A stretch of 64,000 nucleotides of DNA, from assembly GCF_003816055.1 (NCBI RefSeq), contig NZ_CP033906.1:1426001-1490000 (forward strand), written 5' to 3'. A program made the translations under genes and the position numbers. Of the stretch, positions 1-64,000 are shown in pieces; positions within the stretch are counted from its first letter, which is position 1; the number at the start of each line of letters is the position of its first letter. Origin of the DNA: Bacillus sp. FJAT-42376 (GTDB lineage Bacteria; Bacillota; Bacilli; Bacillales; Bacillaceae). The notes beneath the pieces were generated by a model that had not been told where the DNA came from, ran no database searches, and was given only the letters and a program-made list of their open reading frames with translations.

Positions 1-2
1 TC

Positions 3-617
3 TCGAGAACGTCTGCCCATTCTAATAAAGTGTTCGGAATGTGTACAAATTGTCTTCTTCAAGTGGGCAATGGAACGATTCCTCCGGTTATACAGATGCC
101 GGAACATCCTAAATATGTGGAAAAGGAAAAATATCTGGCAGGATTTCATTTCCGCAAGAGACCGCTCAATGCGACCGAGCTATCCATCATTTATCATATT
201 GTTGAAAACAACAATTTCGGCGCGCAGCTCATGAAGGGTTTGGCGAAGGTAGTGAAAGAGCCGGCTGTCAAAAACTATATGAAGAAGGGCGAGACGCTCG
301 CCATCGATTTGTATCAATCGTATGGCAAGCTGATGGAGGGGAGCGGCATTTCGGTTTCTGCCTTGCCTGGAGCGGTTATTGCCGAGACAAAAACTTCACC
401 ATACTCCGATAAGCTGATTATGTATCTGATCAACCTTCTCAGCAGTTTAGGACTGACAAGCAACGCCTTGGGAACGACGTACAGCCTGAGGCCGGATCTT
501 CCGCTGAAAATGGCGCTTTCGGCGAGAGATATTTATTCGTTTGCAAAAGAAGGCGGAAAAATCATGATTGATCATCATTGGATGGAAGAAATACCGGCGG
601 CTGTCATGAAACGCTAG
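3..617 (+). CDS. DUF3231 family protein, C-terminal part (cut by window edge)
   Basis: The reading frame is open to the left edge, so the GTG at 30 is probably internal and the gene starts outside the window. The visible ~200 residues are mostly alpha-helical. They include the FAKEGGKIMIDHHWMEE-like C-terminus that I associate with DUF3231, a Bacillaceae family usually over 300 residues long and built from two similar halves. Its function is unknown; some members are linked to spores. The gene ends at 617, about 55 bases before the TPP riboswitch, and I see no clear terminator between them. The family call rests on remembered sequence pattern only. Confidence 0.7.
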   Translation, partial: SRTSAHSNKVFGMCTNCLLQVGNGTIPPVIQMPEHPKYVEKEKYLAGFHFRKRPLNATELSIIYHIVENNNFGAQLMKGLAKVVKEPAVKNYMKKGETLAIDLYQSYGKLMEGSGISVSALPGAVIAETKTSPYSDKLIMYLINLLSSLGLTSNALGTTYSLRPDLPLKMALSARDIYSFAKEGGKIMIDHHWMEEIPAAVMKR

Positions 618-671
618 TTGAATTTTTTCCTCTGCATGTTATGATGGACCTGGAAAATAAAATACCGCATT

Positions 672-775
672 GCCACTAGGGGAGCCTTAAAATAGGCTGA
701 GACCGGAGCAGACTCCGGGACCCTTGGAACCTGATCTGGTTTGAACCAGCGGAGGGAAGTGGGAGATTGTCTGTT
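672..775 (+). promoter_or_regulatory. TPP (thiamine pyrophosphate) riboswitch
   Basis: The sequence carries the conserved THI-box blocks in order: GGGGAGCC near 680, GGCTGAGA near 696, ACCCTTGGAACCTGATCTGG at 720-739, and the closing ACCAGCGGAGGGAAGTGG. It is followed by a terminator at 787-820. The arrangement fits transcriptional control, in which TPP binding favours termination. The only downstream candidate target is tenA. Confidence 0.95.
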
Positions 776-786
776 TATGATCTTTC

Positions 787-820
787 CCGCTCTTATCCGC
801 TAAGAGCGGTTTTTTATTTT
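787..820 (+). terminator. Intrinsic terminator of the TPP riboswitch expression platform
   Basis: CCGCTCTTA (787-795) pairs with TAAGAGCGG (801-809) across a 5-nt loop, followed by a T-rich tract to 820. It lies just after the riboswitch aptamer and before tenA. Confidence 0.85.
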
Positions 821-823
821 TAA

Positions 824-987
824 GCTCTGTTAAACTAGGATGTTGATTTCCGTTTCAGGCGCTAGCTTTCCGCGGGGCGGGCGGTGAGCCTCCTCGCCGC
901 TTTGCGGCTGCGGGGTCTCACCTGTCCCGCTGCTCTCAGCTCGGAGTCTCACGCCTTCCACTTCAATCAACATCAGACTAACAGAGC
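824..987. repeat. 164-bp palindromic interspersed repeat (family A)
   Basis: The ends are inverted repeats: GCTCTGTTA at 824-832 and TAACAGAGC at 979-987. Inside are blocks shared with copies at 22640, 29092, 29401 and 30461, including TTGATTTCCG, GGCGGGCGGTGAGCCTCC and GGTCTCACCTGTCCCGCTGC. This copy is inverted relative to those at 29 and 30 kb. It sits between the TPP riboswitch terminator and the tenA ribosome binding site. There is no coding potential; an apparent reading frame through it is spurious. Confidence 0.85.
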
Positions 988-1024
988 CTATTTTTACACA
1001 AAAACATGCAGGGGGAATTCGGAA

Positions 1025-1711
1025 ATGGCATCTTTTACAGAAACACTGAGGAACGCAACCGATTCAATTTGGGAGGCGAATTTCAATCATCCATTTGTGA
1101 AAGGAATCGGCGATGGAACACTCCCTCTTGAAAAATTCCGCTACTACGTCATGCAGGATGCGTATTATTTATCCCACTTTGCCAAAGTACAGGCGCTCGC
1201 AGGAGGGATGGCGGATGATCTTCATGTCACAGCCCGGATGGCTTTTCATGCTCAAGGGACGTACGAAGCAGAGCTTTCGCTTCATGAAAAATTTTCCGCA
1301 CTGCTGCAGATCACCGATGAAGAGAAACAAGCTTTTGAACCATCACCAACGGCATACGCCTACACTTCCCACATGTATCGTTCTGCGGTTACCGGCAGCC
1401 TTGGGGAGATCATCGCCTGTATTTTGCCGTGCTACTGGATTTATTACGAAATTGGCGAACGGCTGAAAGAATGTCAGCCGGAAGAGCCGATTTACCGCGA
1501 ATGGATTGCAGCCTACGGCGGAGAATGGTTTAAAGAACTCGTTTACGAACAGCTCGAGCGTCTCGATCAGCTCGCTCTTGAAGCTTCCGAAAAAGAACGC
1601 CAGAAAATGCTCCGGCACTTTACCATCAGCTGCAAGTACGAACTGGCATTTTGGGAAATGGCGTACACGATGGAACAATGGCCGGATGTGGCCGGTGCTG
1701 AAGTACGGTAA
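1025..1711 (+). CDS. tenA: Thiaminase II (TenA)
   Basis: 228 residues, close to the ~236 of B. subtilis TenA. The enzyme hydrolyses aminopyrimidine compounds derived from degraded thiamine so that hydroxymethylpyrimidine can be salvaged. The known catalytic residues are in register: Asp45 (in QDAYYL), Cys136 (in LPCYWIYYEIG) and Glu206. I chose the ATG at 1025 because a GGGGGAA ribosome binding site precedes it. The frame runs further upstream only into the 164-bp repeat. Unlike B. subtilis, no tenI, thiO, thiS, thiG or thiF follows, so this is a solitary tenA under a TPP riboswitch. Confidence 0.95.
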   Translation: MASFTETLRNATDSIWEANFNHPFVKGIGDGTLPLEKFRYYVMQDAYYLSHFAKVQALAGGMADDLHVTARMAFHAQGTYEAELSLHEKFSALLQITDEEKQAFEPSPTAYAYTSHMYRSAVTGSLGEIIACILPCYWIYYEIGERLKECQPEEPIYREWIAAYGGEWFKELVYEQLERLDQLALEASEKERQKMLRHFTISCKYELAFWEMAYTMEQWPDVAGAEVR

Positions 1712-1888
1712 AAAAACGCGGAACAAATGCTGGCCGGCAGGATCCCAGTCAAGTCAGGTACGGATAGAAATTAGGAGTACGATATGAAGCGGGGCTTTTG
1801 CAGCGGAATAGATCCGCGTGCGGACTGAAGTGTCCGATTTCCGATCCAGAACCTCCGATAAATGGCAGCCTCCGGGACACATATGACC

Positions 1889-1926
1889 AAAAAAGCCGTT
1901 CTCCCTAATCAGGAGGACGGCTTTTT
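1889..1926. terminator. Bidirectional terminator between tenA and the next gene
   Basis: AAAAAGCCGTTCTCC pairs with GGAGGACGGCTTTTT across a 7-nt loop. A and T tracts on both sides let it serve both converging genes. Confidence 0.85.
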
Positions 1927-1927
1927 C

Positions 1928-2281
1928 TCAATCTGCTATTTCATCATCAAAAGGATTAATTACATAAATATAAGCGTGGGCTAAGTCGATTCGGAGGATC
2001 CATTCCCATGGAACATCCAGTCTTTTATAGATCGCTTTCCAAAACTCAGCGGATTTTGTTTCAAACTCCAGGTATTCCTGAAGAAGCTCCTTATAAGACA
2101 CTCCCTGGATCTGGATGTTTGAATCCATTAGACGCATGTGGGCGAGGTGCCTGCACTCCAAATCCTGTGCCATTAGAAGTTCTTCCTGTGTGGCCGTTCC
2201 GATAACGGTACCGTCCTCAGGAATCGCCGCAAAAACGTTTACATTTTCATCTACTGTTACGGGCTGATCATCGAAGCGCAT
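1928..2281 (-). CDS. Hypothetical protein (117 aa)
   Basis: I do not recognise this family. The 117-residue product is acidic and has no signal peptide or membrane segment. It contains a stretch reading VIGTATQEELLMAQDLECRH and a Trp-rich C-terminal part (FWKAIY, WEWILRI). The start is preceded by a strong AAGGAGGACATG-type ribosome binding site. It is a single gene converging on tenA with a shared terminator. Confidence 0.65.
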   Translation of the reverse strand: MRFDDQPVTVDENVNVFAAIPEDGTVIGTATQEELLMAQDLECRHLAHMRLMDSNIQIQGVSYKELLQEYLEFETKSAEFWKAIYKRLDVPWEWILRIDLAHAYIYVINPFDDEIAD

Positions 2282-2437
2282 GAGTCATGTCCTCCTTGTT
2301 TTGGAATAGGGTGGTTCTTTCTCTATCATACCTTAAATGTCAGAATAATGACACGATTAAACGCTGGTTTGAGGTCAGAATTTAGGGGAAAACAGGCAGT
2401 ACGGGCGAGACAGATTCACATAAGGAGGATTTTCATC

Positions 2438-2917
2438 ATGTTCGAGCTTCGGGATGTGCTCACGCTCCTCTGGTCGCTTTGTATTGTTCTGCCTATTGCT
2501 TCGTTCATCCACCAACTCGGCCATACGATTATGGCGCTCGTTTTTGGCGGAAAAGGCACCTTTACAATCGGAAGAGGGAAAACGCTGTTTACGTTTAAGT
2601 GCTTTACTGTAAAACGCTTATATTTTCTGGATTCTTTTTGCCAGTACGAAGGATTAAAGTATGATAACCGTGCTACTCATGCGCTTGTCTATGGAGGGGG
2701 AGCCCTTTTTAATCTTCTCTCGATTTTAATTTTGAATTTCCTGATTATAAAAGGTGTACTGGAACCGCATATGTTTTTCTATCAGTTTGCTTATTTTTCA
2801 AGCTACTACGTTATTTTTTCATTGCTTCCGGTCCGTTATTCCGATCATCATCCCAGTGATGGAATGGCGATTTACGAAGTGATCCGGCACGGGAGAAAAT
2901 GCGATCCCGTTGATTGA
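2438..2917 (+). CDS. M50-like small membrane protein with a degenerate zinc motif
   Basis: 159 residues from the ATG at 2438, which has TAAGGAGGATTT upstream; the longer frame to 2348 has no such site. There are about four hydrophobic segments. The first carries HQLGH, which is the HExxH zinc motif of site-2-protease (M50) membrane peptidases with Gln in place of the catalytic Glu. A C-terminal SDHHPSDG segment recalls the Asp-containing third-ligand motif of M50. It could be an inactive relative or a metal-binding membrane protein. The gene is monocistronic. Confidence 0.65.
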   Translation: MFELRDVLTLLWSLCIVLPIASFIHQLGHTIMALVFGGKGTFTIGRGKTLFTFKCFTVKRLYFLDSFCQYEGLKYDNRATHALVYGGGALFNLLSILILNFLIIKGVLEPHMFFYQFAYFSSYYVIFSLLPVRYSDHHPSDGMAIYEVIRHGRKCDPVD

Positions 2918-2939
2918 GGTCCGGTTCTGTTCAAGCGGC

Positions 2940-2963
2940 AAAAAAAAACCGCCCTCAGGCGGC
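2940..2963 (-). terminator. Terminator of the ferritin-like gene
   Basis: Read on the minus strand, CCGCC-TGAG-GGCGG is followed by a run of eight T, directly after the stop codon of the gene at 2968-3408. Confidence 0.8.
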
Positions 2964-2967
2964 TGCG

Positions 2968-3408
2968 TTACAGTTTGGTCAAGTAATAAAGAAACCAGAC
3001 AGCGTGGTTCTGTTCATCCGATGCGGCTCTTCTGAATATTCGCTTTATATAGGCGTTTGTTGACTTATCATAAATATTCAAGTAAAAATCCACCGTTTCC
3101 TGCTCATCTTTAATGGCTGCATTAAGTCCCTTCTCGTATGTGGATGCACACTCTTCGGTCAGCTGAGGTTTATGCTGGCGCCCGGTCAGAGAGAGGTAAA
3201 TCTGCGAAATCTCCTCATAATGTCTTTTCTCATCCATTCGAATCTCCAAAATCTTATCCCGCTGTTCCTGTGTCGGCGCCTGCTTGGCCAGCACCTCATA
3301 GCAAGTAATCGCTGTGTATTCTCCGTCCAATGCTTTTGCTATATCTTTCGCAAGCAGTGCATTTTGATTCATCTGCCGCTGATATTCTTCGTAATACGAA
3401 TATTGCAT
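2968..3408 (-). CDS. Ferritin-like / rubrerythrin-type diiron protein
   Basis: 146 residues forming a predicted four-helix bundle. Diiron ligand motifs are present in order: Glu in LDGEYTAI (helix 1), DEKRHYEE (ExxH, helix 2), DEQETVDFY (helix 3) and DEQNHAVW (ExxH, helix 4). There is no C-terminal rubredoxin domain. The family stores iron or reduces peroxide. The size and architecture match the spore-associated YhjR group of Bacillus, but I cannot confirm orthology. Confidence 0.75.
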   Translation of the reverse strand: MQYSYYEEYQRQMNQNALLAKDIAKALDGEYTAITCYEVLAKQAPTQEQRDKILEIRMDEKRHYEEISQIYLSLTGRQHKPQLTEECASTYEKGLNAAIKDEQETVDFYLNIYDKSTNAYIKRIFRRAASDEQNHAVWFLYYLTKL

Positions 3409-3602
3409 GTCCTTAAAACCCCCTATTTAACTGGCTTGATAAACTATATGACAGAAATTTCAATTTAGTAGTGAAAAGGTTCGGAACATTCTTTATAATA
3501 AACTCTAAAACCATCAGAAGGTCCGGCTTTTGGACCGAAACTCAGCTTCTTCATCCCGAGAAGGAAAAAGAGCAGTGAGTGGAATGGAGAAATGAAAATA
3601 CG

Positions 3603-3624
3603 ATTCTCTTTGGTGAAAGAGAAT
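3603..3624 (+). other. Perfect 9-bp inverted repeat in the 5' region of the acetyltransferase gene
   Basis: ATTCTCTTT (3603-3611) and AAAGAGAAT (3616-3624) are separated by GGTG and end a few bases before the ribosome binding site at about 3630. It could be an operator or a leader hairpin. There is no T tract, so it is not a terminator. Confidence 0.5.
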
Positions 3625-3643
3625 GCTTTAGGGGGAGCAGCAG

Positions 3644-4432
3644 ATGATCAGACAGTTATCAGAAAAGGACCACGGGCAATGTTTCGCATACATTTCCAAG
3701 AAGCCCGCGGAAAATTTATTTTTAATCGGGGACATTGAAGCATTCGGATATGATGAGTCTTTCCAGAAAGTGTGGGGGGATTTTGATGAGGACGGGGAGC
3801 TTAAAGGGGTTCTTTTAAAATATGAAGTAAACTATATCCCTTTTTCTTATGGAGAGTTTGACGCGGAGGGTTTCGCAGATATTATGAAGAGGGATCCAGA
3901 GTGGCAAATTCTTTCCGGACTTGAAGAGGTGACAGCGAAGCTTGAGCCTTACCTTAACCGGAAAACGGATAAGCGGGTTTTATATTATGCCAAGTGCAAT
4001 ACGCTTGAAGGAACCGGGGAGGATGATTCAGCGGTTTCCGTAAAAAAAGCAGAGATCGATGACGCTGAAAAAATCATCGGGCTTCACAAAAAAATTGAGG
4101 AATTCACTGGCAGCGAAAGCATCGAAAGCAAGCGCCGCAACATGGAAAAGGGCGTTTCCAGGACGTATTATGTGGAAGCGGACAGCATGATGGTGAGCGC
4201 GGCATCAACGGCCGCTGAAAATTCTTTGTCCGCGATGGTGGTCGGGGTCTGTACGGTCAATGAGCATAAGCAAAAAGGGTATGCGACGGCATGCATGCTG
4301 AAGCTTTGCGGCGAGGTGCTGGACGAGGGAAGGGAGCTTTGTTTGTTTTACGATAATCCCGCTGCAGGGAAAATTTATAAGCGAATCGGATTTAAGGATA
4401 TCGGAATGTGGACGATGTATAAGTGTTTATAA
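3644..4432 (+). CDS. GNAT family N-acetyltransferase
   Basis: 262 residues with GGGGGAG eight bases before the ATG. The N-terminal ~120 residues resemble the extra domain of two-domain Bacillus GNAT proteins. The C-terminal half holds the acetyl-CoA fold: a V-G-V-C-T-V strand, EHKQKGYATACML (the Q/RxxGxG/A pyrophosphate loop, here QKGYA), and the closing FYDNPAAGKIYKRIGF. The substrate is unknown. It is a single-gene unit followed by a terminator. Confidence 0.85.
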   Translation: MIRQLSEKDHGQCFAYISKKPAENLFLIGDIEAFGYDESFQKVWGDFDEDGELKGVLLKYEVNYIPFSYGEFDAEGFADIMKRDPEWQILSGLEEVTAKLEPYLNRKTDKRVLYYAKCNTLEGTGEDDSAVSVKKAEIDDAEKIIGLHKKIEEFTGSESIESKRRNMEKGVSRTYYVEADSMMVSAASTAAENSLSAMVVGVCTVNEHKQKGYATACMLKLCGEVLDEGRELCLFYDNPAAGKIYKRIGFKDIGMWTMYKCL

Positions 4433-4440
4433 TCGGACGG

Positions 4441-4467
4441 GCTGCCTGTAAAAAGGCAGTTTTTTTA
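4441..4467 (+). terminator. Terminator after the acetyltransferase gene
   Basis: GCTGCCT / AGGCAGT stem followed by a run of seven T. Confidence 0.8.
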
Positions 4468-4509
4468 ATGCCGGAGTCCATTGGCTCATAGTATAAGACT
4501 ATCGAAGTA

Positions 4510-4561
4510 TTGATTAAAAGTGTCATATTCATTATGATTAATGAGATTGATTCTCATTATC
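4510..4561 (+). promoter_or_regulatory. Sigma-A promoter with overlapping Fur box
   Basis: The -35 element is TTGATT at 4510-4515 and the -10 element is TATGAT at 4533-4538, with a 17-bp spacer. Immediately downstream, TGAGATTGATTCTCA at 4542-4556 matches 12 of 14 specified positions of the 7-1-7 Fur box. It covers the expected transcription start, so iron-bound Fur should block the siderophore operon. Confidence 0.8.
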
Positions 4562-4585
4562 GGAAAGGGAAGAGGGCCAACTGCC

Positions 4586-6436
4586 ATGGAGTTTGAACAA
4601 AAAGCAAAAAAAGGGATACTCGACAGGCTGACACAATGTCTGATCCGTGAAAAGCTTGTACCCTGCAAGGTAAAACATAACGTGATCATCATTGGACTTC
4701 AAGAGGAGAAGTCTATTCACATACATATGAAGCGCAAGTATCAGCTTAACCGCTTTGTTATAGCGGAGATTGTTTTTCATGAATCCGGCCGCATCAGCCC
4801 GATTCACGATCCTATTCAGCTTCTTGAACAGCTGCAGTCTGCCGGTCTTTTTCCTGCATCAGAAGAGACGGAAGGGTTTAAAAAAGAACTGGCGAACAGC
4901 TCAGCGAATTATGCGCTTGGATTAAAGAAGTTTGCTGAGAGGCAGAAGGAATGGCTGGTGAATAAAGAAGCACACGCAAATTCGATTAACTGGATCGGGC
5001 ATACAGCGGCGGAAGACGAGTTTTTCAGCCCGCTCGCCTTTTTCGAGCAGCTTGCTGTTCACGGACATACGCTTCACCCGTGTACGAAAACAAAAATGGG
5101 CATGAGTGCGGAAGAGGTGAAGGCATACTCTCCTGAATGCGGTGGAAAACCGGCTGTTGTGTACGCGACGGTCCATAAGAGCCTCACATCGGCAAGCCTC
5201 CTGCGAAGCGGCGGGGTGAAGGAGCTTTTATTTCTTCAAAATGAAGGACTTCAGGAAGTTTTTGAACAAGAGCTTAACGGCTGCTCCATGAACCCGGGGG
5301 AGTATGAATTGATTCCGCTCCATCCGTGGCAGGCGGAGCATGTTCTTCCTGACCTGTATATCCAGGAGCTTCAGGAAAAACGGATCGTTCTCCTGCATGG
5401 ATGGACGGAGCCATCTTACGCGCTTTCTTCCCTGAGAACGCTTTTGCCTTTAGCGAAAGGGCGGAATCAGCCATTCCATTTAAAAACAGCCATCCGGGTA
5501 CAGGCGACTAGCGCTGTAAGGACCGTTTCCCCCGCTTCCGCCATGCACGGGCCGATGTTCACGGGTTTGTTCCGGGCTTTAGCCAGAACGGAACATTTCC
5601 CTTCCGGCCTGAAGCTGCTCGCTGAGGAAGCAGGCATTCATTTTAAGGATTCAGAATCGGAAGAACGGGAAAAAAATCTGGCGGCGATGATTCGGGAAAA
5701 CCCGGAACGCTCTGTTGCCTTCCATGAGGGGGAGCTTGCGGTACCCGGAGTTGCCCTAATATCGGATTCTCCATTCGGAAACGGGTCTGTCCTTTTAGAA
5801 GCCGTTCGCCTGTATAAGCGGACGATGAATGACAGAAGTCTGGAACAGGCAGCAGTAAACTGGATTCGCGACTATTCGAGACTCCTGTTCGAATCCTGCC
5901 TTCCGCTTATGACCAGGTATGGAATTGCCCTGGAAGCCCATCTTCAAAACAGCATCCCCGTATTGAAGCATGGCGTTCCGGTCAGGTTAATCGTAAGAGA
6001 CTACGGCGGCATTAAAATCTTGAATCAGCGCCTCCGCAAAGCCGGACATGAATTTGTTTTCCAGGTGGATACTCATGTGGAAGCGAAAAATGAAGCCGCA
6101 CTGCAGGATACCGTCTCCCATGCACTGATCCAAAATCATCTCGGGGAACTGATCATTCAGCTTGTTCAGGAGCTGAATATGGATGAGCTCCCATTGTGGG
6201 AGGCCGCAGCGGAAGAATTGGAGCGGGTTTTTGATGAACTCGCTGAGGATCCGGATGCGGTGTCTGACCGGACGGCCTTAATGGAAGAAGAGCTTTCTCT
6301 CAAGAGTCTTGTGGGAATGAGGCTTAACCATACCATTGACAATACGTACACAAAGGTGCCGAACCCCTTTGCAACCATCACACGAGGAGGAAGCAAACGT
6401 GCTGAATTACAGAACGGAAACGAAACAAAATCATAA
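4586..6436 (+). CDS. NIS siderophore synthetase, IucA/IucC family (first copy)
   Basis: 616 residues, a normal length for nonribosomal-peptide-independent siderophore (NIS) synthetases, which adenylate a carboxylate such as citrate and couple it to an amine. Family motifs seen are HGHTLHPCTKTKMGM (ATP loop), IPLHPWQ, the SSLRT and KTAIR segments, MHGP, EAHLQNS and RDYGG. I chose the ATG at 4586, behind AAAGGGAAGAGGG, because the upstream ATG at 4541 lies inside the Fur box. It is the first gene of a four-gene operon and overlaps the next gene by 38 bases. The subtype (A, B or C) and substrate cannot be told by eye. Confidence 0.92.
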   Translation: MEFEQKAKKGILDRLTQCLIREKLVPCKVKHNVIIIGLQEEKSIHIHMKRKYQLNRFVIAEIVFHESGRISPIHDPIQLLEQLQSAGLFPASEETEGFKKELANSSANYALGLKKFAERQKEWLVNKEAHANSINWIGHTAAEDEFFSPLAFFEQLAVHGHTLHPCTKTKMGMSAEEVKAYSPECGGKPAVVYATVHKSLTSASLLRSGGVKELLFLQNEGLQEVFEQELNGCSMNPGEYELIPLHPWQAEHVLPDLYIQELQEKRIVLLHGWTEPSYALSSLRTLLPLAKGRNQPFHLKTAIRVQATSAVRTVSPASAMHGPMFTGLFRALARTEHFPSGLKLLAEEAGIHFKDSESEEREKNLAAMIRENPERSVAFHEGELAVPGVALISDSPFGNGSVLLEAVRLYKRTMNDRSLEQAAVNWIRDYSRLLFESCLPLMTRYGIALEAHLQNSIPVLKHGVPVRLIVRDYGGIKILNQRLRKAGHEFVFQVDTHVEAKNEAALQDTVSHALIQNHLGELIIQLVQELNMDELPLWEAAAEELERVFDELAEDPDAVSDRTALMEEELSLKSLVGMRLNHTIDNTYTKVPNPFATITRGGSKRAELQNGNETKS

Positions 6437-8303
6437 TAATTATGCACAAGAGATGCTGGAGTATCTTGAAAAAGAGCTTCCTCATTTAAAGAACGCTTTT
6501 CTGGAACAGCTGCCGAGAGCGGAAGCCGCTATCCTGAATAAATGGGCCGAATCCCTGCTGCGTGAAGATGTACTGAACATGAGAAGCGAAGCGGCAGAGC
6601 AGAAAATTCACGGTTCTGCTTCAGCGGGAAAACCATCCGTATTTTTATCCGTTCCGCTTAAAGACCGGGCAAACCTTGTCATCGCCTGCTCAGGAAGGCA
6701 CGCTTTTAACCGGATTATGGTTACAGAGCTCTTTTTGCTGAAGGACGGTTTGGTTAAAATTCGAACATGTGCTGAATTGCTTGAGCTTCTCGAAAAACAC
6801 CATCCCGGCTTTCCTGATTTTGGCGGGAATTGGGACAGCTACGCAGATGAACTGATGAACGGGAGTGCGAATTTAGCGCTCACGTATGCTGTGTTTGAGA
6901 AAACGAAAGAAGCACTGCCTTTATCTAAACGGCTGTACTCCTATGCAGAAGATCTCGCCGATCCCGGGTTGTTCTTTGAGCAGCTGTGTATTGAAGGGCA
7001 TCACCTTCATCCGGGCACAAAAACGAAAATGGGGATGAAAGCAAAGGATGTCTTTCATTATTCTCCCGAATTGCGGGGAAACGTAGCGGTTCGTTTTGTG
7101 CTTGGGAAAAGAGAAACCTTTATGTGGAAGGTACAGTCCAATATAGACCCAAATGAATTCTTATTTGCAAGTCTCCCGGGTTTGAAAGACCGGGCCGCTG
7201 CTGAATGCAGGAAGAAACGGATAGAGCTTGATGAATGGCTCATCATTCCGGTGCATCCATGGCAGCTCGATCATATGCTGCCCGAACTGTTTGGGAAAGA
7301 GCTGGATGAGGGAGTCATTCACGTTTTAGAAATGGAATGGACGGCCTTCCCGACCACTTCCTTCCGAACGGTCATCCCGAAAGGAAATGATCTTTATCTG
7401 AAGCTTCCTGTCCATTCGCAGATGACGTCAACGAAGCGTTCTGTATCCGCACAGACGGCCTGCAATGGTCCAGCCGTCTCCCGGCTTTTTGATGAAATTC
7501 TTGACAGGGAGCCGCATTTAAAGGATACGTTCGTTCCAATCCCGGAAACGTTCGGAGTGGCCTTTAAAACAGAGGATCCGCTGAAAAGCCGGAATATGAC
7601 AGCGATGATGAGAAGCGGCCTCGGAAATTTAACGGGGCACAAAGAAATACCAGTCGTCGCCTCATCGTATAACAGCCCGTCCCCATTTTCAAAAAGGCTC
7701 GTGCTGGAAGACATCTATGAGGAGTACTGTCTTCGTCATGAGGTGACTCATCAGGAAGGGTTCGAATCCTTTATGAAGGCCTATATTTCGGTCGTTTTAC
7801 CAGGCACGCTGACCTTGATGACGAAGTACGGAATTGGGCTGGAAGGGCATATGCAGAATTCCATTGTGTCCTTTAAAGACGGGAAGCCCGTAAAGTATTT
7901 GTTCAGAGACTGGGGCGGCGCGAGGATTTTTAAAGAACGGCTTCATGAGCAGGGTCTTAATCTGAATTTAATGCCGGGTTCGGTGACACTGACAGATTCC
8001 CTTGAAGAGATGCAAAGTAAAATGCATTACACCGTCTTCCAGAGTCATTTTGGCGAGGTCATCCGAATCTTATCCTCCTATACAGGCACTGAAGAAACCG
8101 CCGCATGGAAATGGCTTCGTGAGGAAGCGGAACGGACGCTTGAGGCAATTGGCGGCAGGACGGCAAAAGAAGACCGGGAGCTGCTTTTCGGACCATACGT
8201 GAAACACAAAGCCCTTTCGTTAATGAGGCTTTTTCCAGAGCATAAAGGGTACGTGTATGTGAAAGCACCGAATCCGTTAGCAGAGGCGTGTGGCAATCCG
8301 TGA
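6399..8303 (+). CDS. NIS siderophore synthetase, IucA/IucC family (second copy)
   Basis: 634 residues from a GTG at 6399 with CGAGGAGG eight bases upstream; the start lies inside the previous gene, implying translational coupling. It carries the same family motifs as its neighbour (GHHLHPGTKTKMGM, IPVHPWQ, TTSFRT, CNGP, EGHMQNS, RDWGG) but is clearly divergent. Two NIS synthetases in one operon normally perform two successive condensations, as SbnE/SbnF do for staphyloferrin B. The pair therefore suggests a product with two amide or ester bonds. Confidence 0.92.
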   Translation: MLNYRTETKQNHNNYAQEMLEYLEKELPHLKNAFLEQLPRAEAAILNKWAESLLREDVLNMRSEAAEQKIHGSASAGKPSVFLSVPLKDRANLVIACSGRHAFNRIMVTELFLLKDGLVKIRTCAELLELLEKHHPGFPDFGGNWDSYADELMNGSANLALTYAVFEKTKEALPLSKRLYSYAEDLADPGLFFEQLCIEGHHLHPGTKTKMGMKAKDVFHYSPELRGNVAVRFVLGKRETFMWKVQSNIDPNEFLFASLPGLKDRAAAECRKKRIELDEWLIIPVHPWQLDHMLPELFGKELDEGVIHVLEMEWTAFPTTSFRTVIPKGNDLYLKLPVHSQMTSTKRSVSAQTACNGPAVSRLFDEILDREPHLKDTFVPIPETFGVAFKTEDPLKSRNMTAMMRSGLGNLTGHKEIPVVASSYNSPSPFSKRLVLEDIYEEYCLRHEVTHQEGFESFMKAYISVVLPGTLTLMTKYGIGLEGHMQNSIVSFKDGKPVKYLFRDWGGARIFKERLHEQGLNLNLMPGSVTLTDSLEEMQSKMHYTVFQSHFGEVIRILSSYTGTEETAAWKWLREEAERTLEAIGGRTAKEDRELLFGPYVKHKALSLMRLFPEHKGYVYVKAPNPLAEACGNP

Positions 8304-9511
8304 AAAGTGCCGCATCCGCCTTTAAGTCAAAAGGGTACCGGCTATTTTATGCGTCAGGCTTTGCGGGACGGCTGTGGGAATGGGCTGACTTCACCGTATT
8401 AAACTGGGCCGTGCTGCAAATGACGCATTCTCCTCTTTATTTGGGGCTCATTAACGTATGCCGGCTCCTTCCCATCTTTCTTTTCAGCCTGACCGGAGGA
8501 GTTCTGGCTGACCGGTTTCCGAAAAAGATGCTGCTGCTCATCAGCCAGCTGCTTATGCTGGCATCGACCGTCTGGCTCATTTCCGCCTGGGGAGGACCGA
8601 TGCCGCTTATCCTTGCCATTGTCTTTATCCGCTCTGCGATACAGGCTGTTGAAGCGCCGATTCGAAATACATATGTCGCCGATCTGGCGGGAAAAGAAAG
8701 CTTAACAAGCGCCGTCGCCCATTACAGTTCGATGATCCATTTGGCGAGACTGATCGGACCGGCTGCAGCAGGCGTGCTGCTTGGATCCATGGACGCAGAA
8801 TTTTTGCTCGCGCTGTTTCTCGGATTGCTTGCGGTATCCGTTCTTGTCATGGTTTTCGTTCCGCCGGGACAGGCTGTTCCTGCTAAAAAGGACAAGCCCC
8901 GGGGTTCGAATTTGAAGGATGCTTTTATGTATGTGAAAAAAGATTCGTGTATTCAGGGCCTGCTGCTGCTTTCCGTCATCCCGATGACATTCGGATTTCC
9001 TTATTCCTCGATGATGCCGATTTTCGCAGATTCTCTGATGAATATAGGTCCCCAAGGCTTCGGACTTCTGCTTTCCCTTTCATCCTTTGGAGCGATTATT
9101 GGAACGTGGGTCCTGTCAGCGGGATGGATCCGGGCGAACCACAGGACGATGATCGGTTCATCGGTTCTGTTCGGGGTATTTATTATCGGGATGATCATGG
9201 CGGCAGAAAGCACGTATCTGCTTTTTGCCATCGTCTTTATGATGGGGCTGTTCGGGCAGGTATACCGGACGCTGAACCGGATTTCCCTGCAGCACTACGT
9301 ACCGTCCCATTACAGGGGAAAGATTTTAAGTATTGCCCTCATGGATAGAGGATTCATCTCTCTCGGAACGATGCTGTTTACACTCCTGGCTGAGTGGAAT
9401 GTATATTGGAGCGGCCTGTTAATGGGGCTCTCCTGCTGTGCCCTGACCATCATAATCGGAGCGATTTTCAGCCGTCCGCTCGAAAAGATGCATAACGAAG
9501 TGGGAGGTTAA
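8300..9511 (+). CDS. MFS transporter, probable siderophore exporter
   Basis: About 403 residues with 12 predicted membrane segments and the MFS loop motif GGVLADRFPKK between segments 2 and 3. It resembles the MFS exporters (SbnD, SfaA) that sit in carboxylate siderophore clusters. The GTG at 8300 overlaps the upstream TGA as GTGA, a coupling signature; another GTG at 8288 is possible but has the putative Shine-Dalgarno almost touching it. Position and company imply export of the siderophore made by the neighbouring enzymes; this is inference. Confidence 0.85.
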   Translation: MKSAASAFKSKGYRLFYASGFAGRLWEWADFTVLNWAVLQMTHSPLYLGLINVCRLLPIFLFSLTGGVLADRFPKKMLLLISQLLMLASTVWLISAWGGPMPLILAIVFIRSAIQAVEAPIRNTYVADLAGKESLTSAVAHYSSMIHLARLIGPAAAGVLLGSMDAEFLLALFLGLLAVSVLVMVFVPPGQAVPAKKDKPRGSNLKDAFMYVKKDSCIQGLLLLSVIPMTFGFPYSSMMPIFADSLMNIGPQGFGLLLSLSSFGAIIGTWVLSAGWIRANHRTMIGSSVLFGVFIIGMIMAAESTYLLFAIVFMMGLFGQVYRTLNRISLQHYVPSHYRGKILSIALMDRGFISLGTMLFTLLAEWNVYWSGLLMGLSCCALTIIIGAIFSRPLEKMHNEVGG

Positions 9512-9513
9512 CC

Positions 9514-10698
9514 ATGTCATCTGCAGAACAAATCAAGATTGAACTGTTAAAAATGAAATCACCGCGGCAGCCTTTTTGCGCGTATCTTTATGATGTAAGC
9601 GGGATGGAGGAGCATGCCCAAAGCCTGGCCGCTTCCCTTCCTGAGCAGGTAAGCCTGTATTATGCAATGAAAGCCAATCCGGATCCTGTACTCCTTCACG
9701 CGGTTCAGCGGCATGTAAAAGGGTTTGAAGCGGCATCACTCGGAGAGCTGGACAAGCTTACCGCTTTTCCCGACCATCACAAGGTTATCAGCGGCCCTGC
9801 AAAAACCGATGAATTTTTGAAAGCCGCCATTACCCGGGAAATCAGAATGATTCATGCCGAAAGCATGTGGGAGATTGAACGGATTCATTTTATCGCCCAG
9901 CTGCTTGGGAAAAAAGTGAGGATTGCACTTAGGGTCAACCTGGAGAAGGCAATCGGAAAAGCCCGACTCACCATGGCAGGCAAACCGACGCAGTTCGGCA
10001 TCGATGAATCCCTGCTGCCCGAGGTCATGGAAATGGTGAAACAGCTCCCGTTTATTGAAATTACAGGCTTTCACTTTCATTCTGTCTCCAACAATCTGGA
10101 TGCAGAGGCCCATCTTGCTTTCGTCCGCCACTGTATCGAGAAAGTGAACCTTTGGGAAGAAATGTACAAGGTGAACGCACAATATGTCAACTTCGGCGGT
10201 GGAATCGGTGTCCATTATGAGAAACAGGACAAACCGTTCGACTGGGGGGCCTTTGCAAAAGGCATGCACGAACTCGTCCGGGAAGCACCGGACCGATGGG
10301 AGCTCGTATTTGAGCTTGGACGCTATTTGGCCGGGCCTTTTGGCTATTATGCTGCTGAGGTTATGGATGTAAAAGAAAACCATGGTCAGGCTTACGTATC
10401 TGTAAGAGGAGGAACCCATCATCTCCGGCTGCCGGCCGCATGGAAAATGAGCCATCCCTTTGAAGTCGTCGCTGTGGAAGAATGGGAATATCCGCTTTCG
10501 AGACCTGAACTTCGGTCCAAGGAAGTGTGGATTACTGGAGAACTGTGCACACCGAACGATGTCCTGGTCAGAGGAGAGCACTGTGACCGCGTCCGGGTTG
10601 GAGATATCATCCTTTTTCACTTTGCAGGAGCCTATGCATGGACAATTTCACACCACGATTTTCTAAGCCATGAAAAGCCGCAGATGATTTATATATGA
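9514..10698 (+). CDS. PLP-dependent fold-III decarboxylase (SbnH/LysA-like)
   Basis: 394 residues with the alanine-racemase fold of the LysA/ornithine decarboxylase family. The PLP lysine lies in YYAMKANPDP (Lys53), the phosphate-binding loop is FGGGIG, and GELCTPNDVL supplies the active-site Cys of the second subunit. In staphyloferrin B synthesis SbnH decarboxylates an amino-acid/citrate intermediate; this gene in an NIS operon suggests a similar step, or production of a diamine such as diaminopropane, putrescine or cadaverine. GGGAGG precedes the ATG, two bases after the MFS stop. It is the last gene, followed by a terminator. Confidence 0.88.
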   Translation: MSSAEQIKIELLKMKSPRQPFCAYLYDVSGMEEHAQSLAASLPEQVSLYYAMKANPDPVLLHAVQRHVKGFEAASLGELDKLTAFPDHHKVISGPAKTDEFLKAAITREIRMIHAESMWEIERIHFIAQLLGKKVRIALRVNLEKAIGKARLTMAGKPTQFGIDESLLPEVMEMVKQLPFIEITGFHFHSVSNNLDAEAHLAFVRHCIEKVNLWEEMYKVNAQYVNFGGGIGVHYEKQDKPFDWGAFAKGMHELVREAPDRWELVFELGRYLAGPFGYYAAEVMDVKENHGQAYVSVRGGTHHLRLPAAWKMSHPFEVVAVEEWEYPLSRPELRSKEVWITGELCTPNDVLVRGEHCDRVRVGDIILFHFAGAYAWTISHHDFLSHEKPQMIYI

Positions 10699-10703
10699 GA
10701 AAA

Positions 10704-10726
10704 ACGGCGGGCGGACCGCCGTTTTT
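10704..10726 (+). terminator. Terminator of the siderophore operon
   Basis: ACGGCGG (10704-10710) pairs with CCGCCGT (10716-10722), followed by five T. Confidence 0.85.
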
Positions 10727-10769
10727 GCTTTATATGCTGGTGAAGAGGGGGCCGGCACTCCGCATTCAG

Positions 10770-10860
10770 CATAAATTTGAAAAATTCATCATAAACGGCT
10801 GAAAATTCATCATAAACGGATGAAATTTCATCATAAAATTTAAAATTTCATCATAAACCT
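10770..10860. repeat. 21-bp-period tandem repeat array, interrupted by the IS element
   Basis: Four degenerate units of about 21 bp share the core TTCATCATAAA, with CGG and TGAAAA linking them. Two more units lie on the other side of the insertion sequence (12252-12297). The pre-insertion array can be reconstructed by joining the flanks. A related array with the same period lies at 52932-53056. Confidence 0.75.
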
Positions 10861-10933
10861 CTCAGGCCCCCTAACTAGTTTGGACACCTCCACTCATTCT
10901 AAATATAATGAGGGCAGAGGAGATGAGGCCAAG

Positions 10934-11242
10934 ATGAAGAGAAAGAATGGTCCGATTGAGGACGTAAAGAAGAAATATGTCAGAATGGCATTAGAGTCCG
11001 GCAATACGGCTTTCCTAGCCAGGAAATTATCAGTAGCTCCTTCTACTCTGTCTGGGTGGGTGCGCCAGTATCGGGATGAAGTCGAATTAGAGATGAAAAT
11101 GGAGGGTGTCTCTCCCCTTTCTGAAAACTCTGGTACGGATGAGATCCAGAAAAAATATGATCAAGCCATGAAACTGTTAGGGGAAAAAGAGCTGGAAGTT
11201 GAAATGCTTCGAGAAATGATAAAAAAAAAATCGAAACGCTAA
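10934..11242 (+). CDS. IS3-family OrfA (HTH DNA-binding protein)
   Basis: 102 residues from the ATG at 10934, preceded by GAGGAGATGAGG. The N-terminal helix-turn-helix (FLARKLSVAPSTLSGWVRQY) should bind the element's ends. A C-terminal leucine-heptad region (KLLGEKELEVEMLREMI) supports dimerisation. It ends just after an A10 run (11221-11230), the probable -1 ribosomal frameshift site that yields the OrfAB transposase. OrfA alone usually acts as a repressor. Confidence 0.88.
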   Translation: MKRKNGPIEDVKKKYVRMALESGNTAFLARKLSVAPSTLSGWVRQYRDEVELEMKMEGVSPLSENSGTDEIQKKYDQAMKLLGEKELEVEMLREMIKKKSKR

Positions 11243-12186
11243 CCGATAAAGTCGAATTCGCAAAAGAATGGGTAGAAGCCGGGTTTGCGGTCACTCGGGT
11301 AATCAACATTGTGGGAATATCTAAGTCCACTTACTATTATCAACAGGCCAATCCCATTCCGGCGAAAAGGGTAGCTGGCGGAAGGCCTATCCCCGGTTTT
11401 TCCTTAGACTCAAAAGGAAAACGTGTATCTGACGAGCAAATCAAAGCGTACCTGGTCAAGCTGATCGGTGGTATGGAGGCGGTCTATGGGTATCGGAAAC
11501 TGACAAGCTGCCTAAAACGGAAGCACCATCTGACCATCAGTAAAAAGAAGGTGTACCGTCTGTGCAAGGAAATGGGGATCCTGTTCCCTTTAAAAATTCG
11601 AAACAATAAGTACCCCAGAAAGATTGCCAGGAATCGAATCGTCACAGGTCCAAATCAAATGTGGCAGATTGACATCAAATATGGATACATCCCAGGCATA
11701 GAGCGTTTTTTCTACCTGGCAAGCGCGATAGACGTGTACGATCGGAAGATTGTCGGCTTTTATTTAGGGAGAACATGTGGCGGGAAAGATATCACAAAAA
11801 TGCTTAAGACGGCTCTGAGAGCCCGTAAAATAGAAAATTCCGGCGAAGAGAAGCTGGTGCTTAGAACCGATAATGGACCCCAGTTTATCGGGATCCAATT
11901 TCAAGAGTTCTGCCTGGAAAACAAAGAAAGGCTGGAGCATGAACGAATTCCTCCAAAGTCACCTAATTTGAATGCTTATATCGAGTCCTTTCATAGCGTC
12001 CTCGAACGAGAGTGTTACCAGCGGCACGAATTCCAGACATTCGAAGAGGCCAATGAAGTCGTGAAGGAATACATTCAGTTTTACAATAACAAAAGACTGC
12101 ATGGAAGCCTTGAGGACTGGCCTCCAGCTGTCTATTTTCAGAAACATAAAAAGGGTGAAGTAAAACCTAGAAAGATCGCTCTTTGA
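11222..12186 (+). CDS. IS3-family transposase OrfB (DDE integrase domain), read by -1 frameshift
   Basis: The frame is open from the A10 run (11221-11230); the first in-frame start-like codon is a GTG at 11311. The product has the HTH_21 region (GGMEAVYGYRKLTSCLKR) and an rve integrase core. All three catalytic acidic residues are present: Asp in WQIDIKYG, Asp in RTDNGPQF, and Glu in NAYIESFHSVLE. No internal stop is present, so the element may be active. Production as an OrfAB fusion by frameshifting is family knowledge. Confidence 0.9.
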
Positions 12187-12251
12187 AAAACGGAGAAAAC
12201 ATTAGAATTCGGAAGAGCGTGTCCAAAATTAGGGGGCTCAACCGAAACCTC

Positions 12252-12297
12252 TCAAAATTCATCATAACGGTGGAAATTTATTATAACGATTTACTTC
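12252..12297. repeat. Right part of the interrupted 21-bp tandem array
   Basis: Two degenerate units (TTCATCATAACGG, TTTATTATAACG) continue the array found left of the IS element. Confidence 0.6.
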
Positions 12298-12328
12298 TAA
12301 AGAGGATGGTCTGGCGCCTGACCCGCGC

Positions 12329-12580
12329 TGCTTTACAGAACGAAAGCTCCGGCACCAGTTCTGCAACCCCTTGACACATAAGGGCTCAAAGGAACTGTCC
12401 TCTGTCCCCCGCTTCGGTGAAGGATGCCGGGACTGGCACCGTGCCAGTCCCCAAGAATTTTACCGGACTAAAGCTCTGGCACCGACTTCGCAAGCCCTTG
12501 ATAAACAAGGGCTCAACGGATCCGGTCTCCGTCCCCTGCTGCGGTGAAGCAAGTCGGGACTGACCCCACCCTCACCGTTC
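12329..12580. repeat. Tandem pair of ~130-bp structured repeats (family C), locus 1
   Basis: Two units share the order: AAAGCTCTGGCACC-like block, then a CCTTG...CAAGG-type hairpin, then CTGTCCCC / CTGCGGTGAAGC. Between the units is a perfect palindrome GGGACTGGCAC-C-GTGCCAGTCCC (12429-12451). AGCCCTTG/CAAGGGCT (12491-12511) forms another stem. Related tandem pairs lie at 35808-36085 and 63035-63390, with stems kept although sequence differs. There is no protein coding. Confidence 0.75.
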
Positions 12581-12584
12581 TCCC

Positions 12585-13946
12585 CTAAAACCATGCCCTC
12601 CGTAATAGCTCAATTCCCACCACAATCTCTTCCTCCGTCACCCCGCCAAACCCTATAAAAAGCAGCGGTTTTTCCGGCTTTACCTTTACAAAATAGAGGG
12701 AGGCAGGATACACCTTCACTCCTTGACGCCCAGCGGCTGTGATGAGTTCTTCTTCGCTCATTCCGTTTTCCGCTTGGATAAGAATGTGCATCCCTGATTT
12801 TTCTCCGATGATCCGAATCCGATCTTGGAACACGGCCTGCATTTGCCTGATCAGCAGGCTGTGTTTTTTCCGGTAATGAGTCCTCATCCGGTTCAAATGC
12901 TGCTCCCAGAAGCCGCGTGCCATAAAAAGAGAAAGGGCATGCTGATGGAATCTGGACACGGTTTGTTTAAATGCCATCAGCTGAGGCTCGGCGGAACGCA
13001 TCAGTTTTTCCGGCAAAATCATGTAGCTGATGCGAAGGGAGGGGATGAATGATTTTGAAAAAGTCCCGAAGTAGAGTACGTCCTCATTTTGACTCAAGCT
13101 TTGAAGGGACGGTATAGGCCGGCCTTCATAGCGGAATTCCCCGTCGTAGTCATCTTCAATGATCCAGCGGTTAGTTTCCTCTGCCGCCCATTCCAGCAGT
13201 TCCAGTCTCCGTTTCACCGGCATGACCGTACCATACGGGAATTGATGGGAGGGAGTGATATAGACAGCTGTAGCATTGGAGGATTTCAGCGCTTTGATAT
13301 CCATTCCTGATTCGTCAAGCGGGATTGGAATGAGGCTGTAATCCTTCAGGGAATCCCTCGTCCGGTGGTAGCCCGGATCTTCAATGGCAAAGGTTTCAGC
13401 GCCAAGGATCCGGGCTGCCTTCTCAAGCAGAATATGAGTGCCGGCTCCGATGATGACCTGATCCGTATGGCACCGGACCCCTCTGGCACGGAACAGATAA
13501 GCGGCGATTTCTTCTCTGAGCTCCTTTTCTCCAAAAAGATGCCCGGTATGAAACAGTTCGTCTTTATGCAGGGCTTCGACCGAGCATTTTTTCCATTGAG
13601 CGTATGGGAATTTATCCGTGTCGATTGTTTGGCTAAAGTCGATTACTGGCTGAACGGGTGTGTCTTCGTTTTTTTCCTGAAGCGAGGAGGGATGGCTGAA
13701 CAGCGTGTTTTCAAAATGAAGAACATACCAGCCTTTCCTCGGTCTCGCTTCAATGTATCCTTCCGCCTCGAGCTGTGCATAAGCCGATTCCACCGTATTT
13801 ACACTAATATTCAGCTGAAGGGAAAGCTTTCTTTTTGAGGGAAGCTTCGAATCGGATGCCAAGGTGCCGTCATTGATGCTCTGTTTGATTTGTTCGTAGA
13901 GCTGGACAAAGAGCGGGCTTCCCTCTCTGAAAAAAATTGTATCCAT
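12585..13946 (-). CDS. MocR-type transcriptional regulator (GntR HTH plus aminotransferase domain)
   Basis: 453 residues. The N-terminal ~75 residues form a GntR winged helix (LPSKRKLSLQLNISVNTVESAY). The rest is a fold-I aminotransferase-like domain with the PLP lysine in FSKSFIPSLRISYM and the Asp/Tyr motif AIEDPGY. MocR proteins use PLP or a PLP-amino acid adduct as effector and commonly regulate a divergently transcribed gene. Here the divergent gene is the acetyltransferase at 14048. Inverted ACTGGTA/TACCAGT sequences lie in the shared promoter region. The effector and target pathway are unknown. Confidence 0.9.
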   Translation of the reverse strand: MDTIFFREGSPLFVQLYEQIKQSINDGTLASDSKLPSKRKLSLQLNISVNTVESAYAQLEAEGYIEARPRKGWYVLHFENTLFSHPSSLQEKNEDTPVQPVIDFSQTIDTDKFPYAQWKKCSVEALHKDELFHTGHLFGEKELREEIAAYLFRARGVRCHTDQVIIGAGTHILLEKAARILGAETFAIEDPGYHRTRDSLKDYSLIPIPLDESGMDIKALKSSNATAVYITPSHQFPYGTVMPVKRRLELLEWAAEETNRWIIEDDYDGEFRYEGRPIPSLQSLSQNEDVLYFGTFSKSFIPSLRISYMILPEKLMRSAEPQLMAFKQTVSRFHQHALSLFMARGFWEQHLNRMRTHYRKKHSLLIRQMQAVFQDRIRIIGEKSGMHILIQAENGMSEEELITAAGRQGVKVYPASLYFVKVKPEKPLLFIGFGGVTEEEIVVGIELLRRAWF

Positions 13947-13959
13947 TTTAGCCTCCTTA

Positions 13960-14007
13960 ACTGGTACCTTCCGAATTAATTAAACTGGCTCTCAACACCA
14001 TACCAGT
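13960..14007. promoter_or_regulatory. Candidate MocR operator in the divergent intergenic region
   Basis: ACTGGTA (13960-13966) and its inverted copy TACCAGT (14001-14007) flank a further AACTGG (13983-13988). MocR regulators typically bind such spaced direct or inverted repeats between themselves and their target. Confidence 0.5.
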
Positions 14008-14047
14008 GATTTGCTATCTTTATCCTATCACAAAGGAGGAATGACAG

Positions 14048-14479
14048 ATGGAAAAAATTGTAGAGTTGATTGGTGAAAGAGATTGGAAGAAAGGCTTTCC
14101 GGTTCTTTCTCAGCTTAGGCCTCATTTGACTGAGAAGGAGTTTCTGGAATTGGTTTCCTTGGCATCAGAGCTTGAAAACTACCGGATTAAATTACTCTAT
14201 CACGAAGGCCAGCCTGTTTCCTATATTGGGTACCAGCCGATGATTACCTTGTATTACGGCAAATTCATATGGGTATCTGACCTGGTTACCGATGCCGCCC
14301 ATCGTTCAAAAGGATACGGTGAAAAACTGCTGGCCCATGTGGAGGAAGAGGCGGAAAAAGAGGGATTTGACGGAATAGCTCTTTCCTCCGCTCTTCATAG
14401 AAAAGGGGCACACCGGTTTTACGAGGAGAAAATGGGATTCGAAAAAGCAAGCTACAGTTTTAAAAAAGTTTTTAAATAA
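14048..14479 (+). CDS. GNAT family N-acetyltransferase
   Basis: 143 residues, a single GNAT domain. Visible are strand 4 (FIWVSDLVTDAAHRSKGYGE, containing the R/KxxGxG acetyl-CoA loop as SKGYGE) and the terminal HRKGAHRFYEEKMGF segment. It is preceded by CAAAGGAGGAATGACAG. Divergent from, and probably controlled by, the MocR regulator. The substrate is unknown. Confidence 0.88.
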   Translation: MEKIVELIGERDWKKGFPVLSQLRPHLTEKEFLELVSLASELENYRIKLLYHEGQPVSYIGYQPMITLYYGKFIWVSDLVTDAAHRSKGYGEKLLAHVEEEAEKEGFDGIALSSALHRKGAHRFYEEKMGFEKASYSFKKVFK

Positions 14480-14709
14480 TGCTTTCCTTCACTTGCCAAT
14501 TTTCCTAGAAACATAGACCCTTTTTTCAGAAGATTTGAGCCCTAAAATAGAAAATGATTCGCTGTAAATCTACTGGTTTCGCCATTTTCTCTTAAGTGGG
14601 ACAAACGGATGCCTATCGAAAATTGTTGGATATTCAGATGTAATTAGGCCATCTGGTTTATTTACTAAATATTCTGATAAATTTATGATGTGTAAAAGGA
14701 GGCGAGACA

Positions 14710-14817
14710 ATGGGAAAGGGAAGAATCAGAGTGGAGGAGCGTATTAAAGTTGAGACAAATGAAGAAATGTATAAAGCCACCCTCGTTGACCAGAATCGTC
14801 CAAAGGAAAAAAATTAA
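14710..14817 (+). CDS. Small protein of 35 aa, unknown function
   Basis: A short frame with AAAAGGAGGCGAG just before the ATG, the best ribosome binding site in this 560-bp gap, and a good terminator downstream. The product (MGKGRIRVEERI...) is very charged, with many Arg, Lys and Glu, and has no membrane segment. I do not recognise it. The 230 bases before it hold no other gene. Confidence 0.55.
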   Translation: MGKGRIRVEERIKVETNEEMYKATLVDQNRPKEKN

Positions 14818-14886
14818 TCCCAATTCCATAAACAAAAGTCCACATGCCTTTCCGGAAAACTTTACTTAGAATCCCGTTATTGCTTT

Positions 14887-14918
14887 AAGCTGCCAGCCCC
14901 GAAACTGGCGGCTTTTTT
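14887..14918 (+). terminator. Terminator after the 35-aa ORF
   Basis: AAGC.GCCAG / CTGGC.GCTT stem followed by six T. Confidence 0.8.
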
Positions 14919-15039
14919 CATTTATCCCGTTTAATTATTTTTCTTGCAGGTAAATAGAAAAAAAGGACAATATTCCCGTTCAGCCAGCGAATCTATAGTA
15001 TAATGCTTTTTTAAAGCAGCTAAAAGGAGAGAACGCAGT

Positions 15040-16140
15040 GTGCAGGTAAATTGGTTTACATATGATCATTTAACGAAGCTCGGAATCAGCATTGGAATCC
15101 TTGTTTTGTTTTTGGTGCTAAGAAAGATTTTCACGAAATACATTTTCCACCTGATTATGAGGATCAGCAGGCGGACACCGACGGAGTTCTTTACTCATAT
15201 TCTGCTGTCCTTTGAGAAACCGGTCAGATGGCTGTTTATGTCGGTCGGGGTTTACCTCGCGATTATCTACTCGCCTTTTTTCAATAACAGCATGGAGGTC
15301 GTCCATGAGGTTTACCGGTCTGTCATCGTTATTGTCATAGCCTGGGGACTTTATAATTTGACTGGTTCTTCGTCGTTATTTTTCAATAAAGTAAACAGCA
15401 GATTTGACCTTGGAATTGATGATATTCTCGTTCCTTTTCTTTCAAAGCTTCTCCGCTTTGTTGTGGTGGCCTTGACCTTCAGCATCGTAGCGAAGGAATT
15501 TGATTATGATGTCAATGGTTTTGTGGCGGGGCTCGGACTCGGGGGACTGGCGTTCGCGCTTGCAGCGAAGGATACCATCGGGAACTTTCTTGGAGGAATC
15601 GTGATTATCACAGAAAAGCCGTTCACGATTGGGGACTGGATTAAAGCGCCAAGTGTGGAAGGGGTGGTTGAGGATATCACCTTCAGAAGTACGAAAATCC
15701 GGACGTTCCCCCAGGCGCTTGTCACTGTACCGAATTCTACGCTGGCCAACGAGCCAATCACGAACTGGACAAAAATGGGGAAACGGCAAATCAATTTTAA
15801 AGTGGGGGTCACGTATCATACAAATCAAAAACAAATGAGCCAAAGCGTGTGGAGAATTGATCATATGCTGCAGGAGCATGATGGAATTGATGATGAATCC
15901 ATCCAGGTGAGCTTTGACAGCTTCGGGCCGAGCAGTCTGGACATTCTCATCAACTGTTTTACGAAAACCACCCACTATGGCGAACACTTAAAAATTAAGC
16001 AGGACATTAACCTGAGAATTATGCGTATATTGGAAGAGGAAAGCGTGCAATTCGCCTTCCCTAGCCAGACGATTTATGTGGAGCAGGTGCAGCAAAAGGA
16101 AATCAATCTTGAAAAAGAAAAGCAGTACTCTAAAAGTTGA
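15040..16140 (+). CDS. yhdY: MscS-type mechanosensitive channel (YhdY-like)
   Basis: 366 residues with N-terminal membrane segments and the MscS pore/beta core. The pore helix reads GLGLGGLAFALAAKDTIGNFLGG, and the following beta domain reads EKPFTIGDWI...VEDITFRSTKIRTFPQALVTVPNS, which is diagnostic. Such channels release solutes under osmotic downshock. The GTG start at 15040 has AAAAGGAGA seven bases upstream. The length and the following sirtuin gene match the B. subtilis yhdY-srtN order, which supports the symbol. Confidence 0.9.
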   Translation: MQVNWFTYDHLTKLGISIGILVLFLVLRKIFTKYIFHLIMRISRRTPTEFFTHILLSFEKPVRWLFMSVGVYLAIIYSPFFNNSMEVVHEVYRSVIVIVIAWGLYNLTGSSSLFFNKVNSRFDLGIDDILVPFLSKLLRFVVVALTFSIVAKEFDYDVNGFVAGLGLGGLAFALAAKDTIGNFLGGIVIITEKPFTIGDWIKAPSVEGVVEDITFRSTKIRTFPQALVTVPNSTLANEPITNWTKMGKRQINFKVGVTYHTNQKQMSQSVWRIDHMLQEHDGIDDESIQVSFDSFGPSSLDILINCFTKTTHYGEHLKIKQDINLRIMRILEEESVQFAFPSQTIYVEQVQQKEINLEKEKQYSKS

Positions 16141-16187
16141 GGCGGGATTTTGGAAAAAATCTTACAGCATAGAGGCAGGTTTTCTCT

Positions 16188-16955
16188 TTGAATCAACCCA
16201 TTTATCAGCTGGCTGACTGGCTGCACAAAGCAAATGTCCTATCTGTTCTGACCGGGGCGGGAATCAGTACGGAATCCGGCATTCCGGATTTCAGGTCATC
16301 AGAAGGACTGTGGACGGAGAATCTTTCCCGAACGGAAGTCATCAGCCGATCCTATTTTGAACGAAACCCTAAAAGCTTTTGGAAGTATTTCAAAGAAATT
16401 TTCCAGACAAAATTAAGTTTGAATCATCAGCCGAATAAAGGCCATCTGTTTTTGAGGGAGTTAGAGGATGCCGGTAAAGAGGTTCATATATTCACCCAGA
16501 ATGTTGACGGTCTGCATCAAAAGGCGGGAAGCAGGGCTGTCTTCGATATGCATGGATCCATCCAAACAGCTGCCTGCCCCAAATGTAAAACCGTTTACGG
16601 GCTCGAGTATATTCATGCAGAAGAAATTCCGAGGTGCACAGCGGAGCTTGCAGGCGGCAGCCGATGCGGGTTTATCCTGAAGCCGGATGTGGTTCTATTC
16701 GGAGATGCGGTGCGGCATATGGAAACCATCTGTCCCATAGCAGAACGGTCGGAGCTCCTCCTTGTCATGGGAACTTCCCTTGAAGTGTACCCGGTCAATC
16801 AGATTCCAAATGATTTCCGTCTGCGGGGAAACAAAAAAATGGTGCTCATTAACCGCGAACCAACCCGGCTGGACCATCTATTTGACTTAGTCATCCATGC
16901 CTCCATCGGAGAAACCCTCGAACAGACCAGGGAATGCATGCGTGAACATGCTTGA
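16188..16955 (+). CDS. srtN: Sir2-family NAD-dependent protein deacetylase (sirtuin)
   Basis: 255 residues. It has all main sirtuin motifs: TGAGISTESGIPDFRS (NAD binding), FTQNVDGLH, the catalytic His in DMHGSIQ, two zinc Cys pairs (CPKC and a later C...C), LKPDVVLFGD and MGTSLEVYPVNQ. It removes acyl groups from lysines using NAD. TTG start at 16188 behind AGAGGCAGG. Its position between yhdY and yheN equals that of B. subtilis srtN (yhdZ). The NAD salvage operon lies about 8 kb downstream. Confidence 0.93.
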   Translation: MNQPIYQLADWLHKANVLSVLTGAGISTESGIPDFRSSEGLWTENLSRTEVISRSYFERNPKSFWKYFKEIFQTKLSLNHQPNKGHLFLRELEDAGKEVHIFTQNVDGLHQKAGSRAVFDMHGSIQTAACPKCKTVYGLEYIHAEEIPRCTAELAGGSRCGFILKPDVVLFGDAVRHMETICPIAERSELLLVMGTSLEVYPVNQIPNDFRLRGNKKMVLINREPTRLDHLFDLVIHASIGETLEQTRECMREHA

Positions 16956-17192
16956 GACCTCTCATTAGGGTAAATAACGATGTAACTGAGTATATGTTAT
17001 CTGCGCCGGAGAGTTCGATAAAATGCGGTGGAGGCGCGATTGTCCTAAATTCGTTATCCGAGACTGAGTCTCCGATATGAAGGCCAAGTGGTCCGCTGCC
17101 CAAACCAAAATGTCCGGTAACCGGATTCGGAGGCCGGCAACGGACGCAGATCAGCCTGCTAAGCTAAGCATTTTCGTAAAAAGAATCATGCC

Positions 17193-17229
17193 AAAAAAAC
17201 GCCCGGGATTCCAAATCCCGGGCGTTTTT
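17193..17229. terminator. Bidirectional terminator between srtN and yheN
   Basis: A long GC-rich hairpin AACGCCCGGGATT / AATCCCGGGCGTT with A and T tracts on either side serves both converging genes. The 240 bases before it show nothing else. Confidence 0.9.
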
Positions 17230-17230
17230 C

Positions 17231-18076
17231 CTATTTCAAATGAACAGGTTCCATATTTTCGCTGAGTGCATCAAAGGAGTATCCTCTTTTTTTAAGCTCC
17301 GGAATAAGCTGGTTCAGTGCTTCCGGTGAAGGGATGCGGTCGTGCATAAGGATGATGATCGGCTGATCCGGAAAGTCTTGATTGCGTTTTTCGACCTGCT
17401 TGAGAACATCTTCAACATACTCAGGCTTTTTGTATTTCCAGTCAAAGCTGTCGACATTCCAGTCCCAGTATTGGAAATTTGCCGACTGGAGGGCCAGCTG
17501 TTCAGGTTCTGTCAGGTTAGGCACACTTCCATAAGGCGTTCGGACAAGTTCCGTTGAAATTCCTGTTATGTTTTTTAATGTATCTCTTGCTGCTGTCATT
17601 TCTCCTACAACAGAATCCGGAGTGGCATAAAACACTTTCGGTTTATGGGAGACTCCGTGCAGGCCGGCAGCATGCCCTTTTTCAACAAGGCGCTTGACCT
17701 CTTTTTCATGCTTCCGCATATTCGGTTCAAGCATAAAGAAGGTTGCAGGCACATCATATTTATCCAGAGCATCCAGCAGATCTTCCGTTGCCGGCGAAGG
17801 CCCGTCATCAAACGTCAGGTAAACGGTTTTTCGTTTCATTGTCTGTTTTGGCTTCGGCTTCGGGGTTTCCGGAATCATCGTTTTCGGCGGATTTTCCTTC
17901 ATTAATTCTTTTTCCCCTTCTGTTCGAAGCATCCCGATTTGTTCGCTTTTTACTTTCGCTTTTACCGGACTATGCAGGTCCGGTCCAATCCAGAGGGAAG
18001 CGAGAACGAGTCCCATTACTCCTAAAATTCCTGCTTTCATCCATAAATATTTTGGCGTCGGCTGTCTTTTTTCCAC
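17231..18076 (-). CDS. yheN: Polysaccharide deacetylase (YheN-like)
   Basis: 281 residues, about the length of B. subtilis YheN. An N-terminal membrane anchor (residues ~10-30) and a Lys/Pro-rich linker precede a NodB domain. That domain has TFDDGPSP (motif 1, metal-binding Asp), HGVSH (motif 2), RTPYGS (motif 3), DWNVDSFDW (motif 4) and LMHD (motif 5). The enzyme probably removes acetyl groups from peptidoglycan or a related polymer outside the membrane. GTG start with GGGGGAG eight bases upstream. Gene order matches yhdY-srtN-yheN. Confidence 0.92.
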   Translation of the reverse strand: MEKRQPTPKYLWMKAGILGVMGLVLASLWIGPDLHSPVKAKVKSEQIGMLRTEGEKELMKENPPKTMIPETPKPKPKQTMKRKTVYLTFDDGPSPATEDLLDALDKYDVPATFFMLEPNMRKHEKEVKRLVEKGHAAGLHGVSHKPKVFYATPDSVVGEMTAARDTLKNITGISTELVRTPYGSVPNLTEPEQLALQSANFQYWDWNVDSFDWKYKKPEYVEDVLKQVEKRNQDFPDQPIIILMHDRIPSPEALNQLIPELKKRGYSFDALSENMEPVHLK

Positions 18077-18296
18077 ATGAACATCTCCCCCATGACGTAT
18101 AGCTATGTATCCTTCTAGTAGTGTAACGAAAAAAGGAAGGGGTTTTGTTACAGAAAAGTAACAATTTAACGACGATTATGTAATGGAGTATGATGAAAGC
18201 GCTGTTTAAAAGGGTACCTAAATTTGGAGGTGTTTTCTCTCTGTAATTTTGTTGACTTCCATCAGGAAACCTTTTATATTATGTTTATAAGTTTAA

Positions 18297-18316
18297 ATGT
18301 TTAAGTTTTTAAACAT
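18297..18316. promoter_or_regulatory. Palindromic operator candidate for the ArsR-family regulator (site 1)
   Basis: ATGTTTAA-GTTT-TTAAACAT, 8-bp arms, lies 27 bases before the SDR start. A matching palindrome GTTTAA-GTAT-TTAAAC occurs at 19524-19539, just downstream of the ArsR-family gene. Confidence 0.65.
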
Positions 18317-18342
18317 ACAATCAATTGAGAGGGGATACAAAT

Positions 18343-19128
18343 ATGAATTCGAATGAATATGTATTGATTACAGGTGCATCAGGCGGGATTGGGATGGAGC
18401 TTGCCAAAATTGCCGCGGAGAAAGGCTACGCGCTCATTTTGGCAGCAAGAAATGAGAAAAAGCTTCTGGAATTGAAAGAAAACCTGGAAAAACAATACCG
18501 GACAGCTGTTATGGTGCATCAGGCCGATTTATCAAAACCGGAAGAAATCAGCAAAATGGCCGAAGAGCTGAAGCAAAAGCAAATTCATGTCTCTTATCTT
18601 GTGAATAACGCGGGGTTTGGATTGTATGGAGAGTTTCTTGAAACAAATTTGGAAGATGAATTGAATATGATCGATTTAAACATACGCTCCCTGACTCACA
18701 TGGCGAAACTGTTCCTTCCGGAAATGGCGGAAAGGAAAGAGGGAGGCATTTTAAACATTGCCTCAACGGCTGCTTTCCAGCCAGGTCCGTTAATGGCGGT
18801 TTACTATGCAACAAAAGCGTATGTACTGTCCTTTACGGAGGCGCTTGAAAATGAGCTGAAAGGTACGAACATCAAGGTTTCCGCTCTATGTCCGGGCCCT
18901 ACTGCAACAGGATTTTCTGAACGGGCCGATCTTGGCAAGTCGAAGCTTTTCAACAGCGGGGTGATGAGAGCGGATCAGGTGGCACAAATCGGATTTAATG
19001 AATGGATGAATGGGAAAACGGTGATAGTCCCCGGGTTCCAAAATAAACTGTTAGCAGGCTCCGTCCGCTTTATGCCGAGAAAAATGGTGACTTCCGTTGT
19101 TCGAAGGGTGCAGGGAAAGAATGCGTAA
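18343..19128 (+). CDS. Short-chain dehydrogenase/reductase (SDR)
   Basis: 261 residues, classical SDR. Visible are the nucleotide-binding TGASGGIGMELA, NNAGFG, the catalytic Ser in NIASTAAF, and YYATKAYV (Tyr-x-x-x-Lys). The ATG at 18343 has GAGAGGGG seven bases upstream, better than the TTG at 18325. The protein resembles the DltE/YqjQ group of unknown substrate. It precedes the ArsR gene, with a palindromic operator in its promoter. Confidence 0.9.
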   Translation: MNSNEYVLITGASGGIGMELAKIAAEKGYALILAARNEKKLLELKENLEKQYRTAVMVHQADLSKPEEISKMAEELKQKQIHVSYLVNNAGFGLYGEFLETNLEDELNMIDLNIRSLTHMAKLFLPEMAERKEGGILNIASTAAFQPGPLMAVYYATKAYVLSFTEALENELKGTNIKVSALCPGPTATGFSERADLGKSKLFNSGVMRADQVAQIGFNEWMNGKTVIVPGFQNKLLAGSVRFMPRKMVTSVVRRVQGKNA

Positions 19129-19192
19129 GAAACCGCGCATGCAGCGAATTGGTGTATAATAAGGGTAATTGGATGAAGAAAGGCTGATTAGC

Positions 19193-19498
19193 ATGTCAGA
19201 ACCGGTTTTAGAAATTTTTCGCTCCTGCACGCCGATTTTTCAGGCACTTGGAGATGCAGCGAGACAGGATATTATTTTGCTGCTCGCGAAGCACGACACT
19301 CTAACCGTTAATCAAATTGCCGAGCAGTCCCACTTATCGCGGCCGGCGATCTCCCATCATCTTAAGGTGCTAAGAGACAACGGGCTGGTAGCGATTGAGC
19401 AAAAAGGGACACAGCGGTACTATTCATTATCGCTTGATCAGTCTGTCGATCTTTTAAAGCAGCTGATTTCTAAAATAGAAGAAGAGTGTGATCTGTAA
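19193..19498 (+). CDS. ArsR/SmtB-family transcriptional regulator
   Basis: 101 residues with the ArsR winged helix: ALGDAARQDIILLL, then the recognition helix SRPAISHHLKVLRDNGLV, then the wing EQKGTQRYYSL. The metal-site ELCVCDL motif of ArsR is absent, so it may sense something other than metal. I chose ATG 19193 over TTG 19169 because TATAAT at 19155-19160 looks like the -10 of its own promoter. Two identical-type palindromes flank the SDR-regulator block, implying control of both the SDR and the downstream epimerase-ALDH genes. Confidence 0.88.
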   Translation: MSEPVLEIFRSCTPIFQALGDAARQDIILLLAKHDTLTVNQIAEQSHLSRPAISHHLKVLRDNGLVAIEQKGTQRYYSLSLDQSVDLLKQLISKIEEECDL

Positions 19499-19523
19499 AT
19501 ACAGGTTCCCCTCTGTCTTTAAT

Positions 19524-19539
19524 GTTTAAGTATTTAAAC
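19524..19539. promoter_or_regulatory. Palindromic operator candidate for the ArsR-family regulator (site 2)
   Basis: GTTTAA-GTAT-TTAAAC, perfect 6-bp arms, lies 35 bases before the epimerase start. It matches site 1 at 18297-18316. Confidence 0.65.
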
Positions 19540-19574
19540 GTTTGAACAATAGAACGTGAAAGGAGAAGAATCTC

Positions 19575-20591
19575 TTGAAAATCGGCGTTATCGGTGCAAC
19601 CGGCATGATCGGGCATCATACGGCAAAAGCGGTTTTGGAACGCGGCCATGAATTAACCGTGATTCATAGAAAAAACTCAAAGCTTTCATTATTAAATGAT
19701 TTATCATTCGAGGCAGCCGAAGCCGATCTATCCGATGAAGCGGCTCTGACGAAAGCCTTTGCGGGGTTGGATGCCATTATTCACTGTGCCGCCTATTATC
19801 CTTCTGAGCCCCGTCCGCTCAAAGAAGATGTAAGACTGGCCCGTTTGCAGATGGATACATTTTTGTCAGCATGTGAAGCAGCCAAAGGACTGAAAAAAAT
19901 CGTCTACACCGGGGGATCCATTGCACTGCCTAAAGCTCTGGATGGCAGCCATGGTACCGAGGAGCTCACCTACCGGAGCGCTCCGTCCATAAAAAATGCG
20001 TATCTGCATGTCAAATACGAGATGGATAAAATGGCGAGAGAAAGGGCTTCGGAGAATTTGCCGATTGTTATTGGCATTCCTGTCATGTGCTTTGGGGAGT
20101 ATGACTACGGTCCGTCTACCGGGCAGCTTATTGCAGAGGTCGCAAATGAAACCCTGCCGGCGTATTTAGAAGGAAAACGGAATGTCGTTTACACGGGAGA
20201 CGCTGGAAGAGGATTAGTGCTTGCAGCTGAAAAAGGAAGGATTGGAGAACGTTATCTATTTGCCGGGAGCAATATTGCTATGAGTGTACTGGTACCGAAG
20301 ATCGCCATGCTTGCCGGTGTGAAACCTCCGCGCGTAATTCTTCCTCTCCCGGCAGCGAAAATCATCGCTTCCTTCTTATCGGCTAAACAGCGATTATTGG
20401 GAGGCCCGAGTCCGAAGCTGTCCAAAACGGCGGTTGCGGTTATGGGACTTGGGCAATTTATAAATGGGAGCAAGGCACAGCGGGAACTCGGGTACAGCCC
20501 GTCCCTCACATTGGATGAAACACTTGAGCGGACATTGGATTGGTTCGTTCAGGAAGGCTATATAAAAGATAAAGGAGAGGGTACATCATGA
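19575..20591 (+). CDS. NAD-dependent epimerase/dehydratase (extended SDR)
   Basis: 338 residues with an N-terminal Rossmann fold ([17 protein letters not shown]), [13 protein letters not shown], and a YxxxK-type active site in [12 protein letters not shown]. It resembles dihydroflavonol reductase-like proteins acting on sugars or aldehydes. TTG start at 19575 with AAAGGAGAA nine bases upstream. The stop overlaps the next start (ATGA), so it is coupled to the aldehyde dehydrogenase. Confidence 0.87.
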
Positions 20592-21973
20592 TGGAAACAC
20601 AGCCGGAAGAAATAAAACTTGTTCTCCAAGAACAAAAAACGTATTTTGCCTCTCAGGAAACAAAATCGGTTTCCTTTCGAATGGAACAGCTCCGCAAATT
20701 AAAAGATGGGGTAAAAAAGCACGAACAGGACATCGTAAAGGCTCTTGCCCTCGACTTGAATAAATCAGAGCTTGAAGCGTACTCAACAGAAATCGGCATT
20801 TTATATGAAGAAATCAATTTTACCCTGAAAAGACTGCAAAACTGGGCGAAACCGAAAAAAGTCCGCACCGCACTGACTCATACCGGTTCAAAAGGATATG
20901 TCATCTCTGAGCCATTTGGTGCAGTCTTGATCATTGCACCGTGGAACTATCCGTTTCAGCTTGCTTTATCTCCGCTCGTTGGTGCGATTGCTGCCGGAAA
21001 TACAGCGGTCATCAAGCCTTCAGAATTGACGCCGAATGTGTCGGCACTCATAAAGAGGATTCTAGAAGAGCAGTACCCGGCTTCCTATATAACGGCGGTG
21101 GAAGGTGGAGTATCGACGAGCCAGGCTTTGCTTGCGCAGCCCTTTGACTATATCTTTTTCACGGGCAGCGTCCCGGTTGGAAAAGTCGTGATGGAGGCCG
21201 CATCGAAGCATCTTACTCCCGTGACGCTTGAACTGGGCGGAAAAAGTCCGACGATTGTGCATGAAGACGCCAATCTCAAGCTTGCGGCAAAACGGATTGT
21301 GTTCGGCAAGTTTACGAACGCCGGCCAGACGTGTATCGCTCCTGACTATCTCCTCGTTCACAAAAAGGTGAAGCATGGACTGATGGAAGCGATGAAGGAA
21401 GCGATCAAAGAGTTTTACGGGGAAAATCCGCTGGAAAGCAGCCGCTATTCCAAAATTGTAAACGAGCGCCATTACAGCAGGCTGACGGGTTATTTGCAGG
21501 ATGGAGACATTCTTTTCGGAGGTGACCGCTCAGACGATACTCACCGCATTGCTCCGACTCTGCTTGAGAACGCTGCCCCCGATTCTCCGGTCATGACCGA
21601 AGAAATTTTCGGGCCGATTTTCCCGGTGATGGAGTACGAAACCCTGGACGAAGCGATTGAATTTGTGAACGCGCGTCCGAAGCCGCTCGCCCTCTACTTG
21701 TTTACGGAAAGCAAAGACACAGAGCTTGCCGTCACAAGCCGGGTATCGTTCGGGGGAGGCTGTGTCAATGATACCCTCATGCACATTGCCACGCCGTATC
21801 TCCCATTCGGAGGAGTCGGGGAGAGCGGAATGGGGAATTATCACGGCAAGTACAGCTTTGAAACCTTCTCCCATTCGAAAAGCGTGCTGAAGCAGACGAC
21901 CCGGTTTGATTTCAGCTTTCGTTATCCTTCTGCCAAGAATGGATTGAAGCTTGTGAAGAAACTGCTGAAATAA
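20588..21973 (+). CDS. Aldehyde dehydrogenase (class 3, AldX/YwdH-like)
   Basis: 461 residues, the short class-3 type. Visible are APWNYPFQL (NAD site), [11 protein letters not shown], the general base in LELGGKSP, and the catalytic Cys in GQTCIAPDY. It oxidises aldehydes to acids with NAD(P). B. subtilis YwdH is the nearest remembered match. It starts at an ATGATG overlapping the upstream stop with AAAGGAGAGG ahead, and ends with a strong terminator. Together with the SDR and epimerase this suggests an aldehyde- or carbonyl-detoxification operon under ArsR-type control (inference). Confidence 0.93.
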
Positions 21974-21986
21974 GCGGGATCAGTGA

Positions 21987-22020
21987 AAACACAGCGGTGA
22001 TGGAACCGCTGTGTTTTTTT
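21987..22020 (+). terminator. Terminator of the epimerase-ALDH operon
   Basis: ACACAGCGG / CCGCTGTGT stem followed by seven T. Confidence 0.9.
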
Positions 22021-22122
22021 AAGAGCTGGAAGAGTATAAGCAATTTTTTTAAGAGGCTGTGTTAGTTTATTTTTAGGTCAATTTAAAGGGAATCATGATT
22101 TATAGAAGGAAATACGTAAAAC

Positions 22123-22530
22123 TCATTCCGTCTTTTCCTCTTTGTTTGCTCGCCCCATTTGATAAATCGTATCCTTGCTTTCTACCCAATAATAATAAGT
22201 AACTCCCGGTTCGTTTTCAAAAACAACACCAATATAGTAAGGGTTTAGATGGCGATAGCCGCTCTTACGGTGAGGAACTGCGGAAATAGTCCAATCTTTA
22301 TCTGGATATTGCTCTTCTAAATATGGTCTAAGCAATTGCATTTTATGGTCAATTTGTGCATCGATCCAAAAAGGGCGTGCACCAAAAAAGATACCGTAAG
22401 CTGAAAATACAACGAATGCTAATAACCAACCAGTTTTGCGCCACCTGTCTTTTAATAAGTTGGCAATGAATGCGATTGATATAATTATAGCCCCAACAAT
22501 TATGAATTCTATTAGTTCTTTAGGATGCAT
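22123..22530 (-). CDS. Hypothetical membrane-anchored protein (135 aa)
   Basis: 135 residues with two N-terminal membrane segments (residues ~8-27 and ~33-50) and an outer domain rich in Tyr, ending VTYYYWVESKDTIYQMG. AAGGGGGATA precedes the ATG. The base composition is more AT-rich than its neighbours, suggesting acquisition. I do not recognise the family. Confidence 0.7.
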   Translation of the reverse strand: MHPKELIEFIIVGAIIISIAFIANLLKDRWRKTGWLLAFVVFSAYGIFFGARPFWIDAQIDHKMQLLRPYLEEQYPDKDWTISAVPHRKSGYRHLNPYYIGVVFENEPGVTYYYWVESKDTIYQMGRANKEEKTE

Positions 22531-22639
22531 GATTTTTATCCCCCTTTATACAATCAGCCAGAACCAGAACGAAGCATTAAGCTTTGAAAATAATAGGAGC
22601 AAGAACACTTTGTTTTCCGTTGCTGGGGCTTTTTATAAG

Positions 22640-22784
22640 GCTCTGTCAAAGTCTGCAATTGATTCCTGAAATCTGCTGATTGGTGTGAATGGCACGAGAC
22701 TCCTGATTAGAGCAGAGGCTCACCGCCCGCCCCGCTGGTCGCTGAGCGCCTGAAACGGAAATCAACAGCCAAGTTTAGCAGAGC
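22640..22784. repeat. Family A palindromic repeat, shortened copy
   Basis: It starts GCTCTGTCAAA and ends TTTAGCAGAGC, with GCTCACCGCCCGCCCCGC inside, as in the copies at 824, 29092 and 30461. An internal part (the GGAGCAGCGGGACAGGTGAGACC block) is missing. The remaining 230 bases up to the chemoreceptor gene hold no gene that I can see. Confidence 0.7.
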
Positions 22785-23019
22785 TTAGAACCAGGCAAGG
22801 CAGTGGTCGGTATCGCTGCTGCCCCTTTATAACGGACTATGCATGTTTCATTCGAGAAGGGAGATCATTTCCCTTTAATAAATCCTAAAAAAAGCAAAAT
22901 TCGAATTTGTCGAAAAATAAACGTGAATTTAGCGCATTTGAGCTACACAACTAGTACTTTATTACGATATATTCATAGATAGACAAATAGGTTTTTTTAC
23001 TTACACTGGAGGAATCGTT

Positions 23020-24543
23020 TTGAACGCATTTAAAAACAAGCTTATGCTGTGGGTTTCCGCAGTCTGCATCCTCGTTGCCGGCGGGATTCAGGCCATTCAC
23101 CGGATTTGGCCGATGCACGAACATATGGAGCATGCAGGCAGCCGCTCCCCCATTCTTTTTATTGCCATGATAATCCCTGTTCTTTTGCTCCTTGCAGCTT
23201 TATTTTTTTACGCGAGAGATAACGACCACCGGCTTGTGCCGCTGCTGACTGTTATGACGCTGACCTTTTCGAGTATGGCGATGATTGTGTCCGGAGATGG
23301 AATGGTTGTCTATCATTTCTCCATTTTTCTGGTGATTGCTTTAGCTGCTTATTACGACAGCATCAAGCTCATTTCAGTTATGACCGTTTTGTTTGCGATT
23401 CCTCATTTCGTGGCCATGTTTGCTTTTACGGAATTGTTTTTCGGTGATCATGCCTACACGTGGTTTATGTTTGCCATTCATGCGTTCTACCTCGTTCTCA
23501 CTTCGGGAGGGATTTCATGGCAAATTCATACAAAAAATCAGCTGACGAAGCAGCTTGTGCAAAAAAATGAGTGGCAGCGGCAGTCTCTGGACCGTCTGAC
23601 AGAAGAACTGGCTTCTACGGCCGGCCATATTGCAGAAAATGTGGAAAAGCTGACGGAACATGCGGAATTAACAGAAGGAGTCAGCCATCAAATGAAAGAT
23701 ACGGCTTCAGAGGTAGCTGCGGGAACCGTTCATCAGCTTGAAGAAGCGAAGCAAAGTGAAATCAAAATGAAGAATATGCAGGATGGCGCTGTAAAAATCT
23801 CCGATGCTGCAAAGGAGATCAGGGAACGGTCTTTTAATGCCAATAAGCTAGTGAGTACTGGAAAGGCTTCCTTGAAAAATACAGAACGCCAAATGGAGAA
23901 CATCCATCAAACGTTCCGGACACTTGCTCATTCTGTTTCCGCCCTGCAGAATCAGTCAAATCAGATTGGCGGCATCGTTTCTGAAATTTCCGCTATTGCG
24001 GATCAAACGAATCTTCTTGCTTTAAATGCCGCGATTGAAGCTGCAAGAGCAGGAGAGGCAGGAAAAGGCTTTGCCGTTGTTGCGGCAGAAGTGAGAAAGC
24101 TTGCCGGAAAATCCAATGAGTCGACTGAGAAAATCAGACATCTCATCGAAACGATTCAGCATGACATTCACCAGGTCACAGAGGAAATGAATACAGGTTC
24201 CACAGTGGTCGAAGAAGGTCTTCTGAAGGTAGGAACGACAGCAGAAGCATTCGAAAAAATCGCGTCTGCTTCAAACGATGTTGCGGACGGGACGGACCTG
24301 GTAGCAGAACAGTCCGCTCTCTTCCTGCGAACAATGGAGGAAATAAGCGGCGCCATTACAAGCATGACATCCGCTCTGCAGCACAGCCGTGTAGCAAGCG
24401 GAGAAATGATCGGCAGCATGGAGCATCAAACAGAAGCCGTTCATCATCTGCAGACAATCATGGAATCGCTTGGCGGCCTTACCGTTCATTTGAATGAGCT
24501 TGTTGGATCTCTTGGAGAGAACAAGGCGAAGGCTGTTTTATAA
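23020..24543 (+). CDS. Methyl-accepting chemotaxis protein without a large outer domain
   Basis: 507 residues. The N-terminal ~175 residues are six closely spaced hydrophobic segments, with no extracellular Cache or four-helix sensor domain and no obvious HAMP. The C-terminal half is the coiled-coil signalling domain with the conserved hairpin tip ([20 protein letters not shown], then [16 protein letters not shown]). Such receptors probably sense membrane or redox/energy state. TTG start at 23020 with GGAGG seven bases upstream. Monocistronic with a terminator. Confidence 0.92.
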
Positions 24544-24552
24544 AACTAGTGA

Positions 24553-24582
24553 AAAAGAGCATCCGGACCGGATGCTCTTTTT
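24553..24582 (+). terminator. Terminator of the chemoreceptor gene
   Basis: Near-perfect palindrome AGAGCATCCGG-A-CCGGATGCTCT followed by five T. Confidence 0.9.
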
Positions 24583-24630
24583 ATATTGTCTTTCCGAAAA
24601 GTCGGCCGCCGATTCCTTTTGGCTTCCGAG

Positions 24631-24681
24631 TTGACTTCCTGCAAATCCTGTATTACAATTTCAATTAACAAAATGTTAATT
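24631..24681 (+). promoter_or_regulatory. Promoter and NrtR operator candidate of the NAD salvage operon
   Basis: TTGACT (24631-24636) and TACAAT (24654-24659) with a 17-bp spacer form a good sigma-A promoter. Directly after the -10, AATTAACA-AAA-TGTTAATT (24663-24681) is a perfect 8-bp palindrome over the expected start site. It lies 18 bases before the first gene, which encodes the NrtR-type regulator, so autoregulation is likely. Confidence 0.75.
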
Positions 24682-24698
24682 AAAAAGATGGTGAAAAA

Positions 24699-25478
24699 TT
24701 GAGCCAAACAAATAAAGATGCTTTGAAAAATTACAACCCGGGAAAGTACCGGACACCTGATGGATATACGTCTGATATTGCGGTTTTTACGATTCATTCA
24801 GAAAAGCGGGAGCATAAGCCTCCGGTCATGAGCCTGATGCTGATGCTGATTCAGAGATCGATGGAGACAGCGGAGGGCACACCGAACATTGAAGCGGGCA
24901 AGTGGGCGCTTCCGGGAGGATTCGTTCAGCCTGATGAGACGGCGCTTGAAGCCGCTCACCGTGAACTGCTGGAGGAAACGGGGGTTCGCGGAATTCATAT
25001 GAAGCATTACGGCATGTATGACCAGCCGGGCCGGGACCCGCGCGGATGGATCTTATCGAACGCCCATTACGCCATTGTTCCGGAGGATTTATTGCACAAC
25101 CGGAAGGCAAGTGATGATGCGGAGGATGTTCAGCTTTTCCCGTTGGAGGATCTGGACTCCATTACGCTCGCTTTTGATCACGAACAGCTGATTCAAGACG
25201 CCATCCGTGAAATACGGTCGGATTTGCTTCAGACAACAGCCGCTAAAAATTTCCTTCCGGAAGAGTTTACTTATTCGGAGCTTCAGGCCGTGCTGCTGAC
25301 TGTTACCGATGATCAGGCCATTAAAAGCGATCAGTCATTTGCAAGGAAGATTAAGACCCTTCCATTTATCGAGGAGGCGGCGGGTAAAACCACGGCCAGA
25401 ACTTCTAAAAAGCCGGCAAAGCTGTACCGGTTTGTGGAAATGGACGTCATTAAGCCAATCTATACGGCACGATACTAA
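24699..25478 (+). CDS. nrtR: NrtR-type NAD metabolism regulator (Nudix domain plus winged helix)
   Basis: 259 residues. Residues 74-96 form a complete Nudix box (G-x5-E-x7-REL-x-EE-x-GV). The C-terminal ~75 residues carry the NrtR-type winged helix: EEFTYSELQAVLLTV, then SFARKIKTLPFIEEA and KKPAKLYRF. NrtR proteins bind ADP-ribose or related NAD products and repress NAD genes. An intact Nudix box suggests hydrolysis may be retained. TTG start at 24699. It is the first gene of an operon containing pncA, pncB, a nadD paralogue and nadE, which strongly supports the role. Confidence 0.85.
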   Translation: MSQTNKDALKNYNPGKYRTPDGYTSDIAVFTIHSEKREHKPPVMSLMLMLIQRSMETAEGTPNIEAGKWALPGGFVQPDETALEAAHRELLEETGVRGIHMKHYGMYDQPGRDPRGWILSNAHYAIVPEDLLHNRKASDDAEDVQLFPLEDLDSITLAFDHEQLIQDAIREIRSDLLQTTAAKNFLPEEFTYSELQAVLLTVTDDQAIKSDQSFARKIKTLPFIEEAAGKTTARTSKKPAKLYRFVEMDVIKPIYTARY

Positions 25479-25497
25479 ATAAACAGGGGGAATGGGC

Positions 25498-26046
25498 ATG
25501 AGCAGGGCATTGATTGTGATTGATTACACAAATGACTTTGTGGCAGACGGCAGAGCACTCACTTGCGGAAAACCGGGGCAGGCCATCGAAGGAGAAACGG
25601 CCAGAATAACAAAGGAATTTATCATGAAGGAAGATTTCGTTGTTTTCGCTGTGGATATTCACAAAAAAAATGACCCGCATCATCCTGAAACGGCCCTTTA
25701 CCCTCCTCATAATATTGAAGGAACAGCCGGCCGGCACCTTTACGGCAGTCTCCAGGATGTATATATGGAGAGCCGGCACCTTGATCATGTTTTTTGGATG
25801 GATAAAACGCGCTACAGCGCATTCGCAGGGACGAATTTGGAAATCCTTCTCAGAGAGAGGGGAATAACCGAGCTTCATTTAATCGGGGTATGCACGGATA
25901 TTTGTGTGCTTCATACAGCCGTTGATGCTTATAACAAAGGCTTCAAGCTGGTTATTCATGAAAAAGCAGCGGCAAGCTTTGATGAAGAGGGACATAAATG
26001 GGCGCTAAGGCACTTTAAAGGAAGCCTGAACGCGCAAATTCAGTAG
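25498..26046 (+). CDS. pncA: Nicotinamidase (cysteine hydrolase family)
   Basis: 182 residues, isochorismatase-like fold. The catalytic triad is visible as Asp9 (VIDYTNDF), Lys103 (MDKTRYSAF) and Cys136 (GVCTDICV). Metal ligands lie in VDIHKKNDPHHPE (Asp53, His55, His61). It converts nicotinamide to nicotinate. The ATG at 25498 sits nine bases after GGGGG; the ATG at 25492 is too close. Second gene of the NAD salvage operon, supplying the substrate for PncB. Confidence 0.92.
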   Translation: MSRALIVIDYTNDFVADGRALTCGKPGQAIEGETARITKEFIMKEDFVVFAVDIHKKNDPHHPETALYPPHNIEGTAGRHLYGSLQDVYMESRHLDHVFWMDKTRYSAFAGTNLEILLRERGITELHLIGVCTDICVLHTAVDAYNKGFKLVIHEKAAASFDEEGHKWALRHFKGSLNAQIQ

Positions 26047-26069
26047 TTGGATGGAGAGGAGATCAACAG

Positions 26070-27536
26070 ATGCACCACAAATATGAGGATGACAGCCTGG
26101 CCCTTCATACGGACCTTTATCAAATAAATATGGCGGAAACCTATTGGGAAGACGGGGTTCATAACAACAACGCGGTGTTTGAACTGTTTTTCCGGAAGCT
26201 GCCGTTTGGCAATGGATACGCGGTTTTCGCAGGATTGGAACGAATCATTCAGTATTTGGAGGAATTCCATTTTTCCGAAAGTGATTTGGCCTTTTTAAAG
26301 GAGCTTGGCTATCAGGATGATTTCCTTGCCTATTTAAAGGATATGCGCTTTACCGGTTCCGTCCGTTCGATGGAAGAAGGGGAGCTTGTATTCGGCGGAG
26401 AGCCGATGGTCCGAATCGAAGCTCCGCTTGCAGAAGCCCAGCTGATTGAAACGGCTCTGCTTAATATTGTGAACTTCCAGACCCTGATTGCGACGAAAGC
26501 ATGCAGAATTAAGCAGGCAGTCGGAGATCAGACGGTCATGGAATTCGGTTCAAGGCGGGCGCATGAGCTTGATGCAGCCGTGTGGGGAACAAGAGCGGCA
26601 TTTATCGGCGGCCTGGAAGCAACATCTAACGTGCGGGCAGCGAAGCTTTTCGGTATTCCGGCTGCCGGTACCCATGCCCATGCCCTTGTTCAGGCATATC
26701 GCGATGAGTATACAGCCTTCCATAAATACGCACGCCGCCATAAAGATTGTGTCTTTTTGGTGGATACGTACGATACACTGAAGTCCGGTGTGCCGAATGC
26801 GATAAAAGTCGCTCAGGAGCTGGGGGACAAAATTAATTTTGTTGGAATCCGGCTTGATAGCGGCGATATGGCGTACTTATCGAAAAAAGCGAGAAAAATG
26901 CTGGATGAAGCGGGGTTCACGGAAACGCATATCATCGCCTCCAACGATCTGGATGAGGACACCATTATGAACCTGAAATCCCAGGGGGCAAAGATCGATA
27001 CATGGGGAATCGGGACGAAGCTGATTACCGCTTACGATCAGCCAGCCCTTGGCGCGGTGTATAAACTCGTCAGCATTGAGGGCGGGGATGGACGGATGCA
27101 GGATACGATCAAAATCAGCGGCAACCCTGAAAAGGTGACGACTCCGGGCATGAAAAGGATCTACCGGATCATTAACACAAACAATCATAAGTCCGAAGGC
27201 GATTATATTGCGCTTGAAGAGGAAAACCCGAACGAGGAAGAACGGCTGAAGATGTTCCACCCGGTTCATACGTATATCAGCAAATTTGTCACAGACTTTG
27301 AAGCGCGCGATCTTCACAAGGACATCTTTGAAAACGGGAAACTCATTTACGATCTGCCTTCCATCCAGGAAATTCAGGGGAAAGTGAAGACAAATCTTGA
27401 GGAGCTTTGGGATGAGTACAGAAGGAAGCTCAATCCGGAGGACTACCCGGTAGACTTGAGTGAAAAATGCTGGGAAAACAAAATGCGAAACATTCGCGAA
27501 GTGAAGGAAAAGGTGGAAAAAATAAGAAAAGGGTGA
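26070..27536 (+). CDS. pncB: Nicotinate phosphoribosyltransferase
   Basis: 488 residues, the usual length of the Gram-positive enzyme. It joins nicotinate to PRPP to give nicotinate mononucleotide. Recognisable segments are LALHTDLYQINMAETYW at the N-terminus, MEFGSRRAHELDAAVWGTRA, GIPAAGTHAHALVQAY (active-site His region), IRLDSGDMAYLSKKAR and WGIGTKL. GGAGAGGAG precedes the ATG. It follows pncA by 23 bases and precedes the adenylyltransferase by 7. Confidence 0.95.
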   Translation: MHHKYEDDSLALHTDLYQINMAETYWEDGVHNNNAVFELFFRKLPFGNGYAVFAGLERIIQYLEEFHFSESDLAFLKELGYQDDFLAYLKDMRFTGSVRSMEEGELVFGGEPMVRIEAPLAEAQLIETALLNIVNFQTLIATKACRIKQAVGDQTVMEFGSRRAHELDAAVWGTRAAFIGGLEATSNVRAAKLFGIPAAGTHAHALVQAYRDEYTAFHKYARRHKDCVFLVDTYDTLKSGVPNAIKVAQELGDKINFVGIRLDSGDMAYLSKKARKMLDEAGFTETHIIASNDLDEDTIMNLKSQGAKIDTWGIGTKLITAYDQPALGAVYKLVSIEGGDGRMQDTIKISGNPEKVTTPGMKRIYRIINTNNHKSEGDYIALEEENPNEEERLKMFHPVHTYISKFVTDFEARDLHKDIFENGKLIYDLPSIQEIQGKVKTNLEELWDEYRRKLNPEDYPVDLSEKCWENKMRNIREVKEKVEKIRKG

Positions 27537-27543
27537 GAGACGG

Positions 27544-28158
27544 ATGGCGAAAATCGGGATATACGGCAGCTCCTTCGATCCGGTCACAAACGTTCACCTG
27601 TGGACAGCAAGCACGGTCGCCCATCGCTGCAAGCTGGACCGGGTCATTTTCCTTCCCTGTTCAAGCAAGCGAAAAGATAAAAGCCTGAATACGACCGATG
27701 AACACCGGATGGCGATGCTTGAGATGGCCCTGAATAACAATGATAAATTCATTCTCGATGACTACGAAATGAAGCAGGACAGCTGGAATGTGTACACGTA
27801 TCACACGATGCAGCATTTCCATTCCGTTTTCCCGGGCGATGAAGTATCGTTTATCATGGGAGCGGATCTTCTTGTCGATATTGCCGAAGGGAAATGGAAG
27901 TATTCCGATGAGCTGATTGCCAATAATAAGTTTATCGTCATGGCCAGGAATGGTATAGATATGTTAAAGACCATATCCCGTTCGCCCTTTTTGCGCAATT
28001 ACGATGACGGCACAAGGTTCCATTTGATTGATAAGGGACTCGCGATGGAAATCAGCAGCACATATATCCGCGAGGAGCTGGCAAAAGGCGGGGAACCGCG
28101 CTACCTGCTTCCCGATGCCTGCTATGATTATGTGAAAAAGCACGGCCTGTATCAATAA
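27544..28158 (+). CDS. Nicotinate-nucleotide adenylyltransferase, NadD-type (salvage paralogue)
   Basis: 204 residues, nucleotidyltransferase alpha/beta fold. The first motif reads GSSFDPVTNVHL, where NadD normally has GxFDPxHxGHL, so the second His of the motif is shifted. The C-terminal motif EISSTYIREELAKG is the usual ISST-x-IR. It turns nicotinate mononucleotide into deamido-NAD. Bacilli have a housekeeping nadD elsewhere (yqeJ in B. subtilis), so this is probably a dedicated salvage copy. It could also be a NadM- or NadR-like specialisation. GAGAGACGG precedes the ATG. Confidence 0.82.
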   Translation: MAKIGIYGSSFDPVTNVHLWTASTVAHRCKLDRVIFLPCSSKRKDKSLNTTDEHRMAMLEMALNNNDKFILDDYEMKQDSWNVYTYHTMQHFHSVFPGDEVSFIMGADLLVDIAEGKWKYSDELIANNKFIVMARNGIDMLKTISRSPFLRNYDDGTRFHLIDKGLAMEISSTYIREELAKGGEPRYLLPDACYDYVKKHGLYQ

Positions 28159-28182
28159 GCAATCTTAGAGGAGGACTTTATT

Positions 28183-29001
28183 GTGAGTATGCAAAAGCAG
28201 ATTATGAAGGACTTAAACGTTCAGCCTGAAATCAATCCGGCAGAGGAAATCCGGAAACGGGTCGATTTCCTGAAAGACTATGTGAAAAAAACAAAGACAA
28301 AAGGATTCGTTCTCGGAATCAGTCTTGGCCAGGACTCCACGCTTGCAGGCAAGCTGAATCAAATGGCAGTGGAAGAGCTTCGCCAGGAAGGCTATGACGC
28401 GAAGTTCCTGGCCGTTCGTCTGCCATACAATGTTCAGCATGACGAACATGACGCAGAGCTTGTATTTGATTTCATGAAGCCGGACAAAATCGTGACGTAT
28501 AACATCGCCGCTGCGGTGGACGGTTTCACCGCTACATACAACGAATCCGATGAGGTGAAGCTCGCGGATTACCATAAAGGAAACGTTAAAGCACGGATCC
28601 GCATGACCGCACAATATGCGTTCGGCGGACAGCATGGTCTCCTTGTAACGGGAACAGACCACGCCGCTGAAGCCGTAACCGGATTCTTCACGAAATACGG
28701 AGACGGCGGAGCAGATATCCTGCCGCTTACCGGCTTAACAAAAAGACAGGGGAAAGCTCTTCTAAAAGAGCTTGGCTGCCCGGAAAGCCTGTACATGAAA
28801 GCTCCAACGGCCGACCTGCTCGATGAAAAGCCGCAGCAGGCCGATGAAACCGAGCTTGGCATTACGTATGATGAATTGGACGACTACCTGGAAGGCAAAG
28901 AAGTATCAAGTGAAGTGGCTGAAAAGATTGAAAAGCGCTATATGATTACAGAGCATAAGCGCCAGCTGCCGGCTACGATGTTTGATGGATGGTGGAAGTA
29001 A
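28183..29001 (+). CDS. nadE: NH3-dependent NAD synthetase
   Basis: 272 residues, the length of B. subtilis NadE. It amidates deamido-NAD to NAD using ATP and ammonia. Seen are [17 protein letters not shown] (pyrophosphatase loop), [40 protein letters not shown] and [19 protein letters not shown]. The loop has Leu where the family has SGGxDS. GTG start with GAGGAGG upstream. Last gene of the NAD operon; no glutaminase domain is present. Confidence 0.94.
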
Positions 29002-29037
29002 GGGAAGAAGACCGGGTAGACTAGCTAGATAATTAAA

Positions 29038-29386
29038 GAGGTTGGGACAAAACTAAAATTTTTGTCCTAAAGCCGAATAGTCTTTTGAAGAGGCTATGTT
29101 AAAGAAAGTTGTTGATTTTTCACACCTGTTGATTGGAGCGGAAGGCGTGAGACTCCTGCGGGAGCAGCGGGACAGGTGAGACCCCGCAGTGGCGAAGCCA
29201 GGAGGAGGCTCACCGCCCGCCCCGCGGAAAGCGAACGCCTGAAGCGGAAATCAACAGCCAAGTTTAACAGCGCTTTTGAAGAAAGCATGAAAAACAATAA
29301 AACCGAACGATTACGAACCTCTATACCAGAGATTCAGATAATCGTTCGGTTTTTTAATTAGCCGAAAACCTTTTGTCCCAGTCTCT
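29038..29386. repeat. 350-bp composite repeat (family B), copy 1, with nested family A element
   Basis: The outer ends are inverted: GAGGTTGGGACAAAA at the left and TTTTGTCCCAGTCTC at the right. Inside are a family A element (about 29092-29274) and a long hairpin CCGAACGATTA / TAATCGTTCGG (about 29301-29350) followed by six T that could terminate transcription of the NAD operon. A second copy, nearly identical and in the same orientation, lies at 30402-30757. Confidence 0.85.
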
Positions 29387-29400
29387 TTTTTGTTATTGGT

Positions 29401-29525
29401 CTGTTAAGGCGTGCTGTTGATTTTTGACACCTGTTGATTGGAGCGGAAGCGTGAGACTCCAGCGGGCTTACCGCCCGCCCAAGGATGAGCAAGCAGCCTG
29501 AAGCGGAAATCAGCAAAACAAATGT
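29401..29525. repeat. Family A repeat, degenerate copy
   Basis: It shares CACCTGTTGATTGGAGCGGA, GTGAGACTCC, CCGCCCGCCC and CTGAAGCGGAAATCAGC with the full copies but lacks the middle block. It starts only about 15 bases after composite copy 1 ends. Confidence 0.7.
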
Positions 29526-29688
29526 TAGATGAAAAGGAAGAAAAGCTTTAAATCGGACTTACTGGACAGCCCGATTTATTTGAAAAGGAAATCCTCTACA
29601 ATAATAATTTAATAATAAATAGTAAATATTTATTGATAAACAATAAATATTGGTTTAAAATTAACAAAAAATGGAGGTGGATATTGGA

Positions 29689-30165
29689 ATGAAACAAAAT
29701 AAAATTACTTTTTTGAAAATAACTATTTTTATCACTGGGCTCATTGTACTGTCGTTAAGTATATTTTTATTGCCAAACTTGGCAGGAGATACAGCAGTGA
29801 CGTACCCGGAGTTTGCTTATTTGGAAATCCCAGTTCTGTTGGGGATATATGTAACAGCCATACCATTTTTTCTGGCTTTATACGAAGCGTTAAAAATTTT
29901 AAATCATATACAACGAAAGAATGCCTTTTCTAATTTGTCTGTAATTTCTCTAGGATATATAAAGAACTGTGCATTAACCATTTTCGTCTTATATGTAATA
30001 GGGATGATTTCGCTTGCTGTGCTAAATGCTTTACACCCTGGAGTTGCCATTATGGGTATGGTGATTGTTTTTGCAACTCTTGTTATTGCGGTATTTGCTG
30101 CTATTCTTCAGGAACTCTTAAGAAATGCAATTGAATTAAAATCCGAAAATGATTTAACCGTTTGA
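29689..30165 (+). CDS. DUF2975 family membrane protein
   Basis: 158 residues with four predicted membrane segments and the layout of DUF2975 (…EIPVLLGIYVTAIPFFLALY, then an ILNHIQRKNAFS loop). GGAGGTGG lies eight bases before the ATG at 29689. It is followed after nine bases by a small HTH gene, the typical DUF2975/YozG-like pair of Firmicutes. AT-rich sequence and flanking composite repeats suggest acquisition. The biological role is unknown. Confidence 0.8.
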   Translation: MKQNKITFLKITIFITGLIVLSLSIFLLPNLAGDTAVTYPEFAYLEIPVLLGIYVTAIPFFLALYEALKILNHIQRKNAFSNLSVISLGYIKNCALTIFVLYVIGMISLAVLNALHPGVAIMGMVIVFATLVIAVFAAILQELLRNAIELKSENDLTV

Positions 30166-30174
30166 GGTGGTAAA

Positions 30175-30384
30175 ATGGCAATAATCATAAATATTGATGT
30201 CATGCTTGCTAAAAGAAAAATGAGTGTAACAGAACTTACAGAGAAAGTAGGCATCACAATGTCTAATCTTTCTATATTGAAAAACGGAAAAGCAAAAGCG
30301 ATTAGGTTCTCCACTTTAGAAGCAATATGCAAGGCATTGGAGTGTCAACCTGGTGATATTCTTGAGTATAGAAGTGAAGATTGA
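30175..30384 (+). CDS. Small Cro/CI-type HTH regulator (YozG-like)
   Basis: 69 residues, a single XRE-type helix-turn-helix: MSVTELTEKVGITMSNLSIL followed by KAIRFSTLEAICKALECQPGDIL. GAGGTGG precedes the ATG. It forms a two-gene unit with the DUF2975 protein and probably regulates it. The unit lies between direct copies of a 350-bp repeat. Confidence 0.85.
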   Translation: MAIIINIDVMLAKRKMSVTELTEKVGITMSNLSILKNGKAKAIRFSTLEAICKALECQPGDILEYRSED

Positions 30385-30401
30385 ACATTTACAAAGGAAA
30401 A

Positions 30402-30757
30402 TGAGGTTGGGACATAACTAAAATTGTTGTCCTAGAGCCGAATATTTCTTTTGAGAAGGCTATGTTAAAGCATGTTGTTGATACTTAAGACCTGTTGATT
30501 GGAGCGGAAGGCGTGAGACTCCTGCGGGAGCAGCGGGACAGGTGAGACCCCGCAGTGGCGAAGCCAGGAGGAGGCTCACCGCCCGCCCCGCGGAAAGCGA
30601 ACGACTGCAGCGGAAATCAACAGCCAAGTCTAACAGCGCTTTTGAAGAAAGCATGAAAAACAATAAAACCGAACGATTACGAACCTCTATACCAGAGATT
30701 CAAATAATCGTTCGGTTTTTTTTTATAAGTCGGAAACCTTTTGTCCCAGCCTCATTT
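30402..30757. repeat. 350-bp composite repeat (family B), copy 2, with nested family A element
   Basis: It starts TGAGGTTGGGACATAAC and ends TTTTGTCCCAGCCTCA. It contains a full family A element (about 30461-30642) and the CCGAACGATTA / TAATCGTTCGG hairpin with a T run, almost identical to copy 1. The remaining ~110 bases before the next gene show no feature. Confidence 0.85.
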
Positions 30758-30868
30758 TTGTGTGAATTTAACTGCGAATTAGAATTTGAAATGCAAGCAT
30801 TTCATAATGAGATTTTAAATTTGGCATCTCAAAAGTAACCTTGTTACGGGTAGACCCGGCCTCTTTTT

Positions 30869-31762
30869 TTACGCAGATTCACCGATTGAAACGGCCGCTT
30901 TCTTTTTCCTGGTCGCCAGATAGACGCCGGCCAGAATGATAAACAGTCCCAAAACGGCGTGAGAGCTGATTTTCTCCTGCAGCAGGAAGGATCCCCACAG
31001 CAGGGCGGTGACTGGAATAAGGAAGGTAACCGAAACGGCCATTTCCGGTCCGCCCTCTTTTGTGATGTAATAAAAAAGAAGCTGGGCAATGCCTGATCCA
31101 AAACACCCGAGTCCGATAATCGCAAGGATCACTGGACCATTGGCGAGAGCCGAAAGTTCAATAGGCTGTGAGAAAAGCATGCCGATCAGTCCAACGATTG
31201 CACCGACCATCAGAGAGACAGCCGTCGTAAACAGTACTCCGCTGTTCCCGAGGTATTTTCTCGTCAGCTGGGCTGAAGTTCCATAGCACAGAGTGGCGAT
31301 CAGCATCGTGCCGACTCCCGTGAAATTTTCCTGAGCGAGCTTTACGACGTCAAAGTCGATGAAAATCAGGATTCCGATCAATCCCATAAACAGCCCGATC
31401 CACTGTCTTGCGGCCAGGGCAGCCGAGAAAAACAGGATACCGATCAGTCCGGTCCACAGCGGTGTGGTGGCATTCAGGATTGAAGCCGAGCTGCTCGAAA
31501 TGACCGTTTCACTGAGCGCGATTAAGCCCCATGGCAGCCCGGTGTTCAGGACGCCAATGACCAGGAGCGGGATCCAGGGAATCTTGCGCGGAATGGCTTT
31601 TCTTTTTGCAAGTAAAAGGGGCAGGAGCAATAAAGCCCCGGCTGCACACCTCAAAAAGACCGTCCCCCACATGCCGGCGGGGCCGACGAGTACCTTAATA
31701 AACACAAAGGAAAGCCCCCAAATAAGACTGAGGCCTCCAAGAGCAGCATATACACGAATCAT
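30869..31762 (-). CDS. EamA/DMT family permease
   Basis: 297 residues with ten predicted membrane segments arranged as two EamA repeats (GLSLIWGLSFVFIKV in the first; GTMLIATLCYGTSAQLTRKY opening the second). Members export metabolites or amino acids. The start overlaps the end of adaA as ATGA, so the two are co-transcribed and translationally coupled. Confidence 0.9.
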   Translation of the reverse strand: MIRVYAALGGLSLIWGLSFVFIKVLVGPAGMWGTVFLRCAAGALLLLPLLLAKRKAIPRKIPWIPLLVIGVLNTGLPWGLIALSETVISSSSASILNATTPLWTGLIGILFFSAALAARQWIGLFMGLIGILIFIDFDVVKLAQENFTGVGTMLIATLCYGTSAQLTRKYLGNSGVLFTTAVSLMVGAIVGLIGMLFSQPIELSALANGPVILAIIGLGCFGSGIAQLLFYYITKEGGPEMAVSVTFLIPVTALLWGSFLLQEKISSHAVLGLFIILAGVYLATRKKKAAVSIGESA

Positions 31763-32307
31763 GTAAGCACCTTCTGTCTGAAATGGGATGGAGATTCACC
31801 GGTCAGCCGCTTGAACACCCGTGAAAAATGGGAGGGCTTTTTGAAACCGGTCAGGCTGGCGATTTCCGCAATCGAATAGGCTCCTTCCTTCATCATGGCT
31901 TGAGCCGCTTTAATGCGGACTTCCGCTGCATATTGAGCAGGGGATTTCCCTTCAATCTCTTTAAACGTTTTCTGAAAATAATAGGGGCTGATATAGAGTG
32001 CATCGGCTATGGTCTGAAGAGTCAGATCTTCTCGGTAATTCTCTTCAATCCATCTTTTGGCATTCCGTACAAGAAGCCTCTTAGGGTCAGGAAGTCCTTC
32101 CTCATCGGGCCGGCACCTCTTGCAGGGACGGTAGCCCTGGTGAAGGAAATATTCCGCAGAGCTGTTCACTTGAACATGTTGTCTCAGAGGAGTCCTTGAA
32201 CGGCAGGATGGCCTGCAGAATATGTTCGTTGTTTTCACTCCGTAGAAAAACCGTTCGTCAAAAGCTTTACTGCAGGATACGATGGCATCCCATTCGTGAT
32301 CGCGCAT
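31759..32307 (-). CDS. adaA: AdaA-like methylphosphotriester-DNA methyltransferase and AraC regulator
   Basis: 182 residues. The N-terminal Ada zinc domain has Cys31, Cys35, Cys62 and Cys65 (FCRPSC and PCKRC). In the family, the first Cys accepts a methyl group from DNA phosphotriesters and switches the protein into an activator. The C-terminal half is an AraC double helix-turn-helix (TIADALYISPYYFQKTFK and EIASLTGFKKPSHFSRVFKR). In B. subtilis adaA is followed by adaB; here a DMT permease follows instead. Confidence 0.9.
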   Translation of the reverse strand: MRDHEWDAIVSCSKAFDERFFYGVKTTNIFCRPSCRSRTPLRQHVQVNSSAEYFLHQGYRPCKRCRPDEEGLPDPKRLLVRNAKRWIEENYREDLTLQTIADALYISPYYFQKTFKEIEGKSPAQYAAEVRIKAAQAMMKEGAYSIAEIASLTGFKKPSHFSRVFKRLTGESPSHFRQKVLT

Positions 32308-32402
32308 GGCCGCTCACCTCCGTTTGTAACAAGTTTAACATCTTTCAGCAGATGAAAACGGGTGGCGGAAAGGAACAGCAATAATCGATAAGCGGTAGCC
32401 TG

Positions 32403-33653
32403 TTAAGCCGCCTGGGGAATAAGAATGATAAATTCGGTCCCTTTATCCTTTTCGCTTTTCACCAGAATCTTCCCCTGAAAAGACCGGACAATTTGAAAAC
32501 TTACCATCATTCCCAAGCCTGTTCCGGTTTCCTTTAAGGAATAAAATGGAGACCCGAGCCGCTCCAGCTGAGTTTCGGTCATCCCAATTCCCTCATCCTT
32601 AATCGTGATTCTTACATATCCATCTTCAGTTGGCTCGCATGTTATCCAGACGATTCCTCCATCCGGCATAGACTCGATTGCATTTTTAAAAATATTAATC
32701 AGTGACTGGTTCAGTTTTTGCCGATTAGCATAAATCCAGCAGCTCTCGCGAATATCCGTTTTCAATTCAACATGATGGTTCAAGGAGTAACTCTGAAGGA
32801 TGCTGACTGCCCGAAGCAGCTGATCACCAGCATGAATTCGTTCATCATTATGGACGGCCGGTTTGCCGAAAGAGAGGAAATCATGGATAATTTCATTTGC
32901 CCGATCCAATTCTTCAATCGATAGCTGAAGATATTCCTTCTTTTTGTCCGGCAAGTCCGGATCGTCCAGCAGCTGGAGAAAGCCTCTGGTTACTTGCATC
33001 GGATTTCTGATTTCATGGGCAAACACACTTGCCAGCTCGCCGATGACCCGGAATTTTTCTGAGTTTTGCATGTCTGATCTCAGCTGGTGAATTTCTTTAA
33101 TGGTTTCATTTAACGTCGTACAGAACCAAGTAACAGCCAATACAAAGACCAGATGAATCATCTGTATTTTAAGGTTATCGATGGAAAAACCTTTAAACCA
33201 TCCGAAAATAGAAATACCTGTCAATAGATAGAAAAAAGAAAGGCCGACAGCCATTTTAACCCGTTTATCTTTATTCGAACGAATGAAGGCTTTTTGAAAA
33301 TACAGGAGAACAGGAAGGGAGATGGATAAGACAAGAACCGTCGTATAAAATCCCGTACTGATTCCAAGATAAAGCCGGTAAAGGACGATTAGGGCTGACA
33401 GAAAGATGCCCGGCCAAAAACCGCCATACAAAATGCCAAAAAGAAGTGGAATAATTCTCAAATCCAGACGGGCATTATGGCCGAAACTAACTGGGAAGGA
33501 CATACAAAACAATATCGAAATCCCCCATAGAACAGACATGAAGACCTTTCTATTTTTATGACTCTTTATCTTCTCCGTGATAAAAGTAAAGTAAATAAAA
33601 ATGGGTATGGCCATCAGTGCGAGCTGCAGCAAAAAATCCTTAATTATACTCAT
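32403..33653 (-). CDS. Membrane sensor histidine kinase (KinB-like, 5TMR-LYT sensor)
   Basis: 416 residues. The first ~180 hold about six membrane segments, including a LytS-like sensor stretch (DLRIIPLLFGILYGGFWPG). The kinase core has the phospho-accepting His213 in FAHEIRNPMQ, the N box NIFKNAIESMPDGG, G1 DEGIGM and G2 GTGLGM. No response regulator gene is adjacent. The size, membrane layout and orphan status resemble the sporulation kinase KinB, which feeds the Spo0F phosphorelay; this is inference from architecture. Confidence 0.87.
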   Translation of the reverse strand: MSIIKDFLLQLALMAIPIFIYFTFITEKIKSHKNRKVFMSVLWGISILFCMSFPVSFGHNARLDLRIIPLLFGILYGGFWPGIFLSALIVLYRLYLGISTGFYTTVLVLSISLPVLLYFQKAFIRSNKDKRVKMAVGLSFFYLLTGISIFGWFKGFSIDNLKIQMIHLVFVLAVTWFCTTLNETIKEIHQLRSDMQNSEKFRVIGELASVFAHEIRNPMQVTRGFLQLLDDPDLPDKKKEYLQLSIEELDRANEIIHDFLSFGKPAVHNDERIHAGDQLLRAVSILQSYSLNHHVELKTDIRESCWIYANRQKLNQSLINIFKNAIESMPDGGIVWITCEPTEDGYVRITIKDEGIGMTETQLERLGSPFYSLKETGTGLGMMVSFQIVRSFQGKILVKSEKDKGTEFIILIPQAA

Positions 33654-33837
33654 CTTGGCTACCTTTCCTGTTCCGTTCTACAGCTGGATTCTTACATTCA
33701 GCTCAGTCTTTTTCCTTATAAGAAAAATTGAATTATAGTAGCTATTATACTTTAAAATTATCAGAATTTGTCGACGATTTAATCGGCCAGGCCATTTTCT
33801 TTCCCGGCAGGTCCATTCACATCGCTCAGAATCACTA

Positions 33838-33846
33838 CATATAGTA
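33838..33846 (+). promoter_or_regulatory. Candidate mother-cell (sigma-K/sigma-E) -10 element
   Basis: CATATAGTA fits the sigma-K -10 pattern CATAnnnTA. A CAC lies about 17 bases upstream at the -35 place. It lies 37 bases before the first GerP-like gene. A single-site match is weak evidence on its own. Confidence 0.4.
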
Positions 33847-33882
33847 AGGTAAATTTGCATGAGAGAAACGGAGGATGGGATG

Positions 33883-34125
33883 ATGCCGGTTTCCGTCGTT
33901 TTTAATCAGATTAATGTGATTAGCATGTCTGCTAATTGCATCATTTCTTCTGGACAGAACAGCCAGTCGGACTGGAATGCCCAAGGGAAATTTAATTCGG
34001 GCAATGGCAACTACGTAAACTCAGCAACGATTGGATGCACGAATATTATCAATGATCAAGATCTGTTTGATATGGCGATTTCCCAGCCGGAAAATATAAA
34101 TCCGCAGCCGACTACTCAGTTCTAA
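33883..34125 (+). CDS. GerPA/GerPF-like spore protein (1)
   Basis: 80 residues from ATG 33883 (GGAGG eight bases upstream; ATG 33880 also possible). It shows the GerPA/GerPF layout: a beta strand (VVFNQINVISMSANCIISSG), a Ser/Asn/Lys region, a small-residue turn, FNSGNGNYVN, and an Asn/Asp tail. GerP proteins help germinants pass the spore coat. Together with three neighbours of similar size it forms a paralogue cluster distinct from a normal gerPA-gerPF operon. Confidence 0.65.
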   Translation: MPVSVVFNQINVISMSANCIISSGQNSQSDWNAQGKFNSGNGNYVNSATIGCTNIINDQDLFDMAISQPENINPQPTTQF

Positions 34126-34132
34126 GAAAACG

Positions 34133-34384
34133 ATGAAAAGTCTGCACATTCAATTTTCCAATATAAATGTTTCGGCCATTTCGGGGAATTCCGGTATTTT
34201 TACCGGCTCAAACTATCAATATAACTGGACGGTCAACAAGAAAAGCAATGCGGGCTTCGGGAAAATGATTGGATATGACAATCTGTCCATGCAAAATGCG
34301 AATATTGTCCACGATAACGATGTAATGGATTCTGATTTTTCTCAAACAGAAGGGACCATTAACCAGCCGACTACGCAAAGCTGA
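34133..34384 (+). CDS. GerPA/GerPF-like spore protein (2)
   Basis: 83 residues. Alignment by eye to the preceding protein: IQFSNINVSAISGNSGIFTG, then YQYNWTVNKKSNAGFG, then an Asp/Asn-rich tail and the shared C-terminal motif NQPTTQ (NPQPTTQF in the first protein). That shared ending shows the two are tandem duplicates. The start lies seven bases after the previous stop with only a weak ribosome binding site, so translation is probably coupled. Confidence 0.65.
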   Translation: MKSLHIQFSNINVSAISGNSGIFTGSNYQYNWTVNKKSNAGFGKMIGYDNLSMQNANIVHDNDVMDSDFSQTEGTINQPTTQS

Positions 34385-34511
34385 AATGGAAAGCGCCATC
34401 TTCCGGGATGGTTTTCCTTTTGATTACACGCATACTTGGACAGGAAGGGATATATATATTTAATAATGAAGCTAAGGTTCTGTGGACAAGCAGAGGAAAG
34501 GGGCTTTTTCG

Positions 34512-34721
34512 ATGCCGAAGATCCATTTTCAATCGGTAAACGTGAAGCGGATTCAAAATAGCTCCGGGTTATTTTATGGAGAGAACATTCAATATAAATG
34601 GAAAAATAGATCAGGGGTTTATGAGGGGTTTGGAAGAGTAAGCGGGAATGGCAATAAGATTTATAACAATATCACAGTAGAAGAAACGCAGGAGAAAAAA
34701 GCGGATGAAGGTTCGAGCTAG
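34512..34721 (+). CDS. GerPA/GerPF-like spore protein (3)
   Basis: 69 residues from ATG 34512 with GAGGAAAGGGG upstream; the longer GTG frame from 34482 runs through this site. The pattern repeats: IHFQSVNVKRIQNSSGLFYG, then IQYKWKNRSGVYEGFG, then SGNGNKIYNNI. It ends inside the 3' end of the opposite-strand paralogue (overlap 4 bases). Confidence 0.65.
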   Translation: MPKIHFQSVNVKRIQNSSGLFYGENIQYKWKNRSGVYEGFGRVSGNGNKIYNNITVEETQEKKADEGSS

Positions 34722-34975
34722 CCTTTTTCTTTAGTGATTTGCTGAAACACCTTTTCCGGTGATTTTTTCCCATGATCGTGAAGAACAAGATGTGTGTTTT
34801 GAAAAACGGCATTATCATGTCCGGACACGGTGCCAAAGCCCGAATGATGGCTGTCAAGCGACGAGGTCCAGCTGATCTGCATGTTTTTTCCGATAAAGAC
34901 ACCGGCATTATCTGCCATTTCCAGCACGTTTAAATCTTTAAATATGATTTCAGGGGAAAGAAGGGAACGTTTCAT
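34718..34975 (-). CDS. GerPA/GerPF-like spore protein (4), opposite strand
   Basis: 85 residues from the ATG at 34975, preceded by GAGGGAGG. Same layout: EIIFKDLNVLEMADNAGVFIG, MQISWTSSLDSHHSGFG, SGHDNAVFQN. It converges on paralogue 3 and diverges from the fusion gene at 35067. A CATACGATA sequence (35020-35028 on the minus strand) fits a sigma-K/sigma-E -10 element about 45 bases before its start. Confidence 0.65.
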   Translation of the reverse strand: MKRSLLSPEIIFKDLNVLEMADNAGVFIGKNMQISWTSSLDSHHSGFGTVSGHDNAVFQNTHLVLHDHGKKSPEKVFQQITKEKG

Positions 34976-35019
34976 ATTTTCCTCCCTCAATTCAAAATGT
35001 CAGTCCGCCAGGCTCATTT

Positions 35020-35028
35020 TATCGTATG
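35020..35028 (-). promoter_or_regulatory. Candidate mother-cell (sigma-K/sigma-E) -10 element, minus strand
   Basis: On the minus strand the sequence reads CATACGATA, an exact fit to CATAnnnTA. It is placed properly for the gene starting at 34975. Confidence 0.4.
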
Positions 35029-35066
35029 CTTCAGCTGGGCGGAACGTGCAAAAGGGATGAAACAGG

Positions 35067-35717
35067 ATGGCTTCGGATGAAAAGGGATGGTTCGAACTTC
35101 TTCAGAGGATGGAGAAAAGACTTGAAGCGATAGAGGAAACGGTCAAAAAAACACAAAGCCATGTAAATCAAACCTTCTATATTGAGCATATGGAGACAAT
35201 GAACGTTCAGCAATTAACTTATGAATTGCAAAAGGTGGATGTAAAACAGCTGAGCGGGACATTGAATATAGGAAATACGTTTTCCGCGAAGACTCACCGG
35301 CATGCCCAGCCTGAAAGACAGGTGAAAGAACCAATTTCCATTAGAATTAATGGAAAGAGCATTCCTTATGAAATGGATAATGAAAATCCTAAATCACATG
35401 AGGTCCCAGATGAAGAACGGCCGCTTTCTGCTGACTTCAGAATCGGGGACATTCATATCGGTACCGTAGAGGATGCGTCTGCTGTGAACTTCGGCAATAA
35501 CTTCCCGACCGATTTTAAAAGCAGCAAAAAGCATAACCAGGGCTTCGGCAACATCCTGGGCGACGGCAATGATATTCATGATATCCTCTCCCATCAAGAG
35601 GAAAGGGATGTCACCGAAGTCTTCAGCGAAAGTCCCGACCAGCCGGAGCCTGAGTGGCTGAAATGGCTGAAAGAGGAGCAGAAAAAAGATCAGGATGAAG
35701 AAGAGGAAGCGGAATGA
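35067..35717 (+). CDS. GerPC-like/GerPF-like fusion protein
   Basis: 216 residues. The N-terminal ~70 residues contain a coiled coil (LLQRMEKRLEAIEETVKK) and the GerPC-type strand VDVKQLSGTLNIG. Residues ~120-175 repeat the GerPF-like layout of the four neighbours (FRIGDIHIGTVEDASAVNFG, then a KKHNQGFGNILGDGND turn). The tail is acidic and Lys-rich (EEQKKDQDEEEEAE). GerPC is known as the membrane-proximal member of the GerP set. A joined GerPC-GerPF protein is unusual and suggests an adaptor for the small paralogues. AAAGGGATG-type ribosome binding site. Confidence 0.65.
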   Translation: MASDEKGWFELLQRMEKRLEAIEETVKKTQSHVNQTFYIEHMETMNVQQLTYELQKVDVKQLSGTLNIGNTFSAKTHRHAQPERQVKEPISIRINGKSIPYEMDNENPKSHEVPDEERPLSADFRIGDIHIGTVEDASAVNFGNNFPTDFKSSKKHNQGFGNILGDGNDIHDILSHQEERDVTEVFSESPDQPEPEWLKWLKEEQKKDQDEEEEAE

Positions 35718-35720
35718 ACG

Positions 35721-35765
35721 AAGGAGGGGCTGCTGAAAGATATTCTTTAGCAGCCCCTCCTTTTT
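35721..35765 (+). terminator. Terminator of the GerP-like cluster
   Basis: AAGGAGGGGCTGCT / AGCAGCCCCTCCTT stem followed by T residues. Confidence 0.9.
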
Positions 35766-35807
35766 GAGGTGGGAGGACCCAGGTTTAGTATTTAGGTTTA
35801 GTACCTC

Positions 35808-36085
35808 GGTTTAGTACCCCGGTGCCAGTCCCGTACTTTATTAGCGGACGAAAGCTCTGGCACCAACTCTGTAAACCGTTGGCGCGCAAGGGGTTGAGGA
35901 GAGGTGCCTCTGTCCCGCTTTGCGGTGAAGCAGTGCGGGACTGACCCTGTGCCAGTCCCGCAATCTATTAGCGAATTAAAGCTCTGGCACCAACCCTGTG
36001 AACCGTTTCCACGCAAGGGATTGAGGAGAGGTGCCTCTGTCCCGCTTTGCGGTGAAGCATCGCGGGACAGACCCCATCATCCCAT
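35808..36085. repeat. Tandem pair of ~130-bp structured repeats (family C), locus 2
   Basis: Two units each carry CCAGTCCCG, ATTAGCG, AAAGCTCTGGCACCAAC, a CGCAAGG(GG/GA)TTGAGGAG block and TCTGTCCCGCTTTGCGGTGA. Stem GTCCCGC...GCGGGAC encloses TTTGCGGTGAAGC. It lies between the GerP-like cluster and the ribonucleotide reductase genes; this 400-bp gap has no protein gene. Confidence 0.75.
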
Positions 36086-36120
36086 CATCCGCCACCCGTC
36101 ACCCCAGCCAAAACCCACCA

Positions 36121-37167
36121 TCATAAATCATCAAACCCATTATCCACGTTATTAACCTTCGTATACTGCCTTGATTTCTGTTCAAAGAAATCAGACTTTC
36201 CGAGGTCCACTTCTTCGTAGGCTTTGATCCACTTGAGCGGGTTTGTCCGGTAGCCTTCAAGCGGGCGGTCATAGCCGAGCTGATTGGAGCGGACGTTGGC
36301 ATAGAATTTGATGTAGTCCTCCAGGTCCTTCATGCTGATGCCATCCATTTTGTTTCCGATCATATGGCGGCCCCATTCGATTTCAAGTTCGGCTGCTTCG
36401 ACCATTGTGCTTTCGACAAAGCGTTTAAGGTCCGGTGTATCATACTCCGGATACTGGACAAGCACTTCTCTGAAAATTTTCACGAACAAATCGACGTGAA
36501 TTTGCTCATCGCGGTTGATGTAGTTGATCATTGTGCTTGTGGCCACCATTTTCTGATTGCGGGCAAGGTTGTAAAAGAAGGCAAAGCCTGAATAAAAGAA
36601 CAAGCCTTCGAGAATGACGTCGTACACAAGTGACTTCAGCAGGTTTTCCACGTTCGCATTTTCAGCGAAAGCCTTGTAGCCGTTGGTGACAAAATCGTTT
36701 CGCTTCCTCAGGATTTCCTCGCTTCGCCAATACTCGAATACTTCATCCTGCTTGCTTTTCGGGACGATGCTTGAGAGCACATAAGAGTAGGAATGATTGT
36801 GAATCACTTCCTGCTGGGCGAGCATAATCATGAGTGCGTTGATGCTTGAGTCGGTGATGTAGTCAGCGACTTTTCCGGCATAGTCGGTCTGAATGCTGTC
36901 GAGAAGGGCAAGGAGGCCGATGATTTTCAGAAAGGCATCCTTTTCGTGCTCCTCGAGATCCTTGAACTGCTTCACATCCTGGGACATGTTGATTTCAAAC
37001 GGGGTCCAGAAGTTGGAGAGCATTTTCTTATATTTTGAATACGCCCACGGATAGGCCACGTCATCCCAGTTCAAAATGTTGGAGCTCCGGCCGTTGATCA
37101 GCGCTGTGGAACGGTTCGGCGCATCCGGATCCATTATGGTCCGCTGCGAAAGAGCGATGTCTGTCAT
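36121..37167 (-). CDS. nrdB: Class I ribonucleotide reductase, small (radical) subunit
   Basis: 348 residues. Metal-ligand motifs of the R2 fold are visible in order: the Asp/Glu in LLALLDSIQTDY, EVIHNH (ExxH), the Glu in VILEGLFFYSGF, and EQIH (ExxH). The C-terminal tail NNVDNGFDDL would dock onto the large subunit. It generates the radical used to reduce ribonucleotides. It lies 12 bases after the large subunit gene, in an operon under a cobalamin riboswitch. The subclass name (NrdB or NrdF) is not certain. Confidence 0.9.
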   Translation of the reverse strand: MTDIALSQRTIMDPDAPNRSTALINGRSSNILNWDDVAYPWAYSKYKKMLSNFWTPFEINMSQDVKQFKDLEEHEKDAFLKIIGLLALLDSIQTDYAGKVADYITDSSINALMIMLAQQEVIHNHSYSYVLSSIVPKSKQDEVFEYWRSEEILRKRNDFVTNGYKAFAENANVENLLKSLVYDVILEGLFFYSGFAFFYNLARNQKMVATSTMINYINRDEQIHVDLFVKIFREVLVQYPEYDTPDLKRFVESTMVEAAELEIEWGRHMIGNKMDGISMKDLEDYIKFYANVRSNQLGYDRPLEGYRTNPLKWIKAYEEVDLGKSDFFEQKSRQYTKVNNVDNGFDDL

Positions 37168-37179
37168 CTGTTTTTCCTC

Positions 37180-39441
37180 CTAGCTCGCACAGGAATCGCA
37201 GTCTTCGATGAGGCTTGAGGTGGAGCGGACGTAATAAGTCGTTTTCAGTCCGGCGCTCCAGGCACTCATATGAAGATCAAGCAGTTCCTTTGCTTTAATC
37301 GTGTTCAATACATAAAAGTTAAATGAAATCGACTGGTCGATATGGCGCTGTCTCGCGGCGTTCTGTTCAATGCTCCAATGCTGGTCCGTGAAATAGGCGG
37401 ATTTATAGTACCACGTCGTTTCCGGGCTTAAATCAGGTGCGGTTACCGGAATCTTGTAATCTTTCTTTTCCTCCGAATAGACCTTTTGGAAAATCGGATC
37501 GATGCTTGCGGTGCTTCCGGCAATAATCGAGGTGGACGCGTTTGGCGCGACAGCCATCAGGTAGCCGTTCCGCATACCGTTTTCCGCGATTTGCTGCTGA
37601 AGCGCCTGCCACTCATCCGATTGGTAGCCCCGGTTTTCAAAATACGTGCCGGTTGCCCAGCCTGACCCTTCAAAGGCCGGGTACGCTCCTTTTTCTTTTG
37701 CGAGTTCTGAGCTCGCCTGGATGGTTAAGTAAGAAATTTTTTCGTACAGCTGATTGGCATACTGGACGGCTTCTTCGCTTTCCCATTTGATGCCTTCGAG
37801 GGCTAAAAGATGGTGCCAGCCGAACGTGCCGAGTCCGATGGCACGGTATTTGGAATTGGTCAGCTTCGCCTGCAGAACCGGTATATCATTTAAATCGATC
37901 ACATTATCGAGCATCCGGACCTGAATCGGGATCAGTCTCTCCAATACATCCCCGGTAACCGCTTTCGCGAGGGAAATCGAAGACAGGTTGCAGACGACAA
38001 AATCGCCGGGGGTTTTGACGGTGATGATTTTTCCATCCTCTGTATATTGCTCATCCATCGTTGTCGCGCTCTGGTTTTGGGTGATTTCTGTGCAAAGGTT
38101 CGTGCAGTAAATCATGCCTGCGTGCGAATTGGCGTTCATCCGGTTCACTTCGTCCCGATAGAACATAAACGGTGTTCCCGATTCCAGCTGGCTGATCATC
38201 ATCCGCTTCATAATCTCAATCGCCGGTACTTTTTCTTTTGCTAAATCGGGATGGCGGACACATTCCCAGTATTTTTTACGGAAGCTGCCGCTGCCTTTTT
38301 TCTCGTCAAAATAATCTTCGAGGCTGAAGCCGAGTGTTTTTCTGACCTCATGAGGGTCAAATAAATACCAGTCGCCGCGTTCCTCTACCTGCTCCATGAA
38401 TAAATCCGGGAGACACACCCCTGTAAACAGGTCATGGGTGCGGAGGCGTTCGTCCCCATTATTCAGCTTGGAATCAAGGAAAGAAAAGATGTCTTTATGC
38501 CATACATCAAGGTATACGGCAATCGCGCCTTTCCGCTGGCCGAGCTGATCAACGCTGACTGCTGTGTTGTTCAGCTGTTTCATCCATGGGAGCACGCCGG
38601 AGGATACCCCTTTGAATCCGCGGATATCACTGCCGCGGCTGCGGATTTTCCCGAGATACACCCCGATGCCGCCGCCGCTTTTGGATAGATTGGCAATGTC
38701 TGTGTTGCTGTCAAAGATCCCCTGGAGGCTGTCATCAATCGTATCGATAAAGCAGCTGGACAGCTGTCCGACGGATTTCCCGGCATTTGATAGAGTGGGA
38801 GTTGCAACGGTCATATATAGATTGCTCAGTGCCCAGTAGGCTTCTTTGACAAGGTGAATTCTGTGCTCTGCCGGCTCACCAGCCATCAGGGTCATCGCAA
38901 TGATCATAAACCGCTCCTGGGGAAGCTCCATCACGTTCTTGCTGTAGTCGCGGGCAATGTAGCGGTCAGCAAGCGTCCGGAGACCGATATAGGTGAAGAG
39001 AAGATCACGTTCCGGCTCAATGGCCTCGCCAAGCTCGCTGATTTCTTTCGGCGTATACCTTTGCGGAATCAGGTCTCCGTAAATGCCGATGCTGTGGAGC
39101 TTATCGATCAATTCTAGAAAAGATCCGTACTTCGCCGGCCTCTCGTAGCCGCGGCTTCTGGCTGCTTCTGAATAAAGCTCGTCCAAATACAGTCGGGCAC
39201 AAAGGTAAGTCCAATCCGGCTCGAGCTCTGATATGTTCGCCAATCCTTCTAAAATGGCGAGGTTCTTCATTTGTTTTTCTGTATATGTATCTCTCGCTGC
39301 GATGGCTTCCATCAATCTCTCTGTAAAAGAAAGCAAATCCAGGTGTGGGAAATCTTTTCCCGCTTCCTCGATCCATTGCATAAAATGCTGCTGATCAAAT
39401 GGCCTTTTTACGCCTTTTTCATTCGTCATTACGGTGGTCAT
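37180..39441 (-). CDS. nrdA: Class I ribonucleotide reductase, large (catalytic) subunit
   Basis: 753 residues from the ATG at 39441, placed six to nine bases after GGAGGAGG; the frame further upstream is riboswitch sequence. Visible are ATPTLSNAGKSVGQLSSCF (first redox Cys), NLSKSGGGIGV, CNLCTEI...VCNLSSI (active-site Cys/Asn region), APNASTSIIAGSTASIDP, and the C-terminal CDSCAS thiol pair. The N-terminal ~90 residues look like a reduced ATP-cone. Reduces ribonucleoside diphosphates together with NrdB. Confidence 0.93.
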   Translation of the reverse strand: MTTVMTNEKGVKRPFDQQHFMQWIEEAGKDFPHLDLLSFTERLMEAIAARDTYTEKQMKNLAILEGLANISELEPDWTYLCARLYLDELYSEAARSRGYERPAKYGSFLELIDKLHSIGIYGDLIPQRYTPKEISELGEAIEPERDLLFTYIGLRTLADRYIARDYSKNVMELPQERFMIIAMTLMAGEPAEHRIHLVKEAYWALSNLYMTVATPTLSNAGKSVGQLSSCFIDTIDDSLQGIFDSNTDIANLSKSGGGIGVYLGKIRSRGSDIRGFKGVSSGVLPWMKQLNNTAVSVDQLGQRKGAIAVYLDVWHKDIFSFLDSKLNNGDERLRTHDLFTGVCLPDLFMEQVEERGDWYLFDPHEVRKTLGFSLEDYFDEKKGSGSFRKKYWECVRHPDLAKEKVPAIEIMKRMMISQLESGTPFMFYRDEVNRMNANSHAGMIYCTNLCTEITQNQSATTMDEQYTEDGKIITVKTPGDFVVCNLSSISLAKAVTGDVLERLIPIQVRMLDNVIDLNDIPVLQAKLTNSKYRAIGLGTFGWHHLLALEGIKWESEEAVQYANQLYEKISYLTIQASSELAKEKGAYPAFEGSGWATGTYFENRGYQSDEWQALQQQIAENGMRNGYLMAVAPNASTSIIAGSTASIDPIFQKVYSEEKKDYKIPVTAPDLSPETTWYYKSAYFTDQHWSIEQNAARQRHIDQSISFNFYVLNTIKAKELLDLHMSAWSAGLKTTYYVRSTSSLIEDCDSCAS

Positions 39442-39460
39442 CGCCATCCTCCTCCAAGGG

Positions 39461-39495
39461 AAAATAAAAAATCCGCTCTTGGCAATTGAGCGGAT
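39461..39495 (-). terminator. Terminator in the cobalamin riboswitch expression platform
   Basis: On the minus strand ATCCGCTC pairs with GAGCGGAT, followed by TTTTTTATTTT. It lies just upstream of the nrdA ribosome binding site, suiting control by premature termination. Confidence 0.8.
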
Positions 39496-39559
39496 CAAAC
39501 GATAGAATAAAAGAGAATCTTTTACTTCCACCGTTTCATCTTCCCAATCCCCGGGAAAA

Positions 39560-39735
39560 GCGAAACATATCCAGCATCGGCAGGTCTCCTGACTTGTGCT
39601 TTTTCCTACTTTGAGCCCTTCCCGTACCAATTCGTACAGTGGCATGCCCATTTCGTCACACTTACAGTTGCGGGGACAGTTCCGGTATCTCACCGGATTC
39701 CCTTTTAAGCTAATCGTAGCACCGTTTGCTGTGGA
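39560..39735 (-). promoter_or_regulatory. Cobalamin (B12) riboswitch
   Basis: Read on the minus strand it contains the conserved order AAGGGAATCCGGTGAGA, then CCGGAACTGTCCCCGCAACTG, GCCACTG, and the closing AAGTCAGGAGACCTGCCGAT, which includes the B12 box. With the terminator at 39461-39495 it should turn off the class I reductase when cobalamin is present. The 100 bases between hold the switching region. The 200 bases to dat show only the dat promoter. Confidence 0.93.
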
Positions 39736-39873
39736 ATATAATCAATATATAGTAGTTTAGTTGAAGTTTGTTTTCTATATCTTGTGTTTTGTATAGATAC
39801 ATATTATCGGACAAGAATCATAATTTCAACTATTTCCCCTTAAAAATATTCTTTTTTATTTGCGCCGATGTGC

Positions 39874-39903
39874 TTGACAACAACTTGGTCTACCGTTTGT
39901 AAT
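39874..39903 (+). promoter_or_regulatory. Sigma-A promoter of dat
   Basis: TTGACA (39874-39879), an 18-bp spacer, and TGTAAT (39898-39903), 36 bases before the dat start codon. Confidence 0.6.
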
Positions 39904-39938
39904 GGGAGAAACAAATCTGAAAATTCCAGAGGTGTCCG

Positions 39939-40796
39939 ATGAAAATTCTCATGAATCAGGAACTGATCGACCGAGATCAGGCGAAAGTAGATATTGAAGA
40001 CAGAGGCTATCAATTCGGAGACGGTGTTTATGAAGTGATCCGGGTTTATGATGGAGAAATATTCACAATGGATGAGCATTTAGAGAGATTGAAAAGAAGT
40101 GCCGGAGAAATCAAAATTTCGCTTCCTTATGATCTGGAGGAGCTGAAGGACCGTGTAAGGGAACTCGTTTCAGTGAACGGGGTTTGGGACGGCGGCATCT
40201 ATATGCAGGTGACGAGAGGAGTCAGCGCCAGGAATCATCTCTTTCCAGGGCCGGATGTAAACGCCCAGCTTGTCGCCTATCCCATTCCGTCGAAACGTCC
40301 GGCAGAGCTTCAAAAGACCGGGGTTGAAGTCATCACTGCGGAAGATATGCGCTGGAAACGCTGCGACATCAAAAGCCTGAATCTTCTGTGGAATGTGATG
40401 GCGAAGCAGGAAGCGTCGGATGCCGGCAAATATGAAACGGTTTTTGTGCGGGATGGAGTGATTACGGAAGGAAGCTCCACCAATTTTTACGCGGTAAAGG
40501 ATGGAACCGTCTACACCCATCCAGCCAATAACTTTATTCTGAACGGCATCACCCGCCTGAAAATTATCGAAGCATGCCGGAATGCCGGAGTAAAGGTTGT
40601 GGAAAAAGAAATCCCGGCAGCTGATCTCGATCAGTATGAAGAAGCCTTTATTTCCTCGACCACCATCGAAGTCATGCCGGTTGTCAAAATCGACAGCCGC
40701 CCATTCAGCAGCGGAAGGCCGGGACCTGTCACCTTGTCCATTCAAAAAGCCTTCAGAGACCTGCTTCCAGACCGGGAAAAGAATAGAATGGTATAA
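39939..40796 (+). CDS. dat: D-alanine aminotransferase
   Basis: 285 residues, fold-type IV PLP enzyme, the length of Bacillus Dat. Visible are DRGYQFGDGVYEVIRVYDG at the N-terminus, the PLP lysine in MAKQEASDAGKYETVF, ITEGSSTNFYAV, and the phosphate-binding NGITRLKIIE. It interconverts D-alanine and D-glutamate for cell-wall synthesis. It continues the yheN-dat-nhaX-nhaC order of B. subtilis, but about 20 kb of other genes separate it from yheN here. Followed by a strong terminator. Confidence 0.95.
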   Translation: MKILMNQELIDRDQAKVDIEDRGYQFGDGVYEVIRVYDGEIFTMDEHLERLKRSAGEIKISLPYDLEELKDRVRELVSVNGVWDGGIYMQVTRGVSARNHLFPGPDVNAQLVAYPIPSKRPAELQKTGVEVITAEDMRWKRCDIKSLNLLWNVMAKQEASDAGKYETVFVRDGVITEGSSTNFYAVKDGTVYTHPANNFILNGITRLKIIEACRNAGVKVVEKEIPAADLDQYEEAFISSTTIEVMPVVKIDSRPFSSGRPGPVTLSIQKAFRDLLPDREKNRMV

Positions 40797-40804
40797 CGGA
40801 CGAT

Positions 40805-40835
40805 TAACCCCCTGGAAATTGTGTTCCAGGGGGTT
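40805..40835 (+). terminator. Terminator of dat
   Basis: AACCCCCTGGAA / TTCCAGGGGGTT stem with a following T-rich stretch. Confidence 0.85.
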
Positions 40836-40937
40836 GAACATTTTTTCATTTCAACACATTGATGAAACCGCTTCTGTAAGCTTTTTCATCGATTTGAGGT
40901 ACAATGAAAGAATCTCACTGAAAGGTGCAAACACGAA

Positions 40938-41738
40938 ATGAAAAGTGTAAAACTGATAGCAGCCGTTTCATTGGCCGCAGGCATCGTATGGATAGGCGGT
41001 TTAGGATACACGATGAACAGCCAGTTTTTTCAGCAGCCTGCACCTCCCCCTAAAACAGATCCAAAAGAAGTGAATTCAAAGCCCGTTAAACAGAAGGATG
41101 AATACCTCGTGGTCGGCCTCGGCGATTCTCTGACCCGCGGAATCGGTGACGGAGACGGAAAAGGGTATGTCGGCTATTTAATGGATCATCTCAGAAGCAA
41201 GTCAAAAGAGAAGGTCCAGCTTTCGAACCTGGCGATCAGCGGCCTTAAATCACCCGGGCTCGAAAAGCAGCTTAAGCAGCCTGAAATTCAGCGTCAAGTC
41301 AGCGAAGCCGATGCCATCGTGATGACAATCGGGGGAAATGACTTATTCGCGGGCGGACAAGTCATGAATAACCTGTCCAGCGAATCGGTTGAGCAAACAA
41401 GAACGGCTTTCCTGAACCGGCTTGGCGGAATCTTTAAGCAAATCCGCACGATCAATCCGGATGCGACCATCTTTTATGTTGGCCTGTATAATCCGTTCAA
41501 TGATCTTTCAAGCGGCTCCATGACCTCGTCCATTGTGAGAGACTGGAATTATTACACCGCAAAAGAAGCAGCAAAGTATAAGAAAACGATTGTCGTTCCT
41601 ACCTTTGATCTGTTTGAACAGAATGTGAATGACTACCTATACAGCGATAAATTCCACCCGAACAGCGAGGGATATAAATTAATAGGAGAGCGGCTGTCCT
41701 CCCTTATGATGTTCAGCGAGGAGGGGAAGACAAAATGA
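40938..41738 (+). CDS. SGNH/GDSL-type hydrolase, membrane-anchored
   Basis: 266 residues. An N-terminal hydrophobic segment (residues ~5-25) is followed by a Pro-rich linker. Block I GLGDSLTRGIG gives the nucleophile Ser64, block III IGGNDLF gives the oxyanion Asn, and SDKFHPN gives the Asp-x-x-His pair. Such enzymes are lipases, esterases or deacetylases at the cell surface. Its stop overlaps the start of the ABC ATPase gene by four bases, so the three genes form one operon. Confidence 0.88.
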   Translation: MKSVKLIAAVSLAAGIVWIGGLGYTMNSQFFQQPAPPPKTDPKEVNSKPVKQKDEYLVVGLGDSLTRGIGDGDGKGYVGYLMDHLRSKSKEKVQLSNLAISGLKSPGLEKQLKQPEIQRQVSEADAIVMTIGGNDLFAGGQVMNNLSSESVEQTRTAFLNRLGGIFKQIRTINPDATIFYVGLYNPFNDLSSGSMTSSIVRDWNYYTAKEAAKYKKTIVVPTFDLFEQNVNDYLYSDKFHPNSEGYKLIGERLSSLMMFSEEGKTK

Positions 41739-42649
41739 CAGAGAACGTGACGCTCTCGGTAACGGGTCTGAAGAAACGGATCAAAAAGAAGGAAATCATC
41801 AAGGGTTTGAGCTTTGAGCTGCAAAAAGGAGAAGTATTCGGATTTTTAGGACCGAATGGAGCTGGTAAAACAACGACGATCCGCATGCTGGTCGGCTTGA
41901 TTAAACCGACATCCGGAAGGATTTCCATCTGCGGATATGATTTGGAGAAGCATTATACGAAGGCGATCCGGAATATCGGCTGCATTGTCGAGAATCCAGA
42001 GCTCTATCCTTATTTGAGCGGACGTGAAAATCTTGAGTATTTTAAACGGATGATTCCGGGTGTGACGATGGAGCGGATTGAAGAAGTGGTTCACCTCGTC
42101 CGGCTCGAGCACCGCATTGATGACCGGGTCAGCACGTATTCACTCGGGATGAGGCAAAGGCTCGGAATTGCCCAGGCGCTCCTAAGCAGTCCGAAAGTGC
42201 TCATTTTGGATGAGCCGACAAACGGGCTTGATCCGATGGGAATCCGGGAAATGCGCGAGTTTATCCGTTTCCTTGCTGAAAAAGAAGGATTGACCGTCCT
42301 TGTTTCTTCCCATTTGCTCAGTGAAATTCAATTGATGTGCGATAGGGTTGCCATTATGTCGAAGGGCAAGGTCCTCCGCATCGACACCGTGTCAGCCCTG
42401 CTGACAGAAAAAGAGCGGGTGATCTGGCATGCCGCCCCTCTTTCAAAAGCGAAGGAGCTGCTGGCGCAGGAAACCGCGATTCTTGCAGAGAAAGACGGGA
42501 CGATTATAACGGCTAACGACGAAGCGCAAATCGCCCGCTGGAATGAAAAGCTTATTCGCGAAGGCGTGAGCGTGAAGGGAATCGAAGTGAAGCTCCCGAC
42601 ACTGGAAGACCTGTTCATTGAGCTGACAGAAGGTGAAACCATTGATTAA
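41735..42649 (+). CDS. ABC transporter ATP-binding protein (YhcH/BcrA type)
   Basis: 304 residues. Walker A GPNGAGKTTT, signature YSLGMRQRLGIAQAL, Walker B VLILDEPTNGLDP, H-loop His in VSSHLL. The C-terminal ~80 residues form the extra domain common in the BcrA/YhcH drug and peptide exporters. Partner of the permease that overlaps its 3' end. The presence of a GDSL hydrolase in the same operon is unusual and hints at export linked to surface-lipid or polymer modification (inference). Confidence 0.92.
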   Translation: MTENVTLSVTGLKKRIKKKEIIKGLSFELQKGEVFGFLGPNGAGKTTTIRMLVGLIKPTSGRISICGYDLEKHYTKAIRNIGCIVENPELYPYLSGRENLEYFKRMIPGVTMERIEEVVHLVRLEHRIDDRVSTYSLGMRQRLGIAQALLSSPKVLILDEPTNGLDPMGIREMREFIRFLAEKEGLTVLVSSHLLSEIQLMCDRVAIMSKGKVLRIDTVSALLTEKERVIWHAAPLSKAKELLAQETAILAEKDGTIITANDEAQIARWNEKLIREGVSVKGIEVKLPTLEDLFIELTEGETID

Positions 42650-43622
42650 TCTCATATATAACGAAATGATTAAAATCGTCCGCAAAAAAAGACTGTTCAT
42701 CATTATGGGGATCATTGCAGTCCTTGCCGCCCTGTTTACCTATGCGCAAGTCAAAAAACATGAGGAAGCAGTGAAGCAAGCGGGAACTGAGGACTGGCGC
42801 ACCCAGGTGCAGCAGGAAATCATCAATACCCAAAACAGGCTGAGCTCAGGCGGCATTTCGGGCGAGTGGAAAGAATTTTTGCAAATCCGGGTCAAACAGC
42901 AGCAATATTACCTCGACCATGATATCAATCCAACAGCGCCAGGTGCGCCGACATTCATGAAAACCTTCGCAGAAAATTCAATTGATCTGCTTCTGCCGCT
43001 CATGGTCATGGTCATCGCGAGTGACCTTGTTTCATCCGAGCATACAAACGGGACCATCAAGCTGCTGCTGACGAGGCCAATCAAAAGGTGGAAAATCCTT
43101 TTAAGCAAATATTTGACGCTTCTATTAGCCATCTCTTTCATTGTCCTGTCCGTCGGAGTGCTGACGTATCTTGTTTCGGGTACCGCCTTAGGCTATGGGG
43201 GATGGAATCTGCCTGTTCTGACCGGATTTACCGTGAACGGCGGGCAGCTTGATACAAGCCAGGTCCAGATGATGAGCCTGTGGCAGTACATCCTGATGGA
43301 CTTTGGACTCGTCTGGTTCGTCGCGGTAATTGTCGGCACGCTCACATTTGCCCTTTCGTCCCTGATGAAAAGCACCGCCTCCGTTATGGGCGTCATGCTT
43401 GCCTCCCTTATAGCGGGAGCCATCCTCGCAAACATGGTTTCTGCATGGGACTCTGCGAAATATCTCTTTATGGTAAATTTAAGGCTGACGGACTACATCA
43501 GCGGCATGGCACCGCCGATAAACGGCATGACGCTCGGCTTCTCCATGACCGTCCTGACCATCTGGGCCGCTGTCGCTCTGGCCGTTTCGTTTTTCTTTTT
43601 TACGAGGAAGGATGTTTATTAA
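42633..43622 (+). CDS. ABC-2 type permease (YhcI-like)
   Basis: 329 residues. A first membrane segment at residues ~20-40 is followed by an extracytoplasmic loop of ~75 residues with several Gln/Lys, then five more membrane segments with the ABC-2 signature (SSEHTNGTIKLLLTRPIKRWKI) before segment 3. GTG start within the ATPase gene (17-base overlap). Forms the membrane part of the exporter encoded by the operon. Confidence 0.9.
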   Translation: MKPLINLIYNEMIKIVRKKRLFIIMGIIAVLAALFTYAQVKKHEEAVKQAGTEDWRTQVQQEIINTQNRLSSGGISGEWKEFLQIRVKQQQYYLDHDINPTAPGAPTFMKTFAENSIDLLLPLMVMVIASDLVSSEHTNGTIKLLLTRPIKRWKILLSKYLTLLLAISFIVLSVGVLTYLVSGTALGYGGWNLPVLTGFTVNGGQLDTSQVQMMSLWQYILMDFGLVWFVAVIVGTLTFALSSLMKSTASVMGVMLASLIAGAILANMVSAWDSAKYLFMVNLRLTDYISGMAPPINGMTLGFSMTVLTIWAAVALAVSFFFFTRKDVY

Positions 43623-43736
43623 GCAGAGGGAATCCAGATTCTTTCTCAGTGGTTGATGCTGAGCACCGGTTCAGCTGAAAAGTTGAAAGATAGGAACTTT
43701 CACTGATTATATGGGAAAACAATGCTTCATTAAAAA

Positions 43737-43766
43737 GACCAGCTGATTTACGCAGCTGGTCACTTT
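43737..43766 (+). terminator. Terminator of the GDSL-ABC operon
   Basis: GACCAGCTG / CAGCTGGTC stem followed by ACTTTT. Confidence 0.8.
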
Positions 43767-43969
43767 TCATTTGCGAAAATAGAAAAATGGATGTGAATAG
43801 AGGGGATTAGAGAAGTGGAGAAGAAAGAATTTTAAAAAATAATTAATGACTGATTTTTAATAAACGGTTTCGTTAAAAAGGGAAATTTTACTATAAAGTT
43901 AGTGGTGAAGTGATCTGTTCTCTAGGTTTACAAAAATCAGACTATTCAAGTTGTTAAAGTTGTTACTAT
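43767..43969. other. AT-rich gene-free stretch
   Basis: I see no gene or repeat here. Base composition becomes clearly AT-rich from this point to about 46.2 kb, marking the left border of the accessory island. Confidence 0.5.
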
Positions 43970-44272
43970 GTGAATGCGGGAATCGTCATAAAAGAAATTA
44001 ACCCTAATCTGAAATGACTAAAAGATGTTGATGGTGATAGTAGATTCAGGTTCTACTTTGAAGTGAATGGAAATGCAGTTGACTGTTTGCCAATAGACCA
44101 ATTGAGCGAAAATACTGTTATTATTACTTCTCTAAAGAATAATAGTTTCAAACTAGTGAACCCATCATTAGAACTTGAAGGACTTAAAGAACTATTAAAC
44201 GATAAGCCGTCCTTTTATATCAAACAAAAATGGTGGTTAAAAGTGCTTAGGCATAGAAGGATAAAATGTTAG
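43970..44272 (+). pseudogene. Broken small gene (in-frame stop), function unknown
   Basis: One frame reads from GTG 43970 as VNAGIVIKEINPNLK, meets TGA, and continues in the same frame as LKDVDGDSRFRFYFEVNGNA to a stop at 44272. The total of ~100 residues looks like one protein cut by a nonsense mutation. The visible downstream ORF would start at a GTG at 44063. AT-rich. I do not recognise the family; size and setting resemble immunity-type proteins. Confidence 0.5.
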
Positions 44273-44314
44273 AGATAAAGTGATTTTATGATGATACCTT
44301 GAGAGGAGCAAATA

Positions 44315-44659
44315 TTGTTATTTGAGCGACTGACAGAAACAAAAGATTATTGGGTTAACACTATATGTGAAGGTTTAGATGATAAAGCAGACTTAATATG
44401 GTCTGAAGTAGAAGCGGAGTACGAAATACTCCAGAAAAAACTTACAAGTCTGGAAGAAAGAGAAGCATATCAAAAAGTAGTGGATGAAGTTATTAAAGGT
44501 GTCATGCATTCGATTTTAGTAATGATTGATGGTGGAGACGAATTAGCTGATCGTATATTGTTAGACTTGATAGAACGTGACTCACGTAAGTCTCTCTCAA
44601 TACAAACAGCTTTACACGAAAAGTTTTTTGGTTATTTGCTAGATAAAGAAATTGAGTGA
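44315..44659 (+). CDS. Hypothetical protein (114 aa), possible orphan immunity protein
   Basis: 114 residues, TTG start with GAGAGGAG eight bases upstream. Mostly helical and acidic, with motifs LTETKDYWVNTICEGL, GVMHSILVMIDGGDELAD and ALHEKFFGYLLD. I do not recognise it for certain. Isolated small acidic proteins in series in AT-rich Bacillus DNA are often immunity proteins of polymorphic toxins; this is inference from context. Confidence 0.6.
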   Translation: MLFERLTETKDYWVNTICEGLDDKADLIWSEVEAEYEILQKKLTSLEEREAYQKVVDEVIKGVMHSILVMIDGGDELADRILLDLIERDSRKSLSIQTALHEKFFGYLLDKEIE

Positions 44660-44720
44660 AAACAGATGTAAGCCCCTTCAGTTATGCTAAAGATTCAAAA
44701 GTGATAAGGAGCAAGTAATC

Positions 44721-44963
44721 ATGTTAAATCTAAGTAATGAAATGCTTTCTATATTAAGAAATTCTATAAGTTCTCAAAGACCCGACTTATTATGGGTCAT
44801 TGAGCAAGAAGAGATGATTATCACGGAAGAAGTAGGTGATAAACTAAGAGACGCATTAAATGAAGAATTGCTCCAAAATGGTTTGAATAGTGATGAAAGC
44901 CCAAATCAACTAGGTTTTAAATTAGAATACTTAATAGATTATATTGGCAGATATTATTTCTGA
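44721..44963 (+). CDS. Hypothetical protein (80 aa), possible orphan immunity protein
   Basis: 80 residues, acidic, helical, with AAGGAGC upstream of the ATG. Contains LWVIEQEEMIITEEVGDKLRD and a Tyr-rich C-terminus (LEYLIDYIGRYYF). No known motif recognised. Next gene in the same series of small AT-rich genes. Confidence 0.6.
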   Translation: MLNLSNEMLSILRNSISSQRPDLLWVIEQEEMIITEEVGDKLRDALNEELLQNGLNSDESPNQLGFKLEYLIDYIGRYYF

Positions 44964-45105
44964 TATCTGTAATTAAGACTGCAAAACCTCTTTTTTATAG
45001 GTAATGAAATTACAGCAAAAGAAACTAATATTATATAAAAAGTTGCTTGGATATAAACCAACAAATAATAAAGAGTAAGGATATAAATAGGGTAGGTGTT
45101 TAATC

Positions 45106-45624
45106 ATACACAAGTACAGAATTTCTAAGTATAACCCCTTGTTTAGGGATGAAGCTGGACGCTATCAGAAAAATGAGTGGACTGCAATCAGTGATATTGG
45201 GAAATCTTTCGATGGGATTTTATTAACAGATGAAGAGTATATAAGTGTTGAGGATCAATATGTTCGTGCAGTGAAACTAATCATGAAATTTCATTCCCTT
45301 ACTAGTTTAAGGGCAGCAAATTTATGTCACTCATTCTCAAATGAAGAATTTTTAAATTTAATCAAACCTTATTCCCATTTGTATTCCGAAAGGTTACTTG
45401 ACTTCTATTCAAATTTTAATGGAAGTCAGGCGGGTCTTGATGAAGTGGAGAGTTTTTGCAGGTTACAGCTAAGAGAAGATATCGGGGTTAAACTATTTGC
45501 TCCGAGAAAGCTAAAGGTATTTATCGGATACGATTATTTAATGGGGGTTTATAGTTCAAAATCATTGAATCCAATCATTCAGGAAATAAGCGCTATGGGA
45601 CTGTTTGTCGAAGAATTTGATTGA
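45106..45624 (+). CDS. Hypothetical protein (~172 aa), start codon apparently ATA
   Basis: The frame is open from 45106 with a convincing N-terminus (HKYRISKYNPLFRDE). The codon preceding it, placed eight bases after GGTAGGTG, is ATA rather than ATG. The next usable start is TTG 45139, which has no good ribosome binding site. The protein includes NEWTAISDIGKSFDG and a C-terminal KLKVFIGYDYLMGVYSS. The family is not recognised; an immunity-type role is possible from context. It may be poorly expressed or decaying. Confidence 0.6.
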   Translation: MHKYRISKYNPLFRDEAGRYQKNEWTAISDIGKSFDGILLTDEEYISVEDQYVRAVKLIMKFHSLTSLRAANLCHSFSNEEFLNLIKPYSHLYSERLLDFYSNFNGSQAGLDEVESFCRLQLREDIGVKLFAPRKLKVFIGYDYLMGVYSSKSLNPIIQEISAMGLFVEEFD

Positions 45625-45835
45625 TAAGCCGAATGGTTCTTATTACAAAAAATGATTTACATTACCTGAACTGAAAATTAATCCGCATGTCTTTCAACTC
45701 GCGAAAAAAACATGACGTATCTCCCGTTATCGGACCAGAAAACCGAACATGGAAATAAAAGGTTTTTGAGTTATAGAAAAAGAAAGTAAAAGAACTAAAA
45801 ATGTTCATATTAGATTGAGATAGAGGGCGGCTAAA

Positions 45836-46204
45836 GTGATTAGAATATATAGGGATGATGAGTATGCCCTGAAACTGGAATTTGATTTTACAGGTGCTAC
45901 CGAATTAAAAGAAATGTTTAAGAAATCTCTTCATGAAGGGAGAGCATTTATTCAGATTAGTAATAGCTTTTTAGAAGATTACAAGCCGATTAATGTATTT
46001 TTAGTAACAAATCAGGGTAATCCCTCAGAGTTAACTTATAATGATGGGGAATTTATTTTGGACATAGATCCGGATATAATAGAGTTTTGTATGGATAGAT
46101 TTAACGAAAGCATAAGTAAAAGGGGTTTCTTTCCTGCAGAAATTTGTGATGTTGACTATAAAGATACGGAGTTAACGATCTATGGCATAGTCATAGGGGA
46201 ATAA
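45836..46204 (+). CDS. Hypothetical protein (122 aa), possible orphan immunity protein
   Basis: 122 residues, acidic, GTG start with GAGGGCGG upstream. Contains IYRDDEYALKLEFDFTGATEL and CDVDYKDTELTIYG; predicted alpha/beta. Not recognised. Last gene of the AT-rich series, followed by a terminator. Confidence 0.6.
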   Translation: MIRIYRDDEYALKLEFDFTGATELKEMFKKSLHEGRAFIQISNSFLEDYKPINVFLVTNQGNPSELTYNDGEFILDIDPDIIEFCMDRFNESISKRGFFPAEICDVDYKDTELTIYGIVIGE

Positions 46205-46208
46205 ACCT

Positions 46209-46249
46209 AAAAAAGACGGATGGCTACAATGTAGTCTTCCGTCTTTTTT
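46209..46249. terminator. Terminator at the end of the AT-rich island
   Basis: AAAAAAGACGGA / TCCGTCTTTTTT stem with A and T tracts on both sides. Confidence 0.85.
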
Positions 46250-46283
46250 ATAGGCGGAAATTGGTCAGCAGGACGGAATTTAA

Positions 46284-46358
46284 AAATTACTAGCCATTGG
46301 AAGCCCTGTAAAATATATCGATCAGAATGGTGCAAAACATTTAGAAGGAAACGGTTGA
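46284..46358 (+). pseudogene. Short remnant resembling the end of an RHS/YD-repeat core
   Basis: The frame between two stops reads KLLAIGSPVKYIDQNGAKHL and a few more residues. GxPVKYIDxNG resembles the NPVxYxDPxGH boundary motif of RHS/WapA toxins. The match is short and could be chance. If real, it would be a scar of a lost toxin gene beside orphan immunity genes. Confidence 0.3.
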
Positions 46359-46487
46359 GGCGACGAAACCAGCAGTCAAAAATATATTTGAAGGTATCAA
46401 ACTGAGGAGAGACAACAGTCAGTTTTCCAGCTGTTATCTCTCCCCTCCACAACCGGCCACAACGGTCATTCAACTATCCCCATCTCC

Positions 46488-47267
46488 CTAACTCTGAATC
46501 TCCTTAATGCTCTTTCCTCCTAAAAACGCATGCCCCGTTTTCATTGAGGCAATGGTTTTAAAGCCGTAGCGGCTGTAGACCTTTTCAACCCTTTCATTGA
46601 TCGGAAATACCCAAAGTTTCTCAATGTTTTTTCTCATGGCTTCTTTTTGGATAAAGGCGAGCAGCTCCCCAATCAGCCCTTTCCCTCTGTATGCCTGAAG
46701 AGTGGCGACGCTTTCTATTCGGGCCTGTTTGCCTTCTTCAAATATACAGGCAGCTGCACACGCTTCTCCGTCATAGCGGAGAAGATAGTGGGTGAAGGAG
46801 GGATGATTGAATTGTTTTTTGAAGATTTTTTCAATCACGTTCGTCCCGCCGAATTCTTTGATGCTGCATTGAATTTGAAGGGCCTCATGAAAATTTTCCA
46901 GATTGACCTTTTCAATCGTTACGTTCTGGCTCGGCACCGTTTCAACCTGTCCCGTCCAGATCTGAACAGGATTAGTCAGCTCTTCATATTGAAAACCTCT
47001 TGTCTGCAGTTCCGTAATGAATGATTGCTGCTTTTGAAGCTGATAGAGGTAGAATCTTGGGATGATGTTTCTGGACTGATAAAAGCGGATGACTTCATCG
47101 GCGACATCCGCCGGATTGGAACACTCCCCGCTGATATGGGCATGATTGGCATCATAATAGTTTGGCTCGTTTTCGTTTAAAAACAGGGAACCCCAAGGTG
47201 TATCTTTCCGTGTTGTGAACGTTTCCAGATAAGCGAAATCAAGTGTTAATGCTTCTTGCAGGTTCAT
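46488..47267 (-). CDS. GNAT family N-acetyltransferase (two-domain)
   Basis: 259 residues. The N-terminal ~120 residues resemble the variable domain of two-domain Bacillus GNAT proteins (PNYYDANHAHISG). The C-terminal domain contains IESVATLQAYRGKGLIGEL, which has the RGKGxxG acetyl-CoA loop, and VEKVYSRYGFKTI. GNAT activity is clear; substrate unknown. Single gene on the minus strand. Confidence 0.87.
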   Translation of the reverse strand: MNLQEALTLDFAYLETFTTRKDTPWGSLFLNENEPNYYDANHAHISGECSNPADVADEVIRFYQSRNIIPRFYLYQLQKQQSFITELQTRGFQYEELTNPVQIWTGQVETVPSQNVTIEKVNLENFHEALQIQCSIKEFGGTNVIEKIFKKQFNHPSFTHYLLRYDGEACAAACIFEEGKQARIESVATLQAYRGKGLIGELLAFIQKEAMRKNIEKLWVFPINERVEKVYSRYGFKTIASMKTGHAFLGGKSIKEIQS

Positions 47268-47418
47268 TATGTGACACCTCTGATCTAATTTATACAGCTA
47301 AACTATAGTATAGCGTTACCGACTATTTTTAAAAAGGAAATTTACCTTTTATAGAATAATATGGTAATCTGTTTAAGGTTCTTAATCTTGTAGCTTATTG
47401 AACGGGCAGAAGGGGAAT

Positions 47419-48459
47419 ATGATGCAGCGTATAAAAAAAATCATGATGTACTCAACAGCAGCTATCATCTTATTCATCATTTTGGCACTTTTTTTTCCTT
47501 CTTGGACTTCAAACATTAAGGGAGATAACAGCATCCATGCGCTGGAACAAGTAAAAATCAACGGGAGCAATCATGAAATCATGATTCGAGGAACGGATAA
47601 AAATCATCCTGTTGTTCTATTTGTTCATGGCGGACCCGGATCCTCAGAGATTCCGTATGCTGCCAAATTCCAGGATCTGCTGGAATCCAATTTTACCGTC
47701 GTCCAGTATGACCAGCGGGCAAGCGGGAAATCCTATCATTTTTTCGAGGATTATTCGAATCTTTCAACAGACCTGCTTGTAGATGATTTACTGGCCATGA
47801 CGGACTACATTTCAAAACGGCTCGGGAAAGAAAAAGTGATTTTAGCAGGCCATTCGTTCGGTACGTATATTGCGGCACTGGCGGCTTCCGAAGCCCCTGA
47901 AAAATATGAAGCCTATGTTGGGATCGGACAGATGAGTGATACAGCAGAAAGTGAAACGGACAGTTTAAACTACACGATTAATCAGGCTCAAAAAGCCGAA
48001 AATACGAAAGACGTGTCCGTGTTAAAAGAATTGGCAGACAAAATAAAAAAGGGGGAAGCGTTTACCCCGAGGGACCTTGTCATGAAATATGGCGGTGCTT
48101 CAAGAGGGATGAATAGCCCTGACGGAAATAACATCAGCATGCTTCTGAGCACTGAATACAATCTATTGGATGTTATCCGCTATAATTATGGAATTGCTTT
48201 TTCTCAAGAGACCCTGGTAAAAGAGGTTTTAAAAAAACCATTGTCTGATCGGGTAAAACAATTCGATTTACCGATTTATTTTGTTATGGGCAAGTATGAT
48301 TATATGACTTCAACCGACGCGGCCAAAACCTATTTTGATCAACTGAATGCCGGGAAAAAAGAATTTATTACGTTTGATCAGTCCGCTCATTATCCGCAAT
48401 TGGAAGAAAAGGAACATTTTAATGAGTGGATGTATAATACGTTTATCAAAAACAAGTAA
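47419..48459 (+). CDS. Alpha/beta hydrolase, proline iminopeptidase-like (S33), membrane-anchored
   Basis: About 346 residues with an N-terminal membrane segment (residues ~10-28). The oxyanion motif is VHGGPGSSE, the nucleophile elbow GHSFGTY, the acid probably in MGKYDYMT, and the His in DQSAHYP. Active site expected outside the cell. AAGGGGAA precedes the ATG pair at 47419/47422. Terminator follows. Confidence 0.88.
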   Translation: MMQRIKKIMMYSTAAIILFIILALFFPSWTSNIKGDNSIHALEQVKINGSNHEIMIRGTDKNHPVVLFVHGGPGSSEIPYAAKFQDLLESNFTVVQYDQRASGKSYHFFEDYSNLSTDLLVDDLLAMTDYISKRLGKEKVILAGHSFGTYIAALAASEAPEKYEAYVGIGQMSDTAESETDSLNYTINQAQKAENTKDVSVLKELADKIKKGEAFTPRDLVMKYGGASRGMNSPDGNNISMLLSTEYNLLDVIRYNYGIAFSQETLVKEVLKKPLSDRVKQFDLPIYFVMGKYDYMTSTDAAKTYFDQLNAGKKEFITFDQSAHYPQLEEKEHFNEWMYNTFIKNK

Positions 48460-48492
48460 AAAGAAGCAGCCAAACGGCATGCTTCTTTTTTC
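48457..48492. terminator. Terminator between the hydrolase and nhaC
   Basis: AAAAAGAAGCA / TGCTTCTTTTT stem; A and T tracts on both sides, so it can serve both converging genes. Confidence 0.85.
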
Positions 48493-48493
48493 A

Positions 48494-49879
48494 TCAGGCG
48501 GCCAATTTAATAGAATCGGCTTTCTTATCCGGCAGAAATCCGAACAAGATTGAAAAGATTGGAGACAGGTACAAAAAGAAAGCAAACGGCAGGTACTGTA
48601 CAACGTCAACGCCGAGTGACTGGGCGAAAAAGGCTCCGCTGACACCCCATGGAACAAGGGGATTGACGAGGGTTCCTGCATCTTCAAGCGTTCTCGACAT
48701 GTACTTGTTCGGAATCCCCAGTTTTCCGTACATCGGTTTAAGCGATTGGCCGGGAATCAGAATGGACATATACTGCTCGCCGGTTGAAAAATTGACGCTG
48801 ACGGAAGAGGCTGCCGTCGATGCGATGAGCTGGCCCCGTGTTCTCACCTTTTTAATCAGTCCGTTCATCAGCGACTGGATGACCCCTAGTTTTTCCATTA
48901 AGCCGCCGAGGGCGAAGGCAATCATAATGAGGGAGATCGACCACATCATGGATTGAAGGCCGCCGCGGTTTAAAATGGAAGCAGCCTGTTCATTCGCTAC
49001 TTCAAATTTCGTCCCATTTTGAAGGATGGTCATAAACTGGGCAAAGTCGCCATTGCCGGCTAAAATACCAGTGAGACCGGCTGTTGCCAGTCCAATGATC
49101 AGGGTTGGAATGATCGGTTTTCTGAGCATAGCGAGTGCAACGACGATAATAGGTGAAATTAACGTGAACCAGCCGGTATTGACCGCAGCTGAGATGGCTT
49201 TCGTGATTTCCTTCATTTCACCGGCTCCTGCCGGGTCTATGGCAATCGTCCGTCCCATAATGAAGAAAATAACGGCTGTCAGCAAAATAGCCGGGATCGT
49301 CGTCTTCGTCATATGGCGGATATGCTCGATGATGGAGATTTCAGCCACTCCAGCCGCAAAGTTTGTCGTATCCGACATCGGCGACATCTTATCCCCGAAA
49401 CAGGCTCCGCAAATCACAGCGCCCGCAGCCCACTCCAATGGAATCCCGGCAGCTGCCGCAATTCCCATCAAAGCCACTCCTACCGTACTGACCGTCGTAA
49501 AACTGCTTCCCACAAGCATAGAAACAATCATGCAGCTGATCAGTCCTGTGATCAGAAGAAACTGAGGCTGAATCACGGACAGAGAAAAGTCAATAACGGT
49601 TGGAATGGTGCCGCTGAACATCCAGGCAGCAATCAGCATGCCGATCAGAGCCAAAACAAGAATTGGCTGGATGCCGTTCTGAATGCCGCTGACCATTCCT
49701 TTTTCAAGCGAGCTCCATTTTTGCCCCTTTGCTTTTCCGAATAGGGCCAGGAAAACCAGGCAGAGAATTAAAGGGAGATGGGGCTCTGTTTTTATATAGA
49801 AGAGACACGTGAATATCGTCCCCAGCATAACGGCTAAAATGAGTAATGAAGTTCTAAATCGAATAAAATCAGATTCCAT
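48494..49879 (-). CDS. nhaC: Na+/H+ antiporter NhaC
   Basis: 461 residues with about 11-12 membrane segments and typical NhaC stretches: GSSFTTVSTVGVALMGIA, CFGDKMSPMSDTTNFAAG, and NFSTGEQYMSILIPGQSL, LEDAGTLVNPLVPWG. It exchanges internal sodium (or malate/lactate in relatives) for external protons. Orientation and neighbour nhaX match the B. subtilis nhaX-nhaC locus. The 250-bp upstream gap shows no obvious regulatory motif beyond an AT-rich promoter zone. Confidence 0.93.
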   Translation of the reverse strand: MESDFIRFRTSLLILAVMLGTIFTCLFYIKTEPHLPLILCLVFLALFGKAKGQKWSSLEKGMVSGIQNGIQPILVLALIGMLIAAWMFSGTIPTVIDFSLSVIQPQFLLITGLISCMIVSMLVGSSFTTVSTVGVALMGIAAAAGIPLEWAAGAVICGACFGDKMSPMSDTTNFAAGVAEISIIEHIRHMTKTTIPAILLTAVIFFIMGRTIAIDPAGAGEMKEITKAISAAVNTGWFTLISPIIVVALAMLRKPIIPTLIIGLATAGLTGILAGNGDFAQFMTILQNGTKFEVANEQAASILNRGGLQSMMWSISLIMIAFALGGLMEKLGVIQSLMNGLIKKVRTRGQLIASTAASSVSVNFSTGEQYMSILIPGQSLKPMYGKLGIPNKYMSRTLEDAGTLVNPLVPWGVSGAFFAQSLGVDVVQYLPFAFFLYLSPIFSILFGFLPDKKADSIKLAA

Positions 49880-50086
49880 GGCGGTCCTACTCCTTCTTTT
49901 TCACTTAAACGCTTTTATGCTTTTGTGCATAAAAGTATTATAGCAAGCCCTCATTATATGTCAATGGCAGGGGCTAAAGTAGGAATAGTGAGAAAACAAT
50001 CACAGAACAGCCGCTAGCTGTGCTTGAAATAATTGGCTGAGAAGTCCGGCCCGCTATTAGCCTGAGTGTCTTTTACCAGGAAATAA

Positions 50087-50112
50087 AAAAAGCTGCCCGC
50101 GAAGAGCAGCAT
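50087..50112 (-). terminator. Terminator of nhaX
   Basis: On the minus strand GCTGC...GCAGC stem followed by a run of seven T. Confidence 0.75.
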
Positions 50113-50125
50113 TTCTGCATTCTAT

Positions 50126-50647
50126 TTATTTGGCAATCAGCACTGGAATGACCGACTCTTTGGTTACCTTTTCACTGACGCTGCTTGTAATAAGCTTCTT
50201 AATGCCGGATAGATTGCGCTGTCCGATAACGATCATATCGGCTCCGATTTCTTCAGCATAGGAGAGAATGGCGTCAGACGGGTTCCCGTCCATTACTTTT
50301 ACTTCGCCTTTGATCTGGTTTTGCTGAAGAATGGATTGAGCTTCAGCTGTGATGCGGTTTGTCCCGTCTGTTGAATATTGCTCTTCGGGATAAGGCTGTT
50401 TGCTTGCTTCAACGACAGGGGGCATTGGATAATTAGTCATGCCATCTCCGCTCATCCGGTTGGCATAGAGCGGCTGAGTGGACGATGCGGTGACAGGCGG
50501 ATTCGGTTCGTCTTCATATACATGAAGAACGGATAAATGGGCATTAAGCTGTTTGCTCAAGCTAATGCCGGCTGACAGTGCTTCCTTGCTGTCTTCTGAT
50601 CCATTGAACGCGACGAGCAGGTGACGAATGGTATTCATTTTCCCCAC
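50126..50647 (-). CDS. nhaX: Universal stress protein family (NhaX-like)
   Basis: 173 residues, UspA fold. N-terminal HLLVAFNGSEDSKEALSAG and C-terminal ADMIVIGQRNLSGIKKLITSSVSEKVTKES are the ATP-binding UspA motif (G-x-R-x-x-x-x with G(x9)S/T). A Pro/Ser-rich insertion of ~45 residues (residues 45-90) is typical of NhaX. Adjacent to nhaC as in B. subtilis, where NhaX is thought to modulate the antiporter. Confidence 0.85.
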   Translation of the reverse strand: MGKMNTIRHLLVAFNGSEDSKEALSAGISLSKQLNAHLSVLHVYEDEPNPPVTASSTQPLYANRMSGDGMTNYPMPPVVEASKQPYPEEQYSTDGTNRITAEAQSILQQNQIKGEVKVMDGNPSDAILSYAEEIGADMIVIGQRNLSGIKKLITSSVSEKVTKESVIPVLIAK

Positions 50648-50827
50648 ATCCTTTTTTTATTTTTCATGATCTACCATTCCATACCCTTTTTGGTAAATAT
50701 TAATCCATAAGGCTGCTACCCCTAGGAAAAGCTGCTTCTGTTCGTATCATTTATCGTTATGTTTTGATAGGGTAATGCGAAAAGTCATTGGACCATGCCC
50801 AATTTCCTTAAAGATTGCGGGGATACT

Positions 50828-52858
50828 ATGAAGAAAAAATTTCGTTTGAAAATATTTATTATTGTTTTGCTGATTGCTGTTCTGGCAGGACTTCTCCTTC
50901 ATCAGGTCATGATTGCGAGGGCGGATGTCAGTAAGCTTGAGAAGTCAATTGTTCAGCCGACTTCCATCTATGATCAGAATGGGAAGCTTGCGAGCAAGCT
51001 CTCATCTTCTAAAGTGGAGTGGATGGACTACGAGGAAATGCCAAAGAACTTTGAACATGCTCTCGTCGCCACGGAAGACCGGGACTTCTATAAGCATCAT
51101 GGAATTGATTATCTTGGAATTGTTCGTGCGGCGGTGAAAAATATCGCGGCAGGAGGCGTAGTGGAGGGCGGAAGCACCATTACACAGCAGCTTGCCAAAA
51201 ATACGTTCCTGACTCAGGATCAAACGTTTACCCGGAAATTTGATGAATACTTTTTGGCCAAGAAAATTGAACAGGAGTATTCCAAAGAAAATATTCTGGA
51301 GCTTTACGCGAACCAGGTTTATTTTGGAGAGGGTGCGTGGGGGCTGAAAAAAGCGGCGCAAACCTATTTCGGAAAAGAGCCTGAAGATTTATCTGACAGC
51401 GAATCGGCTATTTTGGTCGGACTGATAAAAGCGCCGAATAACTACTCGCCTGTAAAAAATTACGATAAAGCGATTGAACGGCGCAATGTCGTGCTCAAGT
51501 TAATGGAGAAACAGAAATTTCTTTCAAAAGCGGATGCGGATAAAGCCCGGAACGAAGAGCTCGTTTTAAAAGAGAAATCAACCGATCCGCTGAAGGGAAA
51601 ATATCCATCTTACGTGGATCAGATCATCGCAGAAGCGAGCCAGCGCTACGGCATTTCCCAGGAAAAGCTTCTTGCCGGCGGCTATCAGATTCATACCGAA
51701 TTGAATCAGGATATGCAGGCAGGTCTGGAAGAAGTATTTAAGGATGACAGCCTGTTCCCTCAGAGTAAAACCGACCAAATGGTCCAGGCGGGCTCGGTGT
51801 TAATTGACCCGAAAACGGGCGGTATTCAAGCTCTGATCGGAGGAAGGGGAGAGCATTCCTTCCGCCAATTTAACAGGGCGACCCAGCTGAAAAGACAGCC
51901 GGGATCCATCATGAAGCCGATCGCTGCGTATACACCTGCAATTGAAAAAGGATATACGCTGGATTCACCGCTGAAGGATGAGGAAATGGATTTCGGCAAT
52001 TATACGCCTAAAAATATTGATGGACAGTACCGGGGTACGGTCTCTCTTTATGACGCGTTTATTCATTCCTATAATGTTCCGGCTGTATATACCCTAAGCA
52101 AAATCGGAATTGATGCGGGACTGCATTCCGCAAAAAGATTCGGTATTCCGGTTACGGAAAAAGACCGCCAATACGGACTGGCTCTCGGCGGATTGAATGA
52201 AGGGGTTTCCCCGCTGCAGATGGCAGAAGCCTTTTCGGCCTTCCCGAATAAAGGGATCCGAAATGAAGCCCATTCCATTACGAGCATCGTAAATTCCGAT
52301 GGAAAAACCATTGGGGAGTGGAAGGGAGCTAAAACAAAGGCAACCGACCCTGAGACAGCGTCGAAAATCATCCAGCTTATGCTTGGAACGGTAAATGAAG
52401 GAACCGGGAAAAACGCACGGATTGACGGGTGGGAGTTAGCCGGAAAGACCGGTTCCACTCAGGATCCAAACGGCGGGGACGGCACGAAGGATCAGTGGTT
52501 TGCAGGCTTTACACCAAACCTAGCCGGAGCCCTCTGGGTCGGCTATGACAAAACCGATGCGGATAACATCCTTGATACAACAGCCAGCAAAACCGCGGCT
52601 CCGCTTTATAAAAAAATCATGGAGCGTGCCCTGAAAAACGAGGAAAAGCAAAGCTTCAATCTGCCGCTCTACCAAAAACCTGCCCCATTACCAGCACCAG
52701 CACCGCCCGGAGGCAATTTTGGAGGCAGCTTTGATGAAAAAGGGAAAAAAGAGCATAAAGACCACGGCCACAAAAAACAGGGCGACCTTGAAAAGAAGAT
52801 AAAAGACAAAATTAAAAAAGAACAGAAGAAGCTGAAAGAAAAATTTAAAAACGGATAA
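50828..52858 (+). CDS. Class A penicillin-binding protein (transglycosylase/transpeptidase)
   Basis: 676 residues. N-terminal membrane anchor (residues ~7-28). Transglycosylase motifs: ATEDRDFYKHHG (catalytic Glu83), GGSTITQQLAKN, KIEQEYSKENILELYAN. Transpeptidase motifs: RQPGSIMKP (SxxK), SYN in IHSYNVPA, KTG in AGKTGST. The last ~60 residues are Pro-rich then strongly Lys/Glu/His-rich. It polymerises and cross-links peptidoglycan. Resembles Bacillus PbpF/PbpG-type proteins; which one is unclear. ATG 50828 chosen as the residues before it are not hydrophobic. Confidence 0.93.
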   Translation: MKKKFRLKIFIIVLLIAVLAGLLLHQVMIARADVSKLEKSIVQPTSIYDQNGKLASKLSSSKVEWMDYEEMPKNFEHALVATEDRDFYKHHGIDYLGIVRAAVKNIAAGGVVEGGSTITQQLAKNTFLTQDQTFTRKFDEYFLAKKIEQEYSKENILELYANQVYFGEGAWGLKKAAQTYFGKEPEDLSDSESAILVGLIKAPNNYSPVKNYDKAIERRNVVLKLMEKQKFLSKADADKARNEELVLKEKSTDPLKGKYPSYVDQIIAEASQRYGISQEKLLAGGYQIHTELNQDMQAGLEEVFKDDSLFPQSKTDQMVQAGSVLIDPKTGGIQALIGGRGEHSFRQFNRATQLKRQPGSIMKPIAAYTPAIEKGYTLDSPLKDEEMDFGNYTPKNIDGQYRGTVSLYDAFIHSYNVPAVYTLSKIGIDAGLHSAKRFGIPVTEKDRQYGLALGGLNEGVSPLQMAEAFSAFPNKGIRNEAHSITSIVNSDGKTIGEWKGAKTKATDPETASKIIQLMLGTVNEGTGKNARIDGWELAGKTGSTQDPNGGDGTKDQWFAGFTPNLAGALWVGYDKTDADNILDTTASKTAAPLYKKIMERALKNEEKQSFNLPLYQKPAPLPAPAPPGGNFGGSFDEKGKKEHKDHGHKKQGDLEKKIKDKIKKEQKKLKEKFKNG

Positions 52859-52863
52859 TCAAG

Positions 52864-52896
52864 AAGCCCTGCAGCAAGCCGCTGCAGGGTTTCTTT
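52864..52896 (+). terminator. Terminator of the PBP gene
   Basis: CCCTGCAG / CTGCAGGG stem followed by TTTCTTT. Confidence 0.8.
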
Positions 52897-52931
52897 GCGT
52901 TTGAATAGGGAGTCTGATCCCGATATGAACC

Positions 52932-53056
52932 GGTGAAGTCAGCAATTAACGGTGAAAAGTCCGCAATTAACGGTGAAAAGTCAGCAATTATCAATGAAAA
53001 GTCCGCAATTAAGTTCATAAAGTCAGCAATTATCCTTAAAAAGTCCGCAAATCAAG
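52932..53056. repeat. 21-bp-period tandem repeat array, six units
   Basis: Six units share the core AGTC(A/C)GCAATTA. The fifth base alternates strictly A, C, A, C, A, C, giving a 42-bp higher-order period. The linker ACGGTGAAA resembles the linker of the array at 10770. Intergenic, no coding. Confidence 0.8.
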
Positions 53057-53109
53057 ACCCGGAAGCTGCTGTTCCTCTTTTCCCTGGCCCTCAGCAAAGT
53101 CACTCCAAA

Positions 53110-53135
53110 TAAAAAAACCTGCTCAGCAGGTTTTT
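53110..53135. terminator. Bidirectional hairpin terminator
   Basis: AACCTGC-TCA-GCAGGTT with A and T tracts; directly follows the stop codon of the 22-aa minus-strand gene. Confidence 0.8.
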
Positions 53136-53202
53136 ACAGCATATTTACGATCCAGGCAATAACAACGATTGCACCGATAACCATGAGGATTGTACGCAGC
53201 AT
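53134..53202 (-). CDS. Very small membrane protein (22 aa)
   Basis: Too short for most gene finders. AAAGGAGAA lies about eight bases before the ATG at 53202. The product, MLRTILMVIGAIVVIAWIVN plus two residues, is a single membrane helix. A terminator begins at its stop codon. Strong signals at both ends support a real gene. It lies 49 bases downstream of the HPr-like gene on the same strand. Confidence 0.65.
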   Translation of the reverse strand: MLRTILMVIGAIVVIAWIVNML

Positions 53203-53251
53203 AGTGGATTCTCCTTTACCTTTTAGTTTTAGTGTGTACGTTATTGGAATT

Positions 53252-53530
53252 TTAATGCAAAGGTGCTGCCAGTCCCTGGGAAGCGAACATCATTCCTAGT
53301 TTTTCACTGACTTGATCATATTTATCTTTATCGCAAATAATTTGGAGCTCTTTATCATCAGATACTGTCAGCAAAAATGCGACAAGAGATGGGAGTTTTG
53401 AAACATCGACTTTAGACCTTTCATCTGCATTGATATATATGTCAGTGTTAAGTGATTTTGCAAGCTGGTTCAATTCAATTGCCTGTTCCATTTTCAAAGA
53501 AGAACCAACGAAATATGTAGCTTTTTCCAT
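53252..53530 (-). CDS. HPr-like domain protein lacking the phospho-histidine
   Basis: 92 residues with the length and strand/helix order of HPr. Where HPr has the active-site HARPA, this protein has no His (helix MEQAIELNQLAKS). The Ser46 region is replaced by KLPSLVAFLLTV, although the DKELQIICD strand is like HPr's. It cannot carry PTS phosphate at His15; it may be a regulatory relative of Crh type or unrelated to sugar transport. AGGAGG in its upstream region. Confidence 0.65.
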   Translation of the reverse strand: MEKATYFVGSSLKMEQAIELNQLAKSLNTDIYINADERSKVDVSKLPSLVAFLLTVSDDKELQIICDKDKYDQVSEKLGMMFASQGLAAPLH

Positions 53531-53809
53531 TTTAGAACCTCCTGGTTGTCGTTCTTTTTCGTTTTTTATTGTTGTATATTATCTACCTCTTTTCTGAGAA
53601 ACTGAAACTGGAAAAATTAAAAATGGGTCCTTAGACCTCCCGAAAAAAGATGCTGCTTTAAGGAGCCAGTATGCTGTTTGAAATGGTGTCAGGCCGAATG
53701 AGGCAGAACTGCCGATAGGATTTAGAAAAATTAGAATTGACAAAAAGCTGTCACAAATGATATCTTTACAAAGAAGATTAAACAATAAATGGAAGGGAGG
53801 GACGCGTCA

Positions 53810-53878
53810 TGAGAAGAATGGATCGAATCAAGCTTATTTCTGTACGTCAATCAGACGCGGCCTTCCTTTAACGTATAA
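53810..53878 (+). CDS. Leader peptide upstream of bmrCD (22 aa)
   Basis: GGAAGGGAGGG precedes the ATG at 53810. The frame encodes MRRMIESSLFLYVNQTRPSF and two further residues. It ends just before a set of overlapping hairpins at 53878-53986. In B. subtilis bmrCD (yheIH) is controlled by ribosome-dependent attenuation through a small upstream ORF (bmrB/yheJ). This peptide is the natural counterpart here; the sequence itself I do not recognise. Confidence 0.65.
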
Positions 53879-53907
53879 ACAGCATATGGTTCCAGCTGTT
53901 ATGAGTT

Positions 53908-53986
53908 AAGGCGTGGTCTGCGTTTCTATCGCAGTTCCATGCCTTTTTCATTTTGGAAAGGCATATCCCAGGGGTGTGCCTTTTTT
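53908..53986 (+). promoter_or_regulatory. Transcription attenuator with mutually exclusive hairpins
   Basis: Segment 1 AAGGCGTGG (53908-53916) pairs with segment 2 CCATGCCTT (53937-53945) around CTGCG/CGCAG, followed by T's: terminator one. Segment 2 ATGCCTTT (53939-53946) instead pairs with segment 3 AAAGGCAT (53957-53964). Segment 3 also pairs with segment 4, TGCCTTT (53977-53983), followed by six T: terminator two. An upstream hairpin AACAGC/GCTGTT (53878-53900) follows the leader stop codon. Such switching fits control by ribosome stalling. Confidence 0.75.
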
Positions 53987-54048
53987 GCTTTTTAAGACTT
54001 TCCAACGTCTTTTAAAGATAAATAAGCTGATTTTAAGGAGGAAATTCA

Positions 54049-54108
54049 ATGACCGCAAAAAAAATGTCCAGACTGCTTCTCAATGCAGGAGATCCAGAGA
54101 GTGGCTAG
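54049..54108 (+). CDS. Second small ORF before bmrC (19 aa)
   Basis: TTTTAAGGAGGAAATTCA precedes the ATG at 54049, a near-perfect ribosome binding site. It encodes MTAKKMSRLLLNAGDPESG. It lies after the attenuator and ends 29 bases before the bmrC start. It may serve as a translational leader or be a remnant of a longer bmrB-type gene. Confidence 0.5.
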   Translation: MTAKKMSRLLLNAGDPESG

Positions 54109-54137
54109 CCGCAATGGAATGAAAAGGAGATGAACGC

Positions 54138-55895
54138 ATGTTTTCAGTTTTAGGGAAATTAAAATGGTTTTTTAAAAAATACTGGCTTCGCTATGCCATC
54201 GCTATTATTTTGCTGCAGATGGTGAATGTACTCGAGGTCGTTCCTCCGAAGCTTCTCGGCACAGTAATCGATGAGATCAAGGCAGGAACGTTTTCGTCAG
54301 AATCTCTGATCAGGTATATCCTTTTATTCCTCGGTCTCGGTGCTGTTACGTACACGATGACCTACTTCTGGATGTACAATTTGTTCGGAGGAGCCCAGCT
54401 GATCGAGAAAATCCTCCGCTCCAGATTTATGAATCATCTGATCAAAATGACTCCGAGATTTTATGAGCAGAACCGGACGGGTGATTTAATGGCCCGGGCG
54501 ACGAATGATCTCAGACAGGTTTCCTTGACGACCGGCTTCGGGATTTTGACGCTTGTCGATTCGAGTTTGTTTATGCTCACTATACTCTTTTCGATGGCCT
54601 TCCTCATCAGCTGGAAGCTTACGATTGCTGCAGTGCTGCCGCTTCCGCTTATGGCGATTGCCATGAATCTGTACGGAAAGAAAATTCATGAACGGTTTAC
54701 GCAGGCGCAGGACTCGTTCGGGGATTTGAATGACAAGGTGCTTGAGTCTGTTCAGGGAGTCCGGGTTCTGAGAGCCTTCGTGCAGGAGAAAGAGGATGTA
54801 AAACGGTTCAGTCAAATGACCGATGACGTATACAGGAAAAACGTGGCGGTCGCAAAAATTGACGCTTTGTTTGATCCGACCGTGAAGCTACTGGTGGGAA
54901 TCAGCTATATGATCGGGCTTGGATTTGGGGCTTATCTTGTTTTTAACCAGGAGCTGACGCTCGGGGAACTGGTTTCCTTTAACGTCTATCTTGGAATGAT
55001 GATCTGGCCGATGTTTGCAATCGGTGAACTGATCAATATTATGCAAAGGGGAAATGCTTCCCTTGACCGCGTCAATGAGACACTCGCCTATGAAGAGGAT
55101 GTAAAGGATCATGAGCATCCGATTGAGGCCGCAGTGCCGGAGACGATTGAATTCAGGAATGTGACGTTCCAGTATCCGTCTTCCTCTGTTGAAAATCTAA
55201 AGAGCCTTTCGTTTAAAGCGGGCAGGGGGGAAACCGTCGGAATCGTCGGGAAAACCGGAAGCGGCAAAACGACGGTCATCCGCCAGCTTCTAAGACAGTA
55301 CCCTCATGGAAAAGGCGAAATTCTGATTGCGGGAGTACCCATTCAGCGGATTCCAATGGAAACGATGCAAAAATGGATCGGCTATGTTCCGCAAGACCAT
55401 ATCTTATTTTCCAGAAGCGTCCGGGAAAACATTCTCTTCGGGAAGAAGAACGGAACGGAGGGGGATGTGGAGCAGGCAATCGATTCAGCCTTTTTCCGAA
55501 AAGATATCGAGATGCTTCCTGAGGGGCTTAAAACCCTCGTCGGGGAAAAAGGGGTCGCGTTATCAGGAGGGCAGAAGCAGCGGATTTCGATTGCACGGGC
55601 CCTTATTGCCAATCCTGAAATTCTGATTTTGGATGATTCGCTTTCAGCAGTGGATGCAAAAACGGAAACCGCCATTATTGAAAACATCCGCCGCGAGCGG
55701 GCAGGAAAAACAACATTTATTACGACCCATCGTCTGTCAGCAGTTGAGCATGCCGACCGGATTCTTGTCCTGGAAGATGGCCGGATTGCGGAAGAAGGCA
55801 CACATGAGCAGCTGATGAAAGAAGATGGCTGGTACAAGACACAATATGAACGCCAGCAGGTTGAGGCGCAAAATGAAGGCGGGGTGGGCGCATGA
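54138..55895 (+). CDS. bmrC: ABC multidrug exporter subunit BmrC (YheI)
   Basis: 585 residues, same length as B. subtilis YheI/BmrC. Six membrane segments then an ATPase domain with Walker A GKTGSGKTT, signature LSGGQKQRISIARAL and Walker B LILDDSLSAVD. The catalytic Glu after Walker B is Asp here, marking the degenerate ATP site of a heterodimer; His of the H-loop is in TTHRLSA. Forms with BmrD a heterodimeric drug exporter induced in B. subtilis by ribosome-targeting antibiotics. ATG after AAAAGGAGATGAACGC. Confidence 0.93.
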   Translation: MFSVLGKLKWFFKKYWLRYAIAIILLQMVNVLEVVPPKLLGTVIDEIKAGTFSSESLIRYILLFLGLGAVTYTMTYFWMYNLFGGAQLIEKILRSRFMNHLIKMTPRFYEQNRTGDLMARATNDLRQVSLTTGFGILTLVDSSLFMLTILFSMAFLISWKLTIAAVLPLPLMAIAMNLYGKKIHERFTQAQDSFGDLNDKVLESVQGVRVLRAFVQEKEDVKRFSQMTDDVYRKNVAVAKIDALFDPTVKLLVGISYMIGLGFGAYLVFNQELTLGELVSFNVYLGMMIWPMFAIGELINIMQRGNASLDRVNETLAYEEDVKDHEHPIEAAVPETIEFRNVTFQYPSSSVENLKSLSFKAGRGETVGIVGKTGSGKTTVIRQLLRQYPHGKGEILIAGVPIQRIPMETMQKWIGYVPQDHILFSRSVRENILFGKKNGTEGDVEQAIDSAFFRKDIEMLPEGLKTLVGEKGVALSGGQKQRISIARALIANPEILILDDSLSAVDAKTETAIIENIRRERAGKTTFITTHRLSAVEHADRILVLEDGRIAEEGTHEQLMKEDGWYKTQYERQQVEAQNEGGVGA

Positions 55896-57922
55896 AAACA
55901 GGAAATCGCTTAGTCCAATACGCGCTTCATTATAAAAAAACACTGATTGCAGCTCTGCTTATGCTGACAGTCGCCGTCAGTGCAGAACTGACCGGACCGA
56001 TTATTGCAAAGAAGATGATTGATGACCATATTATCGGAATTGAAAAGCCGTGGTATGAAACAGAATCATCCGGAAAAGATACGGTTCAATATCATGGCCG
56101 GACTTATAAGAGAGCAGACCGTTTTGAAAAAGGAGAGCAGAAAGGGAAACAAGTTCAAGTTCTTCAAACGGAATTGAATTATTATTTTATCCCTGAAGCT
56201 GTCAAAGAAGATGGCAAACGAAGTGCAAAAAACGGACAGTTTACGATAAAAAACCGGGATGGTGAAACGCGGTATCCCGCTCAAAAGCTCAGCAAAGATG
56301 AATTGCTGAAATTTTATGAGCCGGAAGTAAACGGGCTGATCTTCCTGATGTCCCTGTATTTAGGGCTGCTCGTTCTGGCATCATTTTTTAACTACGGCCA
56401 GCGTTTCTTTCTTCAGGTGACGTCCAACCGGATCATCCAAAAAATGAGGCAGGATATTTTTGAGCATATCCAGAGGCTGCCGATTCAGTATTTTGATAAT
56501 CTGCCTGCCGGAAAAGTAGTGGCGAGGGTCACAAACGATACAGAAGCAATCAGGGAACTATATGTGGCGGTTCTCGCTACGTTCTTTACAAGTGCGATTT
56601 ATATCACCGGAATTTTCATCGCCCTGTTCCTGCTGGAGGCAAAACTTGCCCTTATTTGTATGGCTATTCTGCCGATTCTCGTTCTGTGGACCATTGCCTA
56701 CCGGAAATTCTCCTCTGATTATAATGAGAAAATCCGGACACTCGTCAGTGACATCAATGCCATGGTCAATGAGTCGATACAGGGAATGACGATTATTCAG
56801 GCTTTCCGCCGCCAAAAGGAGACAGCAAAGGAGTTTGAAGAGCTGAATGAAGCGCATTTCCGGTATCAGAATAAGCTGCTGAGCGTGAATGCTCTTTTAT
56901 CCCATAACATGGTCGGCTTTATCCGGAATGTCGCGTTCGTTGCTCTTATCTGGTATTTCGGAGGGGCATCATTAACCCCCGGATCCATGGTGTCTCTCGG
57001 TGTTCTGTATGCGTTTGTTGATTACCTGAACCGTTTGTTTCAGCCGATTTCAGGAATTGTCAATCAGTTTGCCCAGCTGGAGCAGGCGCGTGTTGCATCG
57101 AACCGGGTGTTCAGCCTTTTGGATGAAAAGGGAATTGATGTGGCAGAAGCGGACAATAAACGGTACAAAGGAAATGTCGTTTTTGAACATGTTACCTTCG
57201 GCTATACGGAGGACCATGATGTTCTCAAGGATATTCATTTTGAAGCAAAACAGGGAGAAACCGTTGCGCTAGTCGGCCATACCGGATCCGGGAAAAGTTC
57301 CATTATGAACTTGCTTTTCCGTTTCTACGATGTAAAAAAAGGCCGGATAATGATTGATGGGGTAAACATTCAGGATCTGTCCAGACAGGAAATCCGTAAG
57401 CATATGGGAATCGTCCTGCAGGATCCATTTCTGTTTACCGGCACGATTGCTTCAAACGTCAGTCTTGAAAATGAACAGATAACAAGAGAACAAATTGAGA
57501 AGGCTTTAACCGATGTAGGAGCGGAGAATCTTCTGAAAAATTTACCGAAGGGCTTTGATGAGCCGGTTATTGAAAAGGGAGGCACGCTTTCTTCCGGACA
57601 GCGCCAGCTCATCTCCTTCGCCAGAGCACTCGCCTACGATCCGGCCATTCTCATTCTTGATGAAGCAACGGCAAGCATCGATACCGAGACGGAAACGGTC
57701 ATTCAGGAAGCGCTCGAGGTGCTGAAAAAGGGCCGTACCACGTTTATCATCGCCCACAGGCTGTCGACCATTAAAAATGCTGACCAAATTCTCGTTCTGG
57801 ACCGGGGCAGAATCGCCGAACAGGGAAATCATGATGAACTGATGAAGCTGGAAGGAAAATATTATCAAATGTATCAATTGCAGCAAGGAAAACAAAATGC
57901 AGGCAGCAGCCTCGCAGGATAA
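55892..57922 (+). CDS. bmrD: ABC multidrug exporter subunit BmrD (YheH)
   Basis: 676 residues, close to B. subtilis YheH/BmrD. Between membrane segments 1 and 2 lies an extra ~100-residue hydrophilic domain (residues ~50-145), a known feature of BmrD exposed outside the cell. ATPase domain: VGHTGSGKSS, LSSGQRQLISFARAL, ILDEATASID with the catalytic Glu intact. Starts at an ATGA overlap with bmrC. Terminator follows. Confidence 0.93.
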   Translation: MKTGNRLVQYALHYKKTLIAALLMLTVAVSAELTGPIIAKKMIDDHIIGIEKPWYETESSGKDTVQYHGRTYKRADRFEKGEQKGKQVQVLQTELNYYFIPEAVKEDGKRSAKNGQFTIKNRDGETRYPAQKLSKDELLKFYEPEVNGLIFLMSLYLGLLVLASFFNYGQRFFLQVTSNRIIQKMRQDIFEHIQRLPIQYFDNLPAGKVVARVTNDTEAIRELYVAVLATFFTSAIYITGIFIALFLLEAKLALICMAILPILVLWTIAYRKFSSDYNEKIRTLVSDINAMVNESIQGMTIIQAFRRQKETAKEFEELNEAHFRYQNKLLSVNALLSHNMVGFIRNVAFVALIWYFGGASLTPGSMVSLGVLYAFVDYLNRLFQPISGIVNQFAQLEQARVASNRVFSLLDEKGIDVAEADNKRYKGNVVFEHVTFGYTEDHDVLKDIHFEAKQGETVALVGHTGSGKSSIMNLLFRFYDVKKGRIMIDGVNIQDLSRQEIRKHMGIVLQDPFLFTGTIASNVSLENEQITREQIEKALTDVGAENLLKNLPKGFDEPVIEKGGTLSSGQRQLISFARALAYDPAILILDEATASIDTETETVIQEALEVLKKGRTTFIIAHRLSTIKNADQILVLDRGRIAEQGNHDELMKLEGKYYQMYQLQQGKQNAGSSLAG

Positions 57923-57957
57923 AAAAAAGCCCGCTCGTTTTGAAGCGGGCTTTTTTC
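57921..57957. terminator. Bidirectional terminator after bmrD
   Basis: AAAAAAGCCCGCT / AGCGGGCTTTTTT stem, with A and T tracts on both sides; serves bmrCD and the converging nitroreductase gene. Confidence 0.9.
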
Positions 57958-57965
57958 TATGGATA

Positions 57966-58640
57966 TTAAACCCAGTCTACAAGGGTATCGAGAGACTGTC
58001 TCGTTTTGGCTCTTGGTTCATCTACGCGGTAACCGAAAGCGGCAATGACAGACAATTCCAGGTTATCGCCAGTTAAAATTCCTTCCTCACGGAGCACTTG
58101 TTCCACTTTATCTTTATCAAATCCTTCAATCGGACAGGAATCGATCCCGATTTGGGCAGCGGATGTCATCATATTGGCGAGCGCAATATACGATTGCTTG
58201 GATGACCAGTCAAACATCGCGCGGCTCGATTCAAGGAGTTTAAAATCAGATTCCTGGAACGTTTTAAAAATACTTCGTCTGATTTTCTGGGATTCCTCAG
58301 AAAGGCCATTTGCATCCATCATATGCTGGATATATGGAGATTCGTGGTGCATGTCTTTCTCATTTCTTGAAAAGATCAGAATAAAATGGCTGGCAGTCTG
58401 CAGCTGGCCTTTTCCGCCCCATGTATATGGCATCAGCTTTTCTCGGATCTCTTTATTTTGAACGACAAGTATTTTCCATGGTTCATACCCAAATGAAGAC
58501 GGTGACAGTCTTGCGGTTTCCAGGATAAAATGGAAGTCCTCTTGAGAGATTTTCTTATCTGCCTGAAAGGTTTTAGCTGCATGCCTGAACTCGAATGCCT
58601 TTATGATTTCCTGTTTTTTATCTTGAATGTTCATTTTCAT
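57966..58640 (-). CDS. Nitroreductase family NAD(P)H-dependent oxidoreductase
   Basis: 224 residues from the ATG at 58640, behind AGGAGGATAC. Nitroreductase fold with FMN-binding FRHAAKTFQADKKIS, ARLSPSSFGYEPWKILV and the later DSCPIEGFDKDKV and AAFGYR segments. Homologues (YodC, MhqN, YfkO types) reduce nitro compounds or quinones. Divergent from the HxlR gene 124 bases away, which is the usual arrangement for electrophile-responsive control. Confidence 0.9.
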   Translation of the reverse strand: MKMNIQDKKQEIIKAFEFRHAAKTFQADKKISQEDFHFILETARLSPSSFGYEPWKILVVQNKEIREKLMPYTWGGKGQLQTASHFILIFSRNEKDMHHESPYIQHMMDANGLSEESQKIRRSIFKTFQESDFKLLESSRAMFDWSSKQSYIALANMMTSAAQIGIDSCPIEGFDKDKVEQVLREEGILTGDNLELSVIAAFGYRVDEPRAKTRQSLDTLVDWV

Positions 58641-58763
58641 GTATCCTCCTGTTGTTGTTGAATTGCTGCTGGATTTAGTATAATAAATTGGAATGATAAA
58701 TGTAAGTACGCACATGTATGTGGTATAGGAACATTTTTTATACTGTAAGATGGAGTGGAAAAA

Positions 58764-59114
58764 ATGACGGATTTTAAAGCATATGGGTATTCTTGTTCTG
58801 TCGCAGCGACGCTTGATATTATCGGGGGAAAATGGAAAGGGGTCATTCTTTTCTATTTGCTCGACGGAAAAAAACGATTTAATGAACTTAAACGTCTGAA
58901 TGGGGAAATCACGCAGCGCATGCTAACCCTTCAGCTTAGAGAGCTGGAGAGAGATGGAATCGTTCACCGGGAAATCTATAAAGAGATTCCTCCAAAAGTC
59001 GAGTATTCTCTTACTGAATTTGGCCAATCTCTGAAACCGCTCATTTTGATGATGAGAGAATGGGGAGAGCATCATGTCGAGTATGTGATGGAAAAAAGGA
59101 AGAATGAGGCATAA
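58764..59114 (+). CDS. HxlR-family (YodB/CatR-like) regulator
   Basis: 116 residues, HxlR winged helix: CSVAATLDIIGGKWKGVILF, then RFNELKRLNGEITQRMLTLQLRELERDGIV. Cys11 (in YSCSVAATL) occupies the place of the conserved redox-sensing Cys of YodB-type repressors. Such proteins repress oxidoreductase genes until quinones or diamide modify the Cys. ATG 58764 with TGGAG nine bases upstream. Probably represses the divergent nitroreductase. Confidence 0.9.
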   Translation: MTDFKAYGYSCSVAATLDIIGGKWKGVILFYLLDGKKRFNELKRLNGEITQRMLTLQLRELERDGIVHREIYKEIPPKVEYSLTEFGQSLKPLILMMREWGEHHVEYVMEKRKNEA

Positions 59115-59150
59115 GAAAAGCGCTGCATCGGGAGGATGCGGCGCTTTTCT
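59113..59150. terminator. Bidirectional terminator between the HxlR gene and yheG
   Basis: AGAAAAGCGC.GCATC / GATGC.GCGCTTTTCT stem, 5-nt loop. Confidence 0.85.
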
Positions 59151-59766
59151 AATAAGCAAGCCCAACACGTTTTCCGGTATACCTCGGATTCTGCCATTCA
59201 TGGAACACAAAATGAGCCGTGTCCTGGACGGAGATGGATGTACCGCCATCAGGAAGCACATCTTCTTCAGAGCGGTAAATTCCTGTGAGCTTTCCATCCG
59301 GTAAGTAGGTAGGGCATGCGATTGTCCAGTTTAAATCCGATTCCCTCAGCATTTCATACACCTTCGCATGTTCTTCGGCGGCTCTCGTTGAACGCCGCTT
59401 CGATTCATTGGATTGGAACCGGTACAGCGATGAATCATTTCTGGACTGAAGGATCCCTGCGGTTCCAACGGTAATCATTCTTTCAACGCCATGTTTTCTT
59501 GCAGCATCCAGGATGATTTCCATGCTGACGGATAACGTATCATTGCCATCTGTATTCAGACAGCTGATAATCGTTTTGCATCCTGCAACGGTTCTTTCCA
59601 CGTCCACTAAGTTACGGGCATTTCCTTCTATGATTTCAGCGTTCCCTAAAGCATGAAGTTTTTCTGGAAACCGGACCAGTGCTTTGAAGGGCTGTCCGGC
59701 TTCAGTGAGGAAGGAGGCAAGTTCAAGGCCTACCCGGCCCGTGCTTCCAAAAAATGCGATGTTCAT
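59149..59766 (-). CDS. yheG: NAD(P)-binding atypical SDR (YheG-like)
   Basis: 205 residues from the ATG at 59766; B. subtilis YheG has 206. Rossmann start IAFFGSTGRVGLELASFL (GxTGxxG), then AGCKTIISCLNTDGND and GVERMITVGTAGI. Belongs to the NAD(P)H-binding family related to NmrA and flavin reductases; reaction unknown. Its position between bmrD and the SASP gene follows the B. subtilis order. Confidence 0.85.
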   Translation of the reverse strand: MNIAFFGSTGRVGLELASFLTEAGQPFKALVRFPEKLHALGNAEIIEGNARNLVDVERTVAGCKTIISCLNTDGNDTLSVSMEIILDAARKHGVERMITVGTAGILQSRNDSSLYRFQSNESKRRSTRAAEEHAKVYEMLRESDLNWTIACPTYLPDGKLTGIYRSEEDVLPDGGTSISVQDTAHFVFHEWQNPRYTGKRVGLAY

Positions 59767-60028
59767 ATGGCCACTCCCTTTTTCCTCATCATACCTTACT
59801 TTGCGGATTTTTAAAAAGAAATAGCCGAAAAGGCAAATCAGTTTCCTGCATGAAAAATAAAAGAATAAATCCAATTAAACCCCAATCCAGCTCGGCAGTC
59901 ATTCTCCATAGCTCCCTCCATCCCTATTTTGTACATTATATGGAGGTTTGCCTCGGCGGGAACCGCCAAACAAAAGAGGTATGCGGGATTTCCGGTCATG
60001 AATAGTCTGCCGCCATTCCACCAAAATA

Positions 60029-60063
60029 GAAGAAGGGAGATGCGCTAAAGGCATCCCCCTTCG
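60029..60063 (-). terminator. Terminator of the SASP gene
   Basis: On the minus strand GAAGGGGGATGCC...GCATCTCCCTTC stem followed by a pyrimidine-rich TTCTATTTT, just after the SASP stop codon. Confidence 0.65.
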
Positions 60064-60079
60064 AATCCATGATATTAAA

Positions 60080-60280
60080 TTAGCGAGCTCCGCCGAAAGA
60101 CTGTTGAGCCATTTGTACTAGACGTTTTGTGATTTCTCCGCCTACAGAACCGTTAGCGCGAGCAGTTGTTTCTGCTCCAAGGTTTACTCCAAACTCAGAA
60201 GCGATCTCATATTTCATTTGATCGATAGCTTGTTGTGCACCTGGTACTACTAGTTGGTTTGAGCTAGTGTTGTTTGCCAT
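60080..60280 (-). CDS. sspB: Alpha/beta-type small acid-soluble spore protein
   Basis: 66 residues. Contains the germination protease site [12 protein letters not shown] and the conserved C-terminal DNA-binding part [18 protein letters not shown]. These proteins coat and protect DNA in the forespore and are degraded at germination. ATG 60280 with ATAGGAG nine bases upstream. A sigma-G-like promoter lies at 60399-60428 and a tRNA-like fold occupies the leader. The position near yheE and yheG matches sspB; alpha/beta SASPs are very similar to each other, so the letter is by synteny. Confidence 0.93.
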
Positions 60281-60306
60281 GTTTTTCAACTCCTATGAGT
60301 GTATTT

Positions 60307-60379
60307 TGGTTGGGCCAGCTGGACTTGCACCAGCCGGAGAATCAGCGAGTGAACCTCCCGCATCTGCTTGCTTGGCCCA
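60307..60379 (-). ncRNA. tRNA-like structure with encoded CCA in the sspB leader
   Basis: On the minus strand TGGGCCA (60379-60373) pairs perfectly with TGGCCCA (60317-60311) as a 7-bp acceptor, followed by A and CCA. A T-arm GCTGG-TGCAAGT-CCAGC has a 5-bp stem and 7-nt loop. A short GCA/TGC D-like stem is present. Where an anticodon arm should be, a longer hairpin GGAGGTTCA-CTCGC-TGATTCTCC occurs, so no normal anticodon. It cannot be an ordinary elongator tRNA. It lies 27 bases before the sspB start codon. Confidence 0.6.
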
Positions 60380-60398
60380 GTGCGCTTTCTACACTACG

Positions 60399-60428
60399 TA
60401 TTATGTTTCGGATATGAATGTTTCATCC
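60399..60428 (-). promoter_or_regulatory. Sigma-G-like (forespore) promoter of sspB and the tRNA-like leader
   Basis: On the minus strand GGATG (-35, 60428-60424), 18-bp spacer, CATAATA (-10, 60405-60399; fits CATnHTA). Expected start near 60391, so the transcript would begin about 12 bases before the tRNA-like fold. Confidence 0.6.
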
Positions 60429-60533
60429 AGATATAAAATTGGTAAATTATTCAACGGGCAAAAAAGGGCCACATATTTCATAAGCAGAGGTAAAAAATAC
60501 GGAAAGAATGACAGATGAAGGAGTTTGATTCCG

Positions 60534-60776
60534 ATGAGCATGTGCCCGCTTTGCAATGGCTTTGAAGCAAAAGAGATTCTCTGTCCCAATTGCGGGACCA
60601 TCATGGGGGATGAAGGAAGAGCGACGGATTATCTGGATGAATACAGCGCCTATATGGAAATTGATACAATGAAGCTCTTCGACGGGGTTCTTCATTCTTT
60701 GGAACAGCATGAATGCATTCATCAGTTCAGCTGCCCGAATTGTTTGCATGTGGAAGCTGTGATGATAAAAGAATGA
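60534..60776 (+). CDS. Small zinc-ribbon protein (80 aa)
   Basis: 80 residues with three Cys pairs: CPLC, CPNC and CPNC, plus an isolated Cys (HECIH). The first two pairs look like a zinc ribbon. AAGGAG lies about ten bases before the ATG at 60534. Middle part acidic with Tyr (YLDEYSAYMEID). Function unknown. Converges on msmX, sharing a terminator. Confidence 0.7.
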   Translation: MSMCPLCNGFEAKEILCPNCGTIMGDEGRATDYLDEYSAYMEIDTMKLFDGVLHSLEQHECIHQFSCPNCLHVEAVMIKE

Positions 60777-60784
60777 GACTGGAG

Positions 60785-60826
60785 CAAAAAAAAAGAAGCT
60801 GCCCGGGTAAGCAGCTTCTTTTTCAT
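60785..60826. terminator. Bidirectional terminator between the zinc-ribbon gene and msmX
   Basis: AAAAAGAAGCTGC / GCAGCTTCTTTTT stem with A and T tracts. Confidence 0.88.
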
Positions 60827-60827
60827 A

Positions 60828-61955
60828 TTACACTAGTACAGCTTTTGCTTCGCTTGCAGGACGGATTCTGGATTCAGAATCTTTATCAAAGAAGTGAACT
60901 TTGTTCATATCAAATGCAAGAGGCAGAACCTGTCCCGGATCGATATCTGTACGGGAATCGACGCGTGCGATAAATTCCTGGCCTGCTACTTGAGAGTAAA
61001 GCATAGTTTCAGCACCCATAAGCTCGGATACTTCAATTTTTGCATCGATTTTAGAACCGATGGAAGCGTCAACGAATACAGGCTCATCATGAATATCCTC
61101 AGGACGGATTCCCATGATAATTTCCTTGCCGACATAGCCTTGCTCGCGAAGGAACTTCATTTTTCCTTCAGGAACGGTTACTTTCTCACCGCTCATTTCG
61201 AAGAAGCCGTCGGAAAGTTTTCCTGTCAGGAAGTTCATGGCAGGGGATCCGATGAACCCGCCAACGAATACATTTTCAGGTTTTTCGTACACTTCTTTTG
61301 GAGCTCCGACCTGCTGGATCAGACCGTCTTTCATAACAACAAGACGTGTTGCCATGGTCATCGCTTCCGTTTGGTCATGCGTTACATAAATTGTCGTCGT
61401 TTGAAGACGCTGATGCAGCTTGGAAATTTCTGCGCGCATTTGTACGCGAAGCTTCGCATCAAGGTTGGAAAGCGGCTCATCCATAAGGAAAACCTTTGCG
61501 TCACGCACGATGGCACGTCCAAGTGCAACACGCTGGCGCTGACCGCCGGAAAGAGCTTTTGGTTTACGGTCTAAATACTGTTCAAGACCAAGGATTCTTG
61601 CTGCGTCTTTTACGCGGCGGTCAATTTCATCCTTAGGGAATTTACGCAGTTTTAATCCGAATGCCATGTTATCGTATACGTTCATATGAGGGTAAAGAGC
61701 GTAGTTCTGGAAAACCATCGCGATATCGCGGTCTTTCGGCGCAACATCATTCATGCGCTTGCCGTCGATCATGAAATCGCCTTTTGAAATTTCTTCAAGT
61801 CCTGCAATCATACGAAGAGTCGTAGACTTACCGCAGCCTGAAGGCCCTACGAATACGATAAACTCTTTATCCTGAATGTGAAGGTTAAAATCGCTAACCG
61901 CGGTTACTTTATTGTCGTAAATTTTATGGATGGAATCCAATACTAGTTCTGCCAT
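60828..61955 (-). CDS. msmX: Multi-sugar ABC transporter ATPase MsmX
   Basis: 375 residues. Walker A GPSGCGKST, signature LSGGQRQRVALGRAIV, Walker B VFLMDEPLSNLDA, followed by the OB-fold regulatory domain of the MalK/UgpC family (MGIRPEDIHDEPVF). B. subtilis MsmX energises many sugar importers and is encoded away from its permeases; no permease gene is near here either. A cre-like sequence lies at 61992-62005. Confidence 0.93.
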   Translation of the reverse strand: MAELVLDSIHKIYDNKVTAVSDFNLHIQDKEFIVFVGPSGCGKSTTLRMIAGLEEISKGDFMIDGKRMNDVAPKDRDIAMVFQNYALYPHMNVYDNMAFGLKLRKFPKDEIDRRVKDAARILGLEQYLDRKPKALSGGQRQRVALGRAIVRDAKVFLMDEPLSNLDAKLRVQMRAEISKLHQRLQTTTIYVTHDQTEAMTMATRLVVMKDGLIQQVGAPKEVYEKPENVFVGGFIGSPAMNFLTGKLSDGFFEMSGEKVTVPEGKMKFLREQGYVGKEIIMGIRPEDIHDEPVFVDASIGSKIDAKIEVSELMGAETMLYSQVAGQEFIARVDSRTDIDPGQVLPLAFDMNKVHFFDKDSESRIRPASEAKAVLV

Positions 61956-61991
61956 GTCTCTTCCTCCTAATAAATGCTTTTTTCAGAAATT

Positions 61992-62005
61992 TGAAAGCGT
62001 TTTAT
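61992..62005. promoter_or_regulatory. Candidate cre site upstream of msmX
   Basis: TGAAAGCGTTTTAT matches 12 of 14 positions of the catabolite-responsive element consensus TGWAANCGNTNWCA. It lies 37-50 bases before the msmX start codon. Confidence 0.4.
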
Positions 62006-62089
62006 CTATACTTTCATTCTAGAAAAAGGAAGGGAAAGCGTAAATAGACAAGTTGCACAAAAAACTGAAAGGGCTTTCGTGCAATCTGC

Positions 62090-62986
62090 CTATTCAACAG
62101 GAGGAAGCGGATTTTCCCTGTGAATAATCAAGAGATAAACCGCAAGGGCGTTAGAAAAGTATTTAATATCAATCCCTGTCCTCTCAATAAAGCGGTCAAT
62201 CCGGTATTGAAGGCTGTTCCGGTGCATATACAGCGCTTTGGCTGCAGAAGAAACGTTTAAGTTGCTGGAAAAAAACACCTTCAGCGTTGAAATCAGCTCT
62301 TCCTCCTCAAGCGTTTCAATCAGCCGGTCCGAAATCGCGCTTTGAACAGCCCGATACCGGCTTCCCGTCAGAAATAGGGGACAGGCTTCATAAAAGGTCA
62401 TGATTTTATTTTTTGGAAGAAGTCCCGGGAACTCCAGGAACATGTGCCGCTCAGCATCAAATTTTTCTTTCAGCTGCGCATTGCTTTCATGGATTTGTCC
62501 GATGAAAAAGGCAGGCTCCATGAAAAAGTCACTCAGGACGGAGGAGGACAGAGCGGCAATGGATTCCATATCAAGCAATCCTGATGCCGCCTTTTCAATA
62601 ACAACACACGTCTGCCGGGACAGCCAGACGACTTCAGACTCCTCCATAAATCCTCCCGCCGCTTCCACAAATGCCTGCTTATCCTCAATGCGTTCACTGA
62701 ATTTCACATGAATAAAGCGAACAGCAAGAGGAGTAGGGGGCGAAGGATCTTTTCCCGTTAAATAGCCGTACCACCGATTTTCTGCTGAATTTCCGCCAGT
62801 ATCCTCATGAAGAAAAACTTCCTCAAAAAGAGCTTGAAGCAAGCTTTCCTCTTTATCTGTCAGCCTGGATTTCCGAATGCCAAAACTCTCTCCGTCAGCT
62901 GTTTCAAACCATTTATACTCATCCATCAGCCTTGGTTCTCCCGATAGAAGATCATGCTGGAAGTAAATCTTCAGTTGCTGAAGCAT
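62090..62986 (-). CDS. PucR/CdaR-type HTH regulator
   Basis: 298 residues from the ATG at 62986, with AAAGGAG seven bases upstream. The C-terminal ~60 residues form the PucR helix-turn-helix: VSSAAKALYMHRNSLQYRIDRFIERTG. The N-terminal part is a variable sensing region, not recognised. In Bacillaceae a gene of this type commonly precedes msmX; co-regulation of sugar uptake is an inference. Confidence 0.8.
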   Translation of the reverse strand: MLQQLKIYFQHDLLSGEPRLMDEYKWFETADGESFGIRKSRLTDKEESLLQALFEEVFLHEDTGGNSAENRWYGYLTGKDPSPPTPLAVRFIHVKFSERIEDKQAFVEAAGGFMEESEVVWLSRQTCVVIEKAASGLLDMESIAALSSSVLSDFFMEPAFFIGQIHESNAQLKEKFDAERHMFLEFPGLLPKNKIMTFYEACPLFLTGSRYRAVQSAISDRLIETLEEEELISTLKVFFSSNLNVSSAAKALYMHRNSLQYRIDRFIERTGIDIKYFSNALAVYLLIIHRENPLPPVE

Positions 62987-63034
62987 CGCCATACTCCTTT
63001 ATATTGGTAGTGTGATTTTTATTATAACAGGAAG

Positions 63035-63390
63035 TCAGTCCCGTAGTACCGGCAGGCGGATAGAGAGCGGAAAGCGGTTTGGAGATGTGCAGAAAACCAG
63101 ATGCTGGCTGATTGTACCTGGAAAGTTACCGGCGGGGGTCAGTCCCCCAAAATTTCACCGTACTAAAGCTCCGGCACCGCCGCTTGAAAGCCTTGGCAGA
63201 TAAGGGGTGATCGGCTGAGGTCTCTGTCCCCTGCTGCGGTGAAGCGGAAGGGGACAGGCACTGTGCCAGTCCCCTGAAATTTTACCGTACTAAAGCTCTG
63301 GCACCGCCGCTTGAAAGCCTTGGCAGATAAGGGTTGATCGGCTGTGGTCTATGTCCCCTGCTGCGGTGAAGCAGAAGGGGACAGGCACCC
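63035..63390. repeat. Tandem pair of ~130-bp structured repeats (family C), locus 3
   Basis: Two nearly identical units: CAGTCCCC, TTTACCGTACTAAAGCTC, GGCACCGCCGCTTGAAAGCC, GGCAGATAAGGG, TGTCCCCTGCTGCGGTGAAG. Stem CTGTCCCC...GGGGACAG encloses the GCTGCGGTGAAGC loop, and GGGGACAGGCAC-T-GTGCCAGTCCCC spans the unit junction. The 460-bp gap around it has no gene. Confidence 0.75.
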
Positions 63391-63408
63391 CCGCCATCTC
63401 CGCACAAA

Positions 63409-63441
63409 AACAGCAGAACGAAAGTGTCCGTTCTGCTGTTT
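63409..63441 (-). terminator. Terminator of yheE
   Basis: AACAGCAGAACG / CGTTCTGCTGTT stem flanked by A and T residues, next to the yheE stop. Confidence 0.85.
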
Positions 63442-63444
63442 CAT

Positions 63445-63654
63445 TTATTCATAAACGTGAAAAAGCATCAGTTCATGGATCTGGGTAAGCAAGTGTTCTT
63501 CTTCGTCTCCCGGAGGAATGGATGTGCCCCATTCCACCTGTCCATTTTTATGGTAAATGCCATCGTAATGGGTTCCTTTAAAATAAAAGGAAATTCGCCA
63601 TCCCGGCAGGTTTGCCTGCTGGAATAAGGGTTTCCACTGAAAATGCTGAACCAT
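63445..63654 (-). CDS. yheE: YheE family protein (DUF5342)
   Basis: 69 residues, similar in length to B. subtilis YheE. Sequence features: HFQWKPLFQQANLPGWRISF and YFKGTHYDGIYHKNGQVEWG, mostly beta with an acidic linker. Function unknown. Lies directly downstream of yheD on the same strand, as in B. subtilis. Confidence 0.85.
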   Translation of the reverse strand: MVQHFQWKPLFQQANLPGWRISFYFKGTHYDGIYHKNGQVEWGTSIPPGDEEEHLLTQIHELMLFHVYE

Positions 63655-63712
63655 GTTCCATCACTCCTTGTTCAATGTTTCTTTACTAAAGTAAATACGG
63701 CATAAACAGAAA

Positions 63713-63743
63713 AAATCCTTTTGCCAATAACTGGTCAAAAGGA
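63713..63743 (-). terminator. Terminator overlapping the end of yheD
   Basis: On the minus strand ATCCTTTTG...CAAAAGGAT stem followed by six T. The stem begins inside the last codons of yheD. Confidence 0.75.
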
Positions 63744-64000
63744 TCGGGTTTCCGCCAGATGAAGGAACAGCCTGGAAAGCTGCGAAATGCGGGCACGTTC
63801 AATTTCGGGTTCATCAAATTTCATGGGCTTGGAATTGATTTCGTAAATGTAAAGGTTCCCGTTTTGATCGAGGCCGGCATCGATTGAAAATTCCCCGATC
63901 AGTCCATACCTTTCTGATAGGGCTTTCCCGGCTGTTTCTGTGAGAAAGTGCAGCTGATTTTGATCAACCCGATTTTCAATCAGGCGGAATGGCACGATTT
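63735..64000 (-). CDS. yheD: YheC/YheD-family spore coat-associated ATP-grasp protein, C-terminal part
   Basis: The frame is open to the right edge, so only the last ~88 residues are seen. They contain the ATP-grasp end: GEFSIDAGLDQNGNLYIYEI, followed by NSKPMKFDEPE (metal-binding Glu/Asn). YheC and YheD are spore coat-associated in B. subtilis and lie next to yheE there; order favours yheD. Function is unknown beyond the fold. Confidence 0.8.
   Translation of the reverse strand, partial: IVPFRLIENRVDQNQLHFLTETAGKALSERYGLIGEFSIDAGLDQNGNLYIYEINSKPMKFDEPEIERARISQLSRLFLHLAETRSF

Follow-up and report, generated by a model that had tools for sequence, protein, structure and literature searches.

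Alpha/beta-type SASPs are DNA-protecting spore proteins that have been much studied; a conserved RNA structure in the mRNA leader of one such gene nonetheless appears undescribed. The locus reported here raises the question of why the leader of one such gene in Bacillus sp. FJAT-42376 can be folded as part of a tRNA, whether this likeness is shared by related leaders, and what in the cell may read it. We will refer to the whole 64,000-nucleotide stretch that was analysed (contig NZ_CP033906.1, positions 1,426,001 to 1,490,000) as "the window", and to the tRNA-like domain as "the element", its bases being numbered as in tRNA. Where a citation carries the word "excerpts", the statement rests on a portion of that paper.

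The leader and its element

The features of the locus are collected in Table 1. The original prediction had proposed a 7-bp acceptor, a 5-bp T-arm with a 7-nt loop, a discriminator A and CCA, placed between a sigma-G-like promoter and the start codon of a SASP gene; all the pairs of both stems, and this position, can be read directly. The interval given at that time (60307 to 60428) corresponds to the fold together with the promoter-proximal leader. By eye, the -35 region of the window has no strict match to the sigma-G-like consensus. The gene product matches PF00269 with 78.4 bits, and the host genome contains four PF00269 genes, only one of which is preceded by the element; a repeat or mobile element was rejected, since the host genome holds a single copy. 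The same window also contains a cobalamin riboswitch (39562-39741, minus strand) and a TPP riboswitch (668-774, plus strand).

Table 1. Positions in the window of the tRNA-like element and of the neighbouring features of the SASP gene.
Feature	Position	Strand	Basis or remark
tRNA-Gln-like structure, U1 to A76	60307-60379	-	Fold, 75.5-bit model match, pair counts
Acceptor stem, 5' strand UGGGCCA	60373-60379	-	Direct reading, pair counts
Acceptor stem, 3' strand UGGCCCA	60311-60317	-	Direct reading; 7/7 pairs with 60373-60379
D-like hairpin GCA-AGCAGA-UGC, 3 bp	60360-60371	-	Fold
Hairpin replacing the anticodon arm, without anticodon loop	60335-60359	-	Fold; highly variable among relatives
T-arm GCUGG-UGCAAGU-CCAGC	60318-60334	-	Direct reading, pair counts
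T-stem GCUGG/CCAGC	60334-60330 with 60322-60318	-	5/5 pairs
T-loop UGCAAGU, 7 nt	60329-60323	-	Position 55 is G, not U
Discriminator A73 (60310) and encoded CCA (60309-60307)	60307-60310	-	Direct reading
5' flank of the element, here C A C	60380-60382	-	Consensus Y(-3) R(-2) N(-1)
Sigma-G-like -10, CATAATA	60399-60405	-	20-26 nt before U1; 19 nt between
Shine-Dalgarno AGGAG	60290-60294	-	Direct reading
Alpha/beta-type SASP gene, 66 aa, ATG at 60280	60080-60280	-	PF00269
Intrinsic-terminator-like hairpin 3' of the SASP gene	60032-60062	-	

Standard software does not recognise the element. ARAGORN called neither a tRNA nor a tmRNA at this position in the window, nor any among the leader loci analysed elsewhere (0/16, 0/16 and 0/5, the second set leaving aside three tRNA-Gln loci and L043). 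No Rfam 15 family was matched at its curated score by the window element, and the curated score of RF00005 was reached by one of 20 loci (L070, 29.1 vs 29 bits). A T-box was searched for in the window, and no Rfam match was obtained at the gathering threshold or at E values up to 10. A permissive Rfam scan matched the T-loop hairpin to the twister-sister family (RF02681; 14.6 bits, positions 31-47 of the 81 in the model); this ribozyme was rejected because only the hairpin was matched, with 14.6 bits against a gathering score of 34. The folding energy of the window element (MFE -31.1, z -0.77) was equalled by 45 of 200 shuffled sequences and is thus no better than chance, so that pairing within a single sequence proves little; it was dropped as uninformative, and the case was made by comparison among leaders.

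Conservation of the structure

The pairing was analysed in 98 model-aligned loci, hand-picked among those carrying the element. Of their 1175 acceptor and T-arm cells, 97.8% are paired, and 9 of the 12 pairs exhibit changes on both sides, amounting to 85 cells vs 16.4 in shuffled alignments; none of 500 shuffles reached any of five pairing measures, and the pairing fell to 48-53% when the partner strand was slid by one column. Two-sided changes affect 6 of the 7 acceptor pairs, most of them at 4-69, 5-68 and 6-67. As this first alignment had been fitted to the structure, the test was repeated on an alignment of 100 rows from a sequence-only model, free of structure: 97.9% of the cells were paired, 8 of the 12 pairs changed on both sides, and 0 or 1 of 500 shuffles scored as high. 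Among 35 representatives below 80% identity, two-sided changes were again found in 9 pairs; 412 of 420 cells were paired, a figure that is biased because these rows had been pre-selected for pairing. The same pre-selection applies to the rows in which the seven strongest co-varying column pairs all belong to the acceptor or the T-stem. The comparative evidence for the structure is very strong, and the observation is real: the acceptor and T-arm pairing is conserved in related SASP leaders, the point on which the original prediction depended.

A wider collection was obtained with a parser that demanded at least 6/7 acceptor and at least 4/5 T-arm pairs, T54, C56 and [CT]CA, yielding 119 copies (114 distinct); these requirements imply that the 119 copies overstate the required features, and the counts on 98 and 100 rows are less biased. 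About 105 of the 119 parsed leaders, retained for a U1 G2 G3 start and a length above 58 after removal of duplicates, were used for the flank, co-variation, promoter and folding counts.

Several positions are nearly invariant in the 98 loci. The acceptor opens with U1-A72 (96/98), G2-C71 (98/98) and G3-C70 (96/98); one locus, L269, has A1-U72 in place of U1-A72 and retains its CCA. CCA is found in all 98 model matches (82 as ACCA, 16 as GCCA); the deviants lie outside this set, namely L052 (CCC) and, in L252, L267 and L292, the downstream member of each tandem pair (no CCA). The T-loop keeps U54 in 98/98, C56 in 95/98 and A58 in 97/98. Position 55 is U in only 12 of 114 copies and G in most, and GG is present in the D-loop of 11 of the 12 U55 copies vs 6 of the 97 G55 copies whose D-stem could be parsed (p = 4e-10, a value not to be taken as a probability, the sequences being related). 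The copies combining U55 and GG belong to four family labels (f1, f4, f10, f44), the exception to f9; two more U55 copies (L258, L277) fall outside this count. Since U55 and the D-loop GG are the partners expected in the tRNA elbow contact, there are signs that some copies may still form it. C56 is changed to U in L069, L238 and L253; by eye, the D-loop of L253 is likewise devoid of G, as would be expected had both sides of the 19-56 contact changed.

The remaining parts of the element are looser. The D-stem of the relatives is mostly GCC/GGC, also ACC/GGU and others, the window having GCA/UGC; a 3-bp Watson-Crick D-stem is missing in 5 of 114 copies, and none at all is visible in L154, L175 and L182. 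The replacement of the anticodon arm by a hairpin without anticodon, already noticed in the window, holds among relatives, where by eye the hairpin is variable in 114 copies and a conserved 7-nt anticodon loop is absent; this absence led us to reject an overlooked tRNA gene. A long extra insert occupies the position of the anticodon arm in L278 and L271; the SASP frame of the latter is apparently broken near its start, as deposited.

Of 105 leaders, 72 contain the strict sigma-G-like pattern in the 120 nt before U1, where mononucleotide shuffles gave 0.3 on average. The spacing between the -10 and U1 is loose: it averages 34.9 nt (sd 16.1) in the 80 leaders where such a -10 is present, and ranges from 10 to 107 nt in a set of 91. 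From CCA to the start codon, 105 leaders give a mean of 31.5 and an sd of 3.3 nt, and a Shine-Dalgarno-like motif is present in this spacer in 119/119 parsed leaders. Immediately upstream of the element, position -3 is a pyrimidine and -2 a purine, each in 104 of 106 leaders, and the conservation ends there; -1 is U in 25/106, where it could pair with A73. This flank is a sharper form of that of tRNA genes, which have a pyrimidine at -3 in 143/191, a purine at -2 in 140/191 and T at -1 in 109/191 of the tRNA genes among the collected loci (mixed bacteria, many from other phyla), and a pyrimidine at -3 in 29/37 and a purine at -2 in 26/37 of those of the host. No convincing co-variation partner was found for -3 and -2. 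A transcription start at -2 (a YR signature) was discarded because of the variable distance to the -10; a mini-ORF at U1 of the form NUG-GGU-UAA, which inspection by eye revealed in part of the leaders, is not general, as the bases after the acceptor vary.

When each leader was folded together with the start of its own gene, the acceptor formed in the MFE structure of 89 of 105 leaders. In the same 105 leaders, the Shine-Dalgarno pairs with the element at a mean probability of only 0.03 (unpaired 0.43, the Shine-Dalgarno being about half paired with other stretches), and masking of the Shine-Dalgarno by the element was therefore rejected.

Spread among relatives and probable kinship with tRNA-Gln

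An initial DNA search of 60 genomes (host and relatives), with the SASP gene and its leader as query, returned leaders from several genera, in which the acceptor was altered on both sides and ACCA and the T-arm were kept. A covariance model was built from 16 leaders, including that of the window, and run on 397 genomes of the order; 108 of them gave a best match at E ≤ 6.8e-6 with a length differing from the 75 nt of tRNA-Gln. This number, like that of the families below, is a hand tally, and part of the 108 was inspected. The inspection covered 30 loci and another 60 regions, part of which scored lower or came from a pattern search; each inspected region precedes an alpha/beta SASP gene, or its element is identical to that of a region in this position. 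Family labels number 47 in the order sample, and the inspected copies span 23 of them; in the 24 labels without an inspected copy, the element may be dispensable. Of 299 order genomes, 93 were matched by a fixed pattern, partly via tRNA-Gln genes.

A scan of named genomes recovered the element in 31 SASP leaders among the 80 matches listed, many of the other 49 loci coming from other phyla, outside that count. The listed carriers include Geobacillus zalihae, Anoxybacillus, Bacillus pumilus, B. safensis, B. velezensis, B. siamensis and B. methanolicus, as well as Rossellomorea, Cytobacillus, Lederbergia, Niallia, Metabacillus, Weizmannia, Heyndrickxia and Robertmurraya. The two inner acceptor pairs are mismatched in three loci, those of B. 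velezensis, B. siamensis and a relative (L148, L085, L036). The SASPs of L224 and L225, from the family of the host, appear to resemble B. subtilis SspA/SspB. By eye, 21 unparsed SASP leaders comprise 11 without the element and 10 with a deviating or partial copy (among these L052, L069, L076, L205, L227, L238, L252, L253 and L267); in the shown stretch of L180, the T-arm, UAACCCA and ACCA alone are visible. Leaders under genus label g66 (L292, 1501-1632; L252; L267 in part) contain two tandem tRNA-like elements per SASP gene, the upstream copy being canonical with CCA, the downstream copy having neither CCA nor U1-A72. Other alpha/beta SASP paralogs (L014, L016-L020, L026, L033 and L297, the latter from the host's own genome, G000:C1:3398028-3398192) have a different conserved leader around GCCATGTGTTTTTACACAATCTATACTCACAAGGAGGTG. 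This GCCATGTGTTTTTACACAATCTATACTCACAAGGAGGTG-type leader contains an inverted repeat and no tRNA-like element, L297 and L026 differing slightly.

Mobile SASP genes were considered as carriers and rejected: SASP matches occur in 71 plasmid and 24 phage records, and the six leaders fetched from these all lack the element (6/6). The SASP gene of plasmid CP128836.1 (L299, Rossellomorea sp.), also without the element, is missing from the gene table of the plasmid collection.

When the model was run on the host genome, the leader scored 75.5 bits (the window being one of the 16 seeds), followed by the three tRNA-Gln(UUG) genes at 41.1 bits and one non-tRNA match at 21.2 bits; up to E 10, the model matched no other tRNA in this genome. 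In a sample of 250 genomes of the class, searched at E up to 5e-6 (a cut-off that weaker relatives outside the order could escape), seven genomes outside the order matched, all of them through loci called tRNA-Gln by ARAGORN. The element shares with the host tRNA-Gln (UUG) the U1-A72 pair, the UGGG/CCCA acceptor ends, the T-stem and RCCA, and the GCC/GGC D-stem of the tRNA is that of most relatives' copies. It differs in having no anticodon arm, a shortened D-loop mostly without GG, mostly G in place of U55, A73 (82/98) for G73, and in lying inside an mRNA leader behind a sigma-G-like promoter. With tRNA-Gln genes as the next host matches, descent of the element from tRNA-Gln is likely. So, taking these matches together with its presence before one of the four host genes and its absence from the six mobile leaders, one chromosomal SASP lineage would have captured, or long kept, a tRNA-Gln.

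Candidate readers and known tRNA-like RNAs

The maintenance of a tRNA-like domain across many Bacillus relatives suggests that a tRNA-handling enzyme probably acts on this SASP messenger. On indirect grounds and with middling confidence, RNase P is our favoured reader, as the element keeps just what this enzyme reads, including the -3/-2 flank. To our knowledge, RNase P is the tRNA-binding enzyme that also touches bases before +1. It measures the stack of T-arm and acceptor from the elbow, the T-loop being needed and the D-loop apparently not (PMC4919913, excerpts); its RNA contacts leader bases -2 and -1 and its protein -8 to -3, and a preference for CCA has been reported (PMC11143913, excerpts). 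In sequence and pairing, the element offers the T-loop, a 12-bp stack (presumed to be coaxial) and RCCA. RNase P would cut the leader 5' of U1. Since CCA is a primary antideterminant in the choice of cleavage site by RNase Z (PMC4919913, excerpts), the cut would be made at the 5' side only and the element would remain joined to the coding part, giving a processed SASP mRNA with a sealed 5' end and, possibly, effects on its stability or translation. Several observations count against this reader: U occupies -1 in 25/106 leaders, whereas tRNA genes favour T there; the acceptor forms in most but not all of the MFE structures; and the inner acceptor pairs are mismatched in three loci. Besides, RNase P is not known to require U1-A72, and the near fixation of this pair points instead to a sequence-reading protein or to inertia. 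Simple stabilisation is disfavoured by one study of dormant spores, whose abundant mRNAs did not, unlike in an earlier study, include those of sspA and sspB (PMC7407066, excerpts).

Other readings have to be weighed against this one. A compact domain with the shape of a tRNA, placed immediately 5' of the 30S footprint, might favour or delay initiation, as the tight distance from CCA to the start codon beside a loose one from the -10 would suggest; the Shine-Dalgarno and its spacer would fix that distance anyway, the Shine-Dalgarno hardly pairs with the element, and the conservation of the T-loop, U1-A72 and CCA would be left unexplained, which makes this effect on the ribosome distinctly unlikely. 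We regard as still more improbable that the tRNA-like part is freed at both ends as a small RNA, possibly charged, the mRNA being its carrier: the conserved CCA fits such a product, and mascRNA is a released RNA of this kind (PMC9976931, excerpts), but the same CCA would restrain RNase Z and all inspected non-tRNA copies precede an alpha/beta SASP gene. A decaying tRNA pseudogene or chance inverted repeats would agree with the uninformative folding energy and the silence of ARAGORN; the compensatory changes and the co-variation at the elbow speak against it, the pair counts in our view already refute it, and its probability is close to nil.

The main rival in our ranking involves the glutamine-charging machinery, the host being presumed, as a Bacillus, to charge its tRNA-Gln via GatCAB. 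Either GatCAB, possibly with GluRS, or another tRNA-binding protein recognising U1-A72 and RCCA would read the domain, and its binding might link translation of the SASP mRNA, which encodes a glutamine-containing protein, to the charging of tRNA-Gln, by analogy with the thrS operator. Amidotransferases recognise Glu-tRNA-Gln by U1-A72, the nearly invariant first pair of the element, followed here by equally constant G2-C71 and G3-C70; synthetase-binding tRNA mimics are known in mRNA leaders, and mascRNA, which is tRNA-like without a conserved anticodon loop, binds GlnRS (PMC9976931, excerpts). Nonetheless, the element has no anticodon, and GluRS of B. subtilis recognises chiefly a modified U34 (PMC9976931, excerpts); its D-arm is shrunken or absent, the G73 of the host tRNA-Gln is mostly replaced by A73, L269 reverses the first pair while keeping CCA, and a CCA that continues into mRNA could not be charged unless cut free. 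This reading is accordingly rather unlikely in our judgement. Whether RNase P or a glutamine pathway reading U1-A72 is involved, we consider it fairly probable that the element represents a new, order-wide class of cis-regulatory RNA, in which an mRNA would have captured a tRNA-Gln gene as its leader and dropped the anticodon half, a tRNA-handling enzyme acting on the forespore messenger.

A conserved structured RNA in the SASP leader appears undescribed. No description of a structured leader of alpha/beta SASP genes was found in openly licensed papers, the range of the search, older subscription papers on ssp genes lying beyond it; the passages searched in two RNA-seq papers (PMC3871023, PMC4342826, excerpts) do not mention one, and those of two structured-RNA surveys (PMC2864571, PMC8632094, excerpts) contain no such motif. 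If the proposed class is true, the tRNA machinery would be a regulator of spore DNA protection, and late forespore expression would have a new control point. The element would also offer a natural system in which to study how tRNAs are distinguished from their mimics by RNase P, RNase Z, CCA enzymes and GatCAB.

tRNA-like structures as such are known, and in the openly licensed papers searched we found no precedent for a bacterial non-synthetase leader that keeps the acceptor/T/CCA half and is conserved through an order. mascRNA is mammalian, lies at the 3' end of its transcript and receives its CCA afterwards; the SASP element is bacterial, belongs to a 5' leader, has its CCA encoded, and its cleavage is only predicted. 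Both are cloverleaf-like domains of a longer transcript without a conserved anticodon loop, the MALAT1 domain being an RNase P substrate (PMC9976931, PMC12016569, excerpts). tmRNA likewise has the upper half of a tRNA without an anticodon and a 5' end processed by RNase P (PMC3985003, excerpts), but it exists as an RNA of its own with a tag frame, and ARAGORN calls none at the element. Twister-sister shares a similar T-loop-type hairpin, the rest of the ribozyme being unmatched. tRNA-Other of Bacillus cereus, raised in the original prediction as a possible relation, is also a non-decoding tRNA relative in a Bacillus; it was rejected as a relative because it is a gene of its own, has a Trp anticodon and lies next to a genomic island (PMC3399842, excerpts), and the relationship found is with tRNA-Gln. 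There is a likeness in arrangement with the thrS operator of E. coli and other leaders of synthetase mRNAs, where tRNA mimicry also occurs in the 5' leader and the own synthetase is bound via mimics of the anticodon loop (PMC9976931, excerpts). In contrast to these, the SASP element has no anticodon, keeps the acceptor/T/CCA half, and precedes the gene of a SASP instead of a synthetase.
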